From Terriglobia bacterium (GTDB taxonomy: Bacteria; Acidobacteriota; Terriglobia; Bryobacterales; UBA6623): a stretch of DNA of 64,000 bases. The stretch covers positions 62,001 to 126,000 of the forward strand of contig VXRL01000059.1 in the NCBI GenBank assembly GCA_009838515.1, written 5' to 3'. The position numbers and the translations under genes are program-made. Below the pieces are notes generated by a model. The model saw nothing but the letters and a program-made list of their open reading frames with translations. It was not told where the DNA came from and searched no databases. Numbering within the stretch: position 1 is the first letter of the stretch; every line of letters begins with the position of its first letter. Of this stretch, positions 1 through 64,000 are shown in pieces.

Positions 1-126
1 CTCGCGGCACATCGTGCAGCCCTGGGCCGGGGCTCGGGAGGGCAGCGCGAGGAGCAGCACGGCCGCCAGAATCGCGCACGCGAGCAGGCTCGCGTGCCGC
101 GCGGCGGTACTGCTGGGTTCGGTCAC
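1..126 (-). CDS. Partial exported small protein with CxxC motif, downstream of cytochrome oxidase genes
   Basis: Only the first 42 codons are in the window; the gene continues past the left edge. It starts with GTG at 126, and that GTG overlaps the TGA stop of the subunit IV gene (GTGA, four bases), so it is translationally coupled to the oxidase operon. The visible part is a polar N-terminus, one hydrophobic segment (about residues 14-31, rich in Ala and Leu), an AxA-like signal cleavage region, and then a Cys-Thr-Met-Cys pair just after the cleavage region. Export and a redox or metal role for the cysteines are inferences. Linkage to the oxidase suggests a part in oxidase assembly or electron transfer. 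I do not recognise the family. Confidence 0.6.
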   Translation of the reverse strand, partial: MTEPSSTAARHASLLACAILAAVLLLALPSRAPAQGCTMCRE

Positions 127-653
127 GGCCGCAGGTCGACGAGACGGAAGCCGTCTGGGAAGAAGTAGCCGCACATGATCAGTATGCAGGCTATGGCCGG
201 GATGACCACGATCAGTGCCAGCAGCTTGTTGTCGAACTGCAGGTGCATGAAGGTCGACATAATCATGCCAGCCTTGATCACCGACAGCAGCAGCAGGATC
301 GCGAGCATGACCAGCAGTCCCGCGATCTGGACGTATGCCAGCACCACCTCGATGGCCGTCAGGACGAGCAGGCCGATCCAGATCTTGTTGAATAGCGGCA
401 GGTGGGCGTCCGTGTAGGGCGGATCCTCCGGAAGGGCAAATGCCGGCGCAGCGCCGCCGCTGGCCAGTGCCGGGTAGAATCGCCAGGCTAGGTAGCCGAA
501 GCAGGTCACGCCCATCAGGGCTGCGAACAGCGCGAGGAACAGGTTGTCCAAGGTGGAAATGATGGCGCCGGAGGCCAGCAGCTGGCCGGTCGTGACGAAG
601 CCCCAAACGCCCAAGGCAAGGCAGAACAGGTAGCCGATCAGGGATAGCAGCAT
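123..653 (-). CDS. ctaF: Cytochrome c oxidase subunit IV family protein (prokaryotic type)
   Basis: This 176-aa membrane protein is the small fourth subunit of a bacterial heme-copper oxidase. The N-terminal half holds two hydrophobic segments (about residues 3-23 and 34-57). The C-terminal half holds the conserved core: two or three helices with a Ser-Thr-Phe-Met-His-Leu-Gln stretch near residue 133, followed by a final helix ending in Gly-Tyr-Phe-Phe-Pro-Asp-Gly. It is longer than the ~100-aa minimal subunit IV because of the N-terminal helices. It is the last oxidase subunit of the operon, 16 bp after a subunit III gene, and overlaps the next small exported gene by four bases. It is expected to stabilise subunits I and III in the inner membrane. 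Confidence 0.85.
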   Translation of the reverse strand: MLLSLIGYLFCLALGVWGFVTTGQLLASGAIISTLDNLFLALFAALMGVTCFGYLAWRFYPALASGGAAPAFALPEDPPYTDAHLPLFNKIWIGLLVLTAIEVVLAYVQIAGLLVMLAILLLLSVIKAGMIMSTFMHLQFDNKLLALIVVIPAIACILIMCGYFFPDGFRLVDLRP

Positions 654-669
654 GACGATCTCGCTCGCT

Positions 670-1302
670 TCAGTCGACGCTCGTGGAGAGCAGGTAGATC
701 AGGGGGAAGACGAACATCCAGACCAAGTCCACGAAGTGCCAGTAGAGCCCGGCCACTTCGACGTCTTCGGGCAGCCACTTGCCGCGGCGGTAGCCGAGCG
801 CGACGATTCCCAGGTACGCCACGCCGGTGATGACGTGGAACATGTGCAGGCCGGTGATCAGGAAGAACGTTCCCCCGAACAGCGGCGTGCCGTATTCGTT
901 GGCCCACGGGTACATGCCTTCGTCGACCATCAGGTGCATCCACTCGTACCCGTGCAGCACCACGAACGCGGTGCCGAAAAAGGCCGTTGCCCAGATCCAC
1001 TTCACAGCCTTGCGCCGCGCGCCGTGGTGGGCGGCCGAGACCGCGTAGACCATGGTCAGGCTGCTGGTCAGCAGCACCAGCGTCATGATCGTGGAGAAGA
1101 CGATAGACGGAAAGAAGTGAAACGGCGTGGGCCAGTCGTTGGCCACGCGCACGTAGCTATAGGTCAACAGCAGCGCTGAGAACGTCAGCGAGTCCGAGAC
1201 GATGAACAGCCACATCCCGAGCTTCTTGTGGCCGACTGCGACCGGCGAGCCGCCGCCCCGCCATGTCGGCGCCGTCATCGTGGCCGCGTGTCCTTCCGAC
1301 AT
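670..1302 (-). CDS. ctaE: Cytochrome c oxidase subunit III (second of two tandem copies)
   Basis: This 210-aa polytopic protein has about five transmembrane helices and the subunit III signatures: an early Lys-Leu-Gly-Met-Trp-Leu-Phe helix start (residues 27-33), a central His-Gly-Tyr-Glu-Trp motif, a Phe-Phe-Leu-Ile-Thr-Gly-Leu-His-Met helix and a final Tyr-Trp-His-Phe-Val-Asp-Leu-Val-Trp segment. Subunit III belongs to the inner-membrane oxidase core and stabilises the binuclear site and proton uptake. Only 4 bp separate it from the upstream paralogue. It lacks that paralogue's longer N-terminal cytosolic tail, so the two are diverged copies and not a recent duplication. Confidence 0.92.
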   Translation of the reverse strand: MSEGHAATMTAPTWRGGGSPVAVGHKKLGMWLFIVSDSLTFSALLLTYSYVRVANDWPTPFHFFPSIVFSTIMTLVLLTSSLTMVYAVSAAHHGARRKAVKWIWATAFFGTAFVVLHGYEWMHLMVDEGMYPWANEYGTPLFGGTFFLITGLHMFHVITGVAYLGIVALGYRRGKWLPEDVEVAGLYWHFVDLVWMFVFPLIYLLSTSVD

Positions 1303-1306
1303 CCGC

Positions 1307-1963
1307 TTACCTCCAAAACATCAGCAGTCCCAGGATGTAGATCCACAGGACGTCGAGAAAATGCCAATACAGCGCCGTCGCCTCCACGACCGCCAGGCGC
1401 GTCGGCCAGGGCCGGCTCGCACGGATCCGCACCCAGACGTAGCCCATCACCGCGATTCCGCCCAGCAAGTGCAGCCCGTGGCCGGCGGTGAGCAGGTAGT
1501 AGAACGAGTTGGCGGGATTTGAAGCCAGGTACAGCCCCCTCCCCGCCAGGTCTTGCCAGCCGAGCAGCTGGCAGGCTAGGAATGCCAGACCGAGACCCGC
1601 CGACACGTTCATCCAGCGGCGCAGCCCGTCGCTGCTCCGTAGGACGGCTTCGCGACGAGCGCGCTCGACGGTGAAGCTCGATACCAGCAGCACGAGTGTG
1701 CTGACGTACAGCACAGGTGGCACAGCAACGGGCACCCAGTCACCGGATAGGCCCTGCCGAACGATCATCGCGCTGGTCAGGGCGGCAAAGAACATTAGGA
1801 TGCCGCCCATGCCGATCCAGACGCCCAGCTTGTAGCGCTGGACCACTCCGTCGCCGCCGGGATTGTGCCAGTTGCCTTCCTGCGACGGGGGCAGGGTGAC
1901 GAAATCCCCGCCACCGGTCGAGGTGACAGGTGGCGCTTCGCTTGGACTGAGGGTCGCGGGCAT
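1307..1963 (-). CDS. ctaE: Cytochrome c oxidase subunit III family protein (first of two tandem copies)
   Basis: This 218-aa protein has a ~40-residue polar N-terminal tail rich in Pro and Gly, followed by five or so transmembrane helices of the heme-copper oxidase subunit III fold. The first helix begins Arg-Tyr-Lys-Leu-Gly-Val-Trp-Ile-Gly-Met; a His-Gly-Leu-His motif and a terminal Leu-Tyr-Trp-His-Phe-Leu-Asp-Val-Leu-Trp helix are present. It sits 9 bp after ctaD. Tandem subunit III copies of this kind are known in oxidase operons of several phyla, where one copy may be a divergent structural subunit. Which of the two copies is the classical subunit III cannot be settled by reading alone. 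Confidence 0.88.
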   Translation of the reverse strand: MPATLSPSEAPPVTSTGGGDFVTLPPSQEGNWHNPGGDGVVQRYKLGVWIGMGGILMFFAALTSAMIVRQGLSGDWVPVAVPPVLYVSTLVLLVSSFTVERARREAVLRSSDGLRRWMNVSAGLGLAFLACQLLGWQDLAGRGLYLASNPANSFYYLLTAGHGLHLLGGIAVMGYVWVRIRASRPWPTRLAVVEATALYWHFLDVLWIYILGLLMFWR

Positions 1964-1972
1964 CGTCGTCTA

Positions 1973-3799
1973 TCAATCGCCGGACGCCTGCGGCGCCGGC
2001 TCCCCGTACACCGCCTTGTCGTCGTTGCACTGCATCGCGAAGTCGCGTTTGGCGCCCTTCAGGGCGAAGTCATAGGCCCCCCGGTACACATGCGGCACCT
2101 TGCCGGCGAAGTTGTCATGCGGCGGCGGCGAGGGGATGGTCCATTCCAGCGTCGTGGCTTCCCAGGGATTCTCCTCGCGGCACTCCTTGCCCGAGAAGAT
2201 GCTCTTGACGAAGTTGTACAGGAAGATGAATTGCGCCAGCACCGTCAGCACCGCCGCCACCGTGATGAACATGTGCAGTTCCGCGGCGCCGCCAGTCCCT
2301 AGGTAGTCCACGCTGGTGATCTCGGCGTAGCGGCGCGGGTGCGGCAGCATGCCGAGATAGTGCATCGGGCCGAAGATCGCGTACACGCCGACGAACGTGA
2401 TCCAGAAGTGGATCTTGCTCAGCGGCTCGTTCATCATCTTGCCGAACATCTTCGGGAACCAGAACGTGAGCCCGGCGAACATCCCGAAGATCGCCGCCAC
2501 TCCCATGATCAGGTGGAAGTGCGCCACGACGAAGTAGGTGTCGTGGAAGTACAGGTCAACTGTTGGCTGCCCGAGGAAGATTCCCGACAGCCCGCCCGAG
2601 ACGAACAGCGAGACGAACCCGATCGAGTACAGCATCGGCGAGGTGAAGCGGATCTTGCCTCCCCACATCGTGCCGATCCAGTTGAAGGTCTTGATGGCCG
2701 ACGGCACGCCGATGCACATCGTCAGCACCGAGAACACGAACGCCGAGTACGGGCTCATTCCGCTGACGAACATGTGGTGCCCCCAGACCACGAAGCCCAG
2801 CCCGCCGATGGCGGCGATGGCGTAGACCATGGCGCGGTAGCCGAACACGGTCTTGCGGGCGAATGTCGAAAGCACGTGCGAGGTGACTCCCATGCCGGGC
2901 AGGATCGCGATGTAGACCTCGGGGTGGCCGAAGAACCAGAACAGGTGCTGCCACAGGATCGGCGAGCCGCCCGAGTGGTCGATGACCTTGTCGCTGACCA
3001 CCAACCCGGCGGGCACGAAGAAGCTCGTGCCGACGTTGCGGTCCATCAGCAGCAGCACGCCCGCTGCCAGCAGCACGCCGAACGCCAGCAGGCCCAGGAT
3101 CGCGGTCACGAACCAGGTCCAGCAGGTCAGCGGCATCCGCATCATGGTCAGGCCCTTGGCGCGCAGGTCGAGCGTGGTGACGATGAAGTTGAGCGCCCCC
3201 AGCAGCGAGGCGATGCAAAAGACCGCGATCGAGGCCAGCCACAGGTCTTGGCCGATGCCCGGAAGCGTCGCCTCCGGCACGGCGCTGAGCGGCGGATAGC
3301 CCGTCCAGCCGGACATCGGCGCCCCGCCTTCGACGACGAACGCGGCCATCAGCAGCAGGAACGACACGAAGGTCGTCCAGAACGAGAGCATGTTCAGGCG
3401 CGGGAAGGCCATGTCCGCAGCGCCGATCTGGATGGGCAGGAAGTAGTTCCCGAAGCCGCCCTGCGGCGCCGTGGTCAGCACCATGAACACCATCACCGTG
3501 CCGTGCATGGTCAGCATGGCCAGGTAGAATTCCGGGGTCATCACGCCTTCCGGCGCGCCGACGGGGAAGAACTGGCCGAGCAGCGGGTAGGAGCATTCCG
3601 GGCAGACCAAGCGCAGCCGCACCAGCAGGCTCAGCGCCATGCCCACGAAGACCGCGACCACCGCCAGCAACAGGTACTGGATGCCGATCACCTTGTGATC
3701 AACCGAGAAGATGTACTTCCAGATGAAGCTCTTCGGCTCGGGGTGCCGATGCACTTCCGTGTATTCGGCAACTTCCTTGGATAGCTGAACTTCGGTCAT
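1973..3799 (-). CDS. ctaD: Cytochrome c oxidase subunit I (heme-copper catalytic subunit)
   Basis: This 608-aa inner-membrane subunit carries the low-spin heme and the heme-CuB site where O2 is reduced and protons are pumped. Visible hallmarks are an N-terminal heme-ligand His in Thr-Met-His-Gly-Thr-Val-Met (about residue 100), the Gly-His-Pro-Glu-Val-Tyr motif whose His and Tyr belong to the CuB/His-Tyr crosslink and whose Glu marks the A1-type D channel, the Trp-Gly-His-His-Met-Phe CuB histidines, and the Ala-His-Phe-His-Leu-Ile-Met-Gly heme ligands. The length is slightly above the usual ~550 aa, with extra residues between the first two helices that contain a Cys-Pro-Glu-Cys pair and a C-terminal extension. 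The gene lies between ctaC and the subunit III genes in a minus-strand operon. Confidence 0.97.
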   Translation of the reverse strand: MTEVQLSKEVAEYTEVHRHPEPKSFIWKYIFSVDHKVIGIQYLLLAVVAVFVGMALSLLVRLRLVCPECSYPLLGQFFPVGAPEGVMTPEFYLAMLTMHGTVMVFMVLTTAPQGGFGNYFLPIQIGAADMAFPRLNMLSFWTTFVSFLLLMAAFVVEGGAPMSGWTGYPPLSAVPEATLPGIGQDLWLASIAVFCIASLLGALNFIVTTLDLRAKGLTMMRMPLTCWTWFVTAILGLLAFGVLLAAGVLLLMDRNVGTSFFVPAGLVVSDKVIDHSGGSPILWQHLFWFFGHPEVYIAILPGMGVTSHVLSTFARKTVFGYRAMVYAIAAIGGLGFVVWGHHMFVSGMSPYSAFVFSVLTMCIGVPSAIKTFNWIGTMWGGKIRFTSPMLYSIGFVSLFVSGGLSGIFLGQPTVDLYFHDTYFVVAHFHLIMGVAAIFGMFAGLTFWFPKMFGKMMNEPLSKIHFWITFVGVYAIFGPMHYLGMLPHPRRYAEITSVDYLGTGGAAELHMFITVAAVLTVLAQFIFLYNFVKSIFSGKECREENPWEATTLEWTIPSPPPHDNFAGKVPHVYRGAYDFALKGAKRDFAMQCNDDKAVYGEPAPQASGD

Positions 3800-3838
3800 G
3801 ACTTGGTTAGTCCCTCAACGCCGCGCCTTCAGCAGACA

Positions 3839-4651
3839 TCAGAACAGGTACGAAGCCTGCTCGGCGATCCACGCGTCGTACTCCTCCTCGCTGACCACGT
3901 GCAGGAAACTCCGCATCTTGTAGTGTCCTAGGCCGCATAGCTCCGAGCACACGATCTCGTACTTGCCCTCTTTGGTGGCCGTGAAGCGGAGCTTGCCGAC
4001 CAAGCCGGGGACCGTGTCCAGCTTGATGCGCAGTTCCGGGACGAAGAAGTTGTGCAGCACGTCCTTGGACTTGAGCACCACCTCGATCTCCTTATTCACC
4101 GGGACCTGCATTTCCGGCACCATGATGTCGTCGGCACCGCCCGGAGCGCTGCGATCCAAGCCCACCGGATTGCCCGCGGCGTCATCGATCAGGGCGATAT
4201 CGGTCGGCCCGAACTGGTTGTCCTCTCCGGCGTAGCGCATGTTCCACACGAACTGCTGGCCGGTGACTTCCACGACGAGCCGGTCCGCGGACGGCTCCAT
4301 CGACTTCTGCTCGATGAAGCGCGTCTCGGCCCAGACCGAATAGCTGAAGAACGTCAGGCCGACGAAGATCACCGCCGCGGCCGTTGTCCAGAGAATCTCG
4401 AGCTTGTTGTTGCCGTGCGAATCGGAGGCCGGCTTGTCGGTAGGGCGGCTGAACTGCCAGACCGCGTACCCCAGCGCCGCCTGCGCCAGCACGAAGATGA
4501 CCCCGGTGCCGATCAGGGTCCAGTTGAACGCCTGATCGATCTCGTCGCCCAGCGCGGTGATCGATTCGGGCATCCACCAAGTCTGAGTAACGAAGGGAAT
4601 GGACATTGCGAGGGTAATGGCCCAGACGACGATAGCGATCAGAAGACCCAT
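3839..4651 (-). CDS. ctaC: Cytochrome c oxidase subunit II (CuA subunit)
   Basis: This 270-aa protein has two N-terminal transmembrane helices and a periplasmic cupredoxin domain that takes electrons from cytochrome c through the dinuclear CuA centre. The CuA ligands are plain near the C-terminus: Cys-Ser-Glu-Leu-Cys-Gly-Leu-Gly-His-Tyr-Lys-Met, with the earlier ligand in His-Asn-Phe-Phe-Val-Pro. No heme-binding CxxCH follows, so this is not the caa3 type with a fused cytochrome c. The frame stays open upstream to a GTG at 4786, but those 45 residues resemble neither a signal nor a helix, so I chose the ATG at 4651, which begins directly with the first transmembrane helix. It is the first gene of the oxidase operon. 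Confidence 0.93.
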   Translation of the reverse strand: MGLLIAIVVWAITLAMSIPFVTQTWWMPESITALGDEIDQAFNWTLIGTGVIFVLAQAALGYAVWQFSRPTDKPASDSHGNNKLEILWTTAAAVIFVGLTFFSYSVWAETRFIEQKSMEPSADRLVVEVTGQQFVWNMRYAGEDNQFGPTDIALIDDAAGNPVGLDRSAPGGADDIMVPEMQVPVNKEIEVVLKSKDVLHNFFVPELRIKLDTVPGLVGKLRFTATKEGKYEIVCSELCGLGHYKMRSFLHVVSEEEYDAWIAEQASYLF

Positions 4652-4906
4652 AGGTGGTTCAGTACTCGATGTTGGTGGAGCGGAGAAGACTACATGCGGA
4701 TTCGCGGAGCCTACACCCGCGATTGCTGTGCCCCCCCAGAAAGCCGTATTGTACCAAGCCCACACTGGCGTGACAATCTCGTTCACCGCCTTGCCGGTAG
4801 GGATCTCGCGCCCGCTGGAGGCTGTTCAGGAGTGGAACGTGCAATAGGTCCGGAAATCGCAGTCTTGGCAAGGAAACAGACAGGCCTTCGGTGCTACCAT
4901 TCCTGC
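4652..4906. other. Intergenic region between divergent ctaC and VCBS genes
   Basis: These 255 bp separate the start of the oxidase operon (minus strand) from an exported VCBS protein (plus strand), so promoters for both directions should lie here. I see no clear -35/-10 pair. Part is open in the ctaC frame (to 4786), but the translation looks non-coding. Confidence 0.5.
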
Positions 4907-6097
4907 GTGCGATCCCTTCTACCTCTTCTCATCGGCGGCGGATTGCTCTGCACCACTGCCCATTCCTCAGAGCCGGTGCAGTTCCGTACGCATGTCATCG
5001 AGGCGGACATTCCGGGTGGCTACGCCGTAATGGTCACCGACATGAACAAGGACGGCCGTCCCGACATCCTCGGCATGACCTCGCGGGTCAGGGAACTGCC
5101 TTGGTATGAGAACCCGACTTGGGACAGGCACGTCCTGGTCCAAGATGTGGCGGGGCTGGTCAACATGGCCGCCCACGACATCGATGGCGACGGCATCCCG
5201 GAGATTTCGATCGAGAACGAATTCAGCATGGTTGCCGCGAAGAGCCGGGGGTTGGTCTGGCTGTTGCAGCATCAAGGAGACCCGCGGAAGCCGTGGAAGT
5301 CCATATTCGTCGATGAACTCACGACTTCCCACCATGTCGCGTGGGCCGATGTGGACGGCGACGGCACGAAAGAGCTGGTCAACGCGCCCCTGATCGGTGC
5401 CGACGCGCTCGCGCCCAAGTATGAGGACAACGTGCCGCTGGTCTACTATCACGTGCCGAAAGACCTGGACGGAAAGTGGGAGCGGCTGCTCATCGACGAC
5501 CAGCTCAGCGGCGTGCTGCACCGCGTGCGGGTGGTTCAGTGGGATGACGATGGACGCGAGGAATTGCTAACGGCCGGATTCGATGGGATCACTCTCCACG
5601 ATCCCGGCGGGGAAGGGGACGCGGTCAGATGGAAGAACACGCGCCTATCAAGAGGCCACAAGGAGGAGCCGAAGACCGCCGGAGCGAGCGACGTGGCGGT
5701 CGGCAGCCTCGGGGCCAGGCGATTCATCACCTCGGTCGAGCCGTGGCACGGCAACCAGGTCGTCGTTTACACCCAGGACCCCTCGGGGGCCTGGGAGCGC
5801 CAGATCATCTATGAGGATCTCATCGAGGGCCACGAGGTGTGCGTCGGTGACTTTAACGGCGACGGGCGCGACGACATCGTGGCCGGTGACCGGGCGCGAG
5901 GCGAGATAGCCGGATCCCACGTCTTCTACGCCCAAGACGACGCCGGCGCCGCATGGCATCACCAAGACCTTGACCACCTAGGCATGTCGGCTTCAGGCTG
6001 CGCGGTGGCCGACATCAATGGCGACGGGCGCTTGGACATCGTTCAGATCGGCGGTGCCACCAAGAACATCAAGTGGTACGAGAACCTAGGAAGGTAA
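4907..6097 (+). CDS. Exported VCBS/FG-GAP repeat protein
   Basis: The product is 396 aa. A signal peptide (residues 1-22, Leu/Gly-rich, ending Thr-Ala-His-Ser-Ser) comes first and sets the start at the GTG at 4907; the open frame reaches much further upstream but is unlikely to be coding there. The mature part is a chain of beta-propeller repeats, each with a calcium-loop consensus Asp-x-Asn/Asp-x-Asp-Gly: Asp-Met-Asn-Lys-Asp-Gly-Arg-Pro-Asp, Asp-Ile-Asp-Gly-Asp-Gly-Ile-Pro-Glu, Asp-Val-Asp-Gly-Asp-Gly-Thr-Lys-Glu, Asp-Phe-Asn-Gly-Asp-Gly-Arg-Asp-Asp, Asp-Ile-Asn-Gly-Asp-Gly-Arg-Leu-Asp. Repeats typically end in Trp-Tyr-Glu-Asn. It is a paralogue of the gene at 21315-22469. Location is periplasmic or extracellular; no catalytic function can be assigned. 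Confidence 0.88.
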   Translation: MRSLLPLLIGGGLLCTTAHSSEPVQFRTHVIEADIPGGYAVMVTDMNKDGRPDILGMTSRVRELPWYENPTWDRHVLVQDVAGLVNMAAHDIDGDGIPEISIENEFSMVAAKSRGLVWLLQHQGDPRKPWKSIFVDELTTSHHVAWADVDGDGTKELVNAPLIGADALAPKYEDNVPLVYYHVPKDLDGKWERLLIDDQLSGVLHRVRVVQWDDDGREELLTAGFDGITLHDPGGEGDAVRWKNTRLSRGHKEEPKTAGASDVAVGSLGARRFITSVEPWHGNQVVVYTQDPSGAWERQIIYEDLIEGHEVCVGDFNGDGRDDIVAGDRARGEIAGSHVFYAQDDAGAAWHHQDLDHLGMSASGCAVADINGDGRLDIVQIGGATKNIKWYENLGR

Positions 6098-6153
6098 ACG
6101 GATCGTACCGGCGGAAGGAGCGTGCAGTCGACATCGGCCGCTTGCTCCAGCAC

Positions 6154-6882
6154 TCACCTCAAGCGCTTCAGCAGGATGTCCTTGAACTGGACGATCGTGC
6201 GGTCATCGTGCAGTTGGAGCGCGATGGACCCGCTCTCGAGCCGCCCCTTGCCAATGCCGTCCGTGAATTCCGAGGACAGCTTGCGGTTGATAAAGAACTG
6301 GAAATGGTCGCCTAGCGCGCGAATTCTGCAGTGATTCCAGTCTCGCTCCCTGATGTCTTCGATCCGGACCGGGTCTTCGATCCGCTCGTGAAGGGCGTTG
6401 CCCGTCTCGTCGATGATCAGGCGCGTTCCGCGCTGGCACGGAAACTCCGTCCGGGTTGCGAAGTGGAAGTCCCACGCGCCGAGGATCTGCGGGCCGATTC
6501 CGACATGGCCAAGGTCGGCGTGGTAGCCCTCGAACGGACGCTTCCCCGTCGTGTCCGCTCGCGCCCTGAGCTCGACTCCAGTATTGCCGGCGGTCAGCAT
6601 CCGGTAGCTGAATCTGAGCTCGAAGTCGCTTAAGTCCTCGTCAGCGGAATACACGAGATAGGAAAGGCGCCTCTCTAGGCCTGCTCCCTGGATCGCTCCG
6701 TCTTGGACCGACCACGCCGCTGCGAGGTCTTCGGGAACGGCGCGCCAGTCCGTCAATGTCTTGCCGTCGAACATGGGAACGAAGCTCGCTTCGTCCGGAA
6801 CCGCGCCGCAATGAGCCAGCAAGTGAAGGCCCAGCAACGACGCAAGGGCGGTCCGGCATCGCGGACGGCTCCAAGCGCTCAT
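6154..6882 (-). CDS. DUF1080 (3-keto-disaccharide hydrolase-like) exported protein
   Basis: This 242-aa protein has a signal peptide (residues 1-27) and one DUF1080 domain, a concanavalin-like beta-sandwich. Family markers are Phe-Val-Pro-Met-Phe-Asp-Gly-Lys-Thr-Leu-Thr-Asp-Trp near residue 35, Phe-Glu-Leu-Arg-Phe-Ser-Tyr, Gly-Asn-Thr-Gly-Val-Glu-Leu-Arg, an Asp-Trp-Asn-His-Cys-Arg-Ile stretch and a C-terminal Gly-Ser-Ile-Ala-Leu-Gln-Leu-His. Some family members act on 3-keto glycosides (lyase/hydratase or hydrolase), often alongside Gfo/Idh/MocA oxidoreductases and sugar-isomerase TIM barrels; both occur elsewhere in this window. It lies convergent to the VCBS gene and 55 bp downstream of the unknown exported protein of the sigma-factor operon. 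The substrate is unknown. Confidence 0.85.
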   Translation of the reverse strand: MSAWSRPRCRTALASLLGLHLLAHCGAVPDEASFVPMFDGKTLTDWRAVPEDLAAAWSVQDGAIQGAGLERRLSYLVYSADEDLSDFELRFSYRMLTAGNTGVELRARADTTGKRPFEGYHADLGHVGIGPQILGAWDFHFATRTEFPCQRGTRLIIDETGNALHERIEDPVRIEDIRERDWNHCRIRALGDHFQFFINRKLSSEFTDGIGKGRLESGSIALQLHDDRTIVQFKDILLKRLR

Positions 6883-6937
6883 GATCCGTCCACGCCAGAG
6901 TCCGAGGTTCCGGAGGCTTGGCCAAGCCTGACGATCA

Positions 6938-8095
6938 TCACCGATCGGATTGGGTGAATTCCCGCAATTCCTCGGCGGTCGCGTCCGCTCCGCGCTCGCG
7001 ATAGAGCTGGCTCAGCCGCTGCTCCTCTGCCGAAACCGGCACGGCCTCGGCCAGCCGCGACACTTCCAGCATTTCGCGACTCGGCACCCAGACTGTGCCG
7101 TCATCGAATTGGGCGCTTCGCAAGTAGCCCAGCATGGCATCGATGGACGGCTCGCCTGTGGACACGGGTCGGATCAGGAACCGACCTTCGCCCGTCGTTT
7201 CTTGAGCCTGCGGCCCGGCGACGCCGGCCCGCCCGGTGACCGGCGCAGACCCGACTGAATACAGCGACCCGGCGCCGTCGCGCACGAGCCAGCCGATGTC
7301 GAAGTGCCGCACCGCCCGTCCGCCGCGGCTGCGCAGGACAAATCGCGGGGCGTCAGAGATCGACCCGCGCACGCGAGCAGACCCCGACTCCAAGATCAGC
7401 GGGGCGTCTGGCTGGTTCACGATTGCAACCTCCATCTCGCGGGCTGGCGCGGAGGCCGGGACCGTCGCGGGCCCTTGGCCCGCCAGACGAACTTCGAGAC
7501 GGGGTCGCGCAGCTTGGCGCCGCAGGCTGGCCTGCATGGCCGCCGTCAAGGCCGGCTTGCCCCCGCTCTGCCACAGGGCTAGGAAGTGCTCCCGGTCGCG
7601 CCTCGCCTCCATCTCGAGCACAGTCAGCTTGCGAATCGAATCAAGCCGGTCGGGCCCGGCGGCGGCCAGCGAGGCGAACAGCACCGCATCAGGCTCGATT
7701 CGAACTGCCGGCCCTTGGCCCAGCGTCAGCGGGCGCACCAAGCGCAGGTTCAGCGGCACCTCGAAGCTCTCGTCCCTGGCCGCATGCAAGCTAGGCACTG
7801 TGACCGCGGCGCGGCCGCCGAGTGTCGCCTCGCCGGCCACGACGCGCAGGGCGATTGCGCGCACCGGATCCGTGCCGTGGTGCCTGAAATGGACCGAGCC
7901 GGACAGGTGGATCACGGTCGCTCCGCCCCGCACCTCGAACTCGCTGTCCGAGAAGTCCTGTGCGGCGACCCGCAGAGGCACTCCGTCCGGGATGTCGACG
8001 GCGACCTGCGGCACCTGTGCCCGCGCGGATTGGGCTGCCGATGCGACCGCCAAAGCCGCGAAGGCGAATGCGAGATGGAGCTTCAGGGATCTCAT
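6938..8095 (-). CDS. Exported protein of unknown function in an ECF sigma / anti-sigma operon
   Basis: This 385-aa protein has a good signal peptide (residues 1-27, ending Ala-Arg-Ala). It is rich in beta-strand-like alternating segments and in Ala/Arg/Val; no catalytic motif or known domain is recognised. The region at residues 30-150 (Val-Asp-Ile-Pro-Asp-Gly-Val-Pro-Leu-Arg, then His-Phe-Arg-His-His-Gly-Thr-Asp-Pro) reads like an immunoglobulin-like domain, and a second strand-rich part covers residues 195-290. Its ATG overlaps the anti-sigma stop by four bases, so it is the third gene of a coupled sigma / anti-sigma / effector operon. An extracytoplasmic sensor or target of that regulator is an inference from position only. 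Confidence 0.75.
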   Translation of the reverse strand: MRSLKLHLAFAFAALAVASAAQSARAQVPQVAVDIPDGVPLRVAAQDFSDSEFEVRGGATVIHLSGSVHFRHHGTDPVRAIALRVVAGEATLGGRAAVTVPSLHAARDESFEVPLNLRLVRPLTLGQGPAVRIEPDAVLFASLAAAGPDRLDSIRKLTVLEMEARRDREHFLALWQSGGKPALTAAMQASLRRQAARPRLEVRLAGQGPATVPASAPAREMEVAIVNQPDAPLILESGSARVRGSISDAPRFVLRSRGGRAVRHFDIGWLVRDGAGSLYSVGSAPVTGRAGVAGPQAQETTGEGRFLIRPVSTGEPSIDAMLGYLRSAQFDDGTVWVPSREMLEVSRLAEAVPVSAEEQRLSQLYRERGADATAEELREFTQSDR

Positions 8096-8601
8096 GGCGC
8101 GTAGTAGTCGGTGATTGTCAGCGTGCCCGAACCTGAGTGAAAGGCTTGCACGCGCAAGCTGCCAGTGCTGGTCAGTTGCACATCATCACCGTCCCAAGGG
8201 CCCGTCTGTTCGGGCACGGCGGGGATCGAAGTGGCGACCAGCGTGGAATCCCCCTCGGAGTCGTCGGAACTCGGAATCAGCACGAGCATTCCAAGTGCAA
8301 CTGCGGCGAGGCCGACTCCGGCCGCGGTCCGCCAGCGCCAGCCAGTCTGTGTGCCGCGGATCGGGCGCGACTGCGCGGCGGCGACCCGCACGTTGTGGGC
8401 CAGGGCATCGAAATCGATTTCAGGCACCGGGCGCGCCCGTGCAAGCTCGTCCAGCACCTCAGAGTATTCGCTGACCGCAGCCCTGCACTGCGGGCAGCGC
8501 GCCAGTTGGCGATCGACTAGCCATCGTCGCAGACGCCCCAGATCGCCCCCCGCATGCAGGGCTATGGTGTGCTCGTCGAGACGACACCGACAATCGCTCA
8601 T
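8092..8601 (-). CDS. Putative anti-sigma factor with zf-HC2-like N-terminus and one TM helix
   Basis: This 169-aa protein has an N-terminal zinc-finger-like anti-sigma domain, a single transmembrane helix (about residues 91-107) and a short periplasmic tail of ~60 aa. The expected His-x3-Cys-x2-Cys metal motif is altered: Cys-Pro-Gln-Cys is present at residues 36-39, but the position four before the first Cys is Gln (Asp-Arg-Gln-Leu-Ala-Arg-Cys). The ligand may be the nearby His16, or zinc may not be bound. It is coupled by four-base overlaps to the sigma gene upstream and the exported protein downstream. The expected role is to hold the ECF sigma at the membrane until an envelope signal releases it. 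Confidence 0.8.
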   Translation of the reverse strand: MSDCRCRLDEHTIALHAGGDLGRLRRWLVDRQLARCPQCRAAVSEYSEVLDELARARPVPEIDFDALAHNVRVAAAQSRPIRGTQTGWRWRTAAGVGLAAVALGMLVLIPSSDDSEGDSTLVATSIPAVPEQTGPWDGDDVQLTSTGSLRVQAFHSGSGTLTITDYYAP

Positions 8602-9161
8602 TGCCCAGTTTCCTCCCGGTAGCGCCTGAACTTGACGCGCGCGTTCGCGATGTGAGAGCGCACTGTGGCCGTGGAGCAGCCCATCACTTTGGCAACCTCA
8701 GCGGCTGGCATCTGTTCGACATCTCGCAGCAGCAGCGCGGTGCGCTCGCGCTCCGACAGCAACTTCAGCCCGGCCTCGATCCACGTTCGCGTCTCAGCCC
8801 GCAGGGTCTCTTGCTCGGGGCTTGCCACACTGGCCGGGGGCGCGGCTTCGATCTCCTCAAAGGCAACGCGACTCCGCTTCCGCACGAAGTCCAGCGCCGT
8901 GTTGACCGCGATGCGGTTCAGCCACTGGACCGCCTTGCGGTCGTCCTTGAGCTGCTCCCGGCGCCCGAGCGCCTTGAGCAATGCATCTTGGGTCAGGTCT
9001 TGTGCATCGGGCACGTTGCCCACGATCCGGTAGATCAACCGGAACATCCGCCGCATGTGCGTTTCGAGCGCGTCGCCGCCAGGAGCGGCCTCCGCTTCCG
9101 CTGCCGGGGCGGGGCGGCCGTGCCGTTCAACCACCATCAGCCCCGGCCCGAAGCATGGCAT
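8598..9161 (-). CDS. RNA polymerase ECF-type sigma-70 factor
   Basis: This 187-aa sigma factor has region 2 (residues ~34-98; Ile-Val-Gly-Asn-Val-Pro-Asp-Ala-Gln-Asp-Leu-Thr-Gln-Asp-Ala-Leu and Trp-Leu-Asn-Arg-Ile-Ala-Val-Asn-Thr-Ala) and region 4 (residues ~127-180; Leu-Ser-Glu-Arg-Glu-Arg-Thr-Ala-Leu-Leu-Leu-Arg-Asp, then a helix-turn-helix Ala-Glu-Val-Ala-Lys-Val-Met-Gly-Cys-Ser-Thr-Ala-Thr-Val-Arg-Ser-His), joined by a short linker. Nearby alternative starts are ATG codons at 9176 and 9137; the longer frame to 9548 is probably not coding because it runs into the divergent aminotransferase. Overlap with the anti-sigma gene makes the pairing clear. Confidence 0.88.
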   Translation of the reverse strand: MPCFGPGLMVVERHGRPAPAAEAEAAPGGDALETHMRRMFRLIYRIVGNVPDAQDLTQDALLKALGRREQLKDDRKAVQWLNRIAVNTALDFVRKRSRVAFEEIEAAPPASVASPEQETLRAETRTWIEAGLKLLSERERTALLLRDVEQMPAAEVAKVMGCSTATVRSHIANARVKFRRYREETGQ

Positions 9162-9405
9162 GGCGCGTGTGTCCATGGATTCGCTGGCCCCTGAACATAG
9201 GACGCAGTTCTTTGTCAATCCGTGCAGTGCTGCTTTGTCGGCCGCGGCGCTGCCGAAAGCGGCTGGAGAGACCTTCAGCATGGCACCAATCGCCCTGCGT
9301 TGTGCGCGATCGCGAGCGTTCGGGTCCGGTCGGCCGTCGCGGCCGGCCTCGGAGACGTTCCGTCTGGACGCTGGCGGCCGCCTTGCTACACTCGGCGTTT
9401 TGGTT
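9162..9405. other. Divergent intergenic region, sigma operon / aminotransferase
   Basis: This 244-bp spacer lies between the divergent sigma factor and aminotransferase genes. Both frames stay open through it, but the translations do not extend either protein family. It should hold both promoters; no convincing -35/-10 pair is seen. Confidence 0.4.
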
Positions 9406-10563
9406 ATGCAGATAGCAAATCGAATCGGACGCATGCGGGGCGAGGGCGCATTCGAGGTCTTGGTCCAGGCCCGGGCCTTGGAGGCCACCGGCAAGGATGT
9501 CGTCCATATGGAGATCGGCGAGCCTGACTTCCCAACGCCTCCGAACATTGTTGCCGCCGGCCAGAAGGCCCTCGCCGACGGCTACACAAAGTATGGTCCG
9601 ACGCAGGGTGATCCAGAGCTGCGGCAGACCATTGCCGATTACATTTCGGCGACCCGCGGCATCCCGGTATCTGAGTCGCAAGTCGTGGTCACGCCTGGGG
9701 CCAAGCCAATCCTGTTCTTCTCAATGCTGGCGCTGCTCGAGCCCGGCGACGAGGCGATGTATCCGAATCCGGGATTCCCCATGTATGAGTCAGTGATCGG
9801 CGCCAGCGGTGCCACGCCCGTGCCCTTGCCGCTCTTGGAGAGCCGCGGTTTCTCCATCGACTTGGACCGGTTCTCGGACCTGCTCTCGGATCGCACCCGC
9901 TTGATCATTCTCAACTCGCCCCAGAACCCGACCGGCGGCACCATTCCCCCGGAGGATCTGCAAGCCATCGCCGACATGGTCCGTGATCGCGACCTGCTCG
10001 TCCTGTCGGACGAGATCTACAACCTCATCGCTTTCGATGAGCGGCCCACGTCGATTGCTTCGCTGGAGGGGATGGCGGAAAAGACCATCATTCTGGACGG
10101 ATTCTCGAAGGCCTACTCGATGACCGGCTGGCGCATCGGCTACGGCGTCTACCCCCAATGGATGGTGGATGCGATCTGCATGCTGCAAGTCAACTCGAAT
10201 TCGCACACTTCCAGCTTTACGCAGCGCGCTGCCATCGAAGCGCTGCGCGGGCCGCAAGACAGCGTGGGTGTGATGGTGAACGAGTTCAAGCGGCGGCGCG
10301 ACGTGATCGTCGCCGGCCTCAATGCGATCCCAGGGGTTCGTTGCGCGAAGCCCGGCGGGGCCTTCTATGCCTTTCCGAACATCACCGAAACCGGGATCGA
10401 CGCGAGCGAACTGGCCGGAAGGATCCTGCAGGAGGCAGGCGTGGCCTGTCTGGCCGGCAACTCCTTTGGGTCGTATGGTGAGGGCTACCTGCGATTCAGC
10501 TATGCGGCAGCGCTTGACCGTATCGAAGTGGCGCTGGAACGCATCCGGAATCTGCTGAGCTGA
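9406..10563 (+). CDS. PLP-dependent class I/II aminotransferase (aspartate aminotransferase-like)
   Basis: This 385-aa cytosolic fold-type I enzyme transfers amino groups between an amino acid and a 2-oxo acid. The N-terminal substrate motif Met-Glu-Ile-Gly-Glu-Pro-Asp-Phe (residues 35-42), Tyr-Gly-Pro-Thr-Gln-Gly (63-68), Asn-Ser-Pro-Gln-Asn-Pro-Thr-Gly (170-177), Ser-Asp-Glu-Ile-Tyr (201-205) and the PLP lysine Lys235 in Gly-Phe-Ser-Lys-Ala-Tyr-Ser-Met-Thr-Gly-Trp-Arg are all in place, as is the C-terminal carboxylate-binding Arg in Tyr-Leu-Arg-Phe-Ser. The frame stays open further upstream, but family similarity begins at the ATG at 9406. Substrate preference (Asp, Ala or aromatic) cannot be read with certainty. 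Confidence 0.92.
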   Translation: MQIANRIGRMRGEGAFEVLVQARALEATGKDVVHMEIGEPDFPTPPNIVAAGQKALADGYTKYGPTQGDPELRQTIADYISATRGIPVSESQVVVTPGAKPILFFSMLALLEPGDEAMYPNPGFPMYESVIGASGATPVPLPLLESRGFSIDLDRFSDLLSDRTRLIILNSPQNPTGGTIPPEDLQAIADMVRDRDLLVLSDEIYNLIAFDERPTSIASLEGMAEKTIILDGFSKAYSMTGWRIGYGVYPQWMVDAICMLQVNSNSHTSSFTQRAAIEALRGPQDSVGVMVNEFKRRRDVIVAGLNAIPGVRCAKPGGAFYAFPNITETGIDASELAGRILQEAGVACLAGNSFGSYGEGYLRFSYAAALDRIEVALERIRNLLS

Positions 10564-10638
10564 TTCCGGCTGCGCCGGGCTGGACACAGCAGCCACGGCC
10601 TGTCTTGACCGGGTCCGTCAGCGGGCGCCGGGACGAGC

Positions 10639-11406
10639 TTGGACGCGCCGGGCGGGTTGCTACGATGTTGGCCGGCGATAGCTCGGGGCGCGGAACTGAT
10701 CACCGCGGCGGCGTCCGCACTGCTAGCCTTGTTCCCGGGCGCTTCCGCCCAACCGGCGGAAGATCGCTGGGACCAGATGCGCACGCGCATGGTACGGCAG
10801 CAGATCCAAGCCCGCGGCGTCCAGTCGGTGGCGGTGCTGGATGCGCTCCGCAGGGTGCCCCGCGAGCGCTTTGTGCCCGCCAAGGTTCGCGAGTTCGCAA
10901 CCGAGGACACGGCCCTGCCGATCGGCTACGACCAGACTATCTCGCAGCCGTACATCGTCGCGTTCATGACGGAGCTGCTCGAGCTACAGCGGCATCACAG
11001 GGTGCTGGAGATCGGCACCGGCTCGGGCTACCAGACTGCGGTCTTGGCGAGCCTGTGCGATTCGGTGCACAGCATCGAGATCGTTCCCGAACTGGCTGCC
11101 AGAGCCGCCAGCGCCCTGGCCGACCTCGGGTACGCGCACGCCACGGTCGAGCAGGGCGATGGCTACCAAGGCTGGGCGGAACGCGCGCCGTTCGACCGCA
11201 TCATCGTCACGGCGGCGCCGCGAGAAATCCCGCAAGCGCTGGTCGATCAGCTGGAGCCGGGCGGCCGCTTGGTAGTGCCGGTCGGCCCGGCGCTCGGCAC
11301 CCAGGCATTGACCTTGGTGACGAAGGATGCTGCGGGCAGGCTGCGCCGCCAGCGGCGGCTGGACGTTCGGTTCGTGCCGATGGTTCGCGCCGCTGACAGG
11401 AACTGA
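10639..11406 (+). CDS. pcm: Protein-L-isoaspartate O-methyltransferase, exported form
   Basis: Pcm methylates L-isoaspartyl residues in aged proteins with S-adenosylmethionine. Conserved parts of the 255 aa are Met-Val-x-x-Gln-Ile-x-x-Arg-Gly (around residues 51-60), the early Arg-Val-Pro-Arg-Glu-Arg-Phe-Val-Pro, Gly-Tyr-Asp-Gln-Thr-Ile-Ser-Gln-Pro-Tyr-Ile-Val-Ala, the SAM motif I Val-Leu-Glu-Ile-Gly-Thr-Gly-Ser-Gly-Tyr-Gln and Asp-Arg-Ile-Ile-Val-Thr-Ala-Ala-Pro. A signal-peptide-like segment precedes the catalytic domain and ends Gly-Ala-Ser-Ala-Gln around residue 38, which suggests a periplasmic repair enzyme, a version known in some Gram-negatives. Starts are TTG at 10639 or TTG at 10657; no ATG precedes the signal. 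Confidence 0.88.
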   Translation: MDAPGGLLRCWPAIARGAELITAAASALLALFPGASAQPAEDRWDQMRTRMVRQQIQARGVQSVAVLDALRRVPRERFVPAKVREFATEDTALPIGYDQTISQPYIVAFMTELLELQRHHRVLEIGTGSGYQTAVLASLCDSVHSIEIVPELAARAASALADLGYAHATVEQGDGYQGWAERAPFDRIIVTAAPREIPQALVDQLEPGGRLVVPVGPALGTQALTLVTKDAAGRLRRQRRLDVRFVPMVRAADRN

Positions 11407-11420
11407 CTGCGAAGCCGGTC

Positions 11421-12380
11421 TCAGGCCGTGCCGCCGAATCCGGGCGGCGGGCTCGGTGGCGGGGGCTTGTGCGGGCGAGCCCTGCGCGCGGCCAGGCCGA
11501 TGCCAAGCAATACTGCGCAGAAGCCCGCAACCAGTCGTGCGGGCAGCGCCTCGCCGAAATAGGCGGAGCTGAGCGTCACTCCGCTGACCGGGGTGATGAA
11601 CGAGAACGCGATCACCGTGCCGGGAGTATGCCTGCGGATCAGATAGACCCAAGCGAGCTGGCCCGCCCCTCCGACGATCAGCCCTTGGAACAGCAAGGCA
11701 GCCCAAGTCCTCCAGTCGTGGTCTGCACGGGGCATGTAATCTGGGATCGCCTGCCAGCCCAGCAAGAAAATCGGCAGTGCCCCTACCAGCGGCCAGAAGA
11801 CTGCCTTTACGTAGTCGATGCGCAGCGCCAGCTGCCGGGTGTAGACCATGCGGATCGCCAGCAGCGTGGCTGCCGTCAGCACGAAAGCGTTGCCCAGCAT
11901 GGGATTGGGGGCCAGCGGGCTCTCGGTGCGCGCCGTCAACACCCACCCCACGCCGCAGAACGCGATCACGAGTCCGGTTGCGCGCAGGAGGTTGAGCCGG
12001 TCCTCGGGCACGACCAAGGACGAGATCAGATTGGTGGTGATGGGATAGGTGTTGAACAGAATGGCCAGCAGGACCGGGGAGGTGAAGTCGGCTCCGGTCT
12101 GGTTGGCGCTGATCTGCACCGCGAAGATCACGCTGAGCAGTGCGAGCGGGAGCAATTCCCCGCGCCGCGGCCGGAGGCTGATCCCTTGCACTGCCGCGAA
12201 CACCCAGATGCCGGCGCTGGCGATGGCGACGCGCAGGAAGGCTCCCAGCAGCGGGGGCATCGACAGCAGCACGACCTTGATCGCTACCGGATTCAAGCCG
12301 CGGACCGTGGCGATCGAAACGCAGGCCAGAATGGAGGCCAGCCCCAGAGGCTGGGAATTCTCGAGATGCCTAGCTGCCAT
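11421..12380 (-). CDS. EamA/DMT-superfamily transporter (RhaT-like permease)
   Basis: This 319-aa inner-membrane protein has about ten hydrophobic helices in two homologous EamA halves (residues ~12-150 and ~165-305). Features typical of the family are an Asn-Pro-Val-Ala-Ile-Lys-Val at the first helix, Leu-Arg-Val/Ala helix starts, Phe-Asn-Thr-Tyr-Pro-Ile in the middle, and a Tyr-Leu-Ile-Arg-Arg-His-Thr-Pro-Gly followed by Phe-Ile-Thr-Pro-Val-Ser-Gly in the second half. Such proteins export or import small metabolites; the substrate is unknown. The C-terminus is Pro-rich and cytosolic. It is convergent with pcm and 46 bp downstream of the TIM-barrel isomerase gene on the same strand. Confidence 0.87.
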   Translation of the reverse strand: MAARHLENSQPLGLASILACVSIATVRGLNPVAIKVVLLSMPPLLGAFLRVAIASAGIWVFAAVQGISLRPRRGELLPLALLSVIFAVQISANQTGADFTSPVLLAILFNTYPITTNLISSLVVPEDRLNLLRATGLVIAFCGVGWVLTARTESPLAPNPMLGNAFVLTAATLLAIRMVYTRQLALRIDYVKAVFWPLVGALPIFLLGWQAIPDYMPRADHDWRTWAALLFQGLIVGGAGQLAWVYLIRRHTPGTVIAFSFITPVSGVTLSSAYFGEALPARLVAGFCAVLLGIGLAARRARPHKPPPPSPPPGFGGTA

Positions 12381-12426
12381 CTTGGGCCGGCCCGTCCGGC
12401 GACAGCGAGTCTCGCCGGCCTGGTGC

Positions 12427-13269
12427 CTAGGTGCGTCCCCAGAGGTCGCGCAGGAACCGTGTCCCGTCGATGGCGATGTCGTCCATGGATGCCGCTAGGT
12501 CGCGCCAGATCGCGGTCGCGGCGGACAACTCGGGAATGTGCGAGTTGAACGACTCGATGGTCAGCCAGCGGTCGTAGCCCAGCTCCTTGATCGCCTGCAG
12601 GACCTTGGGCCAGTCCACGTGTCCGGAGCCCGGCGTGCCGCGATCGTTCTCGCACGTGTGGACATGCATCAGGTGCTTGCCGCAGGTGCGGTAGGCGTCT
12701 CCCACCTGCTTGTCTTCTATGTTCTGGTGGAACGTGTCCAGCAAGATGCCGATGCGCTCGCAATTGATCTCGTCGACAAAGCGGTACGCGTCCGCCGCAG
12801 TGTTGAGGAAGTACGTCTCGAAGCGATTCAGCGGCTCGACCGCCATCGTCACGTCGGCGTCGGCGAGATCGTCGGCCAGCGCTTGGTGAAACTCCACGCC
12901 CCACTTCCACTCGTCCTCGTTGCGCCGCCGCCCGGGCAAATAGCCGACCGGCGAATGGGTCGGGCCAGCGATCTGGTCCGCGCCGGCTTCGGCAGCGGTC
13001 CGGATCACGGTCTTCCAGTGCTCGATAGTATTCGCACGCACGGTCGCGTCGTCGCTAATCGGATTCATGCCGTCCGGGTTGACCGAGCAGAAGTGGACGT
13101 TGAGCGCGTGTTCCGAGCAGGTCCTGCGCACCGCTGCGGTGTCGAGCTCGGAGGGTACGAAGACCGGGATCTCGATGCCGTCGACGCCGACCTCTTTCAG
13201 CGCGTCCAGCGGGTACTTGTCGGGCTCGAACGAGCCGGACCAAATGAGCGTGTTGACTCCGAATTTCAT
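12427..13269 (-). CDS. Sugar phosphate isomerase/epimerase-like TIM barrel (xylose isomerase/AP endonuclease 2 family)
   Basis: This 280-aa cytosolic enzyme resembles ketose 3-epimerases (tagatose/psicose epimerase group). The four metal ligands of that group are visible: Glu in Ala-Val-Glu-Pro-Leu-Asn-Arg-Phe-Glu-Thr-Tyr, Asp in Leu-Leu-Asp-Thr-Phe-His-Gln-Asn-Ile-Glu-Asp, His in Met-His-Val-His-Thr-Cys-Glu-Asn-Asp-Arg and Glu in Leu-Thr-Ile-Glu-Ser-Phe-Asn. The N-terminus begins Met-Lys-Phe-Gly-Val-Asn-Thr-Leu-Ile-Trp, normal for the family, so the ATG at 13269 is secure. It may handle keto-sugars made by Gfo/Idh-type oxidoreductases; no such gene adjoins it here, so the substrate remains open. 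Confidence 0.88.
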   Translation of the reverse strand: MKFGVNTLIWSGSFEPDKYPLDALKEVGVDGIEIPVFVPSELDTAAVRRTCSEHALNVHFCSVNPDGMNPISDDATVRANTIEHWKTVIRTAAEAGADQIAGPTHSPVGYLPGRRRNEDEWKWGVEFHQALADDLADADVTMAVEPLNRFETYFLNTAADAYRFVDEINCERIGILLDTFHQNIEDKQVGDAYRTCGKHLMHVHTCENDRGTPGSGHVDWPKVLQAIKELGYDRWLTIESFNSHIPELSAATAIWRDLAASMDDIAIDGTRFLRDLWGRT

Positions 13270-13303
13270 GGCTTGCGCATACTCCTGGCGGTCTGAGCCG
13301 CCA

Positions 13304-13861
13304 TTATCTCAGACCGTGGCTGCCTTCCTTGGGAGCCCAGCTGCGGGCCGAGACCACGCCGCCGTTGAGGCCCAGCGCAGACAGCCCGCCGAAGAAGCGG
13401 GCGTGCTCGACCTTCATGCACTGGTCCATGACGACTTCTAGTCCAGCCTCGCGGGCGCGCCTCGCCGCTTCCTCATGCACGATGTCGAACTGCATCCAGA
13501 CGACCTTGGCCCCGATCTCGATCGCTTCCTCGACAATGGCCGGCACGAATTGTGGGGGACGGAAGATATCGACCACGTCGACCGGCTCCGGAATCGCGTT
13601 CAGGCTGGCGAAGGATGGCCTCCCTAGAACGGTCTTGGCGCGCGGGTTGACGGGCACGATGTCATAGCCGCGATTGGCTAGGTAGACCGCCACGAAGTGG
13701 CTTGGCCGCAAGGGGTTGGCCGAGACGCCGACCAAGGCGACCCGGCGGTAGCGGCGCAGGATGGCGAGTCGTTCCTGCGGACCCGCCGCCAGGGCCTTCC
13801 ACGAGCCGTCGCTGGTGGATCCGACGCTGCCGCCGGCCAAACTGCACACCAAGCTAGACAT
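13304..13861 (-). CDS. CoA-binding domain protein (YccU family)
   Basis: This 185-aa protein has a single Rossmann-like CoA-binding domain, as in the alpha subunit of succinyl-CoA synthetase. Conserved pieces are Arg-Val-Ala-Leu-Val-Gly-Val-Ser-Ala-Asn-Pro (residues 40-50), Gly-Tyr-Asp-Ile-Val-Pro-Val-Asn-Pro, Pro-Val-Asp-Val-Val-Asp-Ile-Phe-Arg, Lys-Val-Val-Trp-Met-Gln-Phe and Val-Met-Asp-Gln-Cys-Met-Lys-Val-Glu-His. The last motif is a YccU hallmark. An N-terminal stretch of ~28 aa is additional and could be shortened by a later start. The family's cellular role is not established; CoA binding is family knowledge, not seen directly. Confidence 0.87.
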   Translation of the reverse strand: MSSLVCSLAGGSVGSTSDGSWKALAAGPQERLAILRRYRRVALVGVSANPLRPSHFVAVYLANRGYDIVPVNPRAKTVLGRPSFASLNAIPEPVDVVDIFRPPQFVPAIVEEAIEIGAKVVWMQFDIVHEEAARRAREAGLEVVMDQCMKVEHARFFGGLSALGLNGGVVSARSWAPKEGSHGLR

Positions 13862-13927
13862 GTGGCGATTCCGCGCGCTCGGCGCGGTGCTGCAATCGTA
13901 ACAGGTGCGCCAGGCCGCGAGCCGCCT

Positions 13928-15832
13928 CTACAGGACGCGGCGCTTGTTGCCGTCGCGCAGCGTCACCTTCTGCTTGTCGAAGTGTTCCAGCAACGGGATC
14001 GCGTACTTGCGGCTGACGTTGGCGAGCGCCTTGAACTCGCCGACATCGACAAGCTGGCCCCGCAGCGGGGCCAGCCGAGCCAGAAGCGCATCGACGGCCT
14101 CGCTGTGGAACACTAGGTCCGCGTTGATTCGCACCAACACGCCTTCCCGGAGCAGCGCCGCCAGAATGCGCCGGGCGCGACCGGAGTCGATCGGGAGAGT
14201 GGGCAGCAGGTCCTTGAGCAGCGGAACCTGCAGGCCGGCCTGTGCGAAGGCAGTTATGAGCCTTTCCTTGGCTTCGCGCTCGTCACTGCCCAGGCGTATC
14301 TCGTGATCGGCCGACTTGACTAGCTCGCCATCCAGCTCCACCTTGCGCTCGGCTTGCAGGCGCTGCAGGATGTGATCCGCGAAGAACTCCGGCGCAGCGC
14401 CGAACTCGCTGCTCCGCAGCGCCTCGACGGGGATGCCCGACTCCAGCGGGTTGGCCTTGTGAAACTGAGCCAACGCTTTCAGCAAGCGGTCTTCGGCTGC
14501 TTTTCCGCGGCTGTCGGCGCAGACCCACAGGGGCTCGTCGCGCAGCACTCGGATCGACTTGCAGGACTGCGCGATGGAACGCCATGCCGGTTCCCGGCGG
14601 CCTGTGATCGCGGTCAGGTCCGCACCGGCCATGCCGAACGCCTGTCCCGCGCAAAGCGCTTCCAAGATCGTGGACGGGTCACCCACGCGCAGCGCCTCCA
14701 GAGCGGGCCGCCAGTCGTCCTTCTTGCGGTGCCGACCGGCGTGCGGGTGCAGCACCGTGCCGCCCGCGATGGTGGTCAGCGGAGAGAACTGCCGCAAGAT
14801 GAAGCGGTCCCCGGAGACCGCCACGAGCGGATGATCCAGGCGCAGTTGGACAAAGGCCGACTCGCCCGGCTTGAGGCTGGACTGGCGCCCGGATGCCTCG
14901 AGTAGGTGCGCCTTGCCCACCGTCTCGGCAGTGCCCAGATGCACGTGCACCGGGGCTGCGTGCTTGAGCGGCTTGGCTGATGGCAGCAATTCTATGCGAG
15001 CGTCGAATCGTTCTGTTGGCGCGAAGAGGCGCGGCTCGGCGAGGCACATGCCGCGTTCCAAGTCGGCCTTGGCTGCACCGCCGAGATTGATCGCCGTACG
15101 CTGCCCGGCCCGTGCCGTCTCGACGGACTCTCCATGCACCTCCAAATTGCGGACCCGGACCTGTTGCCCGCCGGGCAAGATCTCCACGGCATCCTCGATC
15201 CGCAGCTGGCCGCTGGCCAACGTTCCCGTCACCACCGTGCCGAAGCCCTTCATGGTGAACACTCGGTCCACGGGCAGGCGCAGCGGCTCGCTGTAGCCGC
15301 GTTCTTCGACATCGTCGGCGACTTGGCGCAGCGCTTGGCACAGGTCTTTCGTGCCCGCGCCGGTCACGCTGCTGACCGGGACTAGCGGCGCGCCGTCGAG
15401 GAACGAGCCCGCCACGAATTCCTCGACCTCCAGCTTGACGAGCTCGAGGATTTCCTCATCCACAGCATCAGCCTTGGTCAGCGCGATCAGGCCGTGCCGG
15501 ATTCCCAACAAGCGGCAGATTTCAAAGTGCTCTCTGGTCTGCGGCATCACGGACTCGTCTGCGGCCACGACCAACAGCACGATGTCGATCCCGCCAACAC
15601 CGGCCAGCATGTTCTTGACGAAGCGCTCGTGGCCAGGCACGTCCACGAAACCAATGCGAAGGTCCTCGCCCAGGTCCAAGCTGGCGAAGCCGAGATCAAT
15701 GGTGATTCCGCGCCGCTTTTCTTCTTCCCACCGGTCTGTGTCTGTCCCGGTCAGGACTCGGACCAGCGATGTCTTGCCGTGGTCGATGTGTCCGCTGGTT
15801 CCGACGATTACGTTGTGCCTGACGCTAGCCAT
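13928..15832 (-). CDS. selB: Selenocysteine-specific translation elongation factor SelB
   Basis: SelB is the EF-Tu-like GTPase that delivers Sec-tRNA to UGA codons by binding the SECIS RNA. The 634-aa product has the G domain (Gly-His-Ile-Asp-His-Gly-Lys-Thr near residue 13, Arg-Gly-Ile-Thr-Ile-Asp-Leu-Gly-Phe, Asp-Val-Pro-Gly-His-Glu, Thr-Lys-Ala-Asp), EF-Tu-like domains II and III (Phe-Thr-Met-Lys-Gly-Phe-Gly-Thr-Val-Val-Thr-Gly-Thr; Arg-Phe-Ile-Leu-Arg-Gln-Phe-Ser-Pro) and a C-terminal winged-helix region that ends with Arg-Lys-Tyr-Ala-Ile-Pro-Leu-Leu-Glu-His-Phe-Asp, typical of SelB. I used the ATG at 15832; the frame is open further up but does not match the family. selA, selC and selD are not in this window. 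Confidence 0.95.
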   Translation of the reverse strand: MASVRHNVIVGTSGHIDHGKTSLVRVLTGTDTDRWEEEKRRGITIDLGFASLDLGEDLRIGFVDVPGHERFVKNMLAGVGGIDIVLLVVAADESVMPQTREHFEICRLLGIRHGLIALTKADAVDEEILELVKLEVEEFVAGSFLDGAPLVPVSSVTGAGTKDLCQALRQVADDVEERGYSEPLRLPVDRVFTMKGFGTVVTGTLASGQLRIEDAVEILPGGQQVRVRNLEVHGESVETARAGQRTAINLGGAAKADLERGMCLAEPRLFAPTERFDARIELLPSAKPLKHAAPVHVHLGTAETVGKAHLLEASGRQSSLKPGESAFVQLRLDHPLVAVSGDRFILRQFSPLTTIAGGTVLHPHAGRHRKKDDWRPALEALRVGDPSTILEALCAGQAFGMAGADLTAITGRREPAWRSIAQSCKSIRVLRDEPLWVCADSRGKAAEDRLLKALAQFHKANPLESGIPVEALRSSEFGAAPEFFADHILQRLQAERKVELDGELVKSADHEIRLGSDEREAKERLITAFAQAGLQVPLLKDLLPTLPIDSGRARRILAALLREGVLVRINADLVFHSEAVDALLARLAPLRGQLVDVGEFKALANVSRKYAIPLLEHFDKQKVTLRDGNKRRVL

Positions 15833-15918
15833 TGAGGCGCTTGCTCCACTGTACCCTGAGGCCCGGCCAGTCACCCTTTGTCGGCCGAGTAGTTCAGAAT
15901 GAATGCAGTCCGCCTTCC

Positions 15919-17499
15919 ATGCGTGCGCGAGTTCTCTGGGCGCTCCTGCTAGTTCCGGCCGCCGCCTCCCAGCCATTGGAGATCGTAAATCTCCACGGTG
16001 ATATCCATGTGGAGGTTGTTCTCGGAAACCGCCTCCAGATGTGGCGCTCCGGGTCGCAATCGCGCGATTCGCAGGGAATTGCCGTCAGCCGCTCTCCCGC
16101 CCGGCTGTTGGTCGAGGCCCTGCCTCCCGAGGACGAAAGCCCGCATATCGAAGTGCGCGTGCCTCTGGCGCTGCCGTTCACGGTCATCACCGATGCCGGC
16201 GACATCAGCATCGTCGGGATGGTCAAGCGGGCCGATGTGCAGTCGGCGCGGGGCTCGCTCTCGCTGAATGTACCGCTGGACGTGACGATCTTGAACCTGG
16301 AGTCCAGCCGGCGTCCGGAGGCAGTAGACACGCCCCCTGAGCGCGCGTTGCCCCTGCTCTCGTATCAGATCGGCCGGAACTTGCGGTCATGGAGGCTGGC
16401 GAAGAAAGGGCGCTCTCTCGGCCTGTCCTATGGAGTTGTCGACGCGCAGCTCCACGCGCCCCCGGTCCTGCGCGTCCGCGATTGGGAGATTCCCCGCGAG
16501 TGGCCGCTCAGGCCACACACCGAATCGAGAGGTGTGGTGGCCAGGCTGCTGGCGCAGTCCGAGCGACGCCAGCGGGCCCGGCCAGCCGCGCCGCCTGACA
16601 GGCGGCCCGTTCCCTCCAGCGCAGCTCGATCCGAGAGCGGCGGTGCTGGGTCTGTATTCCGCTCGGAAGTTCGCATGGTGAGCATGAGCGTGGCTGTCAG
16701 TGACAGCGGCGGCCGTCCCATGCTTGGCTTGGGCAAGAACAACTTTGTCGTCGAGGAGCGGGGCCAGCGGCAGGATATCCGCGTCGCCGACCCGGAGGAA
16801 TCGCCCTTCAACCTCGCCGTGCTCTTGGACCTTAGCGGCAGCACGGCAAGCGACCTAGGGCACATGCGCCAAGCGACGCGGCGCCTGATCGACTTGGCCC
16901 GGCCACACGACAGGGTCGCTCTGTACGCCATGACCGAAGGCATGTTCCATCGGCTCACGCCCCTGACTTCGGATCGAGAAGTGCTCGTCGAGCGCCTTCG
17001 CAAGCTGCCGTACCCAATCGGCGGGTCGCCTCTGTGGGACACGATCTTGTTGGCCTACGACAACGAGCTTGCAGCTCTGTCAGGGGAGCGCAACGCGCTG
17101 GTGGTGATCAGCGACGGCATCGACAATCGCATTAGCGGCCACGACTCCCCTTCGGTGCTGAGTGCTTCGCGCTTGGTTCAGACGGCCGGCGAAATGGACG
17201 CCCGCATTTATCCGGTCTTCTTGCTCTCCGGGGAGCGCTTCGGGCGCAACTGGTCTACCAGGGCGCGCAAGCGAATGGAATCATTGGCGCAGAAGACCGG
17301 CGGTAGGCTGTTCACGGCCCGCTCCGTGGCGGACATCGAGCCGGTCCTGCCGTACCTTGCGCGAGAAATGCGCAGCGTCTACGAGATCGCCTACTATCCG
17401 GCGGACCAAGAGTTTGACGGCAGTTGGAGGCGCGTGACGATCAAGGTCGATGCGCCCGGCGCCAAGGTCCGGGCGCGGCCGGGTTACTTTGCGGAATAG
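15919..17499 (+). CDS. Exported VWA-domain protein, Acidobacteria type
   Basis: This 526-aa protein has a signal peptide (residues 1-16), an N-terminal DUF4097-like adhesin stretch (Leu-Glu-Ile-Val-Asn-Leu-His-Gly-Asp-Ile-His-Val; Val-Ile-Thr-Asp-Ala-Gly-Asp-Ile-Ser-Ile-Val-Gly) and a C-terminal von Willebrand A domain of the VWFA-related Acidobacterial type. The latter begins with the family's Leu-Gly-Leu-Gly-Lys-Asn-Asn-Phe-Val-Val-Glu-Glu-Arg-Gly entry strand. The MIDAS metal motif Asp-Leu-Ser-Gly-Ser and the later Ser-Asp-Gly-Ile-Asp-Asn complete the site. The end (Ile-Ala-Tyr-Tyr-Pro ... Lys-Val-Arg-Ala-Arg-Pro-Gly-Tyr-Phe) is the standard ending of this family. Role: envelope or extracellular protein binding. 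It is divergent from selB, with 86 bp between them. The combination with the adhesin part is worth noting. Confidence 0.88.
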   Translation: MRARVLWALLLVPAAASQPLEIVNLHGDIHVEVVLGNRLQMWRSGSQSRDSQGIAVSRSPARLLVEALPPEDESPHIEVRVPLALPFTVITDAGDISIVGMVKRADVQSARGSLSLNVPLDVTILNLESSRRPEAVDTPPERALPLLSYQIGRNLRSWRLAKKGRSLGLSYGVVDAQLHAPPVLRVRDWEIPREWPLRPHTESRGVVARLLAQSERRQRARPAAPPDRRPVPSSAARSESGGAGSVFRSEVRMVSMSVAVSDSGGRPMLGLGKNNFVVEERGQRQDIRVADPEESPFNLAVLLDLSGSTASDLGHMRQATRRLIDLARPHDRVALYAMTEGMFHRLTPLTSDREVLVERLRKLPYPIGGSPLWDTILLAYDNELAALSGERNALVVISDGIDNRISGHDSPSVLSASRLVQTAGEMDARIYPVFLLSGERFGRNWSTRARKRMESLAQKTGGRLFTARSVADIEPVLPYLAREMRSVYEIAYYPADQEFDGSWRRVTIKVDAPGAKVRARPGYFAE

Positions 17500-17690
17500 G
17501 GCCGCAGCGACTCGCGCTCGGCGAGAGCCTTCTCCGACCGAAGCGCAAGACATGGATCCCGTTGCAGCAAGGCTCACGCTAGCGTGTCGGCTTTCAAGTT
17601 CTCTGTTAGAGGTGTGGCGAAAAGTATCCGGCACCTTGGACGGGTGGGGTGACCTGTCTCTTTTTCTCGGATCTGAGCGAACAGAACAGG

Positions 17691-17861
17691 ATGGCCACGA
17701 AACCTCTCCGTGAGGTCGATACGCTCGATTTCACCCAAGCGGATGTGGCAGCACTCCGGCAGTCGACCAAGAGCTCCTTCAACCTCGACCACATCGCCGC
17801 GACGGCAATGAACCTAAAGTACATACGCGAGAACGAGCTGCCGCTGGCTGCCGAACGGTAA
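17691..17861 (+). CDS. Small hypothetical protein, possibly truncated by an in-frame stop
   Basis: A 57-codon ATG frame lies just upstream of the toxin-antitoxin pair. The protein is polar (Leu-Arg-Glu-Val-Asp-Thr-Leu-Asp-Phe-Thr-Gln-Ala-Asp-Val-Ala-Ala-Leu-Arg) and looks helical and coding-like. It ends in TAA, but the same frame continues open for another 22 codons (Glu-Pro-Pro-Glu-Asp-Leu-Ala-Arg-Tyr-Leu-Pro-Gly-Arg) to a TGA at about 17930. This may be an intact small gene or a slightly longer one cut by a nonsense mutation. No family is recognised and there is no clear ribosome binding site. Confidence 0.35.
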   Translation: MATKPLREVDTLDFTQADVAALRQSTKSSFNLDHIAATAMNLKYIRENELPLAAER

Positions 17862-17952
17862 GAACCGCCCGAGGATCTCGCACGCTATCTTCCCGGACGC
17901 ACGTACGTTGGACCAAGGACTGTGGCTTGAGCGTGCGTGGTACGATTAAGTT

Positions 17953-17967
17953 CGGTTAATTTAACCG
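17953..17967. promoter_or_regulatory. Palindromic operator of the Phd/PIN toxin-antitoxin operon
   Basis: A perfect inverted repeat, CGGTTAA-T-TTAACCG (7-bp arms around one base), lies 13 bp before the antitoxin ATG. Phd/YefM antitoxins repress their own operons by binding such palindromes, so this is the probable autoregulatory site (inference). Confidence 0.65.
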
Positions 17968-17980
17968 GTTAGAATCTGCA

Positions 17981-18232
17981 ATGCATACGATGCAAGCCAC
18001 AGAAGCCAAGGCACGGTTAGCTGAACTCCTCCGGAAGGTGGAGCGTGGTGAGACCGTGGTGATCACCAGGCATGGGGAAGCGATCGCTCATGTGATCCCC
18101 GCACGAGTGGGTGAGCGAGCTGACCGCAAGCAGGGTGTGGCCCGCTTTCGCCGTCGACGTGAGGGATGGCAGCCCGCTGCGATGTCGATTGAAGATATTT
18201 TGCTCGCACGCCATGAGGGCCATCGCCTGTGA
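17981..18232 (+). CDS. Type II antitoxin, Phd/YefM family
   Basis: This 83-aa protein has the Phd/YefM DNA-binding fold at its N-terminus: Gln-Ala-Thr-Glu-Ala-Lys-Ala-Arg-Leu-Ala-Glu-Leu-Leu-Arg-Lys-Val-Glu-Arg-Gly-Glu-Thr-Val-Val-Ile-Thr-Arg-His-Gly-Glu-Ala is presented here in two halves of the consensus (helix to about residue 21, strand hairpin after it). The basic C-terminal part (residues 45-83) should wrap the toxin. Its stop overlaps the toxin's GTG start (GTGA), the usual coupling in these pairs. It should neutralise the PIN toxin and repress the operon through the palindrome just upstream. Confidence 0.9.
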   Translation: MHTMQATEAKARLAELLRKVERGETVVITRHGEAIAHVIPARVGERADRKQGVARFRRRREGWQPAAMSIEDILLARHEGHRL

Positions 18233-18648
18233 GCGTACTCGTTCTCGATGCATCGGTCGCCCTTGCTTGGCTGCTGAGTGAGCAAGACGCTTCGACGGCA
18301 GAACTGGTGTTGCTGCGGCTGGAATCCGATGAAGCTTTGGTTCCCCAGCTGTGGCATTCGGAGGTGCGCAACAGTCTTCTCGTCGCGTCGCGTCGTGGAC
18401 GGATTTCCCTTGACGCACCGACGGAGCGCCTGGACGCTTTGCGCGACTTGCCCATCCGCACTGATTCGGGGCTTGATCTGGACATCGCATTCGTCTTGGC
18501 CCAGAAACACGGCTTGTCGTTCTACGATGCAGTCTATTTGGAACTGGCCAAGCGGCACAGTGCGCCGGTCGCAACGTTCGACAAGGCGCTCGCCCGAGCC
18601 GCAGGTATCGAAGGGCTGCCCGGCCCGGTAGGGGTTGAGGCCCGATGA
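18229..18648 (+). CDS. vapC: Type II toxin, PIN-domain ribonuclease (VapC-like)
   Basis: This 139-aa PIN-domain nuclease has its acidic metal-binding residues visible: Asp7 in Val-Leu-Asp-Ala-Ser-Val-Ala, Glu44-Val in Trp-His-Ser-Glu-Val-Arg-Asn, Asp in Phe-Tyr-Asp-Ala-Val-Tyr-Leu-Glu-Leu-Ala and Asp in Val-Ala-Thr-Phe-Asp-Lys-Ala-Leu. PIN toxins of this type cut tRNA or rRNA when the antitoxin is degraded. It starts with GTG overlapping the antitoxin stop. The pairing of a Phd-type antitoxin with a PIN toxin is common. The catalytic residues are all intact, so the toxin is probably active. Confidence 0.92.
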   Translation: MSVLVLDASVALAWLLSEQDASTAELVLLRLESDEALVPQLWHSEVRNSLLVASRRGRISLDAPTERLDALRDLPIRTDSGLDLDIAFVLAQKHGLSFYDAVYLELAKRHSAPVATFDKALARAAGIEGLPGPVGVEAR

Positions 18649-18826
18649 CCGAAGGCAGGCGGCTTCTCAGAGCCCATCCTTTGGGGTTGGGTGCTCGCGC
18701 GGGTGCTTGTGGGGGGCATCCCCGCCCTGCGATGTCGGAGTCGCGGTGCGGTTCCCTTCAGACCGCGTAGCCTGATCCGAAGGCAGACGCTCTCGTACGT
18801 GTGGCCTTGCTAGACTGTTGCTCGCA

Positions 18827-20041
18827 ATGCGGTCTCGGCGATCGTTTCTAACCATGCTTGGCGGCGCATCGCTCGCACCCCAGGTAGCGCTGCCCCAAAC
18901 CAAGGGAAAACTGAAGATCACGTCGGTCGAGGCGGTGCCGGTGCGTCTGTGGTCGCGCTCCTCCCAAGGACGCTTGCCAGAATTCAAGGGACCGTTCGAT
19001 CCGGCCCGTTGGCGCTACAGCGGACCGTATTCCCAGCTTGCCAGCGCGATCGTGGTCGTCATCAAGACCGACCAGGGCATCACCGGCTACGGCTTCGGCG
19101 CCGGCGGCGGGGCCGCCGCCGAGATCATCCACGGCCACCTCCGACACCTCTTGGTTGGCAGCGACCCGCTCAACGTCGAGTTGCTTTGGGATCAGATGTA
19201 CCACTCCGGTATCTATTACGGCCGGCGGGGTGTCTTCGTGATGGCATTGAGCGGAATCGACAACGCGCTCTGGGACATCGTGGGCAAGTACGCAGAGACA
19301 CCGGTCTACAAGCTCATCGGCGGCGCGACCCAAGAGAAGGTGCCTGGCTATATCACGAACTCCGATCCTAGCGTGGGCCTAGGTCTGGGCTTTGAGAACT
19401 TCAAGCTGGGGATTCCGGACGGGGTCTTGGACGGCGCCGCAGGCATGGACCGGATCGAAGCTAGGATCAAGCGCGCGCGCGACGCGATCGGGCCGGAGCG
19501 TACGTTGATGATCGACTGCGGCTGCCGCTGGAACGACATCGGCTACACGCTGGAAATGGCCCGCAGGCTGGAGCCGCTGGGCCTGTACTTCATCGAGGAG
19601 CCGCTCTCGCCCGACAACATTCTCGGCTACAAGCGGCTGGTCGACGAGATCGACAGCACGCTGATCGTCAGCGGCGAGCACGAGTACACGCAGTACGGCT
19701 ACCAGATGCTGCTGCACCATGGCGGCACCGAAATCCTCCAGCCGGACATCAGCTGGTGCGGCGGCCTCACCGCGCTGCGCAAGATCGCCGTCATGGGCGC
19801 CGAGCGTGGCCTGCCGATCATTCCGCATCGTGGCAGCAGCCTGTATGGCATGGCCATCGTCCTGACCGCGAATGCTCCGCTGGCGGAGAGCTTCGGCACC
19901 GGAGACGACGCGACAGAGCTGATGCTGGCGATGTCATCGCCATTTGAGGGTGGTTATTACTATGCGAAGGACAAGCCCGGGTTCGGCACAGAGCTCACAG
20001 ACAAGTTGGTCCACGACCACGCAGGCAGTAGCGCGCTCTAG
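18827..20041 (+). CDS. Exported mandelate racemase / muconate lactonizing-type enzyme (enolase superfamily)
   Basis: The 404-aa product opens with a twin-arginine-like signal (Arg-Ser-Arg-Arg-Ser-Phe-Leu-Thr-Met, then a hydrophobic stretch and Ala-Leu-Pro). The enolase-superfamily capping domain follows (Gly-Ile-Thr-Gly-Tyr-Gly-Phe-Gly; Ser-Gly-Ile-Asp-Asn-Ala-Leu-Trp-Asp) and then the barrel. Metal ligands: Asp in Leu-Met-Ile-Asp-Cys-Gly, Glu in Phe-Ile-Glu-Glu-Pro-Leu, Glu in Val-Ser-Gly-Glu-His-Glu-Tyr. The catalytic His is in Ile-Pro-His-Arg-Gly-Ser, as in L-rhamnonate dehydratases. A sugar-acid dehydratase role is likely; the exact substrate is not readable. The ATG at 18827 precedes the signal. 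The next gene, a DapA-type lyase, also has an export signal. Confidence 0.88.
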   Translation: MRSRRSFLTMLGGASLAPQVALPQTKGKLKITSVEAVPVRLWSRSSQGRLPEFKGPFDPARWRYSGPYSQLASAIVVVIKTDQGITGYGFGAGGGAAAEIIHGHLRHLLVGSDPLNVELLWDQMYHSGIYYGRRGVFVMALSGIDNALWDIVGKYAETPVYKLIGGATQEKVPGYITNSDPSVGLGLGFENFKLGIPDGVLDGAAGMDRIEARIKRARDAIGPERTLMIDCGCRWNDIGYTLEMARRLEPLGLYFIEEPLSPDNILGYKRLVDEIDSTLIVSGEHEYTQYGYQMLLHHGGTEILQPDISWCGGLTALRKIAVMGAERGLPIIPHRGSSLYGMAIVLTANAPLAESFGTGDDATELMLAMSSPFEGGYYYAKDKPGFGTELTDKLVHDHAGSSAL

Positions 20042-21026
20042 CCTCGCGGGCAGCCAGCCCGGCCTGTCGCGCCGCCAGTGGCTGGCAGTGCTCGCGCTCG
20101 CGCCCGGATTGCGAGCGCTGGCTGCGGAGCCGGATGAGTTTCGCGGCATCTACCCCATCGTGGCCACGCCTTACCGCGACGACGGCAAGGTTGACTTGCA
20201 GACCCTCGCGAAGGAGGTTCGCTTCCTAGATCGGGCGGGCGTCCACGGCATTGTCTGGCCTCAATTGGCGAGCGAGTATGCGTTGCTGACCTTCGAGGAG
20301 CGCATCGCGGGTGCCGAGGCGATCGTGGAGGCGTCCAAGGGACTGCGACCCAAGGTCGTGATCGGAGTGCAAGCCGCCGACACTGAGACCGCAGTGCGCT
20401 ACGCCGAGCACGCCAAGTCGATCAGTCCGGATGCCATGATCGCCCTGCCGCCGCGGAAGGGCCGCCAAACGGAATTCGACCTGGATGCCGTGGCCCGCTA
20501 TTACGATGCTGTCGCCGAAGCCGGCGGGCTGCCCATGTTCATGCAGGCCATCGGCAACATGAGCGCCGACTTCGTCGCGCGCATGGTGCGGGAAATCCCC
20601 AACCTATACTTCGTCAAGGACGAGGCCGGCCACACCCTCAGCCGCCTGACCGAGTTTGCCGAGATGAAAGGGCCGGATCGCCCGCGGGCCTTCACGGGCG
20701 GCCACGGCCGCACGCTGATCGAAGAGATGGCGCGCGGATCGGCGGGCACGATGCCTGCTGCATCTTGGGTAGACCTGTACGTCAAGGTCTGGGATCTGTG
20801 GCACGCAGGGCAGCGCAACGATGCAATGGAGATGTTTTCCAAGGCGTTGCTGCTGATCGCCAAGGCCAGCGCCCACGGCCTCCCCGCGCTGGCCTATGTG
20901 CTGCACCTGCGGGGAGTGTTCCCCAACTGGAAAGTGCGCACTACCAGCGCCCGCGAGTTGGACCGGCACGCTCGCGAGCAACTCGAAGCGACGCTGGAGT
21001 TCGTGCGGCCCCACCTGATTGCATGA
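19962..21026 (+). CDS. Dihydrodipicolinate synthase/KDG aldolase family lyase with export signal
   Basis: The DapA-type TIM barrel (about 300 aa) starts at Phe-Arg-Gly-Ile-Tyr-Pro-Ile-Val-Ala-Thr-Pro-Tyr. The Schiff-base Lys is in Tyr-Phe-Val-Lys-Asp-Glu-Ala-Gly-His, and a Phe-Thr-Gly-Gly-His-Gly-Arg motif follows. Before the barrel lies a Tat-like signal, Leu-Ser-Arg-Arg-Gln-Trp-Leu-Ala-Val-Leu-Ala. The ATG at 19962 would overlap the upstream gene by 80 bases and add ~34 unconserved residues; a CTG at 20064 sits exactly at the signal and may be the true start. The loop that usually has Gly-Thr-Thr-Gly-Glu reads Trp-Pro-Gln-Leu-Ala-Ser-Glu. It probably cleaves a 2-keto-3-deoxy acid made by the adjacent dehydratase (inference). 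Confidence 0.85.
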   Translation: MRRTSPGSAQSSQTSWSTTTQAVARSSLAGSQPGLSRRQWLAVLALAPGLRALAAEPDEFRGIYPIVATPYRDDGKVDLQTLAKEVRFLDRAGVHGIVWPQLASEYALLTFEERIAGAEAIVEASKGLRPKVVIGVQAADTETAVRYAEHAKSISPDAMIALPPRKGRQTEFDLDAVARYYDAVAEAGGLPMFMQAIGNMSADFVARMVREIPNLYFVKDEAGHTLSRLTEFAEMKGPDRPRAFTGGHGRTLIEEMARGSAGTMPAASWVDLYVKVWDLWHAGQRNDAMEMFSKALLLIAKASAHGLPALAYVLHLRGVFPNWKVRTTSARELDRHAREQLEATLEFVRPHLIA

Positions 21027-21244
21027 TGGCGCTGGGCAAGTTGCTGGTAGTCGCCGGTTTGGCGCTGCTGGCGCTCGGTGCGATGATTCTCCTCGCACCG
21101 AGGTTGGGCCTGCCAGCTCCGGGCAAGCTGCCGGGGGACGTTGTCTACCAGAGCCCGCGCTTCACCCTGTACTTCCCGTTCGCCACCTGCGTTGCCATCA
21201 GCGCCGTCCTCACCGCGCTGTTTTACTTCGTGGGACGTCGCTGA
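21023..21244 (+). CDS. DUF2905 small membrane protein
   Basis: This 73-aa protein has two transmembrane helices (about residues 5-25 and 45-68) joined by the conserved loop Gly-Lys-Leu-Pro-Gly-Asp-Val-Val, then Phe-Thr-Leu-Tyr-Phe-Pro-Phe-Ala-Thr, all typical of DUF2905. Its ATG overlaps the stop of the DapA-type gene by four bases (ATGA). The function of the family is not known. Confidence 0.85.
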   Translation: MMALGKLLVVAGLALLALGAMILLAPRLGLPAPGKLPGDVVYQSPRFTLYFPFATCVAISAVLTALFYFVGRR

Positions 21245-21314
21245 GCGCACCCGCTAGACGTGTGAGAACGGTCCGCGGTCTCGCTGGCGAGAGCTATGGG
21301 ATGATGTAGCCGTC

Positions 21315-22469
21315 ATGCGCGCATTGGCAGTAGTGTTCGGCTTCTTGGCCACCGTCTTTTCCGTCCCCGCTCTTGCCGGGGGACCTTCCCCGGAGATTCC
21401 GTTCAAGAAGCGAGTGATCGATCTGGGCAGGAACGAGCCTTGCGCGGTGGCGGATCTCAACGGCGACGGCTATCTGGACATCGTCTCTGGCGAGAACTGG
21501 TTCCGCGGGCCGGAGTTCCAGCCCAAGAAGTTCCGCTCGTTCTATTTCTTCAACAACTACATCGACGACTTCTCCGACATGCCGTTCGATGTCGACAGGG
21601 ACGGCCACGTTGACGTGGTGAGCGTCTCTTGGGGGGAGCAAAAGATCGCGTGGTGGCGAAACCCAGGCCGCGCCATCGGCGAGTGGGTCGAGCAGCGCAT
21701 CCACGAAGGGCTCCCGGTCGAGTTCGCGTTGCTGGTGGACTTGGACGGCGATGGCGCGGCCCGGGAGGTGCTGCCGCAATTCGGGGGCAGGCCAGCCGAC
21801 AAGACCTCGTGGTTTGAGTCGACCGGGCCGGATGGCAAGTGGGTCGAGCACACGGTGAAGCTCGCCGCTGACGGGCACGGTATCGGGGCCGGCGACGTGA
21901 ACGGCGACGGGCGCATGGACATTCTCACGCCCAAGGGCTGGCTGGAAGGGCCCTCGGACCCGCGCAAGACGCCGTGGAAGATGCATGCCGAGTTCGAAGT
22001 CGAAGAGCACGCGGGCTTCCTGCACGTGCTGGACATCGATGGCGACGGCCTCAACGACATCATCGCGCCCCATGCCCACAGCTATGGCATCTACTGGCTC
22101 AAACAGGTTCGCGGCGACTCTGGCCAGCGTGTTTGGGAGCGGCAAGTGATCGACGATTCCTGGTCGCAGGCGCACGCCTCGACCATGGCCGACCTGACCG
22201 GCGACGGGCGTCCGGAACTAATCACGGGCAAGCGGTTCTTTGCGCACAACGGCCACGACAAGGGCGGGCGCGAGCCCCTCGGGCTGTATTGGTACGAGTA
22301 CGCGAACAACGGCAAGCAATGGGAATGGCTGCGCCATACGATCCACTACGGTGGCCGCGTGGGCACCGGCATGCAGATTCCGGTGGTCGACATCGACAAG
22401 GACGGCGACTTGGACATCGTCGTCGGCGGCAAGGGCGGCGTCTTCCTGTTCGAAAATCTCACACGCTGA
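21315..22469 (+). CDS. Exported VCBS/FG-GAP repeat protein (second copy)
   Basis: The product is 384 aa, with a signal peptide (residues 1-22, ending Ala-Leu-Ala-Gly) and several FG-GAP-type repeats with Asp-x-Asn/Asp-x-Asp-Gly calcium loops: Asp-Leu-Asn-Gly-Asp-Gly-Tyr-Leu-Asp, Asp-Val-Asp-Arg-Asp-Gly-His-Val-Asp, Asp-Leu-Asp-Gly-Asp-Gly-Ala, Asp-Val-Asn-Gly-Asp-Gly-Arg-Met-Asp, Asp-Ile-Asp-Gly-Asp-Gly-Leu-Asn-Asp, Asp-Ile-Asp-Lys-Asp-Gly-Asp-Leu-Asp. It is a beta-propeller paralogue of the gene at 4907-6097 and shares the ending style (Phe-Leu-Phe-Glu-Asn-Leu). Probably periplasmic or secreted. Proteins of this type are numerous in Acidobacteria and Planctomycetes; no enzymatic role is established. 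Confidence 0.88.
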   Translation: MRALAVVFGFLATVFSVPALAGGPSPEIPFKKRVIDLGRNEPCAVADLNGDGYLDIVSGENWFRGPEFQPKKFRSFYFFNNYIDDFSDMPFDVDRDGHVDVVSVSWGEQKIAWWRNPGRAIGEWVEQRIHEGLPVEFALLVDLDGDGAAREVLPQFGGRPADKTSWFESTGPDGKWVEHTVKLAADGHGIGAGDVNGDGRMDILTPKGWLEGPSDPRKTPWKMHAEFEVEEHAGFLHVLDIDGDGLNDIIAPHAHSYGIYWLKQVRGDSGQRVWERQVIDDSWSQAHASTMADLTGDGRPELITGKRFFAHNGHDKGGREPLGLYWYEYANNGKQWEWLRHTIHYGGRVGTGMQIPVVDIDKDGDLDIVVGGKGGVFLFENLTR

Positions 22470-22496
22470 GCGCCGAGCTGCGGCAGCGCGCGAGGC

Positions 22497-23480
22497 TCAG
22501 GCAGACGCTGCCAGCGCGATATCGTCGAACGAGAAGTCCGGCCGGTCCCGAGGCGAGCCGCCAGAATCGCTGTACCACTGCCATGTCTGGCGCAATCCAT
22601 CGGCCAGCGACAGGGGTTCAAATCCCAGCTCCTCGCGTGCGCGCGTCACGTTCAGGGTGATGGGCGGCATGTCGAAATATTGCCCGAAGTAGTACGGCGG
22701 CTGAAAGACTTGGCCGCCCAGCTCCTGCGCAGTCTCGCGCGGGATGTAGCGCAGGTCGGGTTCGATGCCAGCCGCCTCGCCGAGCATCCGCACGAATTCG
22801 TCCTGCCGCACGGGCCGGACGTGCGCGACGTTGTACGCTCGGCCGGCCGCCGCTGGGGTCTTGGCGGCCCGCAGTGCGGCGTCGACCAGATCTCCAACAA
22901 ACACGAAGTGCATCAAGCGGCTGCCGTCCCCCGGCACCAAGATCGGGCGTCCCGCAGTCAGGCGGTCCCAGAAGAACGCTTCGCGATAGAACGGATTTCG
23001 CGGGCCGTACACAAACGGCGGGCGGAGGGATGTGGTCGGCACGCCCTGCTCTGCATATAGCCCAAGCAGAGCCCGTTCGGAGTCCGCCTTGTTGCGGCAA
23101 TAGACGTCCGGACAGTCGGGCGGTGCTAGCGGTGCAGCCTCGTCACGGTCGAGGCCGTCCCCATAGGCCGCGCAGCTGGAGACAAAGACGTACCGGCACA
23201 AGTTGCCTGCGCAGGCCGCGGCCGCGGCGAGGACTTGGTCGCCGGTCGTGCCACGCTGCCAGTCGTAGACGTTGTCGAACACCAGGTCGTAGCTGCCGCT
23301 GACGGCCTTGGCCACGGCAACTGTGTCGTTGCGGTCGCAGTGGATCTCCCGCGCATGGCCGGCGAATGGATTGTGCCGGCCGCGATGCAGGATGGTGACA
23401 TCGTCGCCGCGTTCGAGCAGGCGTGCGACGAGCGCTTGGCCGATGAACAGCGTGCCGCCGATCACCAACACGCGGTCCAT
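22497..23480 (-). CDS. NAD-dependent epimerase/dehydratase (extended SDR)
   Basis: This 327-aa Rossmann enzyme has the nucleotide motif Val-Ile-Gly-Gly-Thr-Leu-Phe-Ile-Gly (residues 5-13) followed by Arg-Leu-Leu-Glu-Arg-Gly-Asp-Asp-Val-Thr. The catalytic Tyr-x-x-x-Lys reads Tyr-Cys-Arg-Asn-Lys, and Ser-Ser-Cys-Ala-Ala-Tyr-Gly is the preceding Ser region. Arg-Pro-Pro-Phe-Val-Tyr-Gly-Pro-Arg-Asn-Pro follows. The Gly-Gly-Thr-x-Phe-Ile-Gly form is common in proteins acting on nucleotide sugars or on RNA-related substrates (as in plant CSP41). It is likely a nucleotide-sugar epimerase or reductase, but the substrate is unknown. It lies convergent to the VCBS gene and 32 bp downstream of aspS. Confidence 0.88.
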   Translation of the reverse strand: MDRVLVIGGTLFIGQALVARLLERGDDVTILHRGRHNPFAGHAREIHCDRNDTVAVAKAVSGSYDLVFDNVYDWQRGTTGDQVLAAAAACAGNLCRYVFVSSCAAYGDGLDRDEAAPLAPPDCPDVYCRNKADSERALLGLYAEQGVPTTSLRPPFVYGPRNPFYREAFFWDRLTAGRPILVPGDGSRLMHFVFVGDLVDAALRAAKTPAAAGRAYNVAHVRPVRQDEFVRMLGEAAGIEPDLRYIPRETAQELGGQVFQPPYYFGQYFDMPPITLNVTRAREELGFEPLSLADGLRQTWQWYSDSGGSPRDRPDFSFDDIALAASA

Positions 23481-23512
23481 GCTCGGATCCTAGGATCTGC
23501 TTTAAGGCGCTG

Positions 23513-25321
23513 CTAGGCCTTGGCGCGGACCCGCAGCGCGATGCCCACTTCGGCCAGATTTCGATCTGGCACTGTATTGGGCGCTTCGCACATCAAATCG
23601 GTGCCCTTGGCAGTCTTGGGGAAGGGGATCACGTCGCGGATCGTAGCCTCTCCGGCGAGCAGCATGACCAGGCGGTCCAGTCCCAGCGCTATGCCTCCGT
23701 GCGGGGGCGTGCCGTACTGCAGCGCCTCCAGGAAGAAGCCGAAGCGATGGCTCGCTTCCTCGGCAGCCAGCCCGAGAGCTTCGAAGACCTTCGATTGCAC
23801 GTCCTGGCGGTGAATACGGACCGAGCCTGAGCCGAGCTCGATTCCATTCAGGACTAGGTCGTAGGCCTTGGAGCGGCACGCTTCTGGATCGGAGATCAAC
23901 TTGTCGATGTCCTCATCGTGCGGTGACGTGAACGGATGGTGGGCGGGCGTCCAATCGCCCTCGTTCCCGTCCCACTCGAACATCGGAAAGTCGGTGACCC
24001 ACAGGAAGCGTAGGTCATCGTCGCTGAGCAGGCCGTGCCGATCCGCGAAGGCCGCCCCTACACGCTGCTTGAGATTGCCGGCCGCGGTCAAGACCGCTTG
24101 GTCCGGGCGCGGTCCCGAGGGTGGCTCCAAGCCGGTGGCGAGCACCAGGAAATCCTGTTCGTCGGCTTCCAGGCGATCCCTGACCGCCTGCATCTGCCCC
24201 GGCATCTTCTTTGACAGGCCCCGGAAGTCGTCGAAGATTCTCAGGTTCTGCTCCGCGGCGAATTCCCGGAATTGCTCGCGCTCGCGCCGCGTCAGCTGCC
24301 CCACTTCGGGAGTGCGGATCGCGACCAGCGGCCCCTGCATCGGAAGGTCTCCTGGCGAGAGCAGGTCCGTCACCACGGCCATCGGCGGCAGGCGCAGGTC
24401 GGGCTTGTCACTGCCGTAGCCTTCCATCGCTTCGGCGTAGGTCAGCCGCGGTAGGGGCAAGTCCGGTTCGCGCGCTCCGGCCGCCGCGCACACGCTTGCC
24501 ATCAGCCCCTCGACGACGGCCAGCACGCCGTCCTCGTTGACGAATGACATCTCGAGATCGATCTGCGTGAACTCGGGCTGGCGGTCGGCGCGCAGGTCCT
24601 CGTCGCGGAAGCAGCGCACGATCTGGAAGTAGCGGTCGTAGCCGCCAACCATCAGCAGCTGCTTGAACAGTTGCGGAGACTGGGGCAGGGCGTACATCGA
24701 GCCGAGCTGGATACGGCTCGGCACTAGGAAATCCCGGGCGCCCTCTGGCGTCGAGCGGGTCATGAAGGGAGTCTCAATCTCCAAGAAACCCTGCTCGCTG
24801 AGTGACTTGCGAACGGCTGCGTTGATTTCGTGGCGCAGTCGGATGTTGCGCTGCATGCGCGGGCTGCGCAAGTCGATGTAGCGGTACTTCAGGCGCGTGT
24901 CCTCGCCAACGCTCGTGCGATCCTCCTCGTCCAGCTGAAACGGCGGCGTCTTGGAGGTGCTTAGGACCGTCAGCTTCTCGGCGACCAGCTCGACCGTGCC
25001 GGTGTCCAGATTCGGGTTGTAGGTCTCTTCGGAGCGGCGAATGATAGGCCCCTCCACCGCGATCACGTACTCGCTACGCAGGGCCTCGGCGAGCGCGTGG
25101 GGCTCCGGGTGGGTCTCGGCGTTGAACACCACTTGGGAGATCCCGCTGCGGTCACGCAAGTGCAGGAAGAGCAGGCCCCCGAGGTCGCGCTTGCGGTGAA
25201 CCCAGCCCATCAAGACCGCGCTTGTCCCGATGTCGGAGTCGCGGATCGCCCCGCAGTAGTGGGTCCGCTCCAATGAGCCCAGGGGCTTGGTCGGCACGGC
25301 GGCTGGCTCTTGGTCCGGCAT
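23513..25321 (-). CDS. aspS: Aspartyl-tRNA synthetase
   Basis: AspRS attaches Asp to tRNA-Asp. The 602-aa bacterial-type enzyme has an N-terminal OB-fold anticodon domain ([15 protein letters not shown]), class II motif 1 (Phe-Leu-Glu-Ile-Glu-Thr-Pro), motif 2 (Arg-Cys-Phe-Arg-Asp-Glu-Asp-Leu-Arg, then Gln-Pro-Glu-Phe-Thr-Gln-Ile-Asp), the bacterial GAD insertion, and motif 3 (Gly-Leu-Asp-Arg-Leu-Val-Met-Leu). Its ATG overlaps the stop of the carbonic-anhydrase-like gene by one base (TGATG), so the two are co-translated. Whether it also charges tRNA-Asn is not visible here. Confidence 0.97.
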
Positions 25322-25830
25322 CAGGTCTCGTCTAGGTACTCGCGTGACAACTCTACGTAATGCTCGGCGTTCGTGCGCGTGCGCTCCAGTTCCTCGTCAC
25401 TGATGCTGCGCTTGACCTTGGCGGGCACCCCTGCCACCAAGCTGCGCGGTGGCACCACCGTGCCGCCCAGGACCACTGCTCCGGCGGCAACGATGGAACC
25501 TGCTCCGATGTGTGCCTTACTCAAGATGGTCGCTCCCATGCCGATCAGGCAGTCGTCTTCGACCACGCAGCCGTGGACCGTGCAGGAGTGTCCGACGACG
25601 ACGCGGTCGCCGATCGTCAGCGGCGCGTCCGCGTCCTCGTGCAGGCAGCTGTTGTCTTGGATGCTCGTGTCTTCGCCGATGGTGACCTTCGACGTGTCCG
25701 CCCGCACCGTAACGTTGCACCAGACGCTGGACTGGGCGCCGACGCTGACATCCCCGATCAGAACGGCGCTCGGGTCGATGTAGGCGCTAGGCGCGACGGC
25801 TGGCCGAGCGCCACGAAAACTCCGAACCAT
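25321..25830 (-). CDS. Gamma-carbonic anhydrase family protein (left-handed beta helix)
   Basis: This 169-aa hexapeptide-repeat protein has the left-handed beta-helix repeats Ile-Gly-Asp-Val-Ser-Val-Gly, [12 protein letters not shown] and [11 protein letters not shown]. The gamma-CA metal histidines can be placed at Asn-Ser-Cys-Leu-His-Glu, Val-Gly-His-Ser-Cys-Thr-Val-His-Gly. The N-terminal start Arg-Gly-Ala-Arg-Pro and the Gly-Met-Gly-Ala-Thr-Ile-Leu motif are typical of the YrdA/PaaY branch. Zinc-binding hydratase activity or acyl-CoA thioesterase activity (PaaY) is known in this branch. The gene sits directly before aspS in an operon. Confidence 0.92.
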
Positions 25831-26006
25831 GGCAATCCGAGGGTCCGCTGCGGCCTAGGGAAAAGAGTGTGACGGGCCAAGTCGGGCTGTCACATCACCG
25901 AGCGGCGAGCTGACTTCAAACATAGCACCACGGGGCAAGCCTTGGAAAGGTCGGAACCAGCTCGCGCGTCGAGTCTCGACTTGCCAAAGCCACTGCATGA
26001 GTCATA

Positions 26007-26047
26007 TTCCGCAGAAGTTATGCGGAAAACATATAATTATCCGCATA
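26007..26047. promoter_or_regulatory. Overlapping inverted repeats with TATAAT upstream of the DUF4143 ATPase gene
   Basis: An AT-rich stretch within an otherwise GC-rich region carries the hexamer TCCGCA/TGCGGA three times (26008, 26021, 26040). Two perfect inverted repeats result: TTCCGCA...TGCGGAA (26007-26013 and 26021-26027) and TATGCGGA...TCCGCATA (26019-26026 and 26040-26047). A TATAAT hexamer is at 26032-26037, about 25 bp before the GTG start. The most likely reading is an operator overlapping the promoter. The regulator is unknown. Confidence 0.55.
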
Positions 26048-26062
26048 TGATATGCTGAAAAC

Positions 26063-27226
26063 GTGAATCAGGTGGACTCGCTGCCGCGTCGTCTTGACCT
26101 TGGTCGGGATCTGAACAGCCGTTCTGTATTCCTTTTCGGGCCGCGACAGACCGGGAAGACCACTTGGCTGCATCAGCGCTTTCCCAACTCTCCATTGTTC
26201 GACCTGCTGCATGGCGAGGTCTTTCTGCGCCTGTCGCGCGAGCCCGGGCGGCTGCGCCAGGAACTCGCGGCCGTGAACCCCGCCTCGGGCCCCGTGTTGA
26301 TCGACGAGATCCAGAAACTGCCCAGCTTGCTTGATGAGGTGCACGGCCTGATCGAGAATCGCGGGTTCCGGTTCGTCCTGGCGGCAAGTAGCCCGGTCAA
26401 GCTGCGCCGCGGCGGTGTGAACCTGCTGGGAGGCCGCGCCAGGACCAGACGGATGTTTCCGTTCGTCTCCGCGGAGGTGCCCGATTGGGACCTGCTGCGG
26501 GCGATCAACGTCGGCGGGATTCCCTCCATCTATTTCTCGGACGAGCCCATGGAGGACCTTCGAGCCTACTGTGGCAATTATCTGCGGCTGGAGATTCAGG
26601 CGGAGGGGCTGGTGCGGGGGATCGAGCCCTTCTCGCGCTTTCTCGCAGCCGCGGGTGCGAGCTATGCGCAGCCCGTCGTCTTCGAGCGGTTGGGGTCTGA
26701 CGCAGCCGTCCCGGCGCGCACGGTCCGCGAGTACTTCCAAGTGATCGAAGACACCTTGCTCGGGACGCTGGTTCCGCCGTTCGCTCCCCGCAAGGCGCAC
26801 CGCAAACCGGTTTCCCGCGCCAAACTGTTCTTCTTCGATGTGGGGATCGCAAATGCGCTGGCGTCGATGGGCGAGATTCTCCCACGCAGTCCGATGTTCG
26901 GTCCTGCCCTGGAGCAACTCGTCTTCTGTGAGTTGAGTGCCCGCCTCGCCAACGCACGCGACCAGCGGACGCTTGCCTATTGGAGGACGGAGGACGGCTC
27001 TGAGGTGGATTTCGTGATCGGCGACGAGGTTGCGATCGAGGTCAAGGCGACCAGTTCCGTGACCCGGCGTGACCTGACTGGATTACAGCGCCTCGCGGCC
27101 GAGACAACACTGAAGCGGCAATTATTGGTCTGCCAGGAGTCTGCCTCTCGGCTGATTGGCCCCATCCAGATCCTACCGATCAAGGACTTTCTTGAGCGCC
27201 TCTGGGACGGCGAACTCCTAGCCTGA
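26063..27226 (+). CDS. AAA-type ATPase with DUF4143 C-terminal domain
   Basis: The product is 387 aa. The N-terminal AAA core has Walker A Gly-Pro-Arg-Gln-Thr-Gly-Lys-Thr-Thr (residues ~27-35) and Walker B Val-Leu-Ile-Asp-Glu-Ile-Gln-Lys-Leu-Pro, then the Leu-Ala-Ala-Ser-Ser-Pro-Val-Lys-Leu sensor region. The C-terminal DUF4143 part (residues ~180-387) has Ala-Lys-Leu-Phe-Phe-Phe-Asp-Val-Gly-Ile and a nuclease-like strand pair Gly-Ser-Glu-Val-Asp-Phe-Val-Ile-Gly-Asp-Glu-Val-Ala-Ile-Glu-Val-Lys, which resembles a PD-(D/E)xK core. The family occurs singly in many genomes and its role is unknown. It starts at GTG 26063 and is monocistronic, behind a strongly palindromic AT-rich promoter region. 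It may be mobile. Confidence 0.85.
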   Translation: MNQVDSLPRRLDLGRDLNSRSVFLFGPRQTGKTTWLHQRFPNSPLFDLLHGEVFLRLSREPGRLRQELAAVNPASGPVLIDEIQKLPSLLDEVHGLIENRGFRFVLAASSPVKLRRGGVNLLGGRARTRRMFPFVSAEVPDWDLLRAINVGGIPSIYFSDEPMEDLRAYCGNYLRLEIQAEGLVRGIEPFSRFLAAAGASYAQPVVFERLGSDAAVPARTVREYFQVIEDTLLGTLVPPFAPRKAHRKPVSRAKLFFFDVGIANALASMGEILPRSPMFGPALEQLVFCELSARLANARDQRTLAYWRTEDGSEVDFVIGDEVAIEVKATSSVTRRDLTGLQRLAAETTLKRQLLVCQESASRLIGPIQILPIKDFLERLWDGELLA

Positions 27227-27475
27227 CTGCCACACAGCAACCACTCCGTTTCGCCTGAGGAACTGCCCGGGCGAACCGTCCAGACAAGGAAGTGGCTCCC
27301 CGCCAGCGGCTCCACGGGTGAATTGCTTAGACCGACCTGGCACGTGCTGACGACGATTGGAAGCCAGGCTGGGCGCAACCGCTGGGACTGAGACGCGACG
27401 TAGTTGCTGGTAAGCGCACAACTTCAGACTCGAAGGCTCGCCACCCAGCCCGCCGTAAGATGGGAGAACGATTCC

Positions 27476-28678
27476 ATGCCGGAGCAGATTGTCAAGCAGC
27501 GGTCACGGGGCTTCATTTGCGTGAATGCCCATCCCGTGGGGTGCGCCCGGAACGTGGAACAGCAGATCTCGCATGTGCGGAGCAGCATGCCTTCAGGGCC
27601 GGCGAATGGCTTGCGCAACGTCTTGGTCTTGGGAGCGTCGACCGGCTACGGCCTGGCTACGCGCATCGCGACAGGCTGGGGCTTGGGGTGCCGCACTCTG
27701 GGCGTGTTCTTCGAGAAGCCTCCAGCCGGGAGGCGCACTGCAAGCGCCGGCTACTACAACTGCGTTGCCCTGCATCAAGCCGCAGAGCGCGACGGGCTGT
27801 GGGTGCGCAGCGTCAACGGCGATGCCTTCTCCGACGAGATCAAGCAAGAGGTCGCACAGGTCATTGAACAGTCGATGGGCAAGGTGGATTTGGTCGTATA
27901 CAGCCTCGCATCGCCCAAGCGCACGAATCCCCGCACAGGTCTCACGCACACTTCCAGCCTGAAGGCCATCGGGTCGCCGTTCACTGGAAAGACCATCGAC
28001 CTGGGAAACGGAACGGTGGGCACTGCATCGATCGAGGCAGCCGCACAAGCAGAGATCGACGAGACCGTGGCGGTCATGGGGGGCGAGGACTGGCGCTGGT
28101 GGATCGAAGGCCTTGCCGACAACGGGTTGCTGGCGCGGGGGGCGCAGACACTGGCCTATAGCTACTACGGCCCCGCGGTGACGTGGCCGATCTACAAGGA
28201 CGGCACCATCGGAGCGGCCAAGCGGGATCTCAAGGCGACTGCCGACTGGCTGAACGCCAAGTTGGAGCAAGAGGTCGGCGGATCTGCAACAGTGGCGGTC
28301 AACAAGGCAGTCGTCACGCAAGCGTCGGCGGCGATTCCCGTCGTTCCCCTGTATGTGAGCTTGCTTTTTCGTGTCATGAAGGCCAAGGGGATCCACGAGG
28401 GCTGTATCGAGCAGATGACGCGCTTGGTCCGGGACCACCTGGCCGCGGACGGCGGGCCGCGATGTGACGCAGATGGCCTGATTCGCCTCGATGATCTCGA
28501 AATGCGCGTCGATGTTCAGGACGAGATCGCCGGGCTCTGGCCGAGGGTGGGGACTGATAATCTGGCGGAGTTGGCCGACTTTGCGGGTTTCCGTGGTGAC
28601 TTCAACAACCTCTTCGGCTTCGACGTGGACGGTGTCGACTATGACTCGCCCGTGGAGACCGAGGTGTTCTTGCCCTAG
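27476..28678 (+). CDS. fabV: Trans-2-enoyl-CoA / enoyl-ACP reductase FabV (NADH)
   Basis: FabV reduces the enoyl double bond in the last step of fatty acid elongation and is a triclosan-resistant alternative to FabI. The 400-aa length fits the family. The N-terminal Lys-x-Arg-Gly-Phe-Ile-Cys-Val-Asn-Ala-His-Pro-Val-Gly-Cys, the NADH-binding [10 protein letters not shown], Val-Tyr-Ser-Leu-Ala-Ser-Pro-x-Arg, and the FabV catalytic signature Tyr-x8-Lys (Tyr240 ... Lys249, [10 protein letters not shown]) are all in place. The frame is open upstream to 27404, but family similarity starts at the ATG at 27476. No fabI is seen in the window. moaB follows after 17 bp. Confidence 0.96.
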
Positions 28679-28695
28679 ACTGGGGGATCTTCACG

Positions 28696-29214
28696 ATGGC
28701 TTCCGAGAGTAACGTGCAGCATCGCATGCTCGCCGCGCAGCGCGGGCCGGTCACGCTGGCGGTCGTGACTGTCAGCGATAGCCGCACGCCCAAGACAGAT
28801 GCCAACGCGGCGTTCCTCACAGAAGCAGTCGAACAGTCCGGCAATCTCCTGCACTCGATTCGCATCGTTCCGGACGAGCCCGATCAAGTAGCAGAGGCGC
28901 TGGATGACCTGGCAGCCGAGGAGCAGGTTCAGGTCGTGATCTTCAACGGCGGCACCGGCATCTCGCGCCGGGATCGCACCTACGATGTTCTTAGCCGCGC
29001 TTTGGAAAAGGAGTTGATTGGATTCGGCGAGCTGTTTCGGATGCTCAGCTATGACCAGGTTGGCGCCGCTGCAATGCTCTCGCGGGCCACGGCCGGCGTT
29101 TACCGGGATACCGCGGTGATTTCCGTCCCCGGCTCTCCGGCCGCCGTGCGGCTCGCGTGGGAGAAGCTGATTCAGCCGGAATTGGCCCATCTGGCTTGGG
29201 AAATCACCCGCTAG
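28696..29214 (+). CDS. moaB: Molybdenum cofactor biosynthesis protein MoaB/MogA family
   Basis: This 172-aa cytosolic protein has the MoaB/Mog fold that binds or adenylylates molybdopterin. The motifs Thr-Val-Ser-Asp-Ser-Arg-Thr (residues 25-31), [11 protein letters not shown] (molybdopterin-binding loop), [10 protein letters not shown] and Ser-Val-Pro-Gly-Ser-Pro-Ala-Ala-Val are characteristic; they match MoaB better than MogA. No other moa or mob genes are nearby. It starts at the ATG at 28696, 17 bp after fabV, in the same direction, so the two genes may share a transcript. Confidence 0.93.
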
Positions 29215-29249
29215 CGAGCGGCTATACTCGGGCTAGTGCCGGAGGCAGC

Positions 29250-29684
29250 GTGAGATCCGTGCATCTTCGTGGGTTCGTCACGCTGATCTGCTTGCTAGGG
29301 CTGGCTTGCTCTGAGGAAGCGCCCCGCTCGGCCGCCGAGATCGAAGCGGCCGTCGAGAGCTACTTGGCCGATCGCACGGACCTGCGGCTCGACCAGATGC
29401 AGGTCAAAGCGGATCGCATCCGCTACGACGGAAACCATGCCACCGTCTCGGTTTCCATCGTGGCTTCCGACGATCCCAAGGCGGCTATGAGGATGCTGTA
29501 TCAGCTGCGACGCGATCCGGATGGCTGGAAAGTCCTGCCGCCGGAACCGGTCAGCAGTTCCACCGCACCGCTGCCGCCGAACCATCCGCCCACGTCAGCG
29601 CTGCCACCGGGACATCCCCCTACTGTCCAACCCAGCCCGGAACTTCCTCCGGGACACCCGCCCTTGGATGGCGGGCAGCAGTAG
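29250..29684 (+). CDS. Putative exported lipoprotein with proline-rich C-terminal repeats
   Basis: This 144-aa protein has an N-terminal hydrophobic signal with a Cys (Leu-Gly-Leu-Ala-Cys, residue ~20) that could be a lipid attachment site, although the -3 position is Gly and not Leu. The middle part (residues 25-95) looks folded, with an Ala/Glu helix and Val-Ser-Val-Ser-Ile-Val strands. The C-terminal ~40 residues are a low-complexity run of three Pro-Pro-x-His-Pro-Pro units, presumably extended. A GGAGG ribosome site lies four bases before the GTG start. It is placed between moaB and hemL with short gaps. No family is recognised. Confidence 0.72.
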   Translation: MRSVHLRGFVTLICLLGLACSEEAPRSAAEIEAAVESYLADRTDLRLDQMQVKADRIRYDGNHATVSVSIVASDDPKAAMRMLYQLRRDPDGWKVLPPEPVSSSTAPLPPNHPPTSALPPGHPPTVQPSPELPPGHPPLDGGQQ

Positions 29685-29709
29685 GCAGGATTCGAAACGG
29701 AACGGACTT

Positions 29710-31029
29710 ATGCAGCATGATCTCTCCAGCGCCTTGTTCAAAGAGGCTCAGCACGTGATTCCCGGCGGCGTGAACTCGCCCGCCCGGGCGTTTCGCGCCG
29801 TAGGTCGCGAACCCGTCTTTATCGCGCGCGGCGACGGGTGCCGCCTGTGGGACGTGGATGGGAACGAATACGTCGACTTCGTGGGATCTTGGGGGCCGCT
29901 GTTTCTCGGTCACCGCCATCCTGACGTGATCGCTGCCTTGGAAGGGGCCCTTCACACCGGTACGAGCTTCGGAGCCCCGACCGTGGCGGAGGTCAAGATG
30001 GCCGAGCTGATCTGCGAGATCGTGCCGTCTATCGAGATGGTGCGACTGGTGAATTCGGGCACTGAGGCCACCATGAGCGCATTGCGGGTGGCGCGCGGCT
30101 ACACGGGTCGCGACTTGGCCATCAAGTTTGTCGGCAACTACCACGGGCACGTCGATTCCTTGCTTGTCAAGGCCGGATCGGGGCTGGCTACCTTGGGCAT
30201 CTCCGATTCAGGGGGCGTGCCGGAAGGCTTTGCCGCGACTACGCTGCCGCTGCCGTACAACGATGTAGGCGCCGTTCAGGAAGCGTTCTCGACCTACGGC
30301 GACAGGCTCGCGGCCGTGATCCTCGAGCCGGTCGCGGGCAACATGGGCTGCGTGCCGCCTCGGCCCGGTTTCTTGCAGGTTTTGCGCGAACTGTGTAGCG
30401 AGAACGGGACCGTGCTGATCTTTGACGAAGTGATGACCGGGTTCCGAGTTGCTCTGGGTGGAGCGCAGTCCCTGTATGGGGTCACCCCCGACATGACCAC
30501 GCTGGGCAAGGTCATCGGCGGCGGCCTGCCGATCGGCGCGTTCGGCGGGCGGAGCGAGATCATGCAGCACGTCGCCCCGCTCGGAGCCGTCTACCAAGGG
30601 GGGACGCTTTCCGGGAATCCGCTAGCTGTCGCCGGAGGTCTCGCGATGCTGCGCACGCTGCGTGACGACCCTGGAATCTATGATCGTGTCGACGCCTCGG
30701 CTGCCCGGTTGCAGGCCGGTGTCATGTCCGCCGCCGAAGCCGCCGGAGTCAAGCTGACCAGCAATCGGGTCGGCTCGATGGTGACCTTCTTCTTCACCGA
30801 TCGGGCCGTGCACGACTGGGACGGCGCGGCCAGTTGCGACACCGAATTGTTCGGGCGTTACTTCCGCGAGATGCTGGCGCGCGGAATTTACCTGCCTTGC
30901 TCGCAGTTCGAGGCGCTCTTCGTCTCCGACGCCCACAGCGAAACCGAGATCGAGCTGGCGATCAACGCTGCGGCCGACGTGCTTGTAGGCATCGCCGAGA
31001 TGGACCCGGCGGGCCCATCGCAGGGTTGA
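29710..31029 (+). CDS. hemL: Glutamate-1-semialdehyde 2,1-aminomutase
   Basis: HemL makes 5-aminolevulinate for heme and other tetrapyrroles from glutamate-1-semialdehyde, using PLP. The 439-aa protein starts Gln-His-Asp-Leu-Ser-Ser-Ala-Leu-Phe-Lys-Glu-Ala and has the family motifs Pro-Gly-Gly-Val-Asn-Ser-Pro-Ala-Arg-Ala-Phe, Asn-Ser-Gly-Thr-Glu-Ala-Thr-Met, Tyr-His-Gly-His, Phe-Asp-Glu-Val-Met-Thr-Gly-Phe-Arg and the PLP lysine in Thr-Leu-Gly-Lys-Val-Ile-Gly-Gly-Gly-Leu-Pro. The ATG at 29710 follows the lipoprotein stop by 25 bp. Heme from this route would feed the cytochrome oxidase and the c-type cytochromes elsewhere in the window. Confidence 0.96.
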   Translation: MQHDLSSALFKEAQHVIPGGVNSPARAFRAVGREPVFIARGDGCRLWDVDGNEYVDFVGSWGPLFLGHRHPDVIAALEGALHTGTSFGAPTVAEVKMAELICEIVPSIEMVRLVNSGTEATMSALRVARGYTGRDLAIKFVGNYHGHVDSLLVKAGSGLATLGISDSGGVPEGFAATTLPLPYNDVGAVQEAFSTYGDRLAAVILEPVAGNMGCVPPRPGFLQVLRELCSENGTVLIFDEVMTGFRVALGGAQSLYGVTPDMTTLGKVIGGGLPIGAFGGRSEIMQHVAPLGAVYQGGTLSGNPLAVAGGLAMLRTLRDDPGIYDRVDASAARLQAGVMSAAEAAGVKLTSNRVGSMVTFFFTDRAVHDWDGAASCDTELFGRYFREMLARGIYLPCSQFEALFVSDAHSETEIELAINAAADVLVGIAEMDPAGPSQG

Positions 31030-31031
31030 CT

Positions 31032-32822
31032 TCAGCCCTGCGGCACCCGCGCGTCAGCAATTACGAAGCGCCCTTTATAGCGACCGTTCCACGAGTCGAG
31101 CTCGACCGTTCCGGCCACTTCGGCCCGGTTCCCGCTCGGATCGTTCGCGGCGAGACGGTCTTGCCAGTCCTCCGGAGCGCTCCACCAGACGGCCTCGAAT
31201 CGATTTCCCACGCACTCCAGTGTCGCGAACAAGTGGCCGTTAGCCGTTAACTTGTGGCGCGTGACCGAGCACTCGCGCACGCCGAACTGCGGAAACTCCA
31301 GCCCCGGGCCCCACGGCTCAAGTCGTTGCTGGGCTTGGGCAAGCGCCAGTAACGCATCCGCGGCAAGGTGGTTCGGCCTGAGGACGGCATCGATCACGCG
31401 GCTTGGCTCGCACGGAATCGCCGTGTTGGCCGCATGCTGTCTGAATCGGTTTGCGAGAAAGTCCCGCAGATCTTCGAGCCGCTGGGAATCGATTTCTACG
31501 CCGCATGCCGCCGCGTGCCCGCCGCCCTTCCGCGCGATGCCGCTCCTGACGGCAGCGACGACTGCCTCTCCGATGTTGAACTCCAACGCCGATCGCCCCG
31601 AGCCCGCCAAGGCGCCATTTTCGCGCTGGGAGAGCGCAATGGCCGGCCATCCGGCCAGCTTGACAAGTTCTGACGCCACCAGGCCGACCGTTCCCGGCGT
31701 TGCGGACGAAGCTATGAACACGTTCACCGGCCCGCGATCAAACGCTTCAAGATCTGAATGAGAAGCCAGCTCAGCCCGAGCCTTGCGGCCGAGTTCCTTG
31801 CGGTCTTGGTTGTGCTGGTCCAGCCGACGCGCAAAGTCCCGGGCGGCGTCCCGATCCGATTCGCGCAAACAGCGCGCCGCCAGGTCGGACTCGCCCATGC
31901 GCGAGCCGGCGTTCAACCTCGGACCGATCCTCCAGCCGAAGTCGTCTGCGGAGCAGGTCGATCCTATGTTGGCGATCTCACAGATCTCGGCCAAGCCATT
32001 GCTGCGAGAGGCGGTGTCGCTGAGCAAGCGGACCCCGTGGCGGATCAGCGATCGGTTGAAGGGCATATCGAGCGGCATCAGGTCGCATGAAGTGCCGAGG
32101 GCTGCGTACAGCGTGATGCGCTGCCGGACGGCCTTGGTTTTGGCCTTGGACAGGCCAGCCTGGCGCAGAACCGAACGAGCCACGAACCATGTCAAGGCAG
32201 CGGTGCAAAGCGTACCGCGCTCGCCAGGGGATGCAGGCGAGGTCGCCCAAGGATTGAGCAGCACTCCGGCAGTCGGCGCTTGAGCGCCGTGTGCGGGGTG
32301 GTGATCGATCACCACGACATCGATTCCGGTAGCCTGATGAAATCCGTCCAGCAGGCCCCCCGCCGCCGTGCCGCAATCCAACACGGCGATGCAGGTGACG
32401 CCGGCATTGGCAAGCAATTCGAGGCAGCGCTCGTTTGGACCGAAGCCTTCCGTGTTGCGCTCCGGCACTGCGACGGCTGGCTCTTGGCCGCTTGGGCCGC
32501 GGGCGAGTCGGAGCGTTTCGACTAGAATCGCTTGGGCCGTCGCTCCGTCGACATCGAAGTCGCACAGGATTCCAACGCGGCCCGTGCGGGCCGCATGAAG
32601 CAGCCTTGCAGCCGCCTTGTCTGTGTTGTCGGGCTCGCCTATTGCGGCAGTGCAATCTCCTAGAGATCGCAGTGCCAGAGCCTCTGGATCGAAGGCGTCC
32701 GGCTTGCGACTGGCTAGCGCCTCGCCGATTACGTCGGGCAGGCCCAAGGCTCGCGCGAACTCCTCACAGCGCCGCGGCCGGGCAGAGGAGCCATCCGGCC
32801 AGCGCCAGGGTAGGTTCCTCAA
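31032..32822 (-). CDS. recJ: Single-stranded-DNA-specific exonuclease RecJ
   Basis: RecJ is a 5'-3' ssDNA exonuclease of mismatch repair and recombination. The 596-aa protein has the DHH phosphoesterase motifs: Leu-Cys-Asp-Phe-Asp-Val-Asp-Gly (the usual Asp-Tyr-Asp-Ala-Asp-Gly with substitutions), Val-Leu-Asp-Cys-Gly, Val-Ile-Asp-His-His-Pro and Gly-Thr-Ser-Cys-Asp-Leu-Met-Pro-Leu. The DHHA1 domain follows with Arg-Lys-Gly-Gly-Gly-His-Ala-Ala-Ala-Cys-Gly, and a C-terminal OB-like region. The start is TTG at 32822, preceded by GAGGAG. It is convergent with hemL (2 bp apart), so neither can have a long independent terminator. Confidence 0.93.
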   Translation of the reverse strand: MRNLPWRWPDGSSARPRRCEEFARALGLPDVIGEALASRKPDAFDPEALALRSLGDCTAAIGEPDNTDKAAARLLHAARTGRVGILCDFDVDGATAQAILVETLRLARGPSGQEPAVAVPERNTEGFGPNERCLELLANAGVTCIAVLDCGTAAGGLLDGFHQATGIDVVVIDHHPAHGAQAPTAGVLLNPWATSPASPGERGTLCTAALTWFVARSVLRQAGLSKAKTKAVRQRITLYAALGTSCDLMPLDMPFNRSLIRHGVRLLSDTASRSNGLAEICEIANIGSTCSADDFGWRIGPRLNAGSRMGESDLAARCLRESDRDAARDFARRLDQHNQDRKELGRKARAELASHSDLEAFDRGPVNVFIASSATPGTVGLVASELVKLAGWPAIALSQRENGALAGSGRSALEFNIGEAVVAAVRSGIARKGGGHAAACGVEIDSQRLEDLRDFLANRFRQHAANTAIPCEPSRVIDAVLRPNHLAADALLALAQAQQRLEPWGPGLEFPQFGVRECSVTRHKLTANGHLFATLECVGNRFEAVWWSAPEDWQDRLAANDPSGNRAEVAGTVELDSWNGRYKGRFVIADARVPQG

Positions 32823-32869
32823 CGCTGGAGCTCCTCAAGTGCTGACACGACGTGCTCTGGTTTGGCCGG

Positions 32870-34441
32870 TCAAGTACCGGGGGCCTCTGTGCCGGCGGCT
32901 CGGTGCAAGCGCTCCGCGATGCCGATGTCGCGTTCGGGTCGCAGCAGGGGGAACAGGATCACATCGCGGATGGTTGGCGAGTTGGTCAGCAGCATCGTTA
33001 GGCGGTCAATGCCGATTCCCTCGCCGGCAGCTGGTGGCATGCCGTAGCACAGCGCCCGGATATAGTCTTCGTCGATTCCGTGAGCTTCGTGGTCTCCGGC
33101 CGCCCGTGCCTGCGCCTGCTGCTCAAAGCGCCCCAGTTGCTCCAGCGGATCGTTCAGTTCGGAGTAGCCGTTGGCGATCTCCATCCCGCCGCAGAAGATC
33201 TCAAACCGCTCCACCCAAGCCGGGTCTTCAGGCTTCTGCTTCGAGAGCGGAGACGCTTCGACCGGGTAGTCATAGATCACAGTCGGCTGGATGAGGAGGT
33301 GCTCGCACGCGACCTCAAACAAATCGAGCAGAGCCTCGCCTGCCGATATCCCCTCGGGCAGCGCGATGCCTTCGCCCGCCGCGCGTTGGTGGATCGCAGC
33401 GAGCTCACGAATCTTGCCCACGTCGGCCAGGTCGCCGACGTCTGGCCGCGAATCCTTGTAGGGCCAGTACTCCGCGATCACCTCGGGAAAGGTCAGCCGT
33501 TCCAGCGAGCCGAAATCGATTCTGTGCTCGCCGAACTCCGCGACAGTGCCGCCATCCAGAGCCGCTTCCGCGCTTGCCTTCAATAGCTGTGCACTGAAGT
33601 CTATTAGGGCGTGGTAGTCGCTGTACGCCTCGTAGAACTCCAGCATCGTGAACTCGGGGTTGTGCTGTTTTGACAGCCCTTCGTTGCGGAAGTTGCGATT
33701 GATCTCGTACACCCGGTCTAGCCCGCCGATAGTCAGGCGCTTCAAGTACAGCTCCGGCGCCACTCGCAGGAACAGGTCGACGTCCAGTGTGTTGTGATGC
33801 GTTTGGAAGGGCCGCGCCAAGGCGCCGCCGTAGACCGGCTGCATCATTGGCGTCTCGACCTCGATGTAGCCGCGTTGCTCGAGGCTTGTGCGCAGCTGTC
33901 GGATGATCCGGTCCCTGGTCACGAACGTCTGCCGGACCGAGTCGTTGCTGATCAAGTCGAGTGACCGCTGCCGATAGCGGATTTCGACATCCTGCAGACC
34001 GTGGAACTTCTCAGGCGGCGGCAGCACGCTCTTGGAAAGGAACGCCAGCTCGGTCGCGCGAACCGTCAGTTCTCCGGTCCGCGTGCGAAAGACCCGGCCG
34101 GACACGCCGATTACATCTCCCGCGTCAAGCAGTTTGTAGAGTTCGAAGTCGCGCTCTGAGACCTCGTCCCGGCGCACGTAGATCTGGATTTGAACGCCGC
34201 CTTGCTTCAGGTTTGCGAAGCCTGCTTTGCCTTGGCGGCGCTTGGTGACCAAGCGGCCGCAGATGCGAGTGCTAGGCTGCTCGGCCTCGAGCTTGTCGCC
34301 GTCGTAGGGGTCGAACACGTCCCGCAGTTCGGTGACTGTGTGTGTCGCTTCGTATTTGTGCGGATAGCGCTCGAAGCCCAGCTCGGAGATCCGCGCGATC
34401 TTCTCGAAGCGCTGCTGGAGGATGCGATCTTCGGGAGACAC
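32870..34441 (-). CDS. lysS: Lysyl-tRNA synthetase, class II
   Basis: LysRS charges tRNA-Lys. The 523-aa protein has an N-terminal OB fold (Arg-Ile-Cys-Gly-Arg-Leu-Val; Gly-Lys-Ala-Gly-Phe-Ala-Asn-Leu), class II motif 1 (Tyr-Ile-Glu-Val-Glu-Thr-Pro-Met-Met), motif 2 (Phe-Arg-Asn-Glu-Gly-Leu-Ser-Lys-Gln-His-Asn-Pro-Glu-Phe-Thr-Met-Leu-Glu) and motif 3 (Gly-Ile-Gly-Ile-Asp-Arg-Leu-Thr-Met-Leu-Leu-Thr), then Arg-Asp-Val-Ile-Leu-Phe-Pro. The start is GTG at 34441. It lies upstream of recJ and downstream of the zinc-ribbon gene on the same strand. Confidence 0.96.
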   Translation of the reverse strand: MSPEDRILQQRFEKIARISELGFERYPHKYEATHTVTELRDVFDPYDGDKLEAEQPSTRICGRLVTKRRQGKAGFANLKQGGVQIQIYVRRDEVSERDFELYKLLDAGDVIGVSGRVFRTRTGELTVRATELAFLSKSVLPPPEKFHGLQDVEIRYRQRSLDLISNDSVRQTFVTRDRIIRQLRTSLEQRGYIEVETPMMQPVYGGALARPFQTHHNTLDVDLFLRVAPELYLKRLTIGGLDRVYEINRNFRNEGLSKQHNPEFTMLEFYEAYSDYHALIDFSAQLLKASAEAALDGGTVAEFGEHRIDFGSLERLTFPEVIAEYWPYKDSRPDVGDLADVGKIRELAAIHQRAAGEGIALPEGISAGEALLDLFEVACEHLLIQPTVIYDYPVEASPLSKQKPEDPAWVERFEIFCGGMEIANGYSELNDPLEQLGRFEQQAQARAAGDHEAHGIDEDYIRALCYGMPPAAGEGIGIDRLTMLLTNSPTIRDVILFPLLRPERDIGIAERLHRAAGTEAPGT

Positions 34442-34532
34442 GGGGAGGACTCGACCCCTGGCAGGGCCGGAACTCTTATTGTAGGAGCGCAGTTGTAGAC
34501 CGCATCGCAGGGTTCAGGGGGATGTCGAGGAG

Positions 34533-34736
34533 CTAGTAGTAGTCCGAGCAGTCCATGAAGTAGCCGCAGCGATCGCAGCGCAACTTGCAACTGCGGCTCT
34601 CCAAGCGTTGGGAGCAGTTCGGGCAGTAGAGCATCACGTTCTGCTCCGCACGGGTTAGGGGGGTATTTGGTACAGGGCGCGGCGGGTCCGCCCGTTCGCG
34701 GGGCGGCCGTCTCGTGTCGCCCTGTTCGCGGTTCAT
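34533..34736 (-). CDS. Small zinc-ribbon protein
   Basis: This 67-aa protein has a Pro/Arg-rich polar N-terminal half and a C-terminal zinc ribbon: Cys-Pro-Asn-Cys, then Arg-Ser-Cys-Lys-Leu-Arg-Cys-Asp-Arg-Cys-Gly-Tyr-Phe, ending Met-Asp-Cys-Ser-Asp-Tyr-Tyr. An internal ATG at residue 35 would give just the ribbon, but the ATG at 34736 overlaps the stop of the upstream gene (ATGA), which favours the longer form. Nucleic-acid or protein binding is plausible; its function is unknown. Confidence 0.72.
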   Translation of the reverse strand: MNREQGDTRRPPRERADPPRPVPNTPLTRAEQNVMLYCPNCSQRLESRSCKLRCDRCGYFMDCSDYY

Positions 34737-36148
34737 ACTCCGACCTCCCGAATCACTTCCAACTTCTCGTCACTCAGGTAGCCGTAGCGGTTCACCCAAT
34801 AACCATGTTGGCCCGCCGCGCGAGCCACCGCAAGCCGCTTGCGGAAGTCATCCACTGGCCCGTAGCCGTGGGCGAGAACGTAAACCGGAGTATCGCCTGC
34901 GTCACGCTGGGCTTGCTGGATCTTGCGGGTTTGCGCGGCCGGGCCCACCGGGTGCGGAACATCCGGCGGTGGATACGAGTAGTCCTCAACAGTCGGGAGG
35001 CCATCGTCATCGGCGATGTCGAGCCAGCGCACCAATGCGCGGGCAAGCAGCCTGCTCGACAGGCCGGGATTCGCGGCCAAGATCTGGTCTCCGTAGAACC
35101 GCAGCATCATCGGCCAATGCATGGTGTACAGCTTGCAGCTGATGGCCGACGAGTGTTTGGCGACGCGTCGGAAGTCCATGCCGGACGGAATTGTCCAAGG
35201 AGGCGGGAAGGCGTTCGGCAGCAGTTCCATCGACTGCCCGCCCGCTTCGTTCATCGTGGTGCGGAAGCCGGCGATCATGTCTTCGACCAAGGCCGCCTTG
35301 AAGCGCAACCAAGCGCCCACGCCCGGATAGTCGGAGAGCAGCCGCAAAAGGTGGTAGCGGCCGCCATCACCGTCCTCAGCCCACGGAATGAGATCGGCGT
35401 CCGTCAGGCCGCCATGCAATTTGTCGTAGAGCCTGCCCACGTCCCGGCGCATGCGCTCGAAGGGGAAGCCCATCCGCTCCGCTGCTTGCTCGGCGTGGTA
35501 GGAGAAATCTAGGAATACCGAGTCAAGAAAGTACGGCGGGTACTCTGGCCAGTCAACGCGCAGCCCGTCCAGGTCGGGATACTGCTGAACGATGTCTCGG
35601 ATCAGCGCATGTTCGTAAGCCAAGATGTGCGAGCTGGCCAAACTACCGTTCTTGGCTAGTCGGCGCGGCGGAATGGTGCCGTTCGGCAATAGCGCCCGGT
35701 CGGCGTCGATCGGGCCGCCGAATTGCACACGGTACCCCGGCGGAATAGCGGCCTGCACCTGGAAGTAGACTCGGATGCCGCGCTTCTTGGCCGCCGGAAT
35801 GAAGTCGTGCAGCAGGTGTCCTTGGTCGCGTGTCAGGGCGGTTGGCTCGGACGGGCGGTAGCGCAGGCCGGCGTAGAGCGAGAGGTTTGGCTCAAAGCTG
35901 GGCGCCGTCTTGACCCAAACCTCGCGTTTGCCAAAAAGAGGGCGATCGAGCAAGCGCACCGCGCCGGCGTTGGCGTCGGCCGGCGGCTCGCGCTGACCGG
36001 TCTCGCGGTCCGCCTCCTCCATCAAGTACGGCGACGTCGCGACTGCATTGGCCCCGATGTTGCTGAGATTGTCGAGGAGTCCCTCGATGCCCTCGCTCTG
36101 GATGTATTCGGGGAGAACCGTGACTCCAAGCAGTTTGCCATCCGCCAT
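34733..36148 (-). CDS. Putative TIM-barrel glycoside-hydrolase-like protein
   Basis: This 471-aa protein has no signal peptide. Its features point to a (beta/alpha)8 barrel as in GH5/GH42/amylase-like folds: Leu-Leu-Gly-Val-Thr-Val-Leu-Pro-Glu-Tyr, Gly-Ala-Asn-Ala-Val-Ala-Thr-Ser-Pro-Tyr, Lys-Lys-Arg-Gly-Ile-Arg-Val-Tyr-Phe-Gln-Val, and especially Asp-Leu-Asp-Gly-Leu-Arg-Val-Asp-Trp-Pro-Glu-Tyr-Pro-Pro-Tyr-Phe, a classic place for an acidic catalytic residue. A second acid may lie in Glu-Leu-Leu-Pro-Asn-Ala. I do not recognise the exact family. Because it lacks a signal it should act in the cytosol. It is coupled by an ATGA overlap to the zinc-ribbon gene and forms an operon with lysS and recJ or lies just upstream of them. 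Confidence 0.7.
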   Translation of the reverse strand: MADGKLLGVTVLPEYIQSEGIEGLLDNLSNIGANAVATSPYLMEEADRETGQREPPADANAGAVRLLDRPLFGKREVWVKTAPSFEPNLSLYAGLRYRPSEPTALTRDQGHLLHDFIPAAKKRGIRVYFQVQAAIPPGYRVQFGGPIDADRALLPNGTIPPRRLAKNGSLASSHILAYEHALIRDIVQQYPDLDGLRVDWPEYPPYFLDSVFLDFSYHAEQAAERMGFPFERMRRDVGRLYDKLHGGLTDADLIPWAEDGDGGRYHLLRLLSDYPGVGAWLRFKAALVEDMIAGFRTTMNEAGGQSMELLPNAFPPPWTIPSGMDFRRVAKHSSAISCKLYTMHWPMMLRFYGDQILAANPGLSSRLLARALVRWLDIADDDGLPTVEDYSYPPPDVPHPVGPAAQTRKIQQAQRDAGDTPVYVLAHGYGPVDDFRKRLAVARAAGQHGYWVNRYGYLSDEKLEVIREVGV

Positions 36149-36383
36149 GGGCGCAATATATCAAGTCCGGTGTGGCGTGACCATTGCTGTGGTGAGTCTC
36201 CCCATGCCGCGATGGCGGCTGGAATGCCATATGCAGCGCGGCAGGCAAGCCTTCCGAGAGAGTTCTGGTTCGTAGCGCGCTTCAGACTTAGGTGACGCAA
36301 CTTTCGTTGCCGAGTTGGGCCGATTGCTGCGCGATCGCTGCGCGTCGGAGGTGTGGTAAGTTAATGAAAACACCACATAGCGT

Positions 36384-36459
36384 GGGCCTGTGGCGCAGTT
36401 GGGAGCGCGCCTCCATGGCATGGAGGAGGTCGAGGGTTCGAATCCCTCCAGGTCCACCA
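36384..36459 (+). tRNA. tRNA-Ala (anticodon GGC)
   Basis: A 76-nt cloverleaf can be drawn by hand: acceptor GGGCCTG/CAGGTCC with discriminator A and encoded CCA; D stem GCGC/GCGC; anticodon stem CCTCC/GGAGG with loop ATGGCAT (T33, anticodon GGC at positions 34-36); T arm GAGGG-TTCGAAT-CCCTC. The acceptor contains the G3-U70 wobble pair, the identity element for alanine, which confirms the call. It reads GCC codons. Repeats and a hicAB module follow it directly, so this tRNA may have served as an integration site. Confidence 0.96.
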
Positions 36460-36768
36460 TTTTTGGCGGGGGTCCGACCCGGACACATAGGTTCCAGAAG
36501 GTACCGCACACATAGGTTACGGAGCGTGCCGTAGAATATTTGCCTCCCAAGTCGCACGGGTCAAGGTCCCCACCGTGGTTGAAGGGTTGCCTTAAGGATT
36601 TCTGTCCAGTTTCCGGTTTCGCAACTGAGCCGCAGCACACTCTTCATCCGCGGAAGGGACATTAAGACTCTGCAACTAATGCGCGCTAGGCCCGTTGCAG
36701 CTCAGGTGCCGATTGCCCCACCCAGCCGATAGGCACACGTTGGCGTGTCTGCCGTTGGCCGCCGCCGG
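36460..36768. other. Intergenic region after tRNA-Ala with repeats
   Basis: This 309-bp stretch holds no convincing gene. Just after the tRNA lies a short tandem pair, ACACATAGGTT at ~36484 and ~36511, then copy A of the 85-bp direct repeat (36564-36648). Such motifs resemble the ends of degraded insertion sequences, but no transposase is present. The 3' end of the region is downstream of hicB. Confidence 0.5.
36564..36648 (+). repeat. Imperfect 85-bp direct repeat, copy A
   Basis: Copy A matches copy B (37477-37561) over 85 bp with 10 mismatches and no gaps (75/85 identical). It begins AGGTCCCCACCGTGGTTGA and ends CTCTTCATC in both copies. The two copies are in the same orientation, 913 bp apart, and enclose hicA and hicB. 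They could be remnants of a mobile element or duplicated target sequence. Confidence 0.85.
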
Positions 36769-37170
36769 TCACGTGCCCTCAATCTCGTTCCGGGCCGCAG
36801 TCGCCAGAAAGGCCGACCGGGTCATCCCGCGCTGCTCGGCCTCGTCGTCTATGGCCACGAGCAGGCCGCGGTCAAGGGAGATGTTGACCCGTCGCGAAGA
36901 TCCCCGGTCCAAGAGGAGCGGGACCAGCACGAAGTCGGCGCCGCGCCGCCACTCGGCGAGGTCCGGATCGGCCTTGATGGCATCGATCGAGCGGGGCGGC
37001 GGAATCGGAGTGCCGTCGTCGAGGAGTCCCTCGACGTGGAACGCGAGGGCCTCGCTGCCTAGCCTCACGGCGTCGTCAACGGTGTCGCCAACCGAGACGC
37101 AGCCCGGGAAGTCGGGGAAGCTGACCCCGTAGCCAGCGTCGTCGCGGTGAATGAAGGATACGTAGCGCAT
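36769..37170 (-). CDS. hicB: HicB family antitoxin
   Basis: This 133-aa protein has the HicB partial-RNase-H fold at the N-terminus (Met-Arg-Tyr-Val-Ser-Phe-Ile-His, then Tyr-Gly-Val-Ser-Phe-Pro-Asp-Phe-Pro-Gly-Cys-Val-Ser-Val-Gly-Asp-Thr) and a C-terminal ribbon-helix-helix DNA-binding domain (Ser-Ser-Arg-Arg-Val-Asn-Ile-Ser-Leu-Asp-Arg-Gly-Leu-Leu). HicB neutralises HicA and represses the operon. It follows hicA by 13 bp. I used the ATG at 37170; the longer open frame has no similarity. The adjacent palindrome is the expected binding site. Confidence 0.92.
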   Translation of the reverse strand: MRYVSFIHRDDAGYGVSFPDFPGCVSVGDTVDDAVRLGSEALAFHVEGLLDDGTPIPPPRSIDAIKADPDLAEWRRGADFVLVPLLLDRGSSRRVNISLDRGLLVAIDDEAEQRGMTRSAFLATAARNEIEGT

Positions 37171-37183
37171 CGGGTCGTCCTCC

Positions 37184-37375
37184 TTACGCGTTCCAGCCCG
37201 CCTGCCGGTAGATCGACGCCACCGTTCCACGCGGGATGTCCTTGTTTGGGTGCGGCACGGTGACGCGCCCCGGCTTGGCGGCGTGCGTGAACTGCCAGTG
37301 GCTGCCCTTGGTAGCGACATGTACCCAGCCGTCGTCTTGGAGCATCCGGATTAGCCTGCCGCTGTTGCGTTGCAC
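37184..37375 (-). CDS. hicA: HicA family mRNA interferase toxin
   Basis: HicA is a small double-stranded-RNA-binding-fold ribonuclease. The 63-aa product has the canonical body: Gly-Arg-Leu-Ile-Arg-Met-Leu-Gln-Asp-Asp-Gly-Trp, then the catalytic His in Lys-Gly-Ser-His-Trp-Gln-Phe-Thr-His, and Val-Thr-Val-Pro-His-Pro-Asn-Lys-Asp-Ile-Pro-Arg-Gly-Thr-Val. I used the GTG at 37375; an alternative TTG at 37408 lies inside the operator palindrome and would add an unconserved 11-residue leader. It is upstream of hicB. Confidence 0.92.
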   Translation of the reverse strand: MQRNSGRLIRMLQDDGWVHVATKGSHWQFTHAAKPGRVTVPHPNKDIPRGTVASIYRQAGWNA

Positions 37376-37388
37376 AACCTGCTCTAAG

Positions 37389-37408
37389 TTGTGTATAATT
37401 ATACACAA
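37389..37408. promoter_or_regulatory. Perfect 20-bp palindrome upstream of hicA (probable HicB operator)
   Basis: The 20 bp TTGTGTATAATTATACACAA are fully self-complementary and include TATAAT on both strands. The palindrome lies 13 bp upstream of the chosen hicA GTG, in the right place for the -10 region and for HicB binding. Autorepression is known for HicAB; the site assignment is an inference. Confidence 0.75.
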
Positions 37409-37875
37409 TAACTTCTGTGTTCGTTGCCAAGCGCATTTCCGGGGAGCGATGTTCCTGAGGGGCGATTAAGGCAGGTAGGTCCCCACCGTGGTTGAGGGGT
37501 CGACGTAAGGATTTCCGTCCAGTTTCCGGTTTCGTAACTGAACTACAGCACGCTCTTCATCTGAAGCCCATGCCGGAACGGGGGAGCGTATTCCCTCGGT
37601 GGCCGACACTTGCTTCCCGAGAAACGACTGCTTGGCTGCCTTGGCTACGTTGAGGGACTCGATGCCGCGTCGGTCCGAATGCGTGATAATCGTCGGCGGG
37701 ACTCTTGGTGGCCTGAGGCTGGACGAGCGCGAATAAACGATTTACCTGTCTTTAAGGCTTTTGCTTTCCCGGGGGGTATACGAGAGCGCGGCTCGGACTC
37801 TGAGGATCAGGCCCGGTTAGTTAGTTGACTGCTGTTCGTATGCGGGTTCCGTTACCGCTTGTTTGGCTGCCCTTG
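37409..37875. other. Intergenic region between hicAB and PadR, with no gene
   Basis: This 467-bp region contains copy B of the direct repeat at 37477-37561. A 72-codon frame at 37610-37828 on the plus strand has no recognisable feature and no good ribosome site, so I do not call it. The rest appears to be leader sequence for the divergent hicAB and padR operons. Confidence 0.5.
37477..37561 (+). repeat. Imperfect 85-bp direct repeat, copy B
   Basis: This is the partner of copy A (36564-36648): 75 of 85 positions are identical, with no gaps and the same orientation. It lies 69 bp beyond the hicA operator palindrome. Together the repeats bracket the hicAB module close to the tRNA-Ala gene. Confidence 0.85.
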
Positions 37876-37917
37876 CACTTCTACAGGAAATGCGGGTAGC
37901 ATTGACCTGTAGAAGTG
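37876..37917. promoter_or_regulatory. Inverted repeat overlapping a promoter in front of padR
   Basis: Perfect 12-bp arms CACTTCTACAGG (37876-37887) and CCTGTAGAAGTG (37906-37917) are separated by 18 bp. Between and across them lies a fair sigma-70-type promoter: TTGCAC (37873-37878), an 18-bp spacer and TAGCAT (37897-37902). PadR regulators usually bind such dyads and repress themselves, so this is the likely PadR operator (inference). Confidence 0.65.
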
Positions 37918-37929
37918 AAAGGGGACCTC

Positions 37930-38256
37930 TTGTCGGGCATCGACCTTCCTCAGGGCACTCTGGACCTGCTGATTCTCAAGACCCTCAACCTCGAGCCGCA
38001 GCATGGCTGGGGGATCTCGGAGAGGATTCGACAGATCTCGCACGAGGTTCTCCATGTCCAGCAGGGATCGCTGTATCCGGCACTGCATAGGCTGGAACGA
38101 CGAGGGTGGATTCGAGCGACATGGGGCGTATCCGACAACAATCGGCGCGCCAAGTACTACGAGCTCACGCCGGCGGGGCGGAGCCAACTCGAAGATGCAT
38201 CCGCCTCATGGCGGAAGCTGTCCGCCGCCGTTCAGATCATTCTTGACACGGCCTAG
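37930..38256 (+). CDS. PadR family transcriptional regulator
   Basis: This 108-aa winged-helix repressor has the family's Leu-Pro-Gln-Gly-Thr-Leu-Asp-Leu-Leu-Ile-Leu-Lys-Thr-Leu start, Gly-Trp-Gly-Ile-Ser-Glu-Arg-Ile-Arg-Gln-Ile-Ser, the recognition region Val-Gln-Gln-Gly-Ser-Leu-Tyr-Pro-Ala-Leu-His-Arg-Leu-Glu-Arg-Arg-Gly-Trp-Ile, and the wing with Arg-Arg-Ala-Lys-Tyr-Tyr-Glu-Leu-Thr. The TTG at 37930 is preceded by AAAGGGGA at good distance; the upstream GTG at 37915 lies inside the operator arm and has no ribosome site. This PadR type next to an ADOP permease is a typical acidobacterial pair. It presumably represses the export genes downstream. Confidence 0.9.
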   Translation: MSGIDLPQGTLDLLILKTLNLEPQHGWGISERIRQISHEVLHVQQGSLYPALHRLERRGWIRATWGVSDNNRRAKYYELTPAGRSQLEDASASWRKLSAAVQIILDTA

Positions 38257-38268
38257 CCGGAGGAGACG

Positions 38269-40938
38269 TTGCTCAGAGACCTGCTTTATCGAGGCCGTGC
38301 GCTATTCCAGCGCAAGGTCATGGAGGACGATCTCGACGCGGAGTTGCGATTCCACCTTGACCGACTGACGGAACAGCATGTTCGTGCCGGAAAAGCGCCA
38401 GGCGAAGCCCAACGGCTCTCGAGGATTGCTCTGGGAGGCGTTTCTCAGATCAAGGAGCAGTGCCGCGAGTCTTGGGGCGTGAGCTGGATTCACGCTCTGG
38501 CCAGGGATCTCGGCTACGCCTTGGTGCGCATGCGGAGATACCCTCGGTCTGCAGCCATGATCGTGGGCAGTCTGGCGCTCGGAATCGGAATGAGCGTCGC
38601 CATGTTTTCGCTGGTGGACGCGGTTCTGTTGCGACCCCTGCCGTTCCCGGACCAGGATTCGATTTATGTGATCCAAAAGGCAGATCCTCTCGCGGGAGCC
38701 CACGTCGAGGAACTCGCGTACCCGGAGCTTATTGACCTGCAGGAGAGCATCCCGGGGTTCGAATACGTAGCTGTAACGCCAGTGGCTCTCTACGGCAACG
38801 CCCGAGTGCTCCAGTCTGGAACGGCCGACGCAGTGCAACTGGAAACAGCCCTCGTGTCGCACGACTTCTTCCGTGTTCTGGGTGTCTCGCCACGCATGGG
38901 GAGGCATTTTGTAAGTGCCGACGAGCGAGTCGGTGCACCACCAGTTGTCGTCGTATCTGATCAAACTTGGCGTGATCAATTGGGGGCGGACCCCGGCATC
39001 ATCGGCCGCACGGTGCGCCTCAATGGTCAGGGCCACACCGTGATCGGCGTCATGGCGTCGGGCGTCGAGTTTCCACGGGGAGCTGCCCTTTGGGTTCCGC
39101 TGGGGATCGAGCAGCGAGTTGTGGAGCGTCGCGGAGCGACATTCCTGCAAGCGGTGGCGCGGGCCAAGCCCGGCCATTCGCGTCAACAGGTCGATCGCGA
39201 CGTGAGCGGTCTCTTCGCGCGACTCGCAAATGACTACCCGGAGGTGTATTCAAGCTCGCAGCGGGGAGTGGTGATACCGCTAGTCAACTACTGGACCGGA
39301 TCGGCAAGGATTCACTTGTGGATCGTCCTCGGGGCCTCTCTACTGTTACTGACCGCGTCCGCGATCAGCTCGGGGGGACTGCTGCTCTCACGCGCAGTAT
39401 CACGTCGTTCCGAGATTGCCACGCATCTCGCGCTAGGAGCTTCGCCGAGGCGAATCTTTATGCAGATGGCCGCCGAGGGTGCAGTCGCGGGAGGCATCGC
39501 CGCGATTGCCGGACTCGGTATCGCGTACTTGGTGATTCACTCCTTGGTGAAATGGTCTCCAGCCGATATTCCTCGACTGTCCGAAGCCTCGTTGGATCTT
39601 AACTCCTTTTGTTTTGCTGCCGGAGCGGCAGCCTTTGTTGCTGTTATGTGCTCGCTTGCGCCTGGCTGGGCAGTCTCGAGAATGCGCCTCGAATCCGCAA
39701 TCAGGGAAGGCGATCCTCGATCTTCGGTATCGCAGCGTGCCAATCGGGCGCGCGACCTATTCGTTCTTGCACAGTCCGCGGTGACCTTTGTGCTGTTGGC
39801 GACGGCCGTCCTGCTCGTGCTGAGCTATCGCTCCGTGGCATTCGTTGAGGCCGGTCTCGCCAATCGCGAGGCACTGACATTGGATGTCACGCTGCGAGGT
39901 CCAGGCTTATTTCCGGCCCAAGGGTTCAATACGGTTACAACGCGCGCATTCTACTCGCGCCTCTTGCAACGGTTGCGCGAGGAGCCGAGCGTCACCTCGG
40001 CGGGTGCGATCCTCCTGCGGCCACTCGCAGGCCCTATCGGATGGGATATCCCCTATGAGTTCGAGTTTGAGGCGGGCAGTTGGGATGGCAAGCAGCGTCC
40101 GAAGGCGAACTATGAGGTCGTAACCGACGACTACTTCGAGACCGTTGGATCACCATTGGTGCAAGGGCGGGACTTCGACAGTCGCGATACGGAGGGAGCG
40201 GAGCCGGTCGCGATCATCAGCGAGGCGCTAGCCGACCAAGTGCGATCTGCTGGCCACACGCCGCTTGGCCATCGCATCCAGGTCGGGATTGGGAGGCGGG
40301 GCTGGAGGCGGATCGTTGGCATCTCTGGAGACGCCCGCTACCGGTCCGGCACTCACTCGGGCGCGCATATCTTCCTACCAGCCCTACAGGCAAATCAAGC
40401 GACTCGACACGTCGTCATCCGCGGACCTCGGCCCCGCCAAGAGCTCTCGGCGCTGGTACAGCGCGTGGTGAGGGAGATCGATCCCAGTCAGAATGCGGGC
40501 GACCCGCTCACAATCGGTGAACTAATCGATCGGGACACAGCACGACACCGATTCAATGTGATCCTGCTGCTGTGGTTCAGCGCCTGCGCAGTGTTCCTTG
40601 GCGTAACTGCGGTCTATAGCGTGATCGCTGAGACGATGGCGGCCCGCCGGACTGAGGTCGCGATCAAGTCAGCGCTGGGTGCGCAACGAAACCGAGTTGT
40701 GGGCGACTTGGTGGTGCGCACCATCCGATTCGCTGTCTTCGGTCTTGCGCTCGGCACCGCAGCTGTGTCCCTGTTCGGCACACTGAGTCTGGATGTCTTT
40801 CGCGGCACGTCCGCACAGGAGCCGATTGTCCTGATCTCAGTGGCGGCCTTCCTCTTTGTTGTTTCTGTGGGTGCGGCCGTCTGGCCAGCTTGGCACGCAG
40901 CGCGAGACAGTCGCCGGACTTTGCTTCGTGAGAGCTAG
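38269..40938 (+). CDS. ADOP-type ABC transporter permease (MacB/FtsX superfamily)
   Basis: This 889-aa protein has an N-terminal cytosolic helix pair (Glu-Leu-Arg-Phe-His-Leu-Asp-Arg-Leu, 'ADOP' leader), a transmembrane helix at about residues 93-115, a MacB-type periplasmic domain (Gly-Val-Ser-Pro-Arg-Met-Gly-Arg-His-Phe), three helices around residues 340-460, then a repeat of the whole unit: helix ~500-520, second periplasmic part, and three helices in the last 120 residues (Arg-Arg-Thr-Glu-Val-Ala-Ile-Lys-Ser-Ala-Leu-Gly-Ala). The duplication gives eight helices in total. TTG at 38269 has a strong GGAGGAGA site. It probably works with the HlyD and ATPase genes that follow. Confidence 0.92.
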   Translation: MLRDLLYRGRALFQRKVMEDDLDAELRFHLDRLTEQHVRAGKAPGEAQRLSRIALGGVSQIKEQCRESWGVSWIHALARDLGYALVRMRRYPRSAAMIVGSLALGIGMSVAMFSLVDAVLLRPLPFPDQDSIYVIQKADPLAGAHVEELAYPELIDLQESIPGFEYVAVTPVALYGNARVLQSGTADAVQLETALVSHDFFRVLGVSPRMGRHFVSADERVGAPPVVVVSDQTWRDQLGADPGIIGRTVRLNGQGHTVIGVMASGVEFPRGAALWVPLGIEQRVVERRGATFLQAVARAKPGHSRQQVDRDVSGLFARLANDYPEVYSSSQRGVVIPLVNYWTGSARIHLWIVLGASLLLLTASAISSGGLLLSRAVSRRSEIATHLALGASPRRIFMQMAAEGAVAGGIAAIAGLGIAYLVIHSLVKWSPADIPRLSEASLDLNSFCFAAGAAAFVAVMCSLAPGWAVSRMRLESAIREGDPRSSVSQRANRARDLFVLAQSAVTFVLLATAVLLVLSYRSVAFVEAGLANREALTLDVTLRGPGLFPAQGFNTVTTRAFYSRLLQRLREEPSVTSAGAILLRPLAGPIGWDIPYEFEFEAGSWDGKQRPKANYEVVTDDYFETVGSPLVQGRDFDSRDTEGAEPVAIISEALADQVRSAGHTPLGHRIQVGIGRRGWRRIVGISGDARYRSGTHSGAHIFLPALQANQATRHVVIRGPRPRQELSALVQRVVREIDPSQNAGDPLTIGELIDRDTARHRFNVILLLWFSACAVFLGVTAVYSVIAETMAARRTEVAIKSALGAQRNRVVGDLVVRTIRFAVFGLALGTAAVSLFGTLSLDVFRGTSAQEPIVLISVAAFLFVVSVGAAVWPAWHAARDSRRTLLRES

Positions 40939-41249
40939 CTGTCTGGAGTGCACCAGCGTTCGAATCACCATCGCCCCGGATCGGAACCCTCGCTGATGGC
41001 CTATCTGCCCCGTTGTTACGACTACACGCCTCCGGGCCTGTGGCTGGCCGCACGTTTGCAGGTCGATCCCGTCCCGCATACTGATCTTGTCGGCAGGTCT
41101 GAGCATGGCATCGGCGCGGAAGCTGTCATCGAGCCTTGGAGCCAGCGAGAAGTCTGGTCGACCGGTCGGTCGCAACGCACATGTTTGCCTCGGCCATGAT
41201 CGGTTTCGTCTCAATACTCACACTAGGCTTGGCCTAGGAGGATCCTAAC
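40939..41249. other. Intergenic region between ADOP permease and HlyD-type adaptor
   Basis: This 311-bp spacer holds no convincing gene. It has a ribosome binding site (AGGAGG at ~41236) for the adaptor at its right end. A short frame at 41181 (Met-Phe-Ala-Ser-Ala-Met-Ile, ending at 41234) is hydrophobic but too short to call and stops just before the adaptor. Confidence 0.5.
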
Positions 41250-42503
41250 GTGGACAAGGCACGCGTCGGATACGCCCGGAGGAAGCGCATCCGACGGATC
41301 GTCTTGGGATCCGTTGCCGGGACGGCGTTCCTGGCAGTGGCTTGGGTGGTGTCCCGCATAGAGCCCGCGGCTCCCGGCGTCGATGCTGCCACAGTCTTCA
41401 CCGACACTGTCGAGCGCGGCGAGATGCTGAGGCAGGTTCGCGGCATTGGCACGCTCGTGCCCGAGACGGTAGTCGTGATCGCCGCAAGCGACGCTGGGCG
41501 CATCGAGCAACGCCGCGTCCAGCCCGGGCAGTCTGTAGCACCGGGCACTGTGCTGCTCGAACTCAGCAGTCCGCAGGTCGAGCAGGAATACCTCGATGCC
41601 GAGGCGCAACTCAGGGAAGCCGAGGCCGACCTTGCCAACCTCCGGGCACAGCTCGAAGACCAGCGTCTCACCCAGGAGTCAGTGACCGCCGACGTGGAAG
41701 GGCAGTACCTTCAGGCCAAGGCGCAGTACGAGGCCGACGTTGCACTTTCGAAGGAGGGTCTGACGGATCAGCTCACCCTGATGAAGTCGCGCGTCTCGAT
41801 GGAACACCTGCACAAGCAGTTCCGGTTGGAGCGCGCCCGCGAGGACGCCCGCAAGCCCTCGGTAGAGGCACAGTTGGAGGCGCAGCGGGCCCGCATCGCA
41901 CAGATGGAAGCACTCGTGGCGCTGCGCGAAGAAAAGGTCGACCGACTCAGGGTTCGGGCCGGGATGAACGGAGTGCTGCAACTCATGGATGTTGAGGTCG
42001 GACAGCTGGTCGCACCTGGCGACGAGCTGGCGCGGGTGTCCGATCCGACGCACCTCAAGGCGGAGCTCAAGATCCCGGAGACGCTTGTGAATGACGTGGC
42101 CGTCGGGCAGCGGGCGGAGGTCGACACCCGGAACGGGGTGATCGAGGGGGTGGTCTCGCGCATCGATCCGGCCGCGATCGAAGGCACCGTGCTCGTTGAT
42201 ATCAAGTTGCTTGGCGAAATGCCCCGAGGCGCCCGGCCCGACCTAAGTGTGGACGGGACGATCGAACTCGAGCGGCTCGAGAATGTGCTGCATGTGGGTC
42301 GCCCCATCCATGCCAGGGAGGAGAGCCTCATGGGCCTCTTCAAGCTGGAAGAAGACCAAACCCACGCCTCGCGCGTCCAAGTGCAGGTGGGCAAGGTATC
42401 AGTCAGCACGATCGAAGTGCGTTCCGGCCTCAGCGAGGGGGACTACGTGGTCTTGTCCGACATGTCCGCGTGGGACGCCTACGACAGGATCCGGCTCGAA
42501 TAG
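41250..42503 (+). CDS. HlyD/RND-type periplasmic adaptor (MacA-like)
   Basis: This 417-aa protein is anchored by an N-terminal helix (residues ~17-36) and otherwise periplasmic. It has a lipoyl-like half (Gly-Arg-Ile-Glu-Gln-Arg-Arg-Val-Gln-Pro-Gly-Gln-Ser-Val-Ala-Pro-Gly), a long coiled-coil hairpin (about residues 110-230, rich in Glu/Gln/Arg/Ala), the second lipoyl half (Gly-Val-Leu-Gln-Leu-Met-Asp-Val-Glu-Val-Gly-Gln-Leu-Val-Ala-Pro-Gly) and a beta-barrel domain. Such adaptors bridge an inner-membrane exporter to an outer-membrane channel. The start is GTG at 41250 with AGGAGG upstream. Confidence 0.92.
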   Translation: MDKARVGYARRKRIRRIVLGSVAGTAFLAVAWVVSRIEPAAPGVDAATVFTDTVERGEMLRQVRGIGTLVPETVVVIAASDAGRIEQRRVQPGQSVAPGTVLLELSSPQVEQEYLDAEAQLREAEADLANLRAQLEDQRLTQESVTADVEGQYLQAKAQYEADVALSKEGLTDQLTLMKSRVSMEHLHKQFRLERAREDARKPSVEAQLEAQRARIAQMEALVALREEKVDRLRVRAGMNGVLQLMDVEVGQLVAPGDELARVSDPTHLKAELKIPETLVNDVAVGQRAEVDTRNGVIEGVVSRIDPAAIEGTVLVDIKLLGEMPRGARPDLSVDGTIELERLENVLHVGRPIHAREESLMGLFKLEEDQTHASRVQVQVGKVSVSTIEVRSGLSEGDYVVLSDMSAWDAYDRIRLE

Positions 42504-42543
42504 GCAGCCAGTTTCAGATCAAGAGGAGACATCAAGGCAGACA

Positions 42544-43236
42544 ATGGCAGGTTCTACGAATGGCGGCACACCGCTTATCCGCTTGGAAGGTGTGTCGAAG
42601 GTATTCTTCACCGATGAGGTTGAGACGCACGCGCTTTCGGGCATCGACTTCGAGATCCGCAACGGCGAATACGTGGCGATCTCGGGTCCCTCGGGCTGCG
42701 GCAAGTCGACGCTGCTGTCGATTCTCGGATTGCTCGACACCCCCACCGCCGGTGTGTACCGGCTGAACGGCGAGTCAGTCGAGGATCTGAATGCAAGGCA
42801 ACGGGCCCGCATCCGGAACCGCCAGATCGGCTTCATCTTCCAAGCGTTCAACCTGATCGGAGATCTGACGGTGTTTGAGAATGTCGAACTACCGCTGACC
42901 TATCGGGGCATGCCGTCCTCCGAACGCAAGCAGCGGGTGGAGGAGGCCCTGGAACGGGTCGGCATGGCGCACCGCATGAAGCACTACCCCTCGCAGCTGT
43001 CGGGCGGGCAGCAGCAGAGAGTCGCGGTGGCGAGGGCCCTCGGAGGCGATCCGTCGGTGCTGCTGGCTGACGAGCCGACCGGGAATCTGGACTCGAAAAA
43101 CGGCGAGGCCGTGATGGACCTGCTCCAGGATGTCCATCAGGGCGGGGCCACTATCTGCATGGTGACCCACGACCCGCGGTTCGAGGCCCGGGCAAAGAAA
43201 GTGGTTCGCCTATTCGATGGGAAGATCGTCGAATAG
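42544..43236 (+). CDS. ABC transporter ATP-binding protein (MacB/LolD type)
   Basis: This 230-aa cytosolic ATPase powers export. It has Walker A Gly-Pro-Ser-Gly-Cys-Gly-Lys-Ser-Thr, the Q loop, the signature Leu-Ser-Gly-Gly-Gln-Gln-Gln-Arg-Val, Walker B Val-Leu-Leu-Ala-Asp-Glu-Pro-Thr-Gly-Asn-Leu-Asp, and the switch His in Val-Thr-His-Asp. The Glu-Pro-Thr-Gly-Asn-Leu-Asp sequence is the common mark of LolD/MacB-type ATPases, which work with MacB-fold permeases such as the ADOP protein upstream. It starts at the ATG at 42544, 40 bp after the adaptor gene. Confidence 0.95.
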   Translation: MAGSTNGGTPLIRLEGVSKVFFTDEVETHALSGIDFEIRNGEYVAISGPSGCGKSTLLSILGLLDTPTAGVYRLNGESVEDLNARQRARIRNRQIGFIFQAFNLIGDLTVFENVELPLTYRGMPSSERKQRVEEALERVGMAHRMKHYPSQLSGGQQQRVAVARALGGDPSVLLADEPTGNLDSKNGEAVMDLLQDVHQGGATICMVTHDPRFEARAKKVVRLFDGKIVE

Positions 43237-43567
43237 CGGCTCGGCGGCTGGTCGTGAAATCTGCCCTCGCTCGGCATCCCCCAGAATGAGACTAGTGACG
43301 ACGGTTGGGAGGTAGCCGGACCGAGTTCAGGCCCGATTCTGGGCCTCCATAGGGGGCTCGAGACCGCAAGACTCGCCGGCATCCTTGAACGCTGCCGCAT
43401 TGTCGCGCTAACTCCATCGCGGTCCGGTCATCTCCGCAAGAAGTCCACCTTATGTCACGCCGGCTATCCAGTTCCCCGAGCCAGTCCGCCGGCGTGCCAG
43501 CCTTTCCGAGAAATGTGCCAGATCGGATGGAACCCACGGCTGGGACCCGGGCGTCCTAACTAAGTTC
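43237..43567. other. Intergenic region between export genes and TonB-dependent receptor
   Basis: These 331 bp contain no convincing gene. A hairpin AGGCCC-GATTCT-GGGCCT (43329-43346) could be a weak terminator of the export operon, but no T-run follows. The start of the receptor gene is at the right end. Confidence 0.5.
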
Positions 43568-45994
43568 ATGGGATCGCCGTTGTCGGCTTGGTGGGGTTCG
43601 ATGGGGTCGCTGCGCGCGACTCTGTTTCGAGAGCGTTGTTGGGCAGCCGCACTGCATGTGGTCTTGGTCTTCTGCGCTGTCGCCAGCGCCCAGGACACGG
43701 TCGGAACCGGAGTAGTCCGGGGGGAAGTCGTCCGGAGTGACGGGACTCCAGCAGAGTACCTTCAGGTCTGTATCGCAGGCACCGGTCTGTGCTCCCCCAG
43801 TGACCAGGACGGCCGGTTTGCCGCAATCGACGCGCGGCCGGGACAGGTCCAGCTCGAGGTCAGGATCGAATCTGGCGGGACCCTGCTTAGCGGAACCGTG
43901 CAAGTCCGGGCCGGGCAGACGAGCGAGGTGCGCTTGGAACTGCCGGACGTGGCTGCCGTCGAGACATCGGTCACCGTCAGCGCCGCTGCGTTGCTCGTGC
44001 CGGACGAAGTTATCAGCTCGGGGGTTTCCATCCAGAATCGCGAGATTGCCAAGACAGCCGGAATCCTTCAGGACGTTTCAAGGTACGTCTCGACCCTCCC
44101 AGGAGTCGTAACGGGTTCCGCCGATTTCAGAAACGACATCATCGTCCGTGGAGGAAGCCCCCTCGAAAACCTCTTCGTCGTGGATAACATCGAAATCCCG
44201 AACATCAATTCGTTTGCCAATCTCGCTTCCGCCGGAGGCACTGTCAGCCTCCTGGACGTTCAGCTCATCGAAGATGTGACGTTCCTCACCGGGGGCTATC
44301 CCGCGCCGTACATCAACCGGCTCTCGAGCGTCATGCAGGTTGCGCAGCGAGAAGGCAGCCGAGACAGGTTCCGTGCGCGTGCAACGCTTGCTTACGCTGG
44401 TGCCGGCGGTGTGGTCGAAGGGCCGTGGGCCCGGGGTAAGGGGTCTTGGATCGTCTCGGCGCGTCGGAGCTTTCTGGATTTATTCACCGACGATATTGGG
44501 TTCGGCGGCGTGCCCGTCTTCTACTCGTTTACTGGCAAGGCTGTGCGGGACTTCGGGAACTTCGACCGGATATGGGTGACCAGCATCACGGGCATCGACT
44601 CGATTCGGCTGGGCCTGACAGAGAACACCGAACCCGATGAATCGCTCGGGGCGTTCGACATCCGATACGCTGGTCGCCGGAACGCGACCGGCTTCAATTG
44701 GCAGCGGATCCTCGGAACGCGCGGGGTCGGACTGCTTGGTCTCACTCACTCGAGCGCGACGGTAGACTCCACAGTCAAGGATCTTGTCCGGTCTGGCCCC
44801 ATCCCGTCCGAGCTGTCGGCAGGGCAGGCTATCGCCGCCGGAGCCGTATCGTTCCGACAGGACTCGACAGAGGACGAAACCACGATCAAGTACGACCTGA
44901 CGATTCACGCGGGACGCGCCGGGGAATACCGAATCGGAGGGGCTCAGAAGTTCTTCGTCAACGACTACGTCACCCTTTCACCGCTCGGGTACGACGGCCC
45001 CTTCGCCGTCGTCCCCGACTTGAACCCCATCGACTTGCGCGAGAGATTCACCGCGACGCAAGGCAGCGCCTACGTCCAAGGCACCCACAAGTTTGGCCGG
45101 CGGATGCGAGTCACAGTCGGGGGCAGATTCGACAGGTACGCGCAATTCGGTGTGTCGAACCTGCGCATGAGCCCTAGAGCTGGGGTTTCGGTCGCAATCG
45201 CAGAGAACCTTTCCTGGAACGCCAGCTGGGGAATCTACCACCAACTCCCGGTCTACCTGTTCCTGGCTGCGTTTCCGGAGAACAGAGCTCTGATTCCTGC
45301 CAGATCGGATCACTGGATCAGCGGGCTGTCTTGGACGCCAAAGCGAAACCTCCGGGTAACGCTCGAGGCGTATTCCAAGCGCTACAAGGACTATTCGGTC
45401 GCAACGCAGTTCCCGGCGCTGTCGTTGGCGAACGTCGGCGACACCTTCGATGTCCGTGACATCTTGTACCCGATGACCAGCGCGGGCCGCGGCAGGGTCC
45501 ACGGCGTCGAGCTGTTTGCGGAGAAGAAGTTTTCTGAAAAGTGGTTTGGACAGCTCAACGTGGCGTATTCCAGGGCGCGCCACGCCGGACTGGACGGCAA
45601 GCTCCGCCCCGGGGCGTTCGACAGGCCGTTCGCATTCAATGCCGTTGGAGGGCGTCGCATCGGCCGGAAGTGGGAAGTGGCGTTCCGAACGGCCTATCTG
45701 ACAGGCAGGCCGTACACGCCGTTCGACATCGAGCGCTCCGAGTCGCAGCGCCGCGGAGTGTTCGATCTGGACCGAGTGAACACGATGCGCTACATCCCGT
45801 TCTTCACACTGGACCTAAGGCTAGACCGCACATTTTTGATCCGGGATCGAGAGGTCGTTGCGTATGTCGGCGTCCAGAACGTGACCGGGCGCAGGAACCA
45901 AACCACGCTGCTATGGAATCGTGTGACAAACCGCCCGCGGTTTCCCAGAGGGCTTTCCCAGTTTCTCCTCGTTGGCTGGGAGTGGAACTTCTAG
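43568..45994 (+). CDS. TonB-dependent receptor with carboxypeptidase-like regulatory domain
   Basis: This 808-aa outer-membrane protein has a signal peptide (hydrophobic part about residues 25-40, ending Ala-Ser-Ala-Gln). A carboxypeptidase-regulatory-like beta-sandwich follows (Gly-Val-Val-Arg-Gly-Glu-Val-Val-Arg-Ser-Asp-Gly-Thr-Pro-Ala), then a plug domain (Val-Arg-Gly-Gly-Ser-Pro-Leu-Glu-Asn-Leu-Phe-Val-Val-Asp-Asn-Ile-Glu-Ile-Pro) and a beta barrel that ends in Phe (Trp-Glu-Trp-Asn-Phe), the usual outer-membrane sorting signal. It likely imports a large substrate. It is on the same strand as the export genes, 331 bp on, and may or may not belong to that regulon. Confidence 0.9.
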   Translation: MGSPLSAWWGSMGSLRATLFRERCWAAALHVVLVFCAVASAQDTVGTGVVRGEVVRSDGTPAEYLQVCIAGTGLCSPSDQDGRFAAIDARPGQVQLEVRIESGGTLLSGTVQVRAGQTSEVRLELPDVAAVETSVTVSAAALLVPDEVISSGVSIQNREIAKTAGILQDVSRYVSTLPGVVTGSADFRNDIIVRGGSPLENLFVVDNIEIPNINSFANLASAGGTVSLLDVQLIEDVTFLTGGYPAPYINRLSSVMQVAQREGSRDRFRARATLAYAGAGGVVEGPWARGKGSWIVSARRSFLDLFTDDIGFGGVPVFYSFTGKAVRDFGNFDRIWVTSITGIDSIRLGLTENTEPDESLGAFDIRYAGRRNATGFNWQRILGTRGVGLLGLTHSSATVDSTVKDLVRSGPIPSELSAGQAIAAGAVSFRQDSTEDETTIKYDLTIHAGRAGEYRIGGAQKFFVNDYVTLSPLGYDGPFAVVPDLNPIDLRERFTATQGSAYVQGTHKFGRRMRVTVGGRFDRYAQFGVSNLRMSPRAGVSVAIAENLSWNASWGIYHQLPVYLFLAAFPENRALIPARSDHWISGLSWTPKRNLRVTLEAYSKRYKDYSVATQFPALSLANVGDTFDVRDILYPMTSAGRGRVHGVELFAEKKFSEKWFGQLNVAYSRARHAGLDGKLRPGAFDRPFAFNAVGGRRIGRKWEVAFRTAYLTGRPYTPFDIERSESQRRGVFDLDRVNTMRYIPFFTLDLRLDRTFLIRDREVVAYVGVQNVTGRRNQTTLLWNRVTNRPRFPRGLSQFLLVGWEWNF

Positions 45995-46220
45995 GAAGAG
46001 GCCTGGTTGGCCACGACGCAGAATCGGCCATGCTGCGCTTTGCGCGCGTTGCCATGCGAGACTCTCGGCCATGCCCATCGCTTCGTTCGGCGCTCAAGGC
46101 TTGTCCCGCATTCCGCAAGCGGCCGGGTTTCGGCCCGACACCTGATCTTGATCCTGGCCGCTCAGTTGCCGGAAGCACTTAGTTCGGGTACGATCCTAGT
46201 GCAGACTCGAGTGTCAGGAT

Positions 46221-47501
46221 ATGACCCGCAAGCAGTCCAGAGACCGCCGACAGTTCCTTAAGGGAGCGAGCTACGCGCTCGCTTTGCCGCTGCTTCCCTC
46301 CCTGCCGGGCGCGGTGGAGGCCACCCCCGAGCCATCGAATGGCAAAGCCAAGCGTCTGGTGTGTGTCGGCACGCAACTGGGATTCTACAAGCCGGAGTTC
46401 TTCGCCGACAGCGACGCTCCTCGACTGATCCAGCCGATTACCGACGCCGGTCTGGACGGCAAGTTCACCACCGTTTCTGGGCTGGACCACAAGGGCCCGA
46501 CCGGCAATGGCCACGAACTCGTGTACACGCTCTACACCGGCCATGTTGTCCGCAGCATATCGTTGGACCAGTTCGTCGCCCCCACTCTTGGCAGTGACAC
46601 GCGATACGAGTCGTTGCAGCTCTGCTGTGGCGAGGCACAGCAGAAGGCGTCGCTTTCTTTCTCGGCCTCTGGCCTCCCCCTTCCCGTAACGCTCCGCCCC
46701 AGTGCGCTTTATGCCCGCGTGTTCGGGGCCGGCTCGGTGGCGCTGAAGCGGCAGACCTATCTGATCGATTCTGGCAAGAGCTTGCTGGATGAATTGACGG
46801 GCGAGGCGAAAGTTGTCAGTGCGCGCGCCAATGCCCCCGACCGCAGGAAGCTGGACGAGTACTTCACCTCGATCCGGGCTGTGGAGGAGAAGCTCAAGCG
46901 CCGCCGGGATTGGCTCGACAGGCCGTTTCCCGTGCCCCCCGAAGGTCTCGAACTTCCGGTCGAAGAGAACGTAGACGGTTCGTTCCTGCTCGACAACGAA
47001 GACTTGATGTGGGACTTGATGGCGCTGGCGATCACGAATGATTCGACCCGCGTGATCTCGATGACCATTCCGATCACCGACCGGGCCCTCATGGTCAACG
47101 GCAGCTTTATGGGCGAGGGTTACCACCGCCTGTCCCACCACGGGAACAAGCAGGAAAAGATCAGCGGCTTGCTCACTATCGAGGAGCGTCACATGCAGGG
47201 CGCGGCCCGCTTCCTGAGAGCCCTCAGCGAGGCGCAAGACGTTGATGGCAGGTCCATGTTGGATTCCACCGTCACGCTGATCGGCAGTGCGATGGGTGAC
47301 GCCGCTGCCCATCGCCGGACCAACTATCCGCTATTCGTGGCGGGCGGTGGCTTCAACCACCGGCGCCATGTCTCCTGCGGAGACGCCACGGTTGCGAACA
47401 CCATGGCGTGCGACCTGTATGTGACAGTGCTGCAGCAATTGGGATTCGAAGTCGATAAATTCAGCACCAGCGAGTCCGATCTCAACGGCGTGCTGACATG
47501 A
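46221..47501 (+). CDS. DUF1552 Tat-exported protein
   Basis: This 426-aa protein has a twin-arginine-like signal (Arg-Asp-Arg-Arg-Gln-Phe-Leu-Lys-Gly, then a hydrophobic stretch to about residue 32) and a DUF1552 domain, related to the alkaline-phosphatase/sulfatase-like fold (family knowledge). The family's His-x-x-Ser-His-His motif is present as His-Arg-Leu-Ser-His-His-Gly-Asn. The adjacent downstream gene (DUF1592 cytochrome) overlaps by four bases. Function is unknown, but DUF1552 and DUF1592 proteins nearly always travel as such pairs. Confidence 0.9.
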   Translation: MTRKQSRDRRQFLKGASYALALPLLPSLPGAVEATPEPSNGKAKRLVCVGTQLGFYKPEFFADSDAPRLIQPITDAGLDGKFTTVSGLDHKGPTGNGHELVYTLYTGHVVRSISLDQFVAPTLGSDTRYESLQLCCGEAQQKASLSFSASGLPLPVTLRPSALYARVFGAGSVALKRQTYLIDSGKSLLDELTGEAKVVSARANAPDRRKLDEYFTSIRAVEEKLKRRRDWLDRPFPVPPEGLELPVEENVDGSFLLDNEDLMWDLMALAITNDSTRVISMTIPITDRALMVNGSFMGEGYHRLSHHGNKQEKISGLLTIEERHMQGAARFLRALSEAQDVDGRSMLDSTVTLIGSAMGDAAAHRRTNYPLFVAGGGFNHRRHVSCGDATVANTMACDLYVTVLQQLGFEVDKFSTSESDLNGVLT

Positions 47502-49960
47502 TTACCGCCGTGCGGATCGGCCTTGCGGCCGGACTCGTCGGGCTCGCTCCCACGTTCGGCGCGGATGCGCCAGAAGCGTTCGGAAGCGAATTCACCGCGA
47601 CGTATTGCCAGTCTTGTCACGGCGGTGACAATCCCAGTGGGGGATTTCGCGCCGATCCTTCGGCGTACGAGATCCAAGATGGTAAGTCACGGGAGCAGTG
47701 GGCGCGGGCCGGCGCCCTCGTGAATGCGAGACTCATGCCCCCCCGGCAGGCTCCGCAGCCGCCCGCGGAGTTGAGAGAGCGGTTCTTGTCCGAGGTGCAG
47801 GTTCTGCTGGCATCGGGTGAACCAGAGCCCTCCGATCGCTTGGTGCGGCGCATGAATCGCATTGAGTACTTGAATACCCTCCGGGACCTTTTCGGAATCC
47901 GCGAGATCAGGTTGCCGGTGACCTATCCGGACGATCCGCCGGGCCAGCGCTTCGACACGATGGTCGAGGGCACACACCTTACGCCCGGCCACTTGGATGC
48001 ATACCATCAGATTGCGATTGATATCGCCGATCGGATGGTGCCGCTGCCCGGCATGCCCGTGGCCAAGGTCACATCGGTCCGGGCCAGCATCGGCCAGGAT
48101 CCGTCGCGGACCAAGTTCTTTCTCCGGGACGGGGATGAGACAGGCCTTTACTTCACCGGAGTCAACATCGCGGGGTGGTCCGGGGCGCTGTGGGACCGGG
48201 CGTTCATCGCGCAGGCGTCGGGCGTGTACCGCGTGCGCATCAAGGCCAGCGCCGAGGCCCAGGCCGGGGCCGATGGCAAGCCCTTGCGGCTGGGATTTTA
48301 CGCCCTCAATCCCGGTGACTACAACCTGCCCAAGCGTGCCCTGCGTGTCGACCTGCCACGTGTTGGAGAGCTGATCGTCAGCAATCCCGAGCCGGAGATC
48401 TTGGAAACCGAAGTCCACTTGGAGAGGGGCGAGAACTTCCAGATCTACTGTGAGAACCGGCTGCGCAAGCAGTACCCCCCGGCGCTGATCCGCACACCGG
48501 GCAACACGGCTGATCTGCGCAGGCTCCTCGCGAGCTACCTCGACGAGTCCTACGAATCTGCCGAGCCCACGATCCGTTTCGAGAGCATTGAGATCAGCGG
48601 ACCGATCGGACCGCTGCCGAGGCAGGTGCGATTCTTGGGAGGCCGGACGCCGACCGCCGGCCGCACTTCCGCCGAGGCGATTCTGCTCCCGCTGGCGGAG
48701 CGTGCTTTTCGCCGGCCCTTGACGCCCGGCGAGCGCGAGGACCTGATTTCGGGCGCAGTGAGCCATGCCCAAGAAGCGGCCGATCCGGCGTATGGCATCC
48801 ACTACGGCATCCGCAAGATCCTGCTTTCGCCCCAATTCCTGTACCGCGAGTCAGGGGCAGGCGCATTGGACGACTATGGCCTGGCTAGCAGGCTGTCGTA
48901 TTTCCTGTGGAGCAGCATGCCGGATGCGCGCTTGCTGGAATTGGCGGCCGCCGGAAAACTCAAGCAGGCAGATGTTCTTGACGGAGAGATCAGCCGCATG
49001 GTCCGCGACTCCAAGGCGCAGCGGTTCGTCAAGCACTTCACCGGCCAGTGGCTGGGTAACCGCAAGGCATCCGCCGTGATGGTGTGTGACGTGCGACATG
49101 TCTGGAGTGAGTTGATGCGCCACGGCATGGTGCGTGGGACAGAGATGTTCTTCGACGAGATCCTGCAACAAAACCGCTCCATCCGGACGTTCATCGATTC
49201 GGATTTCACGTACGCGAACGAGCCGATGCGGATCGCCTGGGGCATGCCCGGCAATGAGGTGAGCTTGAGGCGATTGGAGGCAGACCAGAGGCAGAGCTTG
49301 CTGTGGCCAGAGCCCGAACGGTTGGAATTCGCCTCCCTCGGTTCGGATGTCCCGGCCCACGTCAAGACGCGTGGTGGTGTGCTGGGTCTCTCGGGTGTCT
49401 TCGCTGCGACCGGGGATGGCGTGGAATCGTCGCCGATCCTGCGTGGAGTGTGGGTCTTGGAGAACCTGCTTGGCCGACCGCCGCCGCCCCCGCCGAGTGA
49501 CGTTCCGGCGCTGGTGGCAGACATCTCGCAAGCCGAGAGCGTGCAGGAAGTCTTGGCGGCGCACCAGAAGATCGAGTCATGTGCGATATGCCACTCTGCA
49601 ATCGACCCGATCGGCCTGGCGCTGGAGAATTACGACGCGTCCGGCGGATGGCGGACGTCGTACTACCGAGAGGAGGGCTCGGCAGCCCCACAAGCGTCCG
49701 TGCAGGCTGCGAGCGAGATGCCGGACGGTACAAAGCTAGCGGGGGCGCAGGACCTGAAGGACTACATCATGGCCAGTCCCGGAGACTTCACGAGGACACT
49801 GACTGGCCTGTTGATTGAATACAGTACGGGCAGGGAACTGACCGCACGCGACCGGCGGACGGTCCAGCAAATCGTAGCGGACGAGCCGGAGCGCGGCTAC
49901 GGGTTTCGAGACCTAATCGCGCGCGTGGTCTCGAGCGAATCATTCGCAACCAGAAGGTAG
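47498..49960 (+). CDS. DUF1592 multi-domain heme protein (DUF1587/1592/1588/1585)
   Basis: This 820-aa exported protein has a signal (residues 1-22) and an N-terminal cytochrome-like segment with one CxxCH heme site (Cys-Gln-Ser-Cys-His, residues ~38-42). The DUF1587 part follows (Arg-Arg-Met-Asn-Arg-Ile-Glu-Tyr-Leu-Asn-Thr-Leu-Arg-Asp-Leu-Phe), then DUF1595 and DUF1592 (Ser-Arg-Leu-Ser-Tyr-Phe-Leu-Trp-Ser-Ser-Met-Pro-Asp), DUF1588 with Thr-Arg-Gly-Gly-Val-Leu-Gly-Leu-Ser and a second Cys-x-x-Cys-His site, Cys-Ala-Ile-Cys-His, and DUF1585 at the C-terminus. It is the partner of the DUF1552 gene (ATGA overlap). Electron transfer or a redox enzyme function is likely; the reaction is not known. 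Confidence 0.9.
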   Translation: MITAVRIGLAAGLVGLAPTFGADAPEAFGSEFTATYCQSCHGGDNPSGGFRADPSAYEIQDGKSREQWARAGALVNARLMPPRQAPQPPAELRERFLSEVQVLLASGEPEPSDRLVRRMNRIEYLNTLRDLFGIREIRLPVTYPDDPPGQRFDTMVEGTHLTPGHLDAYHQIAIDIADRMVPLPGMPVAKVTSVRASIGQDPSRTKFFLRDGDETGLYFTGVNIAGWSGALWDRAFIAQASGVYRVRIKASAEAQAGADGKPLRLGFYALNPGDYNLPKRALRVDLPRVGELIVSNPEPEILETEVHLERGENFQIYCENRLRKQYPPALIRTPGNTADLRRLLASYLDESYESAEPTIRFESIEISGPIGPLPRQVRFLGGRTPTAGRTSAEAILLPLAERAFRRPLTPGEREDLISGAVSHAQEAADPAYGIHYGIRKILLSPQFLYRESGAGALDDYGLASRLSYFLWSSMPDARLLELAAAGKLKQADVLDGEISRMVRDSKAQRFVKHFTGQWLGNRKASAVMVCDVRHVWSELMRHGMVRGTEMFFDEILQQNRSIRTFIDSDFTYANEPMRIAWGMPGNEVSLRRLEADQRQSLLWPEPERLEFASLGSDVPAHVKTRGGVLGLSGVFAATGDGVESSPILRGVWVLENLLGRPPPPPPSDVPALVADISQAESVQEVLAAHQKIESCAICHSAIDPIGLALENYDASGGWRTSYYREEGSAAPQASVQAASEMPDGTKLAGAQDLKDYIMASPGDFTRTLTGLLIEYSTGRELTARDRRTVQQIVADEPERGYGFRDLIARVVSSESFATRR

Positions 49961-50346
49961 CGTTGGATTCTGCTTGTTGAGGGCGGTCCGTCTTGGACGC
50001 TCACTTGGAACTACAAATTTTCTTGCAAGAAATCTGGAACACAATTTTGTTTTTAAGTTACTTAAAATAAACAATTTATGCGAATACCCAAGGTGCTCCT
50101 GAAAGGGTTTGAGTACAAAAAATATGACATAAAATCTTGTCTCGTGTGCCAACCAGATCGAGCTGTGGCCGGAGAGGCGTGCGTACGAACCGAAGGTCCT
50201 CGTGCATGCGGATGGCGGCCTTCCACGTGCTAGAGTGGGCTTGCGAGAGCGACCTGTTGATCGCCTCGTTCTAGAGCCGTTTGCCCGCCTGGGGATCTCG
50301 GATCCGACCCTCCAAGACTGCTCTGTCCCTTCGAATAGGAGCCACC
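49961..50346. other. Intergenic region with AT-rich segment between DUF1592 and sulfatase genes
   Basis: This 386-bp stretch has no convincing gene. Its central part (about 50010-50140) is strikingly AT-rich compared with both flanks and includes a perfect 14-bp palindrome TTTCTTGCAAGAAA (50019-50032) and an inverted repeat TTTTAAG-TTA-CTTAAAA (50051-50067). It may hold the terminator of the left operon and the promoter of the sulfatase gene. The right end has AGGAG just before the sulfatase start. Confidence 0.55.
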
Positions 50347-51903
50347 ATGCGCATTGCCACCTCAGTCGCCTTGCTTGCCGCGGGAGTCCTTTGCTCCTGT
50401 ACGGCGGAACCGCCCGAACGGGCTCCGAACATCGTGCTGATTCTGGCAGACGACTTCGGCGTCGGAGATATCCAGGCGCACTACCCGGACAACAAGATCG
50501 CTACCCCCTACTTGGACAAGCTCGTTCAAGAGGGCATGAGCTTCACCGATGCCCATAGCCCTTCGGCGGTCTGCACGCCGACCCGTTACGGCTTGCTGAC
50601 CGGGCGGTACTCTTGGCGTACCCGCCTTCAGGAGTGGGTGCTGGCAGCATACGAACCGCCGCTGATCGCCGATGATCGCCCGACGCTGCCGGGAATGCTC
50701 CGCGACCACGGGTACGAGACGGCCTTGATCGGCAAGTGGCACCTCGGCTGGGAGTGGCCGGGACCGCAGCCAAGCCGCATGACCGTAGTGCGCAATGGCC
50801 AGAAGACCCTCGACTGGCATCTGGACAAGCCCGTCCTGAATGGCCCGACCACCAGAGGATTCGACTACTACTTCGGCGTGGACTTGCCAAATATGCCGCC
50901 GTTCTCCTATGTGGAGGATGACATCGTAACCCCTGCTCCGACTTCTACTTATGTCCATGACGAGTCCGAGGGGGCCGTGCTGCCGCGGGGCTTCGTGGGC
51001 AGCCCCATGGCTCCGGGCTGGCGCTTGCGCGAGATCGTCCCCGAACTCACACGCAGGGCAGTCGAGCAAATCCGCTCGCGGCCCCAGAGCGACAAGCCGT
51101 TCTTTCTGTTCTATTCAATGACCTCGCCACACGAGCCGATCTCTCCGTCCCCGCCCTTTAGGGACAAGAGCGGCATCGCTCCCATTGCGGACTTCGTGAT
51201 GGAGACCGACTGGTCGGCAGGGCAGGTCATCCAAGCGGTTGACGAGGCGGGAATTGCCGACGACACGATCGTGATCTTCACGGCGGACAACGGTCATTCC
51301 CACTACACGGGATGGGAGCCTCTGGTTGAAGCCGGCCACATGCCCAGCGGCCCCTATCGCGGGCACAAGGGCGACATCTGGGAAGGCGGACACAGGGTCC
51401 CGCTGGTCGTTCGCTGGCCGGGCAAGATTGCACCTCACTCCCAAAGCGACCGGCTGGTCAGCTTGACGGACATCTTGGCGACAAGCCTAGCGGTAGTCGA
51501 GGCGGACCTACCGCAGGACGGTGCCGAAGACAGCATCAGCTTCTTGGATGCCGCCCTTGGCCAGGAAGCAGCCGGAGGGCGCACATCGTTGGTAAGCCAT
51601 TCCAACCACGGCGAGTTCGCCTACCGCGACGGGCCGTGGAAGCTGGTATTCCGCAACAGCGAACCGAATCTGGAGGAGTCCCGCGGCAAACCGACCGTCC
51701 CAGAACTCTACAATCTCGCTGAAGACATCGCTGAATCGAAGAACTTGGCCGAAGAACTGCCCGAGGTCGTCGAAGAGCTCCGAGCGAAGTTTGACGCAAT
51801 GATTGACCGGGGTGCCACGCGCGCCGGGATCGCTTCACGAAATGACGCCGATGTCCAGTACACCACTACCCAAGAGGTGCGCTGGGCGCCTGCCGCAGAG
51901 TAA
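50347..51903 (+). CDS. Sulfatase, lipoprotein type
   Basis: This 518-aa enzyme removes sulfate esters and acts outside the cytoplasm. Its signal ends in Leu-Cys-Ser-Cys (Cys18), a plausible lipid attachment site. The catalytic Cys76 in Cys-Thr-Pro-Thr-Arg-Tyr-Gly-Leu-Leu-Thr-Gly-Arg would be converted to formylglycine. The metal-binding Leu-Ala-Asp-Asp (residues 33-36), Gly-Lys-Trp-His-Leu-Gly, and Thr-Ala-Asp-Asn-Gly-His-Ser (second metal-site pair) are present. The AGGAG ribosome site fixes the start. Its substrate may be a sulfated polysaccharide or steroid; not readable. A formylglycine-generating enzyme is not in the window. Confidence 0.93.
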   Translation: MRIATSVALLAAGVLCSCTAEPPERAPNIVLILADDFGVGDIQAHYPDNKIATPYLDKLVQEGMSFTDAHSPSAVCTPTRYGLLTGRYSWRTRLQEWVLAAYEPPLIADDRPTLPGMLRDHGYETALIGKWHLGWEWPGPQPSRMTVVRNGQKTLDWHLDKPVLNGPTTRGFDYYFGVDLPNMPPFSYVEDDIVTPAPTSTYVHDESEGAVLPRGFVGSPMAPGWRLREIVPELTRRAVEQIRSRPQSDKPFFLFYSMTSPHEPISPSPPFRDKSGIAPIADFVMETDWSAGQVIQAVDEAGIADDTIVIFTADNGHSHYTGWEPLVEAGHMPSGPYRGHKGDIWEGGHRVPLVVRWPGKIAPHSQSDRLVSLTDILATSLAVVEADLPQDGAEDSISFLDAALGQEAAGGRTSLVSHSNHGEFAYRDGPWKLVFRNSEPNLEESRGKPTVPELYNLAEDIAESKNLAEELPEVVEELRAKFDAMIDRGATRAGIASRNDADVQYTTTQEVRWAPAAE

Positions 51904-52109
51904 CCCTAGACACCGTCTCGGGGAATGAGCCTGCGTTCGAATACGTGACCTCAACCTCGCCACACACAAGGCTCCTAGCGAGTCCGGGGCGGTCGGAACG
52001 GGTCGGCAGACTTGACTTGTCAACACCCCTGCTTGAAAGCCCGAATCGGCGAGAATCGGTGTAGAATGCTCGCTGTGCGCGGCCCCGAGGGGCCGCTAGG
52101 ATACCTACC

Positions 52110-53330
52110 GTGCCAACTAAGACCACCGATCGACGTCACTTTCTCATCGGCGCCGCCGCTGCCAGCGCTGCGACCACTCTTGCCTATCCAGCCAACGAAA
52201 CCATAAACATCGGCTGCATAGGCACCGGCGGCCGCTGTCGCGGACTGATGAGGGATCTCGCCGGGGTGCCCGGTACGCGCCTCACGGCGGTCTGCGACAT
52301 CTGGGACGAGTCCCTCGAACAGGCAAGGCAGATTGCTGGGACCGGTGCTTTCGTGACGACCGATTACCACGAATTGCTGGCGCGAACTGATGTCGATGCA
52401 GTCTTGATCGGCTCGCCGGACCACTGGCACGTTCCCATGACCGTCGACGCTTGCAACAGCGGCAAGGATGTGTATGTCGAGAAGCCCCTGACGCATGACC
52501 TCAGCGAAGGTGACGCCGTGATTCGGGCACAGGATGCGAACCAGAGGATCGTGCAGGTCGGCACCCAGCAGCGCAGCATGCCGCAGTTCGAGAGGGCACG
52601 GGACATCCTCAGGGGCGGAGGGCTCGGGACGGTTCACAAGGTACGCATGACGTGGAATCGAAATCGGCGGTCGGGGCGCCCGGGAGCGGACGAGATCGAT
52701 TCGTCCACTCTCGACTGGAAACGGTTCTTGGGCAACGCGCCGCTACAGCCCTTCGATGGCTACCGCTTCAGGAACTGGCGCTGGTTCTGGGACTTTGGCG
52801 GAGGCATTCTCACCGACCTGATGGTGCATTGGATCGATGCAGTCAATTGGCTGCTTGACCTGCCCGATCCGGCCTTGGCCACCACGATAGGAGACACGTT
52901 CGCCATGGATCGCTGGGAGACCCCGGACACGATCCAGACTCTTCTCAGCTATCCCGACAGGAACCTTCAGGTCCATTTCGCGGGCACGTTCGTGAACCAG
53001 CGCGACAAGGCCATGGTCGAGATCATGGGCACTAAGGGCACGATGTACTTGGATCGAGGGCGCTATGAGATCCTCCCGGAACCCGGCAGCGGCATAGAGG
53101 CCGAGCTGTTCGAGCCTGGGACCAAGGAACGGGGGGCTGACTTCGACGTGGATGGCGAGACGCCGCATTTGCAGAACTGGATCGACGCAGTGCGCAGTCG
53201 CAAGAAGCCCAACACGCCGGCTGAAGAGGGCGTCCGCGCTTGCGTAAGCGCCCATTTGGCGAACCTCGCCTTCCGCACCGGGCAGGTAGCGCGCTTGGAA
53301 GACCTCAAGCAGGGCGGCCTGGCTGACTAG
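52110..53330 (+). CDS. Tat-exported Gfo/Idh/MocA family oxidoreductase
   Basis: This 406-aa NAD(P)-dependent oxidoreductase has a twin-arginine-like signal (Asp-Arg-Arg-His-Phe-Leu-Ile-Gly, then Ala-rich). The Rossmann domain begins Asn-Ile-Gly-Cys-Ile-Gly-Thr-Gly-Gly-Arg, and the catalytic Glu-Lys-Pro motif is clear (Val-Glu-Lys-Pro-Leu-Thr). The C-terminal domain contains Asp-Trp-Lys-Arg-Phe-Leu-Gly, Phe-Gly-Gly-Gly-Ile-Leu-Thr-Asp-Leu-Met-Val-His, with the His that is often catalytic. Such exported Gfo/Idh/MocA proteins are typical of Acidobacteria/Planctomycetes and act on sugars bound to their own cofactor. The start is GTG at 52110. Confidence 0.92.
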   Translation: MPTKTTDRRHFLIGAAAASAATTLAYPANETINIGCIGTGGRCRGLMRDLAGVPGTRLTAVCDIWDESLEQARQIAGTGAFVTTDYHELLARTDVDAVLIGSPDHWHVPMTVDACNSGKDVYVEKPLTHDLSEGDAVIRAQDANQRIVQVGTQQRSMPQFERARDILRGGGLGTVHKVRMTWNRNRRSGRPGADEIDSSTLDWKRFLGNAPLQPFDGYRFRNWRWFWDFGGGILTDLMVHWIDAVNWLLDLPDPALATTIGDTFAMDRWETPDTIQTLLSYPDRNLQVHFAGTFVNQRDKAMVEIMGTKGTMYLDRGRYEILPEPGSGIEAELFEPGTKERGADFDVDGETPHLQNWIDAVRSRKKPNTPAEEGVRACVSAHLANLAFRTGQVARLEDLKQGGLAD

Positions 53331-53416
53331 GCCCTTGTTCGCAGTCCGCGTTTCGTGCGGTTGCAGCCACTTGGAGACGAGTGTTGCGCAGTGCGCCGAA
53401 AGTCCCGGAGCGCCGC

Positions 53417-54832
53417 CTACGCGAGCAAGTCTCGCACGACTTCCCCGTGGACGTCGGTAAGCCGGTAGTCTCGACCGGCGTGGCGGTAGGTCAGCCTCGT
53501 GTGATCCAAGCCGAGCAGGTGCAGGATCGTGGCGTGCAGATCATGGAAGTGGACCTTGTTCTCTACGCCGTAGTAGCCGTACTCGTCGGTTTGGCCATAG
53601 CTAATGCCGGGCTTGATCCCGCCCCCGGCCAGCCACATCGTGAAACCGTGCGGGTTGTGGTCGCGGCCATCAGCGTTCTCTGCGGTCGGCGTGCGGCCGA
53701 ACTCGCCACCCCAAATGACCAGTGTCTCGTCGAGCATCCCCCGAGTCTTTAGATCCTTGATGAGGGCGGCGATCGGCTTGTCCACTTGGGCACACATCTT
53801 CGTGAGCGAGTTCTTGAGGTCAAAGTGGTGGTCCCAGCCGTTGCTGTTACACTGGACGAAGCGGACGCCGCTCTCGCTAAACCGCCTCGCCATCAGGCAC
53901 TGGCGCCCGAAATCTTCCGTGACCGGATCGTTCAGCCCGTACATCGCCTTGGTCGCCGCGCTTTCGGAGCCGATGTCCTGCACTGACGGTGCCTCTGTCT
54001 GCATGCGGAAGGCCAGTTCGAACGTTGCGATGCGGTCTTCCAACTCGGGGTCGGGACCGCTCCGGGCCAGTTGGCGTCGCGAGACATCCGATAGCATGTC
54101 GAGTTCTAGGCGCTGCAGGCGTTTTCGCTCCCCGTCGCCGATGAACGGGAAACTAGCCTCCTTCGCCTTGACATTGCCGTAGCCTAGCGGCGTGCCTTGG
54201 TGGGCCGCCGGCAAGAAGGCCGAGCCGAAATTGTTCGCGCCGCCCTCGGCCAACGCTTGGCAGATGGTGATGTAGCCGGGCAGGTCCTGATTCTCAGAGC
54301 CGAGGCCGTACGTCAGCCATGACCCCATGGCCGGTCGGATAAACGTGTCGCTTCCGGTATGCCATTCGAGCACGGCGCCGCCGTGCCGGGGATTGGTGCA
54401 GTGCATCGAGCGGACGATCGCCAGATCGTCGACGATGCCCGCCACGTGCGGAAAGAGTTCGCTGACGTAGGCACCGCTCTGGCCATGCTGCTTGAACTCG
54501 AACGGCGAACCGATCAGGTCGCCGGCCCGGCGCGGGAACGAAATGATGCGCGGCTTGGCGAACGGCAGGGGCTTGCCGCTGTCGCGGTTGAGGAGCGGCT
54601 TCGGGTCGAACGTGTCGATGTGCGAGGGGCCGCCGAACATGAACAGCATGATGACGCGCTTGGCGCGCGGCGAGAAGTGCGGCTCGCGCAGCGCTAGCGG
54701 GCCGGATGCGGCGGCTTCTTCGGCGAGCAGCGAGGTCAGCGCCAGCCAGCCGAAGCCCGCGCCCATCTGCTTGAGAGCTTCGCGACGGGAGGCTCTCGCT
54801 TCGATGCCTTGAGAGTGCATCGCCGACATCAT
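53417..54832 (-). CDS. DUF1501 Tat-exported protein
   Basis: This 471-aa protein has a twin-arginine-like signal (Ser-Arg-Arg-Glu-Ala-Leu-Lys-Gln-Met) and a DUF1501 domain of the alkaline-phosphatase/sulfatase clan. Markers: Val-Ile-Met-Leu-Phe-Met-Phe-Gly-Gly-Pro-Ser-His-Ile-Asp-Thr-Phe-Asp-Pro-Lys, Gly-Gly-Glu-Phe-Gly-Arg-Thr-Pro, Asp-Gly-Arg-Asp-His-Asn-Pro-His-Gly, and the C-terminal Phe-His-Asp-Leu-His-Ala-Thr-Ile-Leu-His. The metal-type His/Asp residues appear intact. Its ATGATG start overlaps the stop of the upstream DUF1549/1553 gene. Function unknown; it travels with that gene. Confidence 0.92.
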   Translation of the reverse strand: MMSAMHSQGIEARASRREALKQMGAGFGWLALTSLLAEEAAASGPLALREPHFSPRAKRVIMLFMFGGPSHIDTFDPKPLLNRDSGKPLPFAKPRIISFPRRAGDLIGSPFEFKQHGQSGAYVSELFPHVAGIVDDLAIVRSMHCTNPRHGGAVLEWHTGSDTFIRPAMGSWLTYGLGSENQDLPGYITICQALAEGGANNFGSAFLPAAHQGTPLGYGNVKAKEASFPFIGDGERKRLQRLELDMLSDVSRRQLARSGPDPELEDRIATFELAFRMQTEAPSVQDIGSESAATKAMYGLNDPVTEDFGRQCLMARRFSESGVRFVQCNSNGWDHHFDLKNSLTKMCAQVDKPIAALIKDLKTRGMLDETLVIWGGEFGRTPTAENADGRDHNPHGFTMWLAGGGIKPGISYGQTDEYGYYGVENKVHFHDLHATILHLLGLDHTRLTYRHAGRDYRLTDVHGEVVRDLLA

Positions 54833-57159
54833 TGTATGTACAGGAACTCGTTCGAGGCGATCAGGATGCGGCACATGGCCTTCCAAGCTGCGTCCCTGTC
54901 GCCCGTGGCTGCTTCATAACGGTCCAAAAAGATGTTCCAGCTCTCGGTCTCGTCAGGCTCGGAAGGACGTGAAAAGGCGATTTCGTGTGCCAGCCCGATG
55001 CGTCCGGCGTCGTTTTCGGGGGCTTGCCGCGCCAGCCTTGCAGCGAAGCCGCCGGACGCCTCGTCCACCAAGTCGGAGTTGAGCATGAAGAGCGCCTGGG
55101 GCGCGACCATGGTCGCCCCGCGATCACCGTTTGACGTGGACGGGCTGGCAAAGTCGAAGGCCGCGAACATCTCGTACAGGGCGCTGCGCAGCACCGGCAG
55201 GTAGACGCTGCGCCGCCGCGAGTCGTAGAGGGCCGGATCCCGCGAACGCGACTGGGCATTGAGATTCGCAAAGTTCTTGTGCGGCATGGTCTTGCCCCCC
55301 GTCGCAAGATCCAGGCGGTCTGAGACGGCCAGCAGCGCATCGCGCAGCGTCTCAGCTTCCATCCGCCGGCGATTGGCGTGGCCGAACTGGCGGTTGTCCG
55401 GGTCGGCTTCGGCATGCTCCTCGGTCCGTCTGGAAGACCGCTGGTAGGCGTCCGAAAGCATGATCAGGCGGTGCATCGACTTGACCGACCAGCCACTTGC
55501 CTGGAATCGCAGCGCCAGCCAGTCCAGAAGTTCCGGGTGGTCCGGCTGTTCGCCAAGGTTGCCGAAGTTGTCGGGCGTGCCCGCGATGCCTTCGCCGAAA
55601 TGCCATTTCCAGATCCGGTTGGCCATCACGCGCGCTGTCAGCGGATGGTCCTTGGCGGTGAGCCACTGCGCTAGCTCCAGCCTTCCGCTGCCTCGCGATC
55701 CGATCGGACTCTGCTGCTCCCCGGCAAGGATCGCGGGAAAGCGGCGCGGTGCGATCGGCCCGGGCGTGAGGTGGTTGCCGCTAATCATCAGCGGAAGGTC
55801 CGCGGCATCTCCCTCCGCCACCGCCATCGCCTTGGGGATGCTGTAGTACTCGGCGAGAGCGTCGTCCTCGGCTGCCCGCTGTGCCTCTACCACCTGCTTG
55901 GGAGTGGTTGCTTGGTTGTAATTCGTGACGAAGTCGTTGTGGTAGTCAAATCTCTTCTCGATCTCGGAGAGTCGGCGATTCTCTTCCTCGCTTGCGAGTG
56001 CCGTCGCATTCAGCTTGGAGGTGACCCGGTAGGTGAGCACCGTCTTGGTGCTGGTGAATATGCCCAGCATGGAGTAGTAGTCGGCGCTGCGAATGGGATC
56101 GAACTTGTGATCGTGGCAGCGGGCACAATCGATGCTCAGCGCCATGAACGCGCGGGCGGCGGTGGCCAGCTGCTCGTCCGCGAAGTCCAGTTTCTGCTTC
56201 ACAGGGTCGTCTTCGCCAACCATCTTGGGGCCAAGCATCAGGAAGCCGGTTGCGATCAATCCCTCGGCGCGGTTGGCGTCACTCCAGTCCGTGAGGATGT
56301 CGCCAGCCAGCTGCTCGCGCACGAACTCGTCATAGGGCTTGTCCTGATTGAACGCCCGGATCACGTAGTCGCGGTAGCGCCAGGCGTCGCCGTGCACGAT
56401 GTTGTCGTCCATCCCGTTGCTATCCGAATAGCGCGCCACGTCCAGCCAATGCCGGCCCCAGCGCTCCCCGTAGCGAGGCGAGGCCAGCAGCCGGTCCACA
56501 ACCCGCGCGAAGGCATCGTCCGACGCATCGGCGAGGAACGCTCGGACCTCGTCCGGGGTGGGAAGCAAGCCGTGCAGGTCGAGCGTAGCCCGCCGAATCA
56601 GCGCTCGCTTGTCGCTGGCTCCTGCGGGGCTCAGGCCGGCTCGCGCCTGGCCGATTCCTAACAAGGCGTCCACGGCCGTATCGCCCGGCGGCATGGCCGG
56701 GGCTTGTAGCGGTTGGAAGGCCCAGTGTGAACGCTCCTCGGCCGAGAAGCCATCAGACCGCGCGATCGCCTCCGGCTCCGGGGCCGACTTGTGTTCGGGC
56801 CAATTCGCACCTGTATCAACCCATTTGGTCAGGATCGCAACCTCGCCAAGCGGCAGCTTCGCCTTCGGCGGCATCTGCAGCAATGTGTCATGATTGATCG
56901 CGTGGATTAGCAGGCTCTGGGCCGCGCTGCCCGGCACTACCGCTGGCCCCGAGCGACCGCCCTTGAGAATGCCGGCCATTGAGTCCAGCCGCAGTCCTGC
57001 TTGGCCCTCGCCGGCGTGCGGGCCGTGACAGGCGAAGCACCGGTTGGCCAAGATTGGACGGACTTGCTTCTCGAAGAATGCGTCGTCTTGCGCCGTGGCC
57101 GATGTCGGCACAAGTCCAACCAAAGCCGCGATCCAAAAGGCTGTCCCCCGCGAGGCCAT
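54829..57159 (-). CDS. PSD1 / planctomycete cytochrome c domain protein (DUF1549 + DUF1553)
   Basis: This 776-aa exported protein has a signal (residues 1-24), a PSCyt1 heme segment (Cys-Phe-Ala-Cys-His, residue ~44), then DUF1549 (Arg-Arg-Ala-Thr-Leu-Asp-Leu-His-Gly-Leu-Leu-Pro-Thr-Pro; Tyr-Gly-Glu-Arg-Trp-Gly-Arg-His-Trp-Leu-Asp-Val-Ala-Arg-Tyr-Ser-Asp) and, in the C-terminal half, DUF1553 (Leu-Ala-Gln-Trp-Leu-Thr; Ala-Asn-Arg-Ile-Trp-Lys-Trp-His-Phe-Gly; Phe-Asp-Phe-Ala-Ser-Pro). An additional Asp-Cys-Ala-Arg-Cys-His-Asp-His-Lys-Phe-Asp is a second heme-like CxxCH. The longer TTG start at 57171 is less likely than the ATG at 57159. It overlaps the DUF1501 gene and is divergent from the symporter with 20 bp between the two start codons. 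Confidence 0.93.
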   Translation of the reverse strand: MASRGTAFWIAALVGLVPTSATAQDDAFFEKQVRPILANRCFACHGPHAGEGQAGLRLDSMAGILKGGRSGPAVVPGSAAQSLLIHAINHDTLLQMPPKAKLPLGEVAILTKWVDTGANWPEHKSAPEPEAIARSDGFSAEERSHWAFQPLQAPAMPPGDTAVDALLGIGQARAGLSPAGASDKRALIRRATLDLHGLLPTPDEVRAFLADASDDAFARVVDRLLASPRYGERWGRHWLDVARYSDSNGMDDNIVHGDAWRYRDYVIRAFNQDKPYDEFVREQLAGDILTDWSDANRAEGLIATGFLMLGPKMVGEDDPVKQKLDFADEQLATAARAFMALSIDCARCHDHKFDPIRSADYYSMLGIFTSTKTVLTYRVTSKLNATALASEEENRRLSEIEKRFDYHNDFVTNYNQATTPKQVVEAQRAAEDDALAEYYSIPKAMAVAEGDAADLPLMISGNHLTPGPIAPRRFPAILAGEQQSPIGSRGSGRLELAQWLTAKDHPLTARVMANRIWKWHFGEGIAGTPDNFGNLGEQPDHPELLDWLALRFQASGWSVKSMHRLIMLSDAYQRSSRRTEEHAEADPDNRQFGHANRRRMEAETLRDALLAVSDRLDLATGGKTMPHKNFANLNAQSRSRDPALYDSRRRSVYLPVLRSALYEMFAAFDFASPSTSNGDRGATMVAPQALFMLNSDLVDEASGGFAARLARQAPENDAGRIGLAHEIAFSRPSEPDETESWNIFLDRYEAATGDRDAAWKAMCRILIASNEFLYIQ

Positions 57160-57179
57160 GGTTTTAGGCAAAGCGTAGC

Positions 57180-58925
57180 ATGAGCGCCATCGATTGGACC
57201 ATCGTCATCGCGCTCAATGCCGGGATCATCTTGTACGGGATCGTTCGCGGGCGCGACACCAAGACCAGTTCCGATTGGTTCTTGGCAGGGCGGAGCCTGC
57301 CGTGGTGGATGATCGGGCTCTCGCTCTACGCCACCGCGATTGACGCCAGTGATCTCGTGGCCGATGCCGGTGGCACCTATGCCGTCGGCATGAGCTACTT
57401 GGTCACCAATTGGGTCGGCGTCACCCTGGGCTGGTTCCTGCTTGCCAACTGGATTGCGCTGCCGATGTACCGCGCCGGCATGTACACCAATGCCGAGTAC
57501 CTTGAAGCGCGCTTCAGTCTCTCCGCTCGCGTGATCAGTGCCTTGGTTCAGGCCCTCTACCGGACGTTGGTCTTGGCGATCATCGCAACCACGCTCTACC
57601 TCCTGCTGGCGATCGTCTGCGGGCTCGGCACGAGTGCGTGGTGGGGTGTCGTGCTGATCGCCGCGCTGGCAACCGTCTACACGTCCTTGGGAGGGCTGCG
57701 GGCGGTGGCGGTGACGGATGCGCTGCAGAGCGTCGTAATGGTCGTCGCATCGTTCGCTCTGTTTTGCACCGTCTGGATGGCTGTCGGCGGTTGGGGCGGG
57801 GCGGGCGAACGACTGGAGAGCCACGAATCCGGCTTGTCCGCGCAGTTGCTGCACGCGGGCGCCGATGACATCGCTGTTCAGGGGGTTGCCGGAGAGTCGC
57901 CGGAGACGGTAGCGAGGCGCCTTCTCACCGGTGGCGAGCTGAGTCCGGGCGGGGAAGAAATCGTCACGCGGAGCCCGGCTTGGCTGGTCTCGCTTGCTTG
58001 GCTGATCATCGGTCTGGGCTACGCCGTGGTCAACCACACACAGTCCATGCGGCTTTTCGGGGCGCGCAGCGAGTGGGACTTGCGCATGGCCGTAGTCGTT
58101 TCGGGACTCGTATTGCTAGTCCTGAACTTCACGAACCTCTCGGTCGGCATCTTCGGACGGGCGCTTTACCCTGACCCTGGCTTGATGCCGCTGGCCGCGG
58201 AGTTGCAGGTGCGGGACTCGACGTTCCCTCTGATCGTGCGGGAACTCACCTCGGCCGGACTGCGCGGCGTGATCGTGGCTGGCGTGGTCGCCGCATGCTT
58301 TTCTACCTTCGACTCGATCGGCTCGACCGTGCCGTCGCTGCTCGTCCGCGACGTGCTTGCCCGCTTGTTCGTCAAGAACCGGCCTGACAGCTACTTCGTG
58401 TCGGCTAGCCGCTGGCTCACGCCCGTTGTAATCTTGGGGGCCTTTGCGTTCGTGCCCCTCATGATGCAAGAACGGGGCATGCTGATGGTGTTTCTGGACT
58501 GGGTAGGGGCGTTTGTCGTTCCGCTGCTGGCGGTCTATCTGATGGGGGCGTTTACCCGGGTTCACCGCTCCAGCGCGACTTGGGGGCTTGTCGTGGGAAT
58601 CGTCTACGGAACGCTCAAGTTGTTGGCACCAGTGCTGGCCCTCCGCTTCGGCGTCGCGATCTTGCCCGCCATGTTGGTGAACAACTATGCCGGCACCGTG
58701 ATCAGCCTGCTTTTCACGGTCGCCGCAATGCTGGCCGTATCGGCCGTGCGCGGATGGGAGCCTTCCAGCCAGCCCCGGGAGCTTGCATTGGAAGGCTGGC
58801 TGCGCGACAGCCGCGCCAAGATTGCCGTCGCTAAGGGCGACCAGCGTTCCGCGACGGTGCCGGTGCTCTTGGCTGGCGCGATCGTCGCCGTCGGCGCTGC
58901 GTTGAGTTTCGTTGTGTTCTGGTAG
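57180..58925 (+). CDS. Sodium:solute symporter family protein
   Basis: This 581-aa inner-membrane transporter has about 14 helices of the SSS family (LeuT fold). The family pattern Ser-Asp-Trp-Phe-Leu-Ala-Gly-Arg-Ser-Leu-Pro-Trp-Trp (residues 31-43), Ile-Asp-Ala-Ser-Asp-Leu-Val (helix 2), the Gly-Gly-Leu-Arg-Ala-Val-Ala-Val-Thr-Asp-Ala-Leu-Gln motif, and Phe-Ser-Thr-Phe-Asp-Ser (sodium-site helix) are visible. A polar loop of ~65 aa (residues 210-275) lies in the middle. The substrate could be a sugar or sugar acid from the neighbouring degradation genes (inference). The MR/MLE-type gene follows 29 bp on, in the same direction. Confidence 0.92.
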   Translation: MSAIDWTIVIALNAGIILYGIVRGRDTKTSSDWFLAGRSLPWWMIGLSLYATAIDASDLVADAGGTYAVGMSYLVTNWVGVTLGWFLLANWIALPMYRAGMYTNAEYLEARFSLSARVISALVQALYRTLVLAIIATTLYLLLAIVCGLGTSAWWGVVLIAALATVYTSLGGLRAVAVTDALQSVVMVVASFALFCTVWMAVGGWGGAGERLESHESGLSAQLLHAGADDIAVQGVAGESPETVARRLLTGGELSPGGEEIVTRSPAWLVSLAWLIIGLGYAVVNHTQSMRLFGARSEWDLRMAVVVSGLVLLVLNFTNLSVGIFGRALYPDPGLMPLAAELQVRDSTFPLIVRELTSAGLRGVIVAGVVAACFSTFDSIGSTVPSLLVRDVLARLFVKNRPDSYFVSASRWLTPVVILGAFAFVPLMMQERGMLMVFLDWVGAFVVPLLAVYLMGAFTRVHRSSATWGLVVGIVYGTLKLLAPVLALRFGVAILPAMLVNNYAGTVISLLFTVAAMLAVSAVRGWEPSSQPRELALEGWLRDSRAKIAVAKGDQRSATVPVLLAGAIVAVGAALSFVVFW

Positions 58926-58954
58926 GCCAATAGCGCTGGGCGATCGATTGTGCC

Positions 58955-60139
58955 ATGAAGATTCGCGACATCGAGGTCATCAACCTGTGCTTCGAATATC
59001 CGCCCGAGCGGCGGTTTCGCTATGCCGGCGGAACCTGCACGGGGCGCCTGACGACTCTTGTCAAGGTCCGCACCGACGAGGGCGTCGAGGGGCTGGGCTC
59101 GATCTATTCGCATCCGGACTTGGTGCGGACGATCATCGAAGGCCAATTGCGTCCTCTACTGATGGGTAGTGATCCACTTGAGATCGAGGCCTGCTGGCAG
59201 CGCTGTTATGCGCTGACGCGCTGGTACGGGCGCAAGGGTGCCGCAATCTCAGCCCTGGGCGGCATCGATATCGCCCTGTGGGACATCCGGGGCAAAGTCG
59301 AGGGAAAGCGGATCTGCGACCTGATCGGGCCAGCCAGAGCGACAGTCCCGGCGTACGCCAGCGGGCTGCTCTGGAAGCGCGAGATCGGCGAACTGAAGGA
59401 CGAGGCTCAGCGCCACCTCGAACACGATTTCCGCGCTGTCAAGATGCGGCTGGGAAAGGATCCGGACTATGACCGGGCCGCCGTGAGCGCCGTGCGAGAC
59501 ACGGTCGGTGCGGAGGCGCGCCTAATGGTCGATGGCAATGCCCGTTACTCGGTTGGCGAGGCGCGCCGGATGGCACCGGCTTGGCTGGCAGGCGGGGTGT
59601 TCTGGCTGGAGGAGCCCTTCGCCCCGGAGCAGCCCGAAGCGTTCAGGGCGCTGCGGCCCAGCATCCCGGGCATTCCGTTGGCTGCCGGAGAGAACGAGTT
59701 TGGGAGGCAAGGATTCAAAGAGCTTATCGATGGCGGGGTGGTCGAAATCGCACAGCCGGATTGCTGCCGTTGCGGAGGACTGACGGAGGCACTGCGCATC
59801 GCGTCGGACGCGGCGGAACGAGATGTCAAGATCGCGCCGCACACTTGGAGCGATGCGGTGGCGCTGACGGCCAACATGCACCTAGTAGCGGCGACTCCAC
59901 ACGCCCTCACGGTAGAGGTGGACCAGACCGGCAATCCGTTCATCGAAGAACTGCTCGTCGGTGGACAGCGCGTCAAAGACGGTCAGCTCGAACTGCCGCA
60001 AGGGCCGGGCTTAGGCATTGAGCTGAACCAAGACACGGTTCGCAAGTACACCGTCCCGCGCGGGCAGGCCACTCCTCCCGGCAACTATTCCGACATGGTC
60101 TTCCAAGATCTGCGGTACCAAGGGGAATTATCCATTTGA
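58955..60139 (+). CDS. Mandelate racemase / muconate lactonizing-type enzyme (cytosolic)
   Basis: This 394-aa enolase-superfamily enzyme has no export signal (Met-Lys-Ile-Arg-Asp-Ile-Glu-Val-Ile). The capping domain has Ser-Ala-Leu-Gly-Gly-Ile-Asp-Ile-Ala-Leu-Trp-Asp. The barrel has Lys-Met-Arg-Leu-Gly (a Lys-x-Arg type base), Asp in Leu-Met-Val-Asp-Gly-Asn, Glu in Trp-Leu-Glu-Glu-Pro-Phe, Glu in Ala-Ala-Gly-Glu-Asn-Glu, and His in Ile-Ala-Pro-His-Thr-Trp-Ser. The Lys and His placement fits the mandelate racemase/sugar-acid dehydratase subgroup. It follows the symporter, so import and cytosolic processing of a sugar acid seem coupled. Confidence 0.92.
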   Translation: MKIRDIEVINLCFEYPPERRFRYAGGTCTGRLTTLVKVRTDEGVEGLGSIYSHPDLVRTIIEGQLRPLLMGSDPLEIEACWQRCYALTRWYGRKGAAISALGGIDIALWDIRGKVEGKRICDLIGPARATVPAYASGLLWKREIGELKDEAQRHLEHDFRAVKMRLGKDPDYDRAAVSAVRDTVGAEARLMVDGNARYSVGEARRMAPAWLAGGVFWLEEPFAPEQPEAFRALRPSIPGIPLAAGENEFGRQGFKELIDGGVVEIAQPDCCRCGGLTEALRIASDAAERDVKIAPHTWSDAVALTANMHLVAATPHALTVEVDQTGNPFIEELLVGGQRVKDGQLELPQGPGLGIELNQDTVRKYTVPRGQATPPGNYSDMVFQDLRYQGELSI

Positions 60140-60153
60140 CTTGAGAACCGCCC

Positions 60154-60498
60154 CTAGGGCTCCAGAAGCCGTTGCTGGATCAAAGTTGCGGCGAATTCTC
60201 CAATCACGGAGACCGGCACTCCCTCGAACTGAGCCGTTTTCTCCTTGACCTTGCTCCAGACGCCGCTATCTCGAATGGCGTTCAGATGCTCGTGACCGCT
60301 CCACGTCAGGCGGCAGTCGGAATACCCGTCGTAGGTCTTTTCGCCAATCTTAACGAAACCAGCCTCTTCCAGAATATCTAAGTGGTACAGGAATCGTTCC
60401 TCGTCGCAGCGTTCAGGCGGAGTCGGATTGGACTCCACGGCCTCCGACGCCTCTAGCTGCATCAGGATCTCCCGAACCAGGTCAAGGTCCCTCTTCAT
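60154..60498 (-). CDS. DUF2513 domain protein
   Basis: This 114-aa protein matches DUF2513: Met-Lys-Arg-Asp-Leu-Asp-Leu-Val-Arg-Glu-Ile-Leu-Met-Gln-Leu-Glu at the start, then Tyr-His-Leu-Asp-Ile-Leu-Glu-Glu-Ala-Gly-Phe-Val, a winged-helix-like helix, and Leu-Thr-Trp-Ser-Gly-His-Glu-His-Leu-Asn-Ala-Ile-Arg. DUF2513 proteins are common on phages and accessory islands; the role is unknown. Its ATG overlaps the stop of the upstream 105-aa gene (ATGA), so both are co-translated. Confidence 0.87.
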   Translation of the reverse strand: MKRDLDLVREILMQLEASEAVESNPTPPERCDEERFLYHLDILEEAGFVKIGEKTYDGYSDCRLTWSGHEHLNAIRDSGVWSKVKEKTAQFEGVPVSVIGEFAATLIQQRLLEP

Positions 60499-60812
60499 AG
60501 CTCCGGCTCCCGATGTGATCGAAGCATGCACTCCAACTTGTGCAATAGCGTGGCCGCTTGCTGGGCCTCGTCCTCGGATAGCTTCCCGATCCCGCGTACG
60601 TACCAGCCGCTAGCCGGTGGCGAGTTGTCGACCACCAGATCTCGAATCTTGTCATACACGGATTTCAGATCCTCCGGAAGGGCTTCTCGGTCTATATGCA
60701 CGAATCCCTCGTGACAGGCTTCCAGCAGCCTCTCACTGATCCGGCCTTTGCCCCGGATCAGGCATTCCACCGCGTCGCTGGATTTCGAATAAGCGCGGGA
60801 CAAATCAGCCAT
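60495..60812 (-). CDS. Hypothetical protein coupled to DUF2513
   Basis: This 105-aa soluble protein is mainly helical: Ala-Asp-Leu-Ser-Arg-Ala-Tyr-Ser-Lys-Ser-Ser-Asp-Ala-Val-Glu-Cys-Leu, then Gly-Lys-Gly-Arg-Ile-Ser-Glu-Arg-Leu-Leu-Glu-Ala. I do not recognise the family. The ATG at 60812 is the best start; the longer frame to 61220 runs across the next gene and looks non-coding. Co-translation with DUF2513 suggests a two-protein accessory unit. Confidence 0.6.
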   Translation of the reverse strand: MADLSRAYSKSSDAVECLIRGKGRISERLLEACHEGFVHIDREALPEDLKSVYDKIRDLVVDNSPPASGWYVRGIGKLSEDEAQQAATLLHKLECMLRSHREPEL

Positions 60813-60906
60813 CTTGTACCCTCTAGTTCCAACGTAACAAACAGCCTTGCCCCTTTCGGAGACATCCGATAGGTTCAAGAACGTACCAGAGAGCCGTAGC
60901 CTCCCT

Positions 60907-61194
60907 CTAAGAGTCCGGTTCGCCGATGACGAATGGACCGCCCGGGTCTTGAAGCGTTGCGGGCTTATAGCGCATGGTTTTGCCGCCGCGGAACGCTCGT
61001 CTGAGCATGTCCTGAGCTTGCTTGCGGCCGAAATGGATCGCCTGTTGCCTGAATATGTCAGCTGCAGCATCGCCCCTGAGAGAAACTCCGCACTCGGGGC
61101 AGCGTATCTCGGCGAGGTCTCCGTCGATGTAGACGCACTCTGTCGGGATATTGCACTGGCGGCAGAGAAGATGTGAGGCTGAGTCCGTACGCAT
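60907..61194 (-). CDS. Small zinc-ribbon protein
   Basis: This 95-aa protein has two Cys pairs (Cys-Arg-Gln-Cys and Cys-Pro-Glu-Cys, 20 residues apart) forming a zinc ribbon near the N-terminus. The rest is helical (Gly-Asp-Ala-Ala-Ala-Asp-Ile-Phe-Arg-Gln-Gln, Arg-Lys-Gln-Ala-Gln-Asp). The ATG at 61194 is preferred to a TTG at 61209. It is the first gene of the small accessory minus-strand group. Role unknown; nucleic-acid binding is possible. Confidence 0.6.
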   Translation of the reverse strand: MRTDSASHLLCRQCNIPTECVYIDGDLAEIRCPECGVSLRGDAAADIFRQQAIHFGRKQAQDMLRRAFRGGKTMRYKPATLQDPGGPFVIGEPDS

Positions 61195-61469
61195 CTTATA
61201 GGGTAGCAAGCCCGTAGCAAACTCTCCCTCTCTCAGTAGGCATCGGCACGCCTATGTGCCTCTTGCTCGCAACGGGCAGCCGTGCGCGCCGGGGCCGGGC
61301 GAGTTGGACTAGGAGGGGGGCCTCAGGTGCCGGCTGAGCCCTTCCGGAACGTACCCCACGCGGTGCACATGATCGCGTGCAGACTACGCGCCTAGCGGCG
61401 GTCGCGGCGGGCCTCCATCGGCTCGAACGTACCGGCACGTTAAGCCAGCTTCAGTAGCCACACGGACGT
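61195..61469. other. GC-rich intergenic region between zinc-ribbon and HNH-ATPase genes
   Basis: This 275-bp spacer contains no convincing gene. It is very GC-rich and borders directly on the AT-richer HNH-ATPase gene, so the composition changes abruptly near 61470. It contains two of three copies of the 9-mer GAACGTACC (61347 and 61425; the third is at 60879). Confidence 0.5.
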
Positions 61470-62720
61470 CTAGTCGGTGCTCGTAGACTCTGTGGTATGA
61501 AACCCTTTACGAACTGTCACACTTGGAGGCGTTCCATGTAGCCTGAACACATTCCAGCCAATCCACTTTATGTCATCAAATTCCACTCTACCTGGTCCTA
61601 CCGTAATGATCGTCTGGAATCCGATCTCCGGCGATGCCAACAGTTCCACATATCGATTCGCCCAGTGAAGGTCAAGTCTCCAGAAATCGGAATCGAGAAT
61701 CAAGATCGTAGGATATAGTGTTGAGAACCTCTTGGCTGCAAGTATCCCCAATTCCATTAGAAATCGTGCACATGTTGAATCGCCCAACATTCTGAAAAGA
61801 ACAGCATCTGAACTGCGAGACCCCTCCTCTTTGACGAATAGCATAACATGTCCTTCCGATTCTTTTGTATAGGTCTCCGTGAAGTAGCCAGAATCCATCT
61901 GACGTAACTCTTCAACCAGTGATTGAATTTCGTATGTGTGAAGATTCATCAATCGAGCAATAAGGTCAATATCACTAGGTTCTTCATCGTATCTGACTAT
62001 CCGCATGTTTTGTGGAAAGATAATCTTCACTGGCGCAGTTGGAATTCTCGTGGGATCCGAATCCAAATAGTATTCTGGCCTATCCTTTCGCATAAATGAG
62101 ACAGCAACAGTATGGAGACCATAGTAATGATATTCGACCTCAATGCTGACACGGTCTCGACCTTTTGGAAGACTGGACCACCGTTCAAGATAGTGGGGAT
62201 AGACGCCAGCCGCGATCCACTCACAGAGAGCAGTCTTTCCAGACTGATTCAGGCCGACAATGAATGTCAGTCTCGCGAGATCGATCTTGATATTGTTGAC
62301 GAATAATGGACTAGAAATGACCCGGACTTCCTTGACCCACTTGGGTTCACTGTCCAAGCCGCGTAGTTCCAGAGAAATTCGATTTTCATGCATTATTTTG
62401 AAGATTTGTAATTTTTCTGGTGGGTATTCGTTTCCATCGTTCTTGTCAATCAAGGCTGCATGATCTGGACACAACCAAATCGCGTTTTCTGGCGAACGAA
62501 TTTCACTGTCGGTTAGTCCACCATAACCGCGTGGCCCTTTGGGCGCTGCGCTGTAGATGTGAGCGGCTATCCCGATGCACGCGGATTTCGTGCGGTCGAT
62601 TCCGGGACCAACAGTTAATCGGTCACAATCTGGAAAACTACACCTATAACCAGCCCGCTGAGCTACTAGGGTTCTAATGGGCTTAGAGAAGCTAATCCGG
62701 TTCTTCGTTCTTGAAACCAT
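61470..62720 (-). CDS. HNH nuclease domain fused to P-loop ATPase
   Basis: The product is 416 aa. Residues ~20-110 form an HNH domain: Cys27-Cys32 zinc pair, Ala-Ala-His54-Ile, Gly-Pro-Arg-Gly-Tyr-Gly-Gly-Leu, Ser-Pro-Glu-Asn79-Ala-Ile-Trp-Leu-Cys84-Pro-Asp-His87-Ala-Ala-Leu-Ile-Asp. This flavour is found in phage-defence nucleases such as CBASS HNH-SAVED effectors (family knowledge). Residues ~145-390 form a P-loop ATPase: Walker A Gly-Leu-Asn-Gln-Ser-Gly-Lys-Thr (156-163), Walker B Ile-Leu-Ile-Leu-Asp (339-343) followed by Ser-Asp and not the usual Glu, then Thr-Ile-Ile-Thr-Val. No coiled coil is seen. The gene is visibly AT-richer than its neighbours and is probably acquired. It may be a single-gene defence nuclease. 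Confidence 0.85.
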   Translation of the reverse strand: MVSRTKNRISFSKPIRTLVAQRAGYRCSFPDCDRLTVGPGIDRTKSACIGIAAHIYSAAPKGPRGYGGLTDSEIRSPENAIWLCPDHAALIDKNDGNEYPPEKLQIFKIMHENRISLELRGLDSEPKWVKEVRVISSPLFVNNIKIDLARLTFIVGLNQSGKTALCEWIAAGVYPHYLERWSSLPKGRDRVSIEVEYHYYGLHTVAVSFMRKDRPEYYLDSDPTRIPTAPVKIIFPQNMRIVRYDEEPSDIDLIARLMNLHTYEIQSLVEELRQMDSGYFTETYTKESEGHVMLFVKEEGSRSSDAVLFRMLGDSTCARFLMELGILAAKRFSTLYPTILILDSDFWRLDLHWANRYVELLASPEIGFQTIITVGPGRVEFDDIKWIGWNVFRLHGTPPSVTVRKGFHTTESTSTD

Positions 62721-63420
62721 AAGAATCTCGCATTGCTAGGATCGGCTTCGTCTAACGCATGGGCTGCTTCGAAGATACATAGAGATTGTGGTTCAACGAC
62801 GTCGTGATTCTACGCGTTTCCCCTTGCCGTAGTTCGGAGTGATGCAGGCTTGCAACAGGTTATCCAGCGAGGAGTTCGGCCTTGTTTCGAAACTCCCCGA
62901 TTGTTCAAGATGCGACTGTAGCGAATCCTTGGATCAATAGCCCCTTCGCGTGCGTTCGCACGGCGGTTCGATTGGCAACGGACGCGGTCCAATTGGCACG
63001 TACGAGATGAGCTGTACTTCATACTGCACGCCGTGCGGACGATTCGCGTAATGCCCGAGCTGGCGGATCCATCGCCCGGGCTTCAGCCCGGTCTTCCAGT
63101 ATAGGTGCGCTGCCAGTTGGCCAAGCCGTGTTCGCACGTCCGGGAGGAGAGGCGTTGGCGACTGTGACTTGCACGTGGTCCAAGACCGATCCGCGCAGAC
63201 CGGGTAGGCCGCGTTCGTGCCAGCGCGCGCGCTTTGAGAGGTCAGATCTGCGTCAGGCCGATGAGTTACAGAAGTTCACTGGGAGCCGCGTTGCAAGCGC
63301 GATCGCCGAGATCTTGAGTTGATCCCAGATGAGTGCCGCTAAGGCCGATAGGCAAACGAATCCATCACCGGTGCGGTGAGTATATTAGGGACTTGGGGGG
63401 CGAGATCGGTCGACATCGGT
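62721..63420. other. 700-bp region without a confident gene
   Basis: Several short open frames exist on both strands (for example 62934-63137 minus and 63128-63322 plus), but none has a known motif, a good start or consistent coding character. The left part stays AT-rich like the HNH-ATPase gene; the right part returns to high GC. A TATATT hexamer at ~63378 could serve the restriction-helicase gene. Confidence 0.5.
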
Positions 63421-64000
63421 ATGGCGAGCTTCTTTGAGTCCCCGATCCTGAACTCTCCTTACGAATACCCGTCGTCTCATTGGGAACTCGATGAGAGCGG
63501 TCAGCCGACACACCAAGTTGTAAATCAGCGTCGGCGTGTGTCATTCATCACGCCGATTCCGAAACCGAAGAAGCATCGGCACAGCCAAAGCGAGTTTGTC
63601 TTCGACGACGCTGCGCAGAAACTCGGTGACAGTAGTCAGCAATACAACCTGACGGAGATCATTGACGGCGTTCGCTACGAAGTCGACCGCTGGCGGAAGC
63701 TGCCCGATTCCGCACAGTGGCGAGTTACACCCGAGACGGCCCGGCTGCTCAGACATTGGCGCCACCACAAATTCAGCAATCTCCGCCCTTTCTTCTGCCA
63801 GATCGAAGCCGTCGAGACCGTCATCTGGCTCACGGAGGTTGCGCCGTCGATGGGGAAGCGGGGAAAGCGATTTCTCGATCGGCTAGAGGAGGCGAACGAG
63901 GCGGCGAATCCTGGTCTCGCGCGGCTGGCGCTTAAGCTCGCCACTGGAGCTGGGAAGACCACGGTCATGGCGATGCTGATCGCGTGGCAGACGATCAATG
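63421..64000 (+). CDS. Type III restriction Res-like helicase, N-terminal part (runs off the edge)
   Basis: Only the first 193 codons are present. The N-terminus, Phe-Glu-Ser-Pro-Ile-Leu-Asn-Ser-Pro-Tyr-Glu-Tyr-Pro followed by His-Trp-Glu-Leu-Asp-Glu-Ser-Gly-Gln-Pro-Thr and Ile-Thr-Pro-Ile-Pro-Lys-Pro-Lys, is characteristic of a family of restriction endonucleases with a DEAD/DEAH helicase core (BPTD_3080-like, as I recall the family). The helicase motif I appears near the edge: Leu-Ala-Thr-Gly-Ala-Gly-Lys-Thr-Thr. The nuclease and partner genes (modification methylase) would lie to the right, outside this window. Confidence 0.8.
   Translation, partial: MASFFESPILNSPYEYPSSHWELDESGQPTHQVVNQRRRVSFITPIPKPKKHRHSQSEFVFDDAAQKLGDSSQQYNLTEIIDGVRYEVDRWRKLPDSAQWRVTPETARLLRHWRHHKFSNLRPFFCQIEAVETVIWLTEVAPSMGKRGKRFLDRLEEANEAANPGLARLALKLATGAGKTTVMAMLIAWQTIN

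Follow-up and report, generated by a model that had tools for sequence, protein, structure and literature searches.

A predicted Tat-exported pair of sugar-acid enzymes in a Terriglobia bacterium joins a rhamnonate-dehydratase-like protein to a sister family of KdaD

Main

We analysed a stretch of 64,000 nucleotides (the window) from a Terriglobia bacterium whose genome assembly comprises 5.84 Mb and is 98.9% complete. The window carries two tandem genes for sugar-acid enzymes whose families are usually cytosolic, both with predicted twin-arginine (Tat) export, as a reading of the sequence alone had proposed; the source genome encodes the Tat translocase, with TatC and two TatA/B genes. We see an even prospect that the pair is a co-transcribed, Tat-exported module whose enzymes would perform one dehydration after the other, without NAD(P), outside the inner membrane. 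The sequence-only reading had assigned aldol cleavage to the second step, and this part was not supported: residue pattern, tree and structure indicate a dehydratase relative. Co-transcription, export, activity, substrate and the order of steps are inferred.

Results

The gene pair and its boundaries

Both genes, their order and their plus-strand orientation agreed with the earlier description, with profile matches to MR_MLE in gene 1 (N domain, E 4.9e-17; C domain, E 3.4e-40) and to DHDPS in gene 2 (E 5.3e-21). Named relatives with 91–94% identity over gene 2 come from MAGs labelled Bryobacterales or Terriglobia (Acidobacteriota). The features are as follows.

18827..20041, plus strand: gene 1, Tat-tagged enolase-superfamily protein (MR subgroup), L-rhamnonate-dehydratase-like, 404 aa
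18827..18898, plus strand: predicted twin-arginine signal of gene 1, MRSRRSFLTMLGGASLAPQVALPQ
19962..21026, plus strand: gene 2, Tat-tagged DHDPS-fold protein of a KdaD-related family, 354 aa, start inferred (ATG 19962)
20067..20126, plus strand: core of the predicted twin-arginine signal of gene 2, SRRQWLAVLALAPGLRALAA
20544..20546, plus strand: codon for Gln195 of gene 2, where aldolases have their tyrosine
20616..20624, plus strand: codons for Lys219 (Schiff base), Asp220 and Glu221 of gene 2, a K-x-E pattern as in KdaD
21023..21244, plus strand: DUF2905 small membrane protein, 4-base overlap with the gene 2 stop
21315..22469, plus strand: exported protein with FG-GAP repeats, probably part of the operon

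The open frame of gene 2 begins with a TTG at 19944 and ends at 21026. The plausible start is the ATG at 19962, which would give an 80-base overlap with gene 1. It is preceded by GAGGGTGG and is the sole conserved ATG upstream of the gene 2 signal in the six closest genomes, most of which have no ATG closer to the RR motif. This ATG sits within gene 1 in a different frame, and its conservation may be partly due to the coding constraint on gene 1. Other congeners have ATGs close to the gene 1 stop, and in other genera an ATG lies immediately 5′ of the gene 2 RR. A start at a GTG within the signal was rejected, because this codon is missing from several sister genomes. The overlap also suggested a frameshift fusion of the two genes, which we rejected because a separate gene 2 start codon is present in other genera.

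The start of the DUF2905 gene overlaps the gene 2 stop by four bases; it is therefore probably on the same transcript. An FG-GAP gene is found 3′ of the pair in at least one other genus, too (G014, L184). A TcdB midN Pfam match on the FG-GAP protein was weak and below the cut-off, and was dismissed as a repeat artefact. No transporter or regulator gene was found beside the gene 1–gene 2 pair.

Twin-arginine signals are conserved

Each protein has an N-terminal RR followed by a moderately hydrophobic stretch, the pattern expected of a Tat substrate. Gene 1 begins with MRSRRSFLTMLGGASLA... and the RR signal of gene 2 reads ...GLSRRQWLAVLALAPGLRALAA. Orthologues of gene 1 with as little as about 50% identity retain the RR and the hydrophobic stretch, and for both proteins the RR signals persist amid drifting flanking sequence, in congeners as well as in other genera. 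Nearly all of the 74 related loci have a Tat-like signal, and the exceptions are mostly truncated, frameshifted or sequence-cut artefacts. Two family members appear frameshifted or truncated (L223:9001-9528 and L226:738-1555).

When a crude RR-plus-hydrophobic rule, some misses of which stem from where the sequences were cut, was applied to the related loci, 62 out of 70 DHDPS-type genes were positive compared with 96 out of 667 other genes. The frequency of RR signals in DHDPS-type genes is thus above chance. Several of the eight misses result from how the start window was set, and another belongs to a separate paralogue that is cytosolic. A lipobox-like cysteine follows the signal in a few gene 2 relatives (L165, L166 and L225). 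With the RR conserved despite drift and Tat machinery encoded, the Tat-like signals noted earlier on both proteins were corroborated by sequence comparison, and both enzymes are predicted to be exported via Tat. Translation starting downstream of the signals would have counted against the earlier reading, but gene 2 has no suitable conserved start 3′ of its signal.

Predicted export of the DHDPS-fold partner is unusual in this genome

We asked how unusual such export is in this genome. Among the 39 enolase-superfamily proteins above the Pfam cut-off, 24 (about 60%), gene 1 included, have a Tat-like N-terminus when counted by eye; export of that family is therefore normal here. One of the enolase-superfamily proteins (C83:11579) is by appearance a Tat lipoprotein. 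Among the DHDPS-family proteins of the genome, only gene 2 and its paralogue C45:138005 are Tat-like (2 of 11), and these two belong to one family. In Bryobacterales and some relatives, the Tat tag of this family is almost universal. Thus, the earlier view that a periplasmic location would be uncommon is weakened for the enolase superfamily, the export of which is ordinary here; what stands out is the exported DHDPS-fold family. In the accessible parts of the open-access literature, we found no account of Acidobacteria exporting enolase-superfamily or DapA-type proteins by Tat.

The same genome encodes a natural cytosolic counterpart of the exported pair. This operon on contig C62 (L133:4685-10145) comprises a D-galactonate-type MFS importer, a GntR/FCD regulator, a KdaD-type protein and an MR protein, the latter two without signals. 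A Tat-tagged MR protein precedes the operon.

Gene 1 resembles L-rhamnonate dehydratase

Gene 1 falls into the MR subgroup of the enolase superfamily: it has both MR_MLE domains, the three metal ligands and the catalytic residues of the barrel. The conserved residues are D230, E257, E284, H285, D307, H334 and E354, matching positions that in this family serve as metal ligands or in catalysis. The metal-ligand and His/Asp/Glu catalytic set is kept in 20 orthologues. By profile (E 5.6e-72), sequence and predicted structure (pLDDT 86.3), the closest match of gene 1 is L-rhamnonate dehydratase (RhmD; PDB 2OZ3, 2P0I, 2I5Q and 3D46), with which it has the fold, the metal ligands and the catalytic His/Asp/Glu set in common. 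It differs from RhmD in its Tat signal, in an identity of about 30% and in scoring below the NCBIfam L-rhamnonate dehydratase equivalog cut-off (242.8 versus 393 bits), and we therefore call it only L-rhamnonate-dehydratase-like.

Gene 2 belongs to a sister family of KdaD

The TIM barrel and the Schiff-base Lys219 place gene 2 in the DHDPS/NAL class I aldolase superfamily. The catalytic tyrosine and GXXGE motif of DHDPS/NAL aldolases proper are absent: Gln195 replaces the tyrosine, and QLASE replaces GTTGE. The claim that catalytic residues are present in both enzymes is thus upheld for gene 1, the set of which is intact, and only in part for gene 2, which keeps the lysine. Across 58 relatives of gene 2 (32–94% identity), Gln195, Lys219 and Glu221 are invariant.

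These residues recall KdaD, the L-2-keto-3-deoxyarabonate (L-KDA) dehydratase of Azospirillum brasilense (PDB 3FKK and 7C0C-E), which shares with gene 2 the Schiff-base lysine, Gln for Tyr, Glu two positions after the lysine and the loss of GTTGE. In KdaD, the tyrosine became Gln143, Lys171 forms the Schiff base and aldol cleavage was lost; Glu173 is a catalytic base that other family members lack (PMC9795676). Another study likewise treats KdaD as the clade whose conserved residues diverge furthest within the superfamily (PMC13398020). Gene 2 has Gln for the tyrosine and the counterpart of Glu173. The second KdaD base, Glu200, is not kept; the aligned position holds His248, and position 248 is His in 46 of the 58 relatives.

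KdaD is also the best profile match of gene 2 (E 1.1e-31), at an identity of about 24%, and the nearest sequences are the L-KDA dehydratase entries 7C0C and 3FKK. For the predicted structure, KdaD ranked best in a Foldseek comparison and also by Z-score (37.6 versus 36.2 for NanA chains, a small margin), with NanA and DapA scores close behind. In the tree, the Tat family forms a separate clade (support 100/99) beside KdaD and two Tat-less paralogues from this genome (joint support 99/98). KdaD is thus the nearest neighbour of gene 2 in both fold and tree. Because residue pattern, tree and modelled structure all point there, gene 2 looks like a KdaD-related dehydratase relative, not an aldolase. 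It differs from KdaD in its Tat signal, its own W-P-Q-L-A-S-E motif and its separate clade. Since His248 aligns with Glu200, gene 2 by sequence represents a sister family of KdaD and not KdaD itself, and its reaction may be different from that of KdaD.

The tandem is retained in several genera

In 18 of the 74 related loci, a gene 1 orthologue (at least 48% identity) directly precedes the gene 2 homologue, and the tandem is retained throughout the genus as well as in several others. Most gene 2 relatives are not beside gene 1 homologues; pairing is therefore not obligatory. An enoyl-CoA hydratase homologue takes the place of gene 1 immediately 5′ of the gene 2 relative at about nine loci, among them L168:8254-8991 and L176:8175-8909. 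Genes for PQQ-dependent dehydrogenases, enzymes that work outside the inner membrane, adjoin gene 2 relatives at L189:8393-10387 and L194:2129-3784, the latter followed by a cytochrome-like gene. One contig titled Acidimicrobiia (L182) carries a typical Bryobacterales-like member of the gene 2 family (49% identity) and is probably misbinned.

Discussion

In the route that we propose as the simplest reading, genes 1 and 2 would be co-transcribed as a small module, and both products would fold in the cytoplasm before Tat export. Outside the inner membrane, the Mg-dependent gene 1 enzyme would dehydrate an aldonate to a 2-keto-3-deoxy acid. The gene 2 enzyme would then form a Schiff base with this acid via Lys219, and a second water would be lost. 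The resulting 2-keto acid would carry another carbonyl group and, in the case of a pentonate, would be 2,5-dioxopentanoate; for an L-pentonate, the expected chain is aldonate, 2-keto-3-deoxypentonate and 2,5-dioxopentanoate. The product might be taken up or oxidized further. Enolase-superfamily dehydratases require Mg, and class I Schiff-base enzymes are cofactor-free, as would suit a compartment that lacks NAD(P). As neither dehydration would require NAD(P), the route could operate outside the cytoplasm. The signal-free operon on C62 and the PQQ dehydrogenases next to gene 2 relatives count in favour of this proposal. Against it stand the identity of only about 24% to KdaD, the narrow structural lead over aldolases, His248 at the position of Glu200, the lack of a neighbouring transporter or regulator and the many gene 2 relatives located apart from gene 1 homologues.

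Three other explanations bear on separate parts of this proposal. If gene 2 were a periplasmic aldolase that splits a 2-keto-3-deoxy acid into pyruvate plus an aldehyde, as first suggested, its DHDPS/NAL fold and Schiff-base lysine would be accounted for, the characterized members of the family are mostly aldolases, and the NanA and DapA structural scores follow just behind KdaD. We nevertheless consider this unlikely, given Gln in place of the tyrosine in 58 of 58 relatives, the invariant Glu two residues after the lysine, the lost GTTGE motif and a tree that places gene 2 with KdaD. Retention of both enzymes in the cytosol, with RR segments that do not function as signals, would agree with the unusually long n-region of gene 2 (about 35 residues if translation starts at ATG 19962). 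However, signal character is retained despite sequence drift, nine of the 11 DHDPS paralogues in the genome have no signal, start codons in other genera lie immediately 5′ of the RR and some relatives have added a lipobox, all of which makes a cytosolic location very improbable.

It is also possible, at a rather low probability, that both enzymes are exported for other roles. They might not form a chain, or might not act on free aldonates (but on, for example, uronic or keto-sugar derivatives from polysaccharides), and gene 2 might catalyse an unrelated Schiff-base reaction. The many family members that have other neighbours, such as the enoyl-CoA hydratase homologue, in place of an adjoining gene 1 homologue speak for this, as do His248 in the place of KdaD Glu200 and the many enolase-superfamily paralogues that this genome is predicted to export. 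The conservation of the tandem, within the genus and in several others, argues against it.

A similar succession is reported in Pseudomonas, in which L-lyxonate is said to be degraded by an enolase-superfamily dehydratase followed by a 2-keto-3-deoxy-L-lyxonate dehydratase. That pathway has the two dehydrations in the order proposed here and an identical first enzyme class; unlike the pair, it is cytosolic and continues with an NAD(P)-linked dehydrogenase. In SAR202, expanded enolase-superfamily paralogues have been proposed to serve non-phosphorylative sugar-acid use (PMC10444878). Their number recalls the many paralogues of the present genome; the parts of that paper available to us do not mention Tat export or a periplasmic location, unlike what is predicted here.

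On a broader scale, we tentatively raise a more doubtful proposal, namely that Bryobacterales and relatives have a non-phosphorylative, NAD(P)-independent route outside the inner membrane, in which PQQ-type oxidation of sugars to aldonates would be followed by two dehydrations through exported enzymes, one from the enolase superfamily and the other from the Tat-tagged sister family of KdaD, in parallel to cytosolic versions of both. If the exported pair works as proposed, part of sugar-acid breakdown would be extracytoplasmic in widespread, mostly uncultured bacteria. A large branch of a well-studied enzyme superfamily would gain a function, and the names ‘dihydrodipicolinate synthase’ and ‘aldolase’ that automatic annotation gives to such genes would be corrected.
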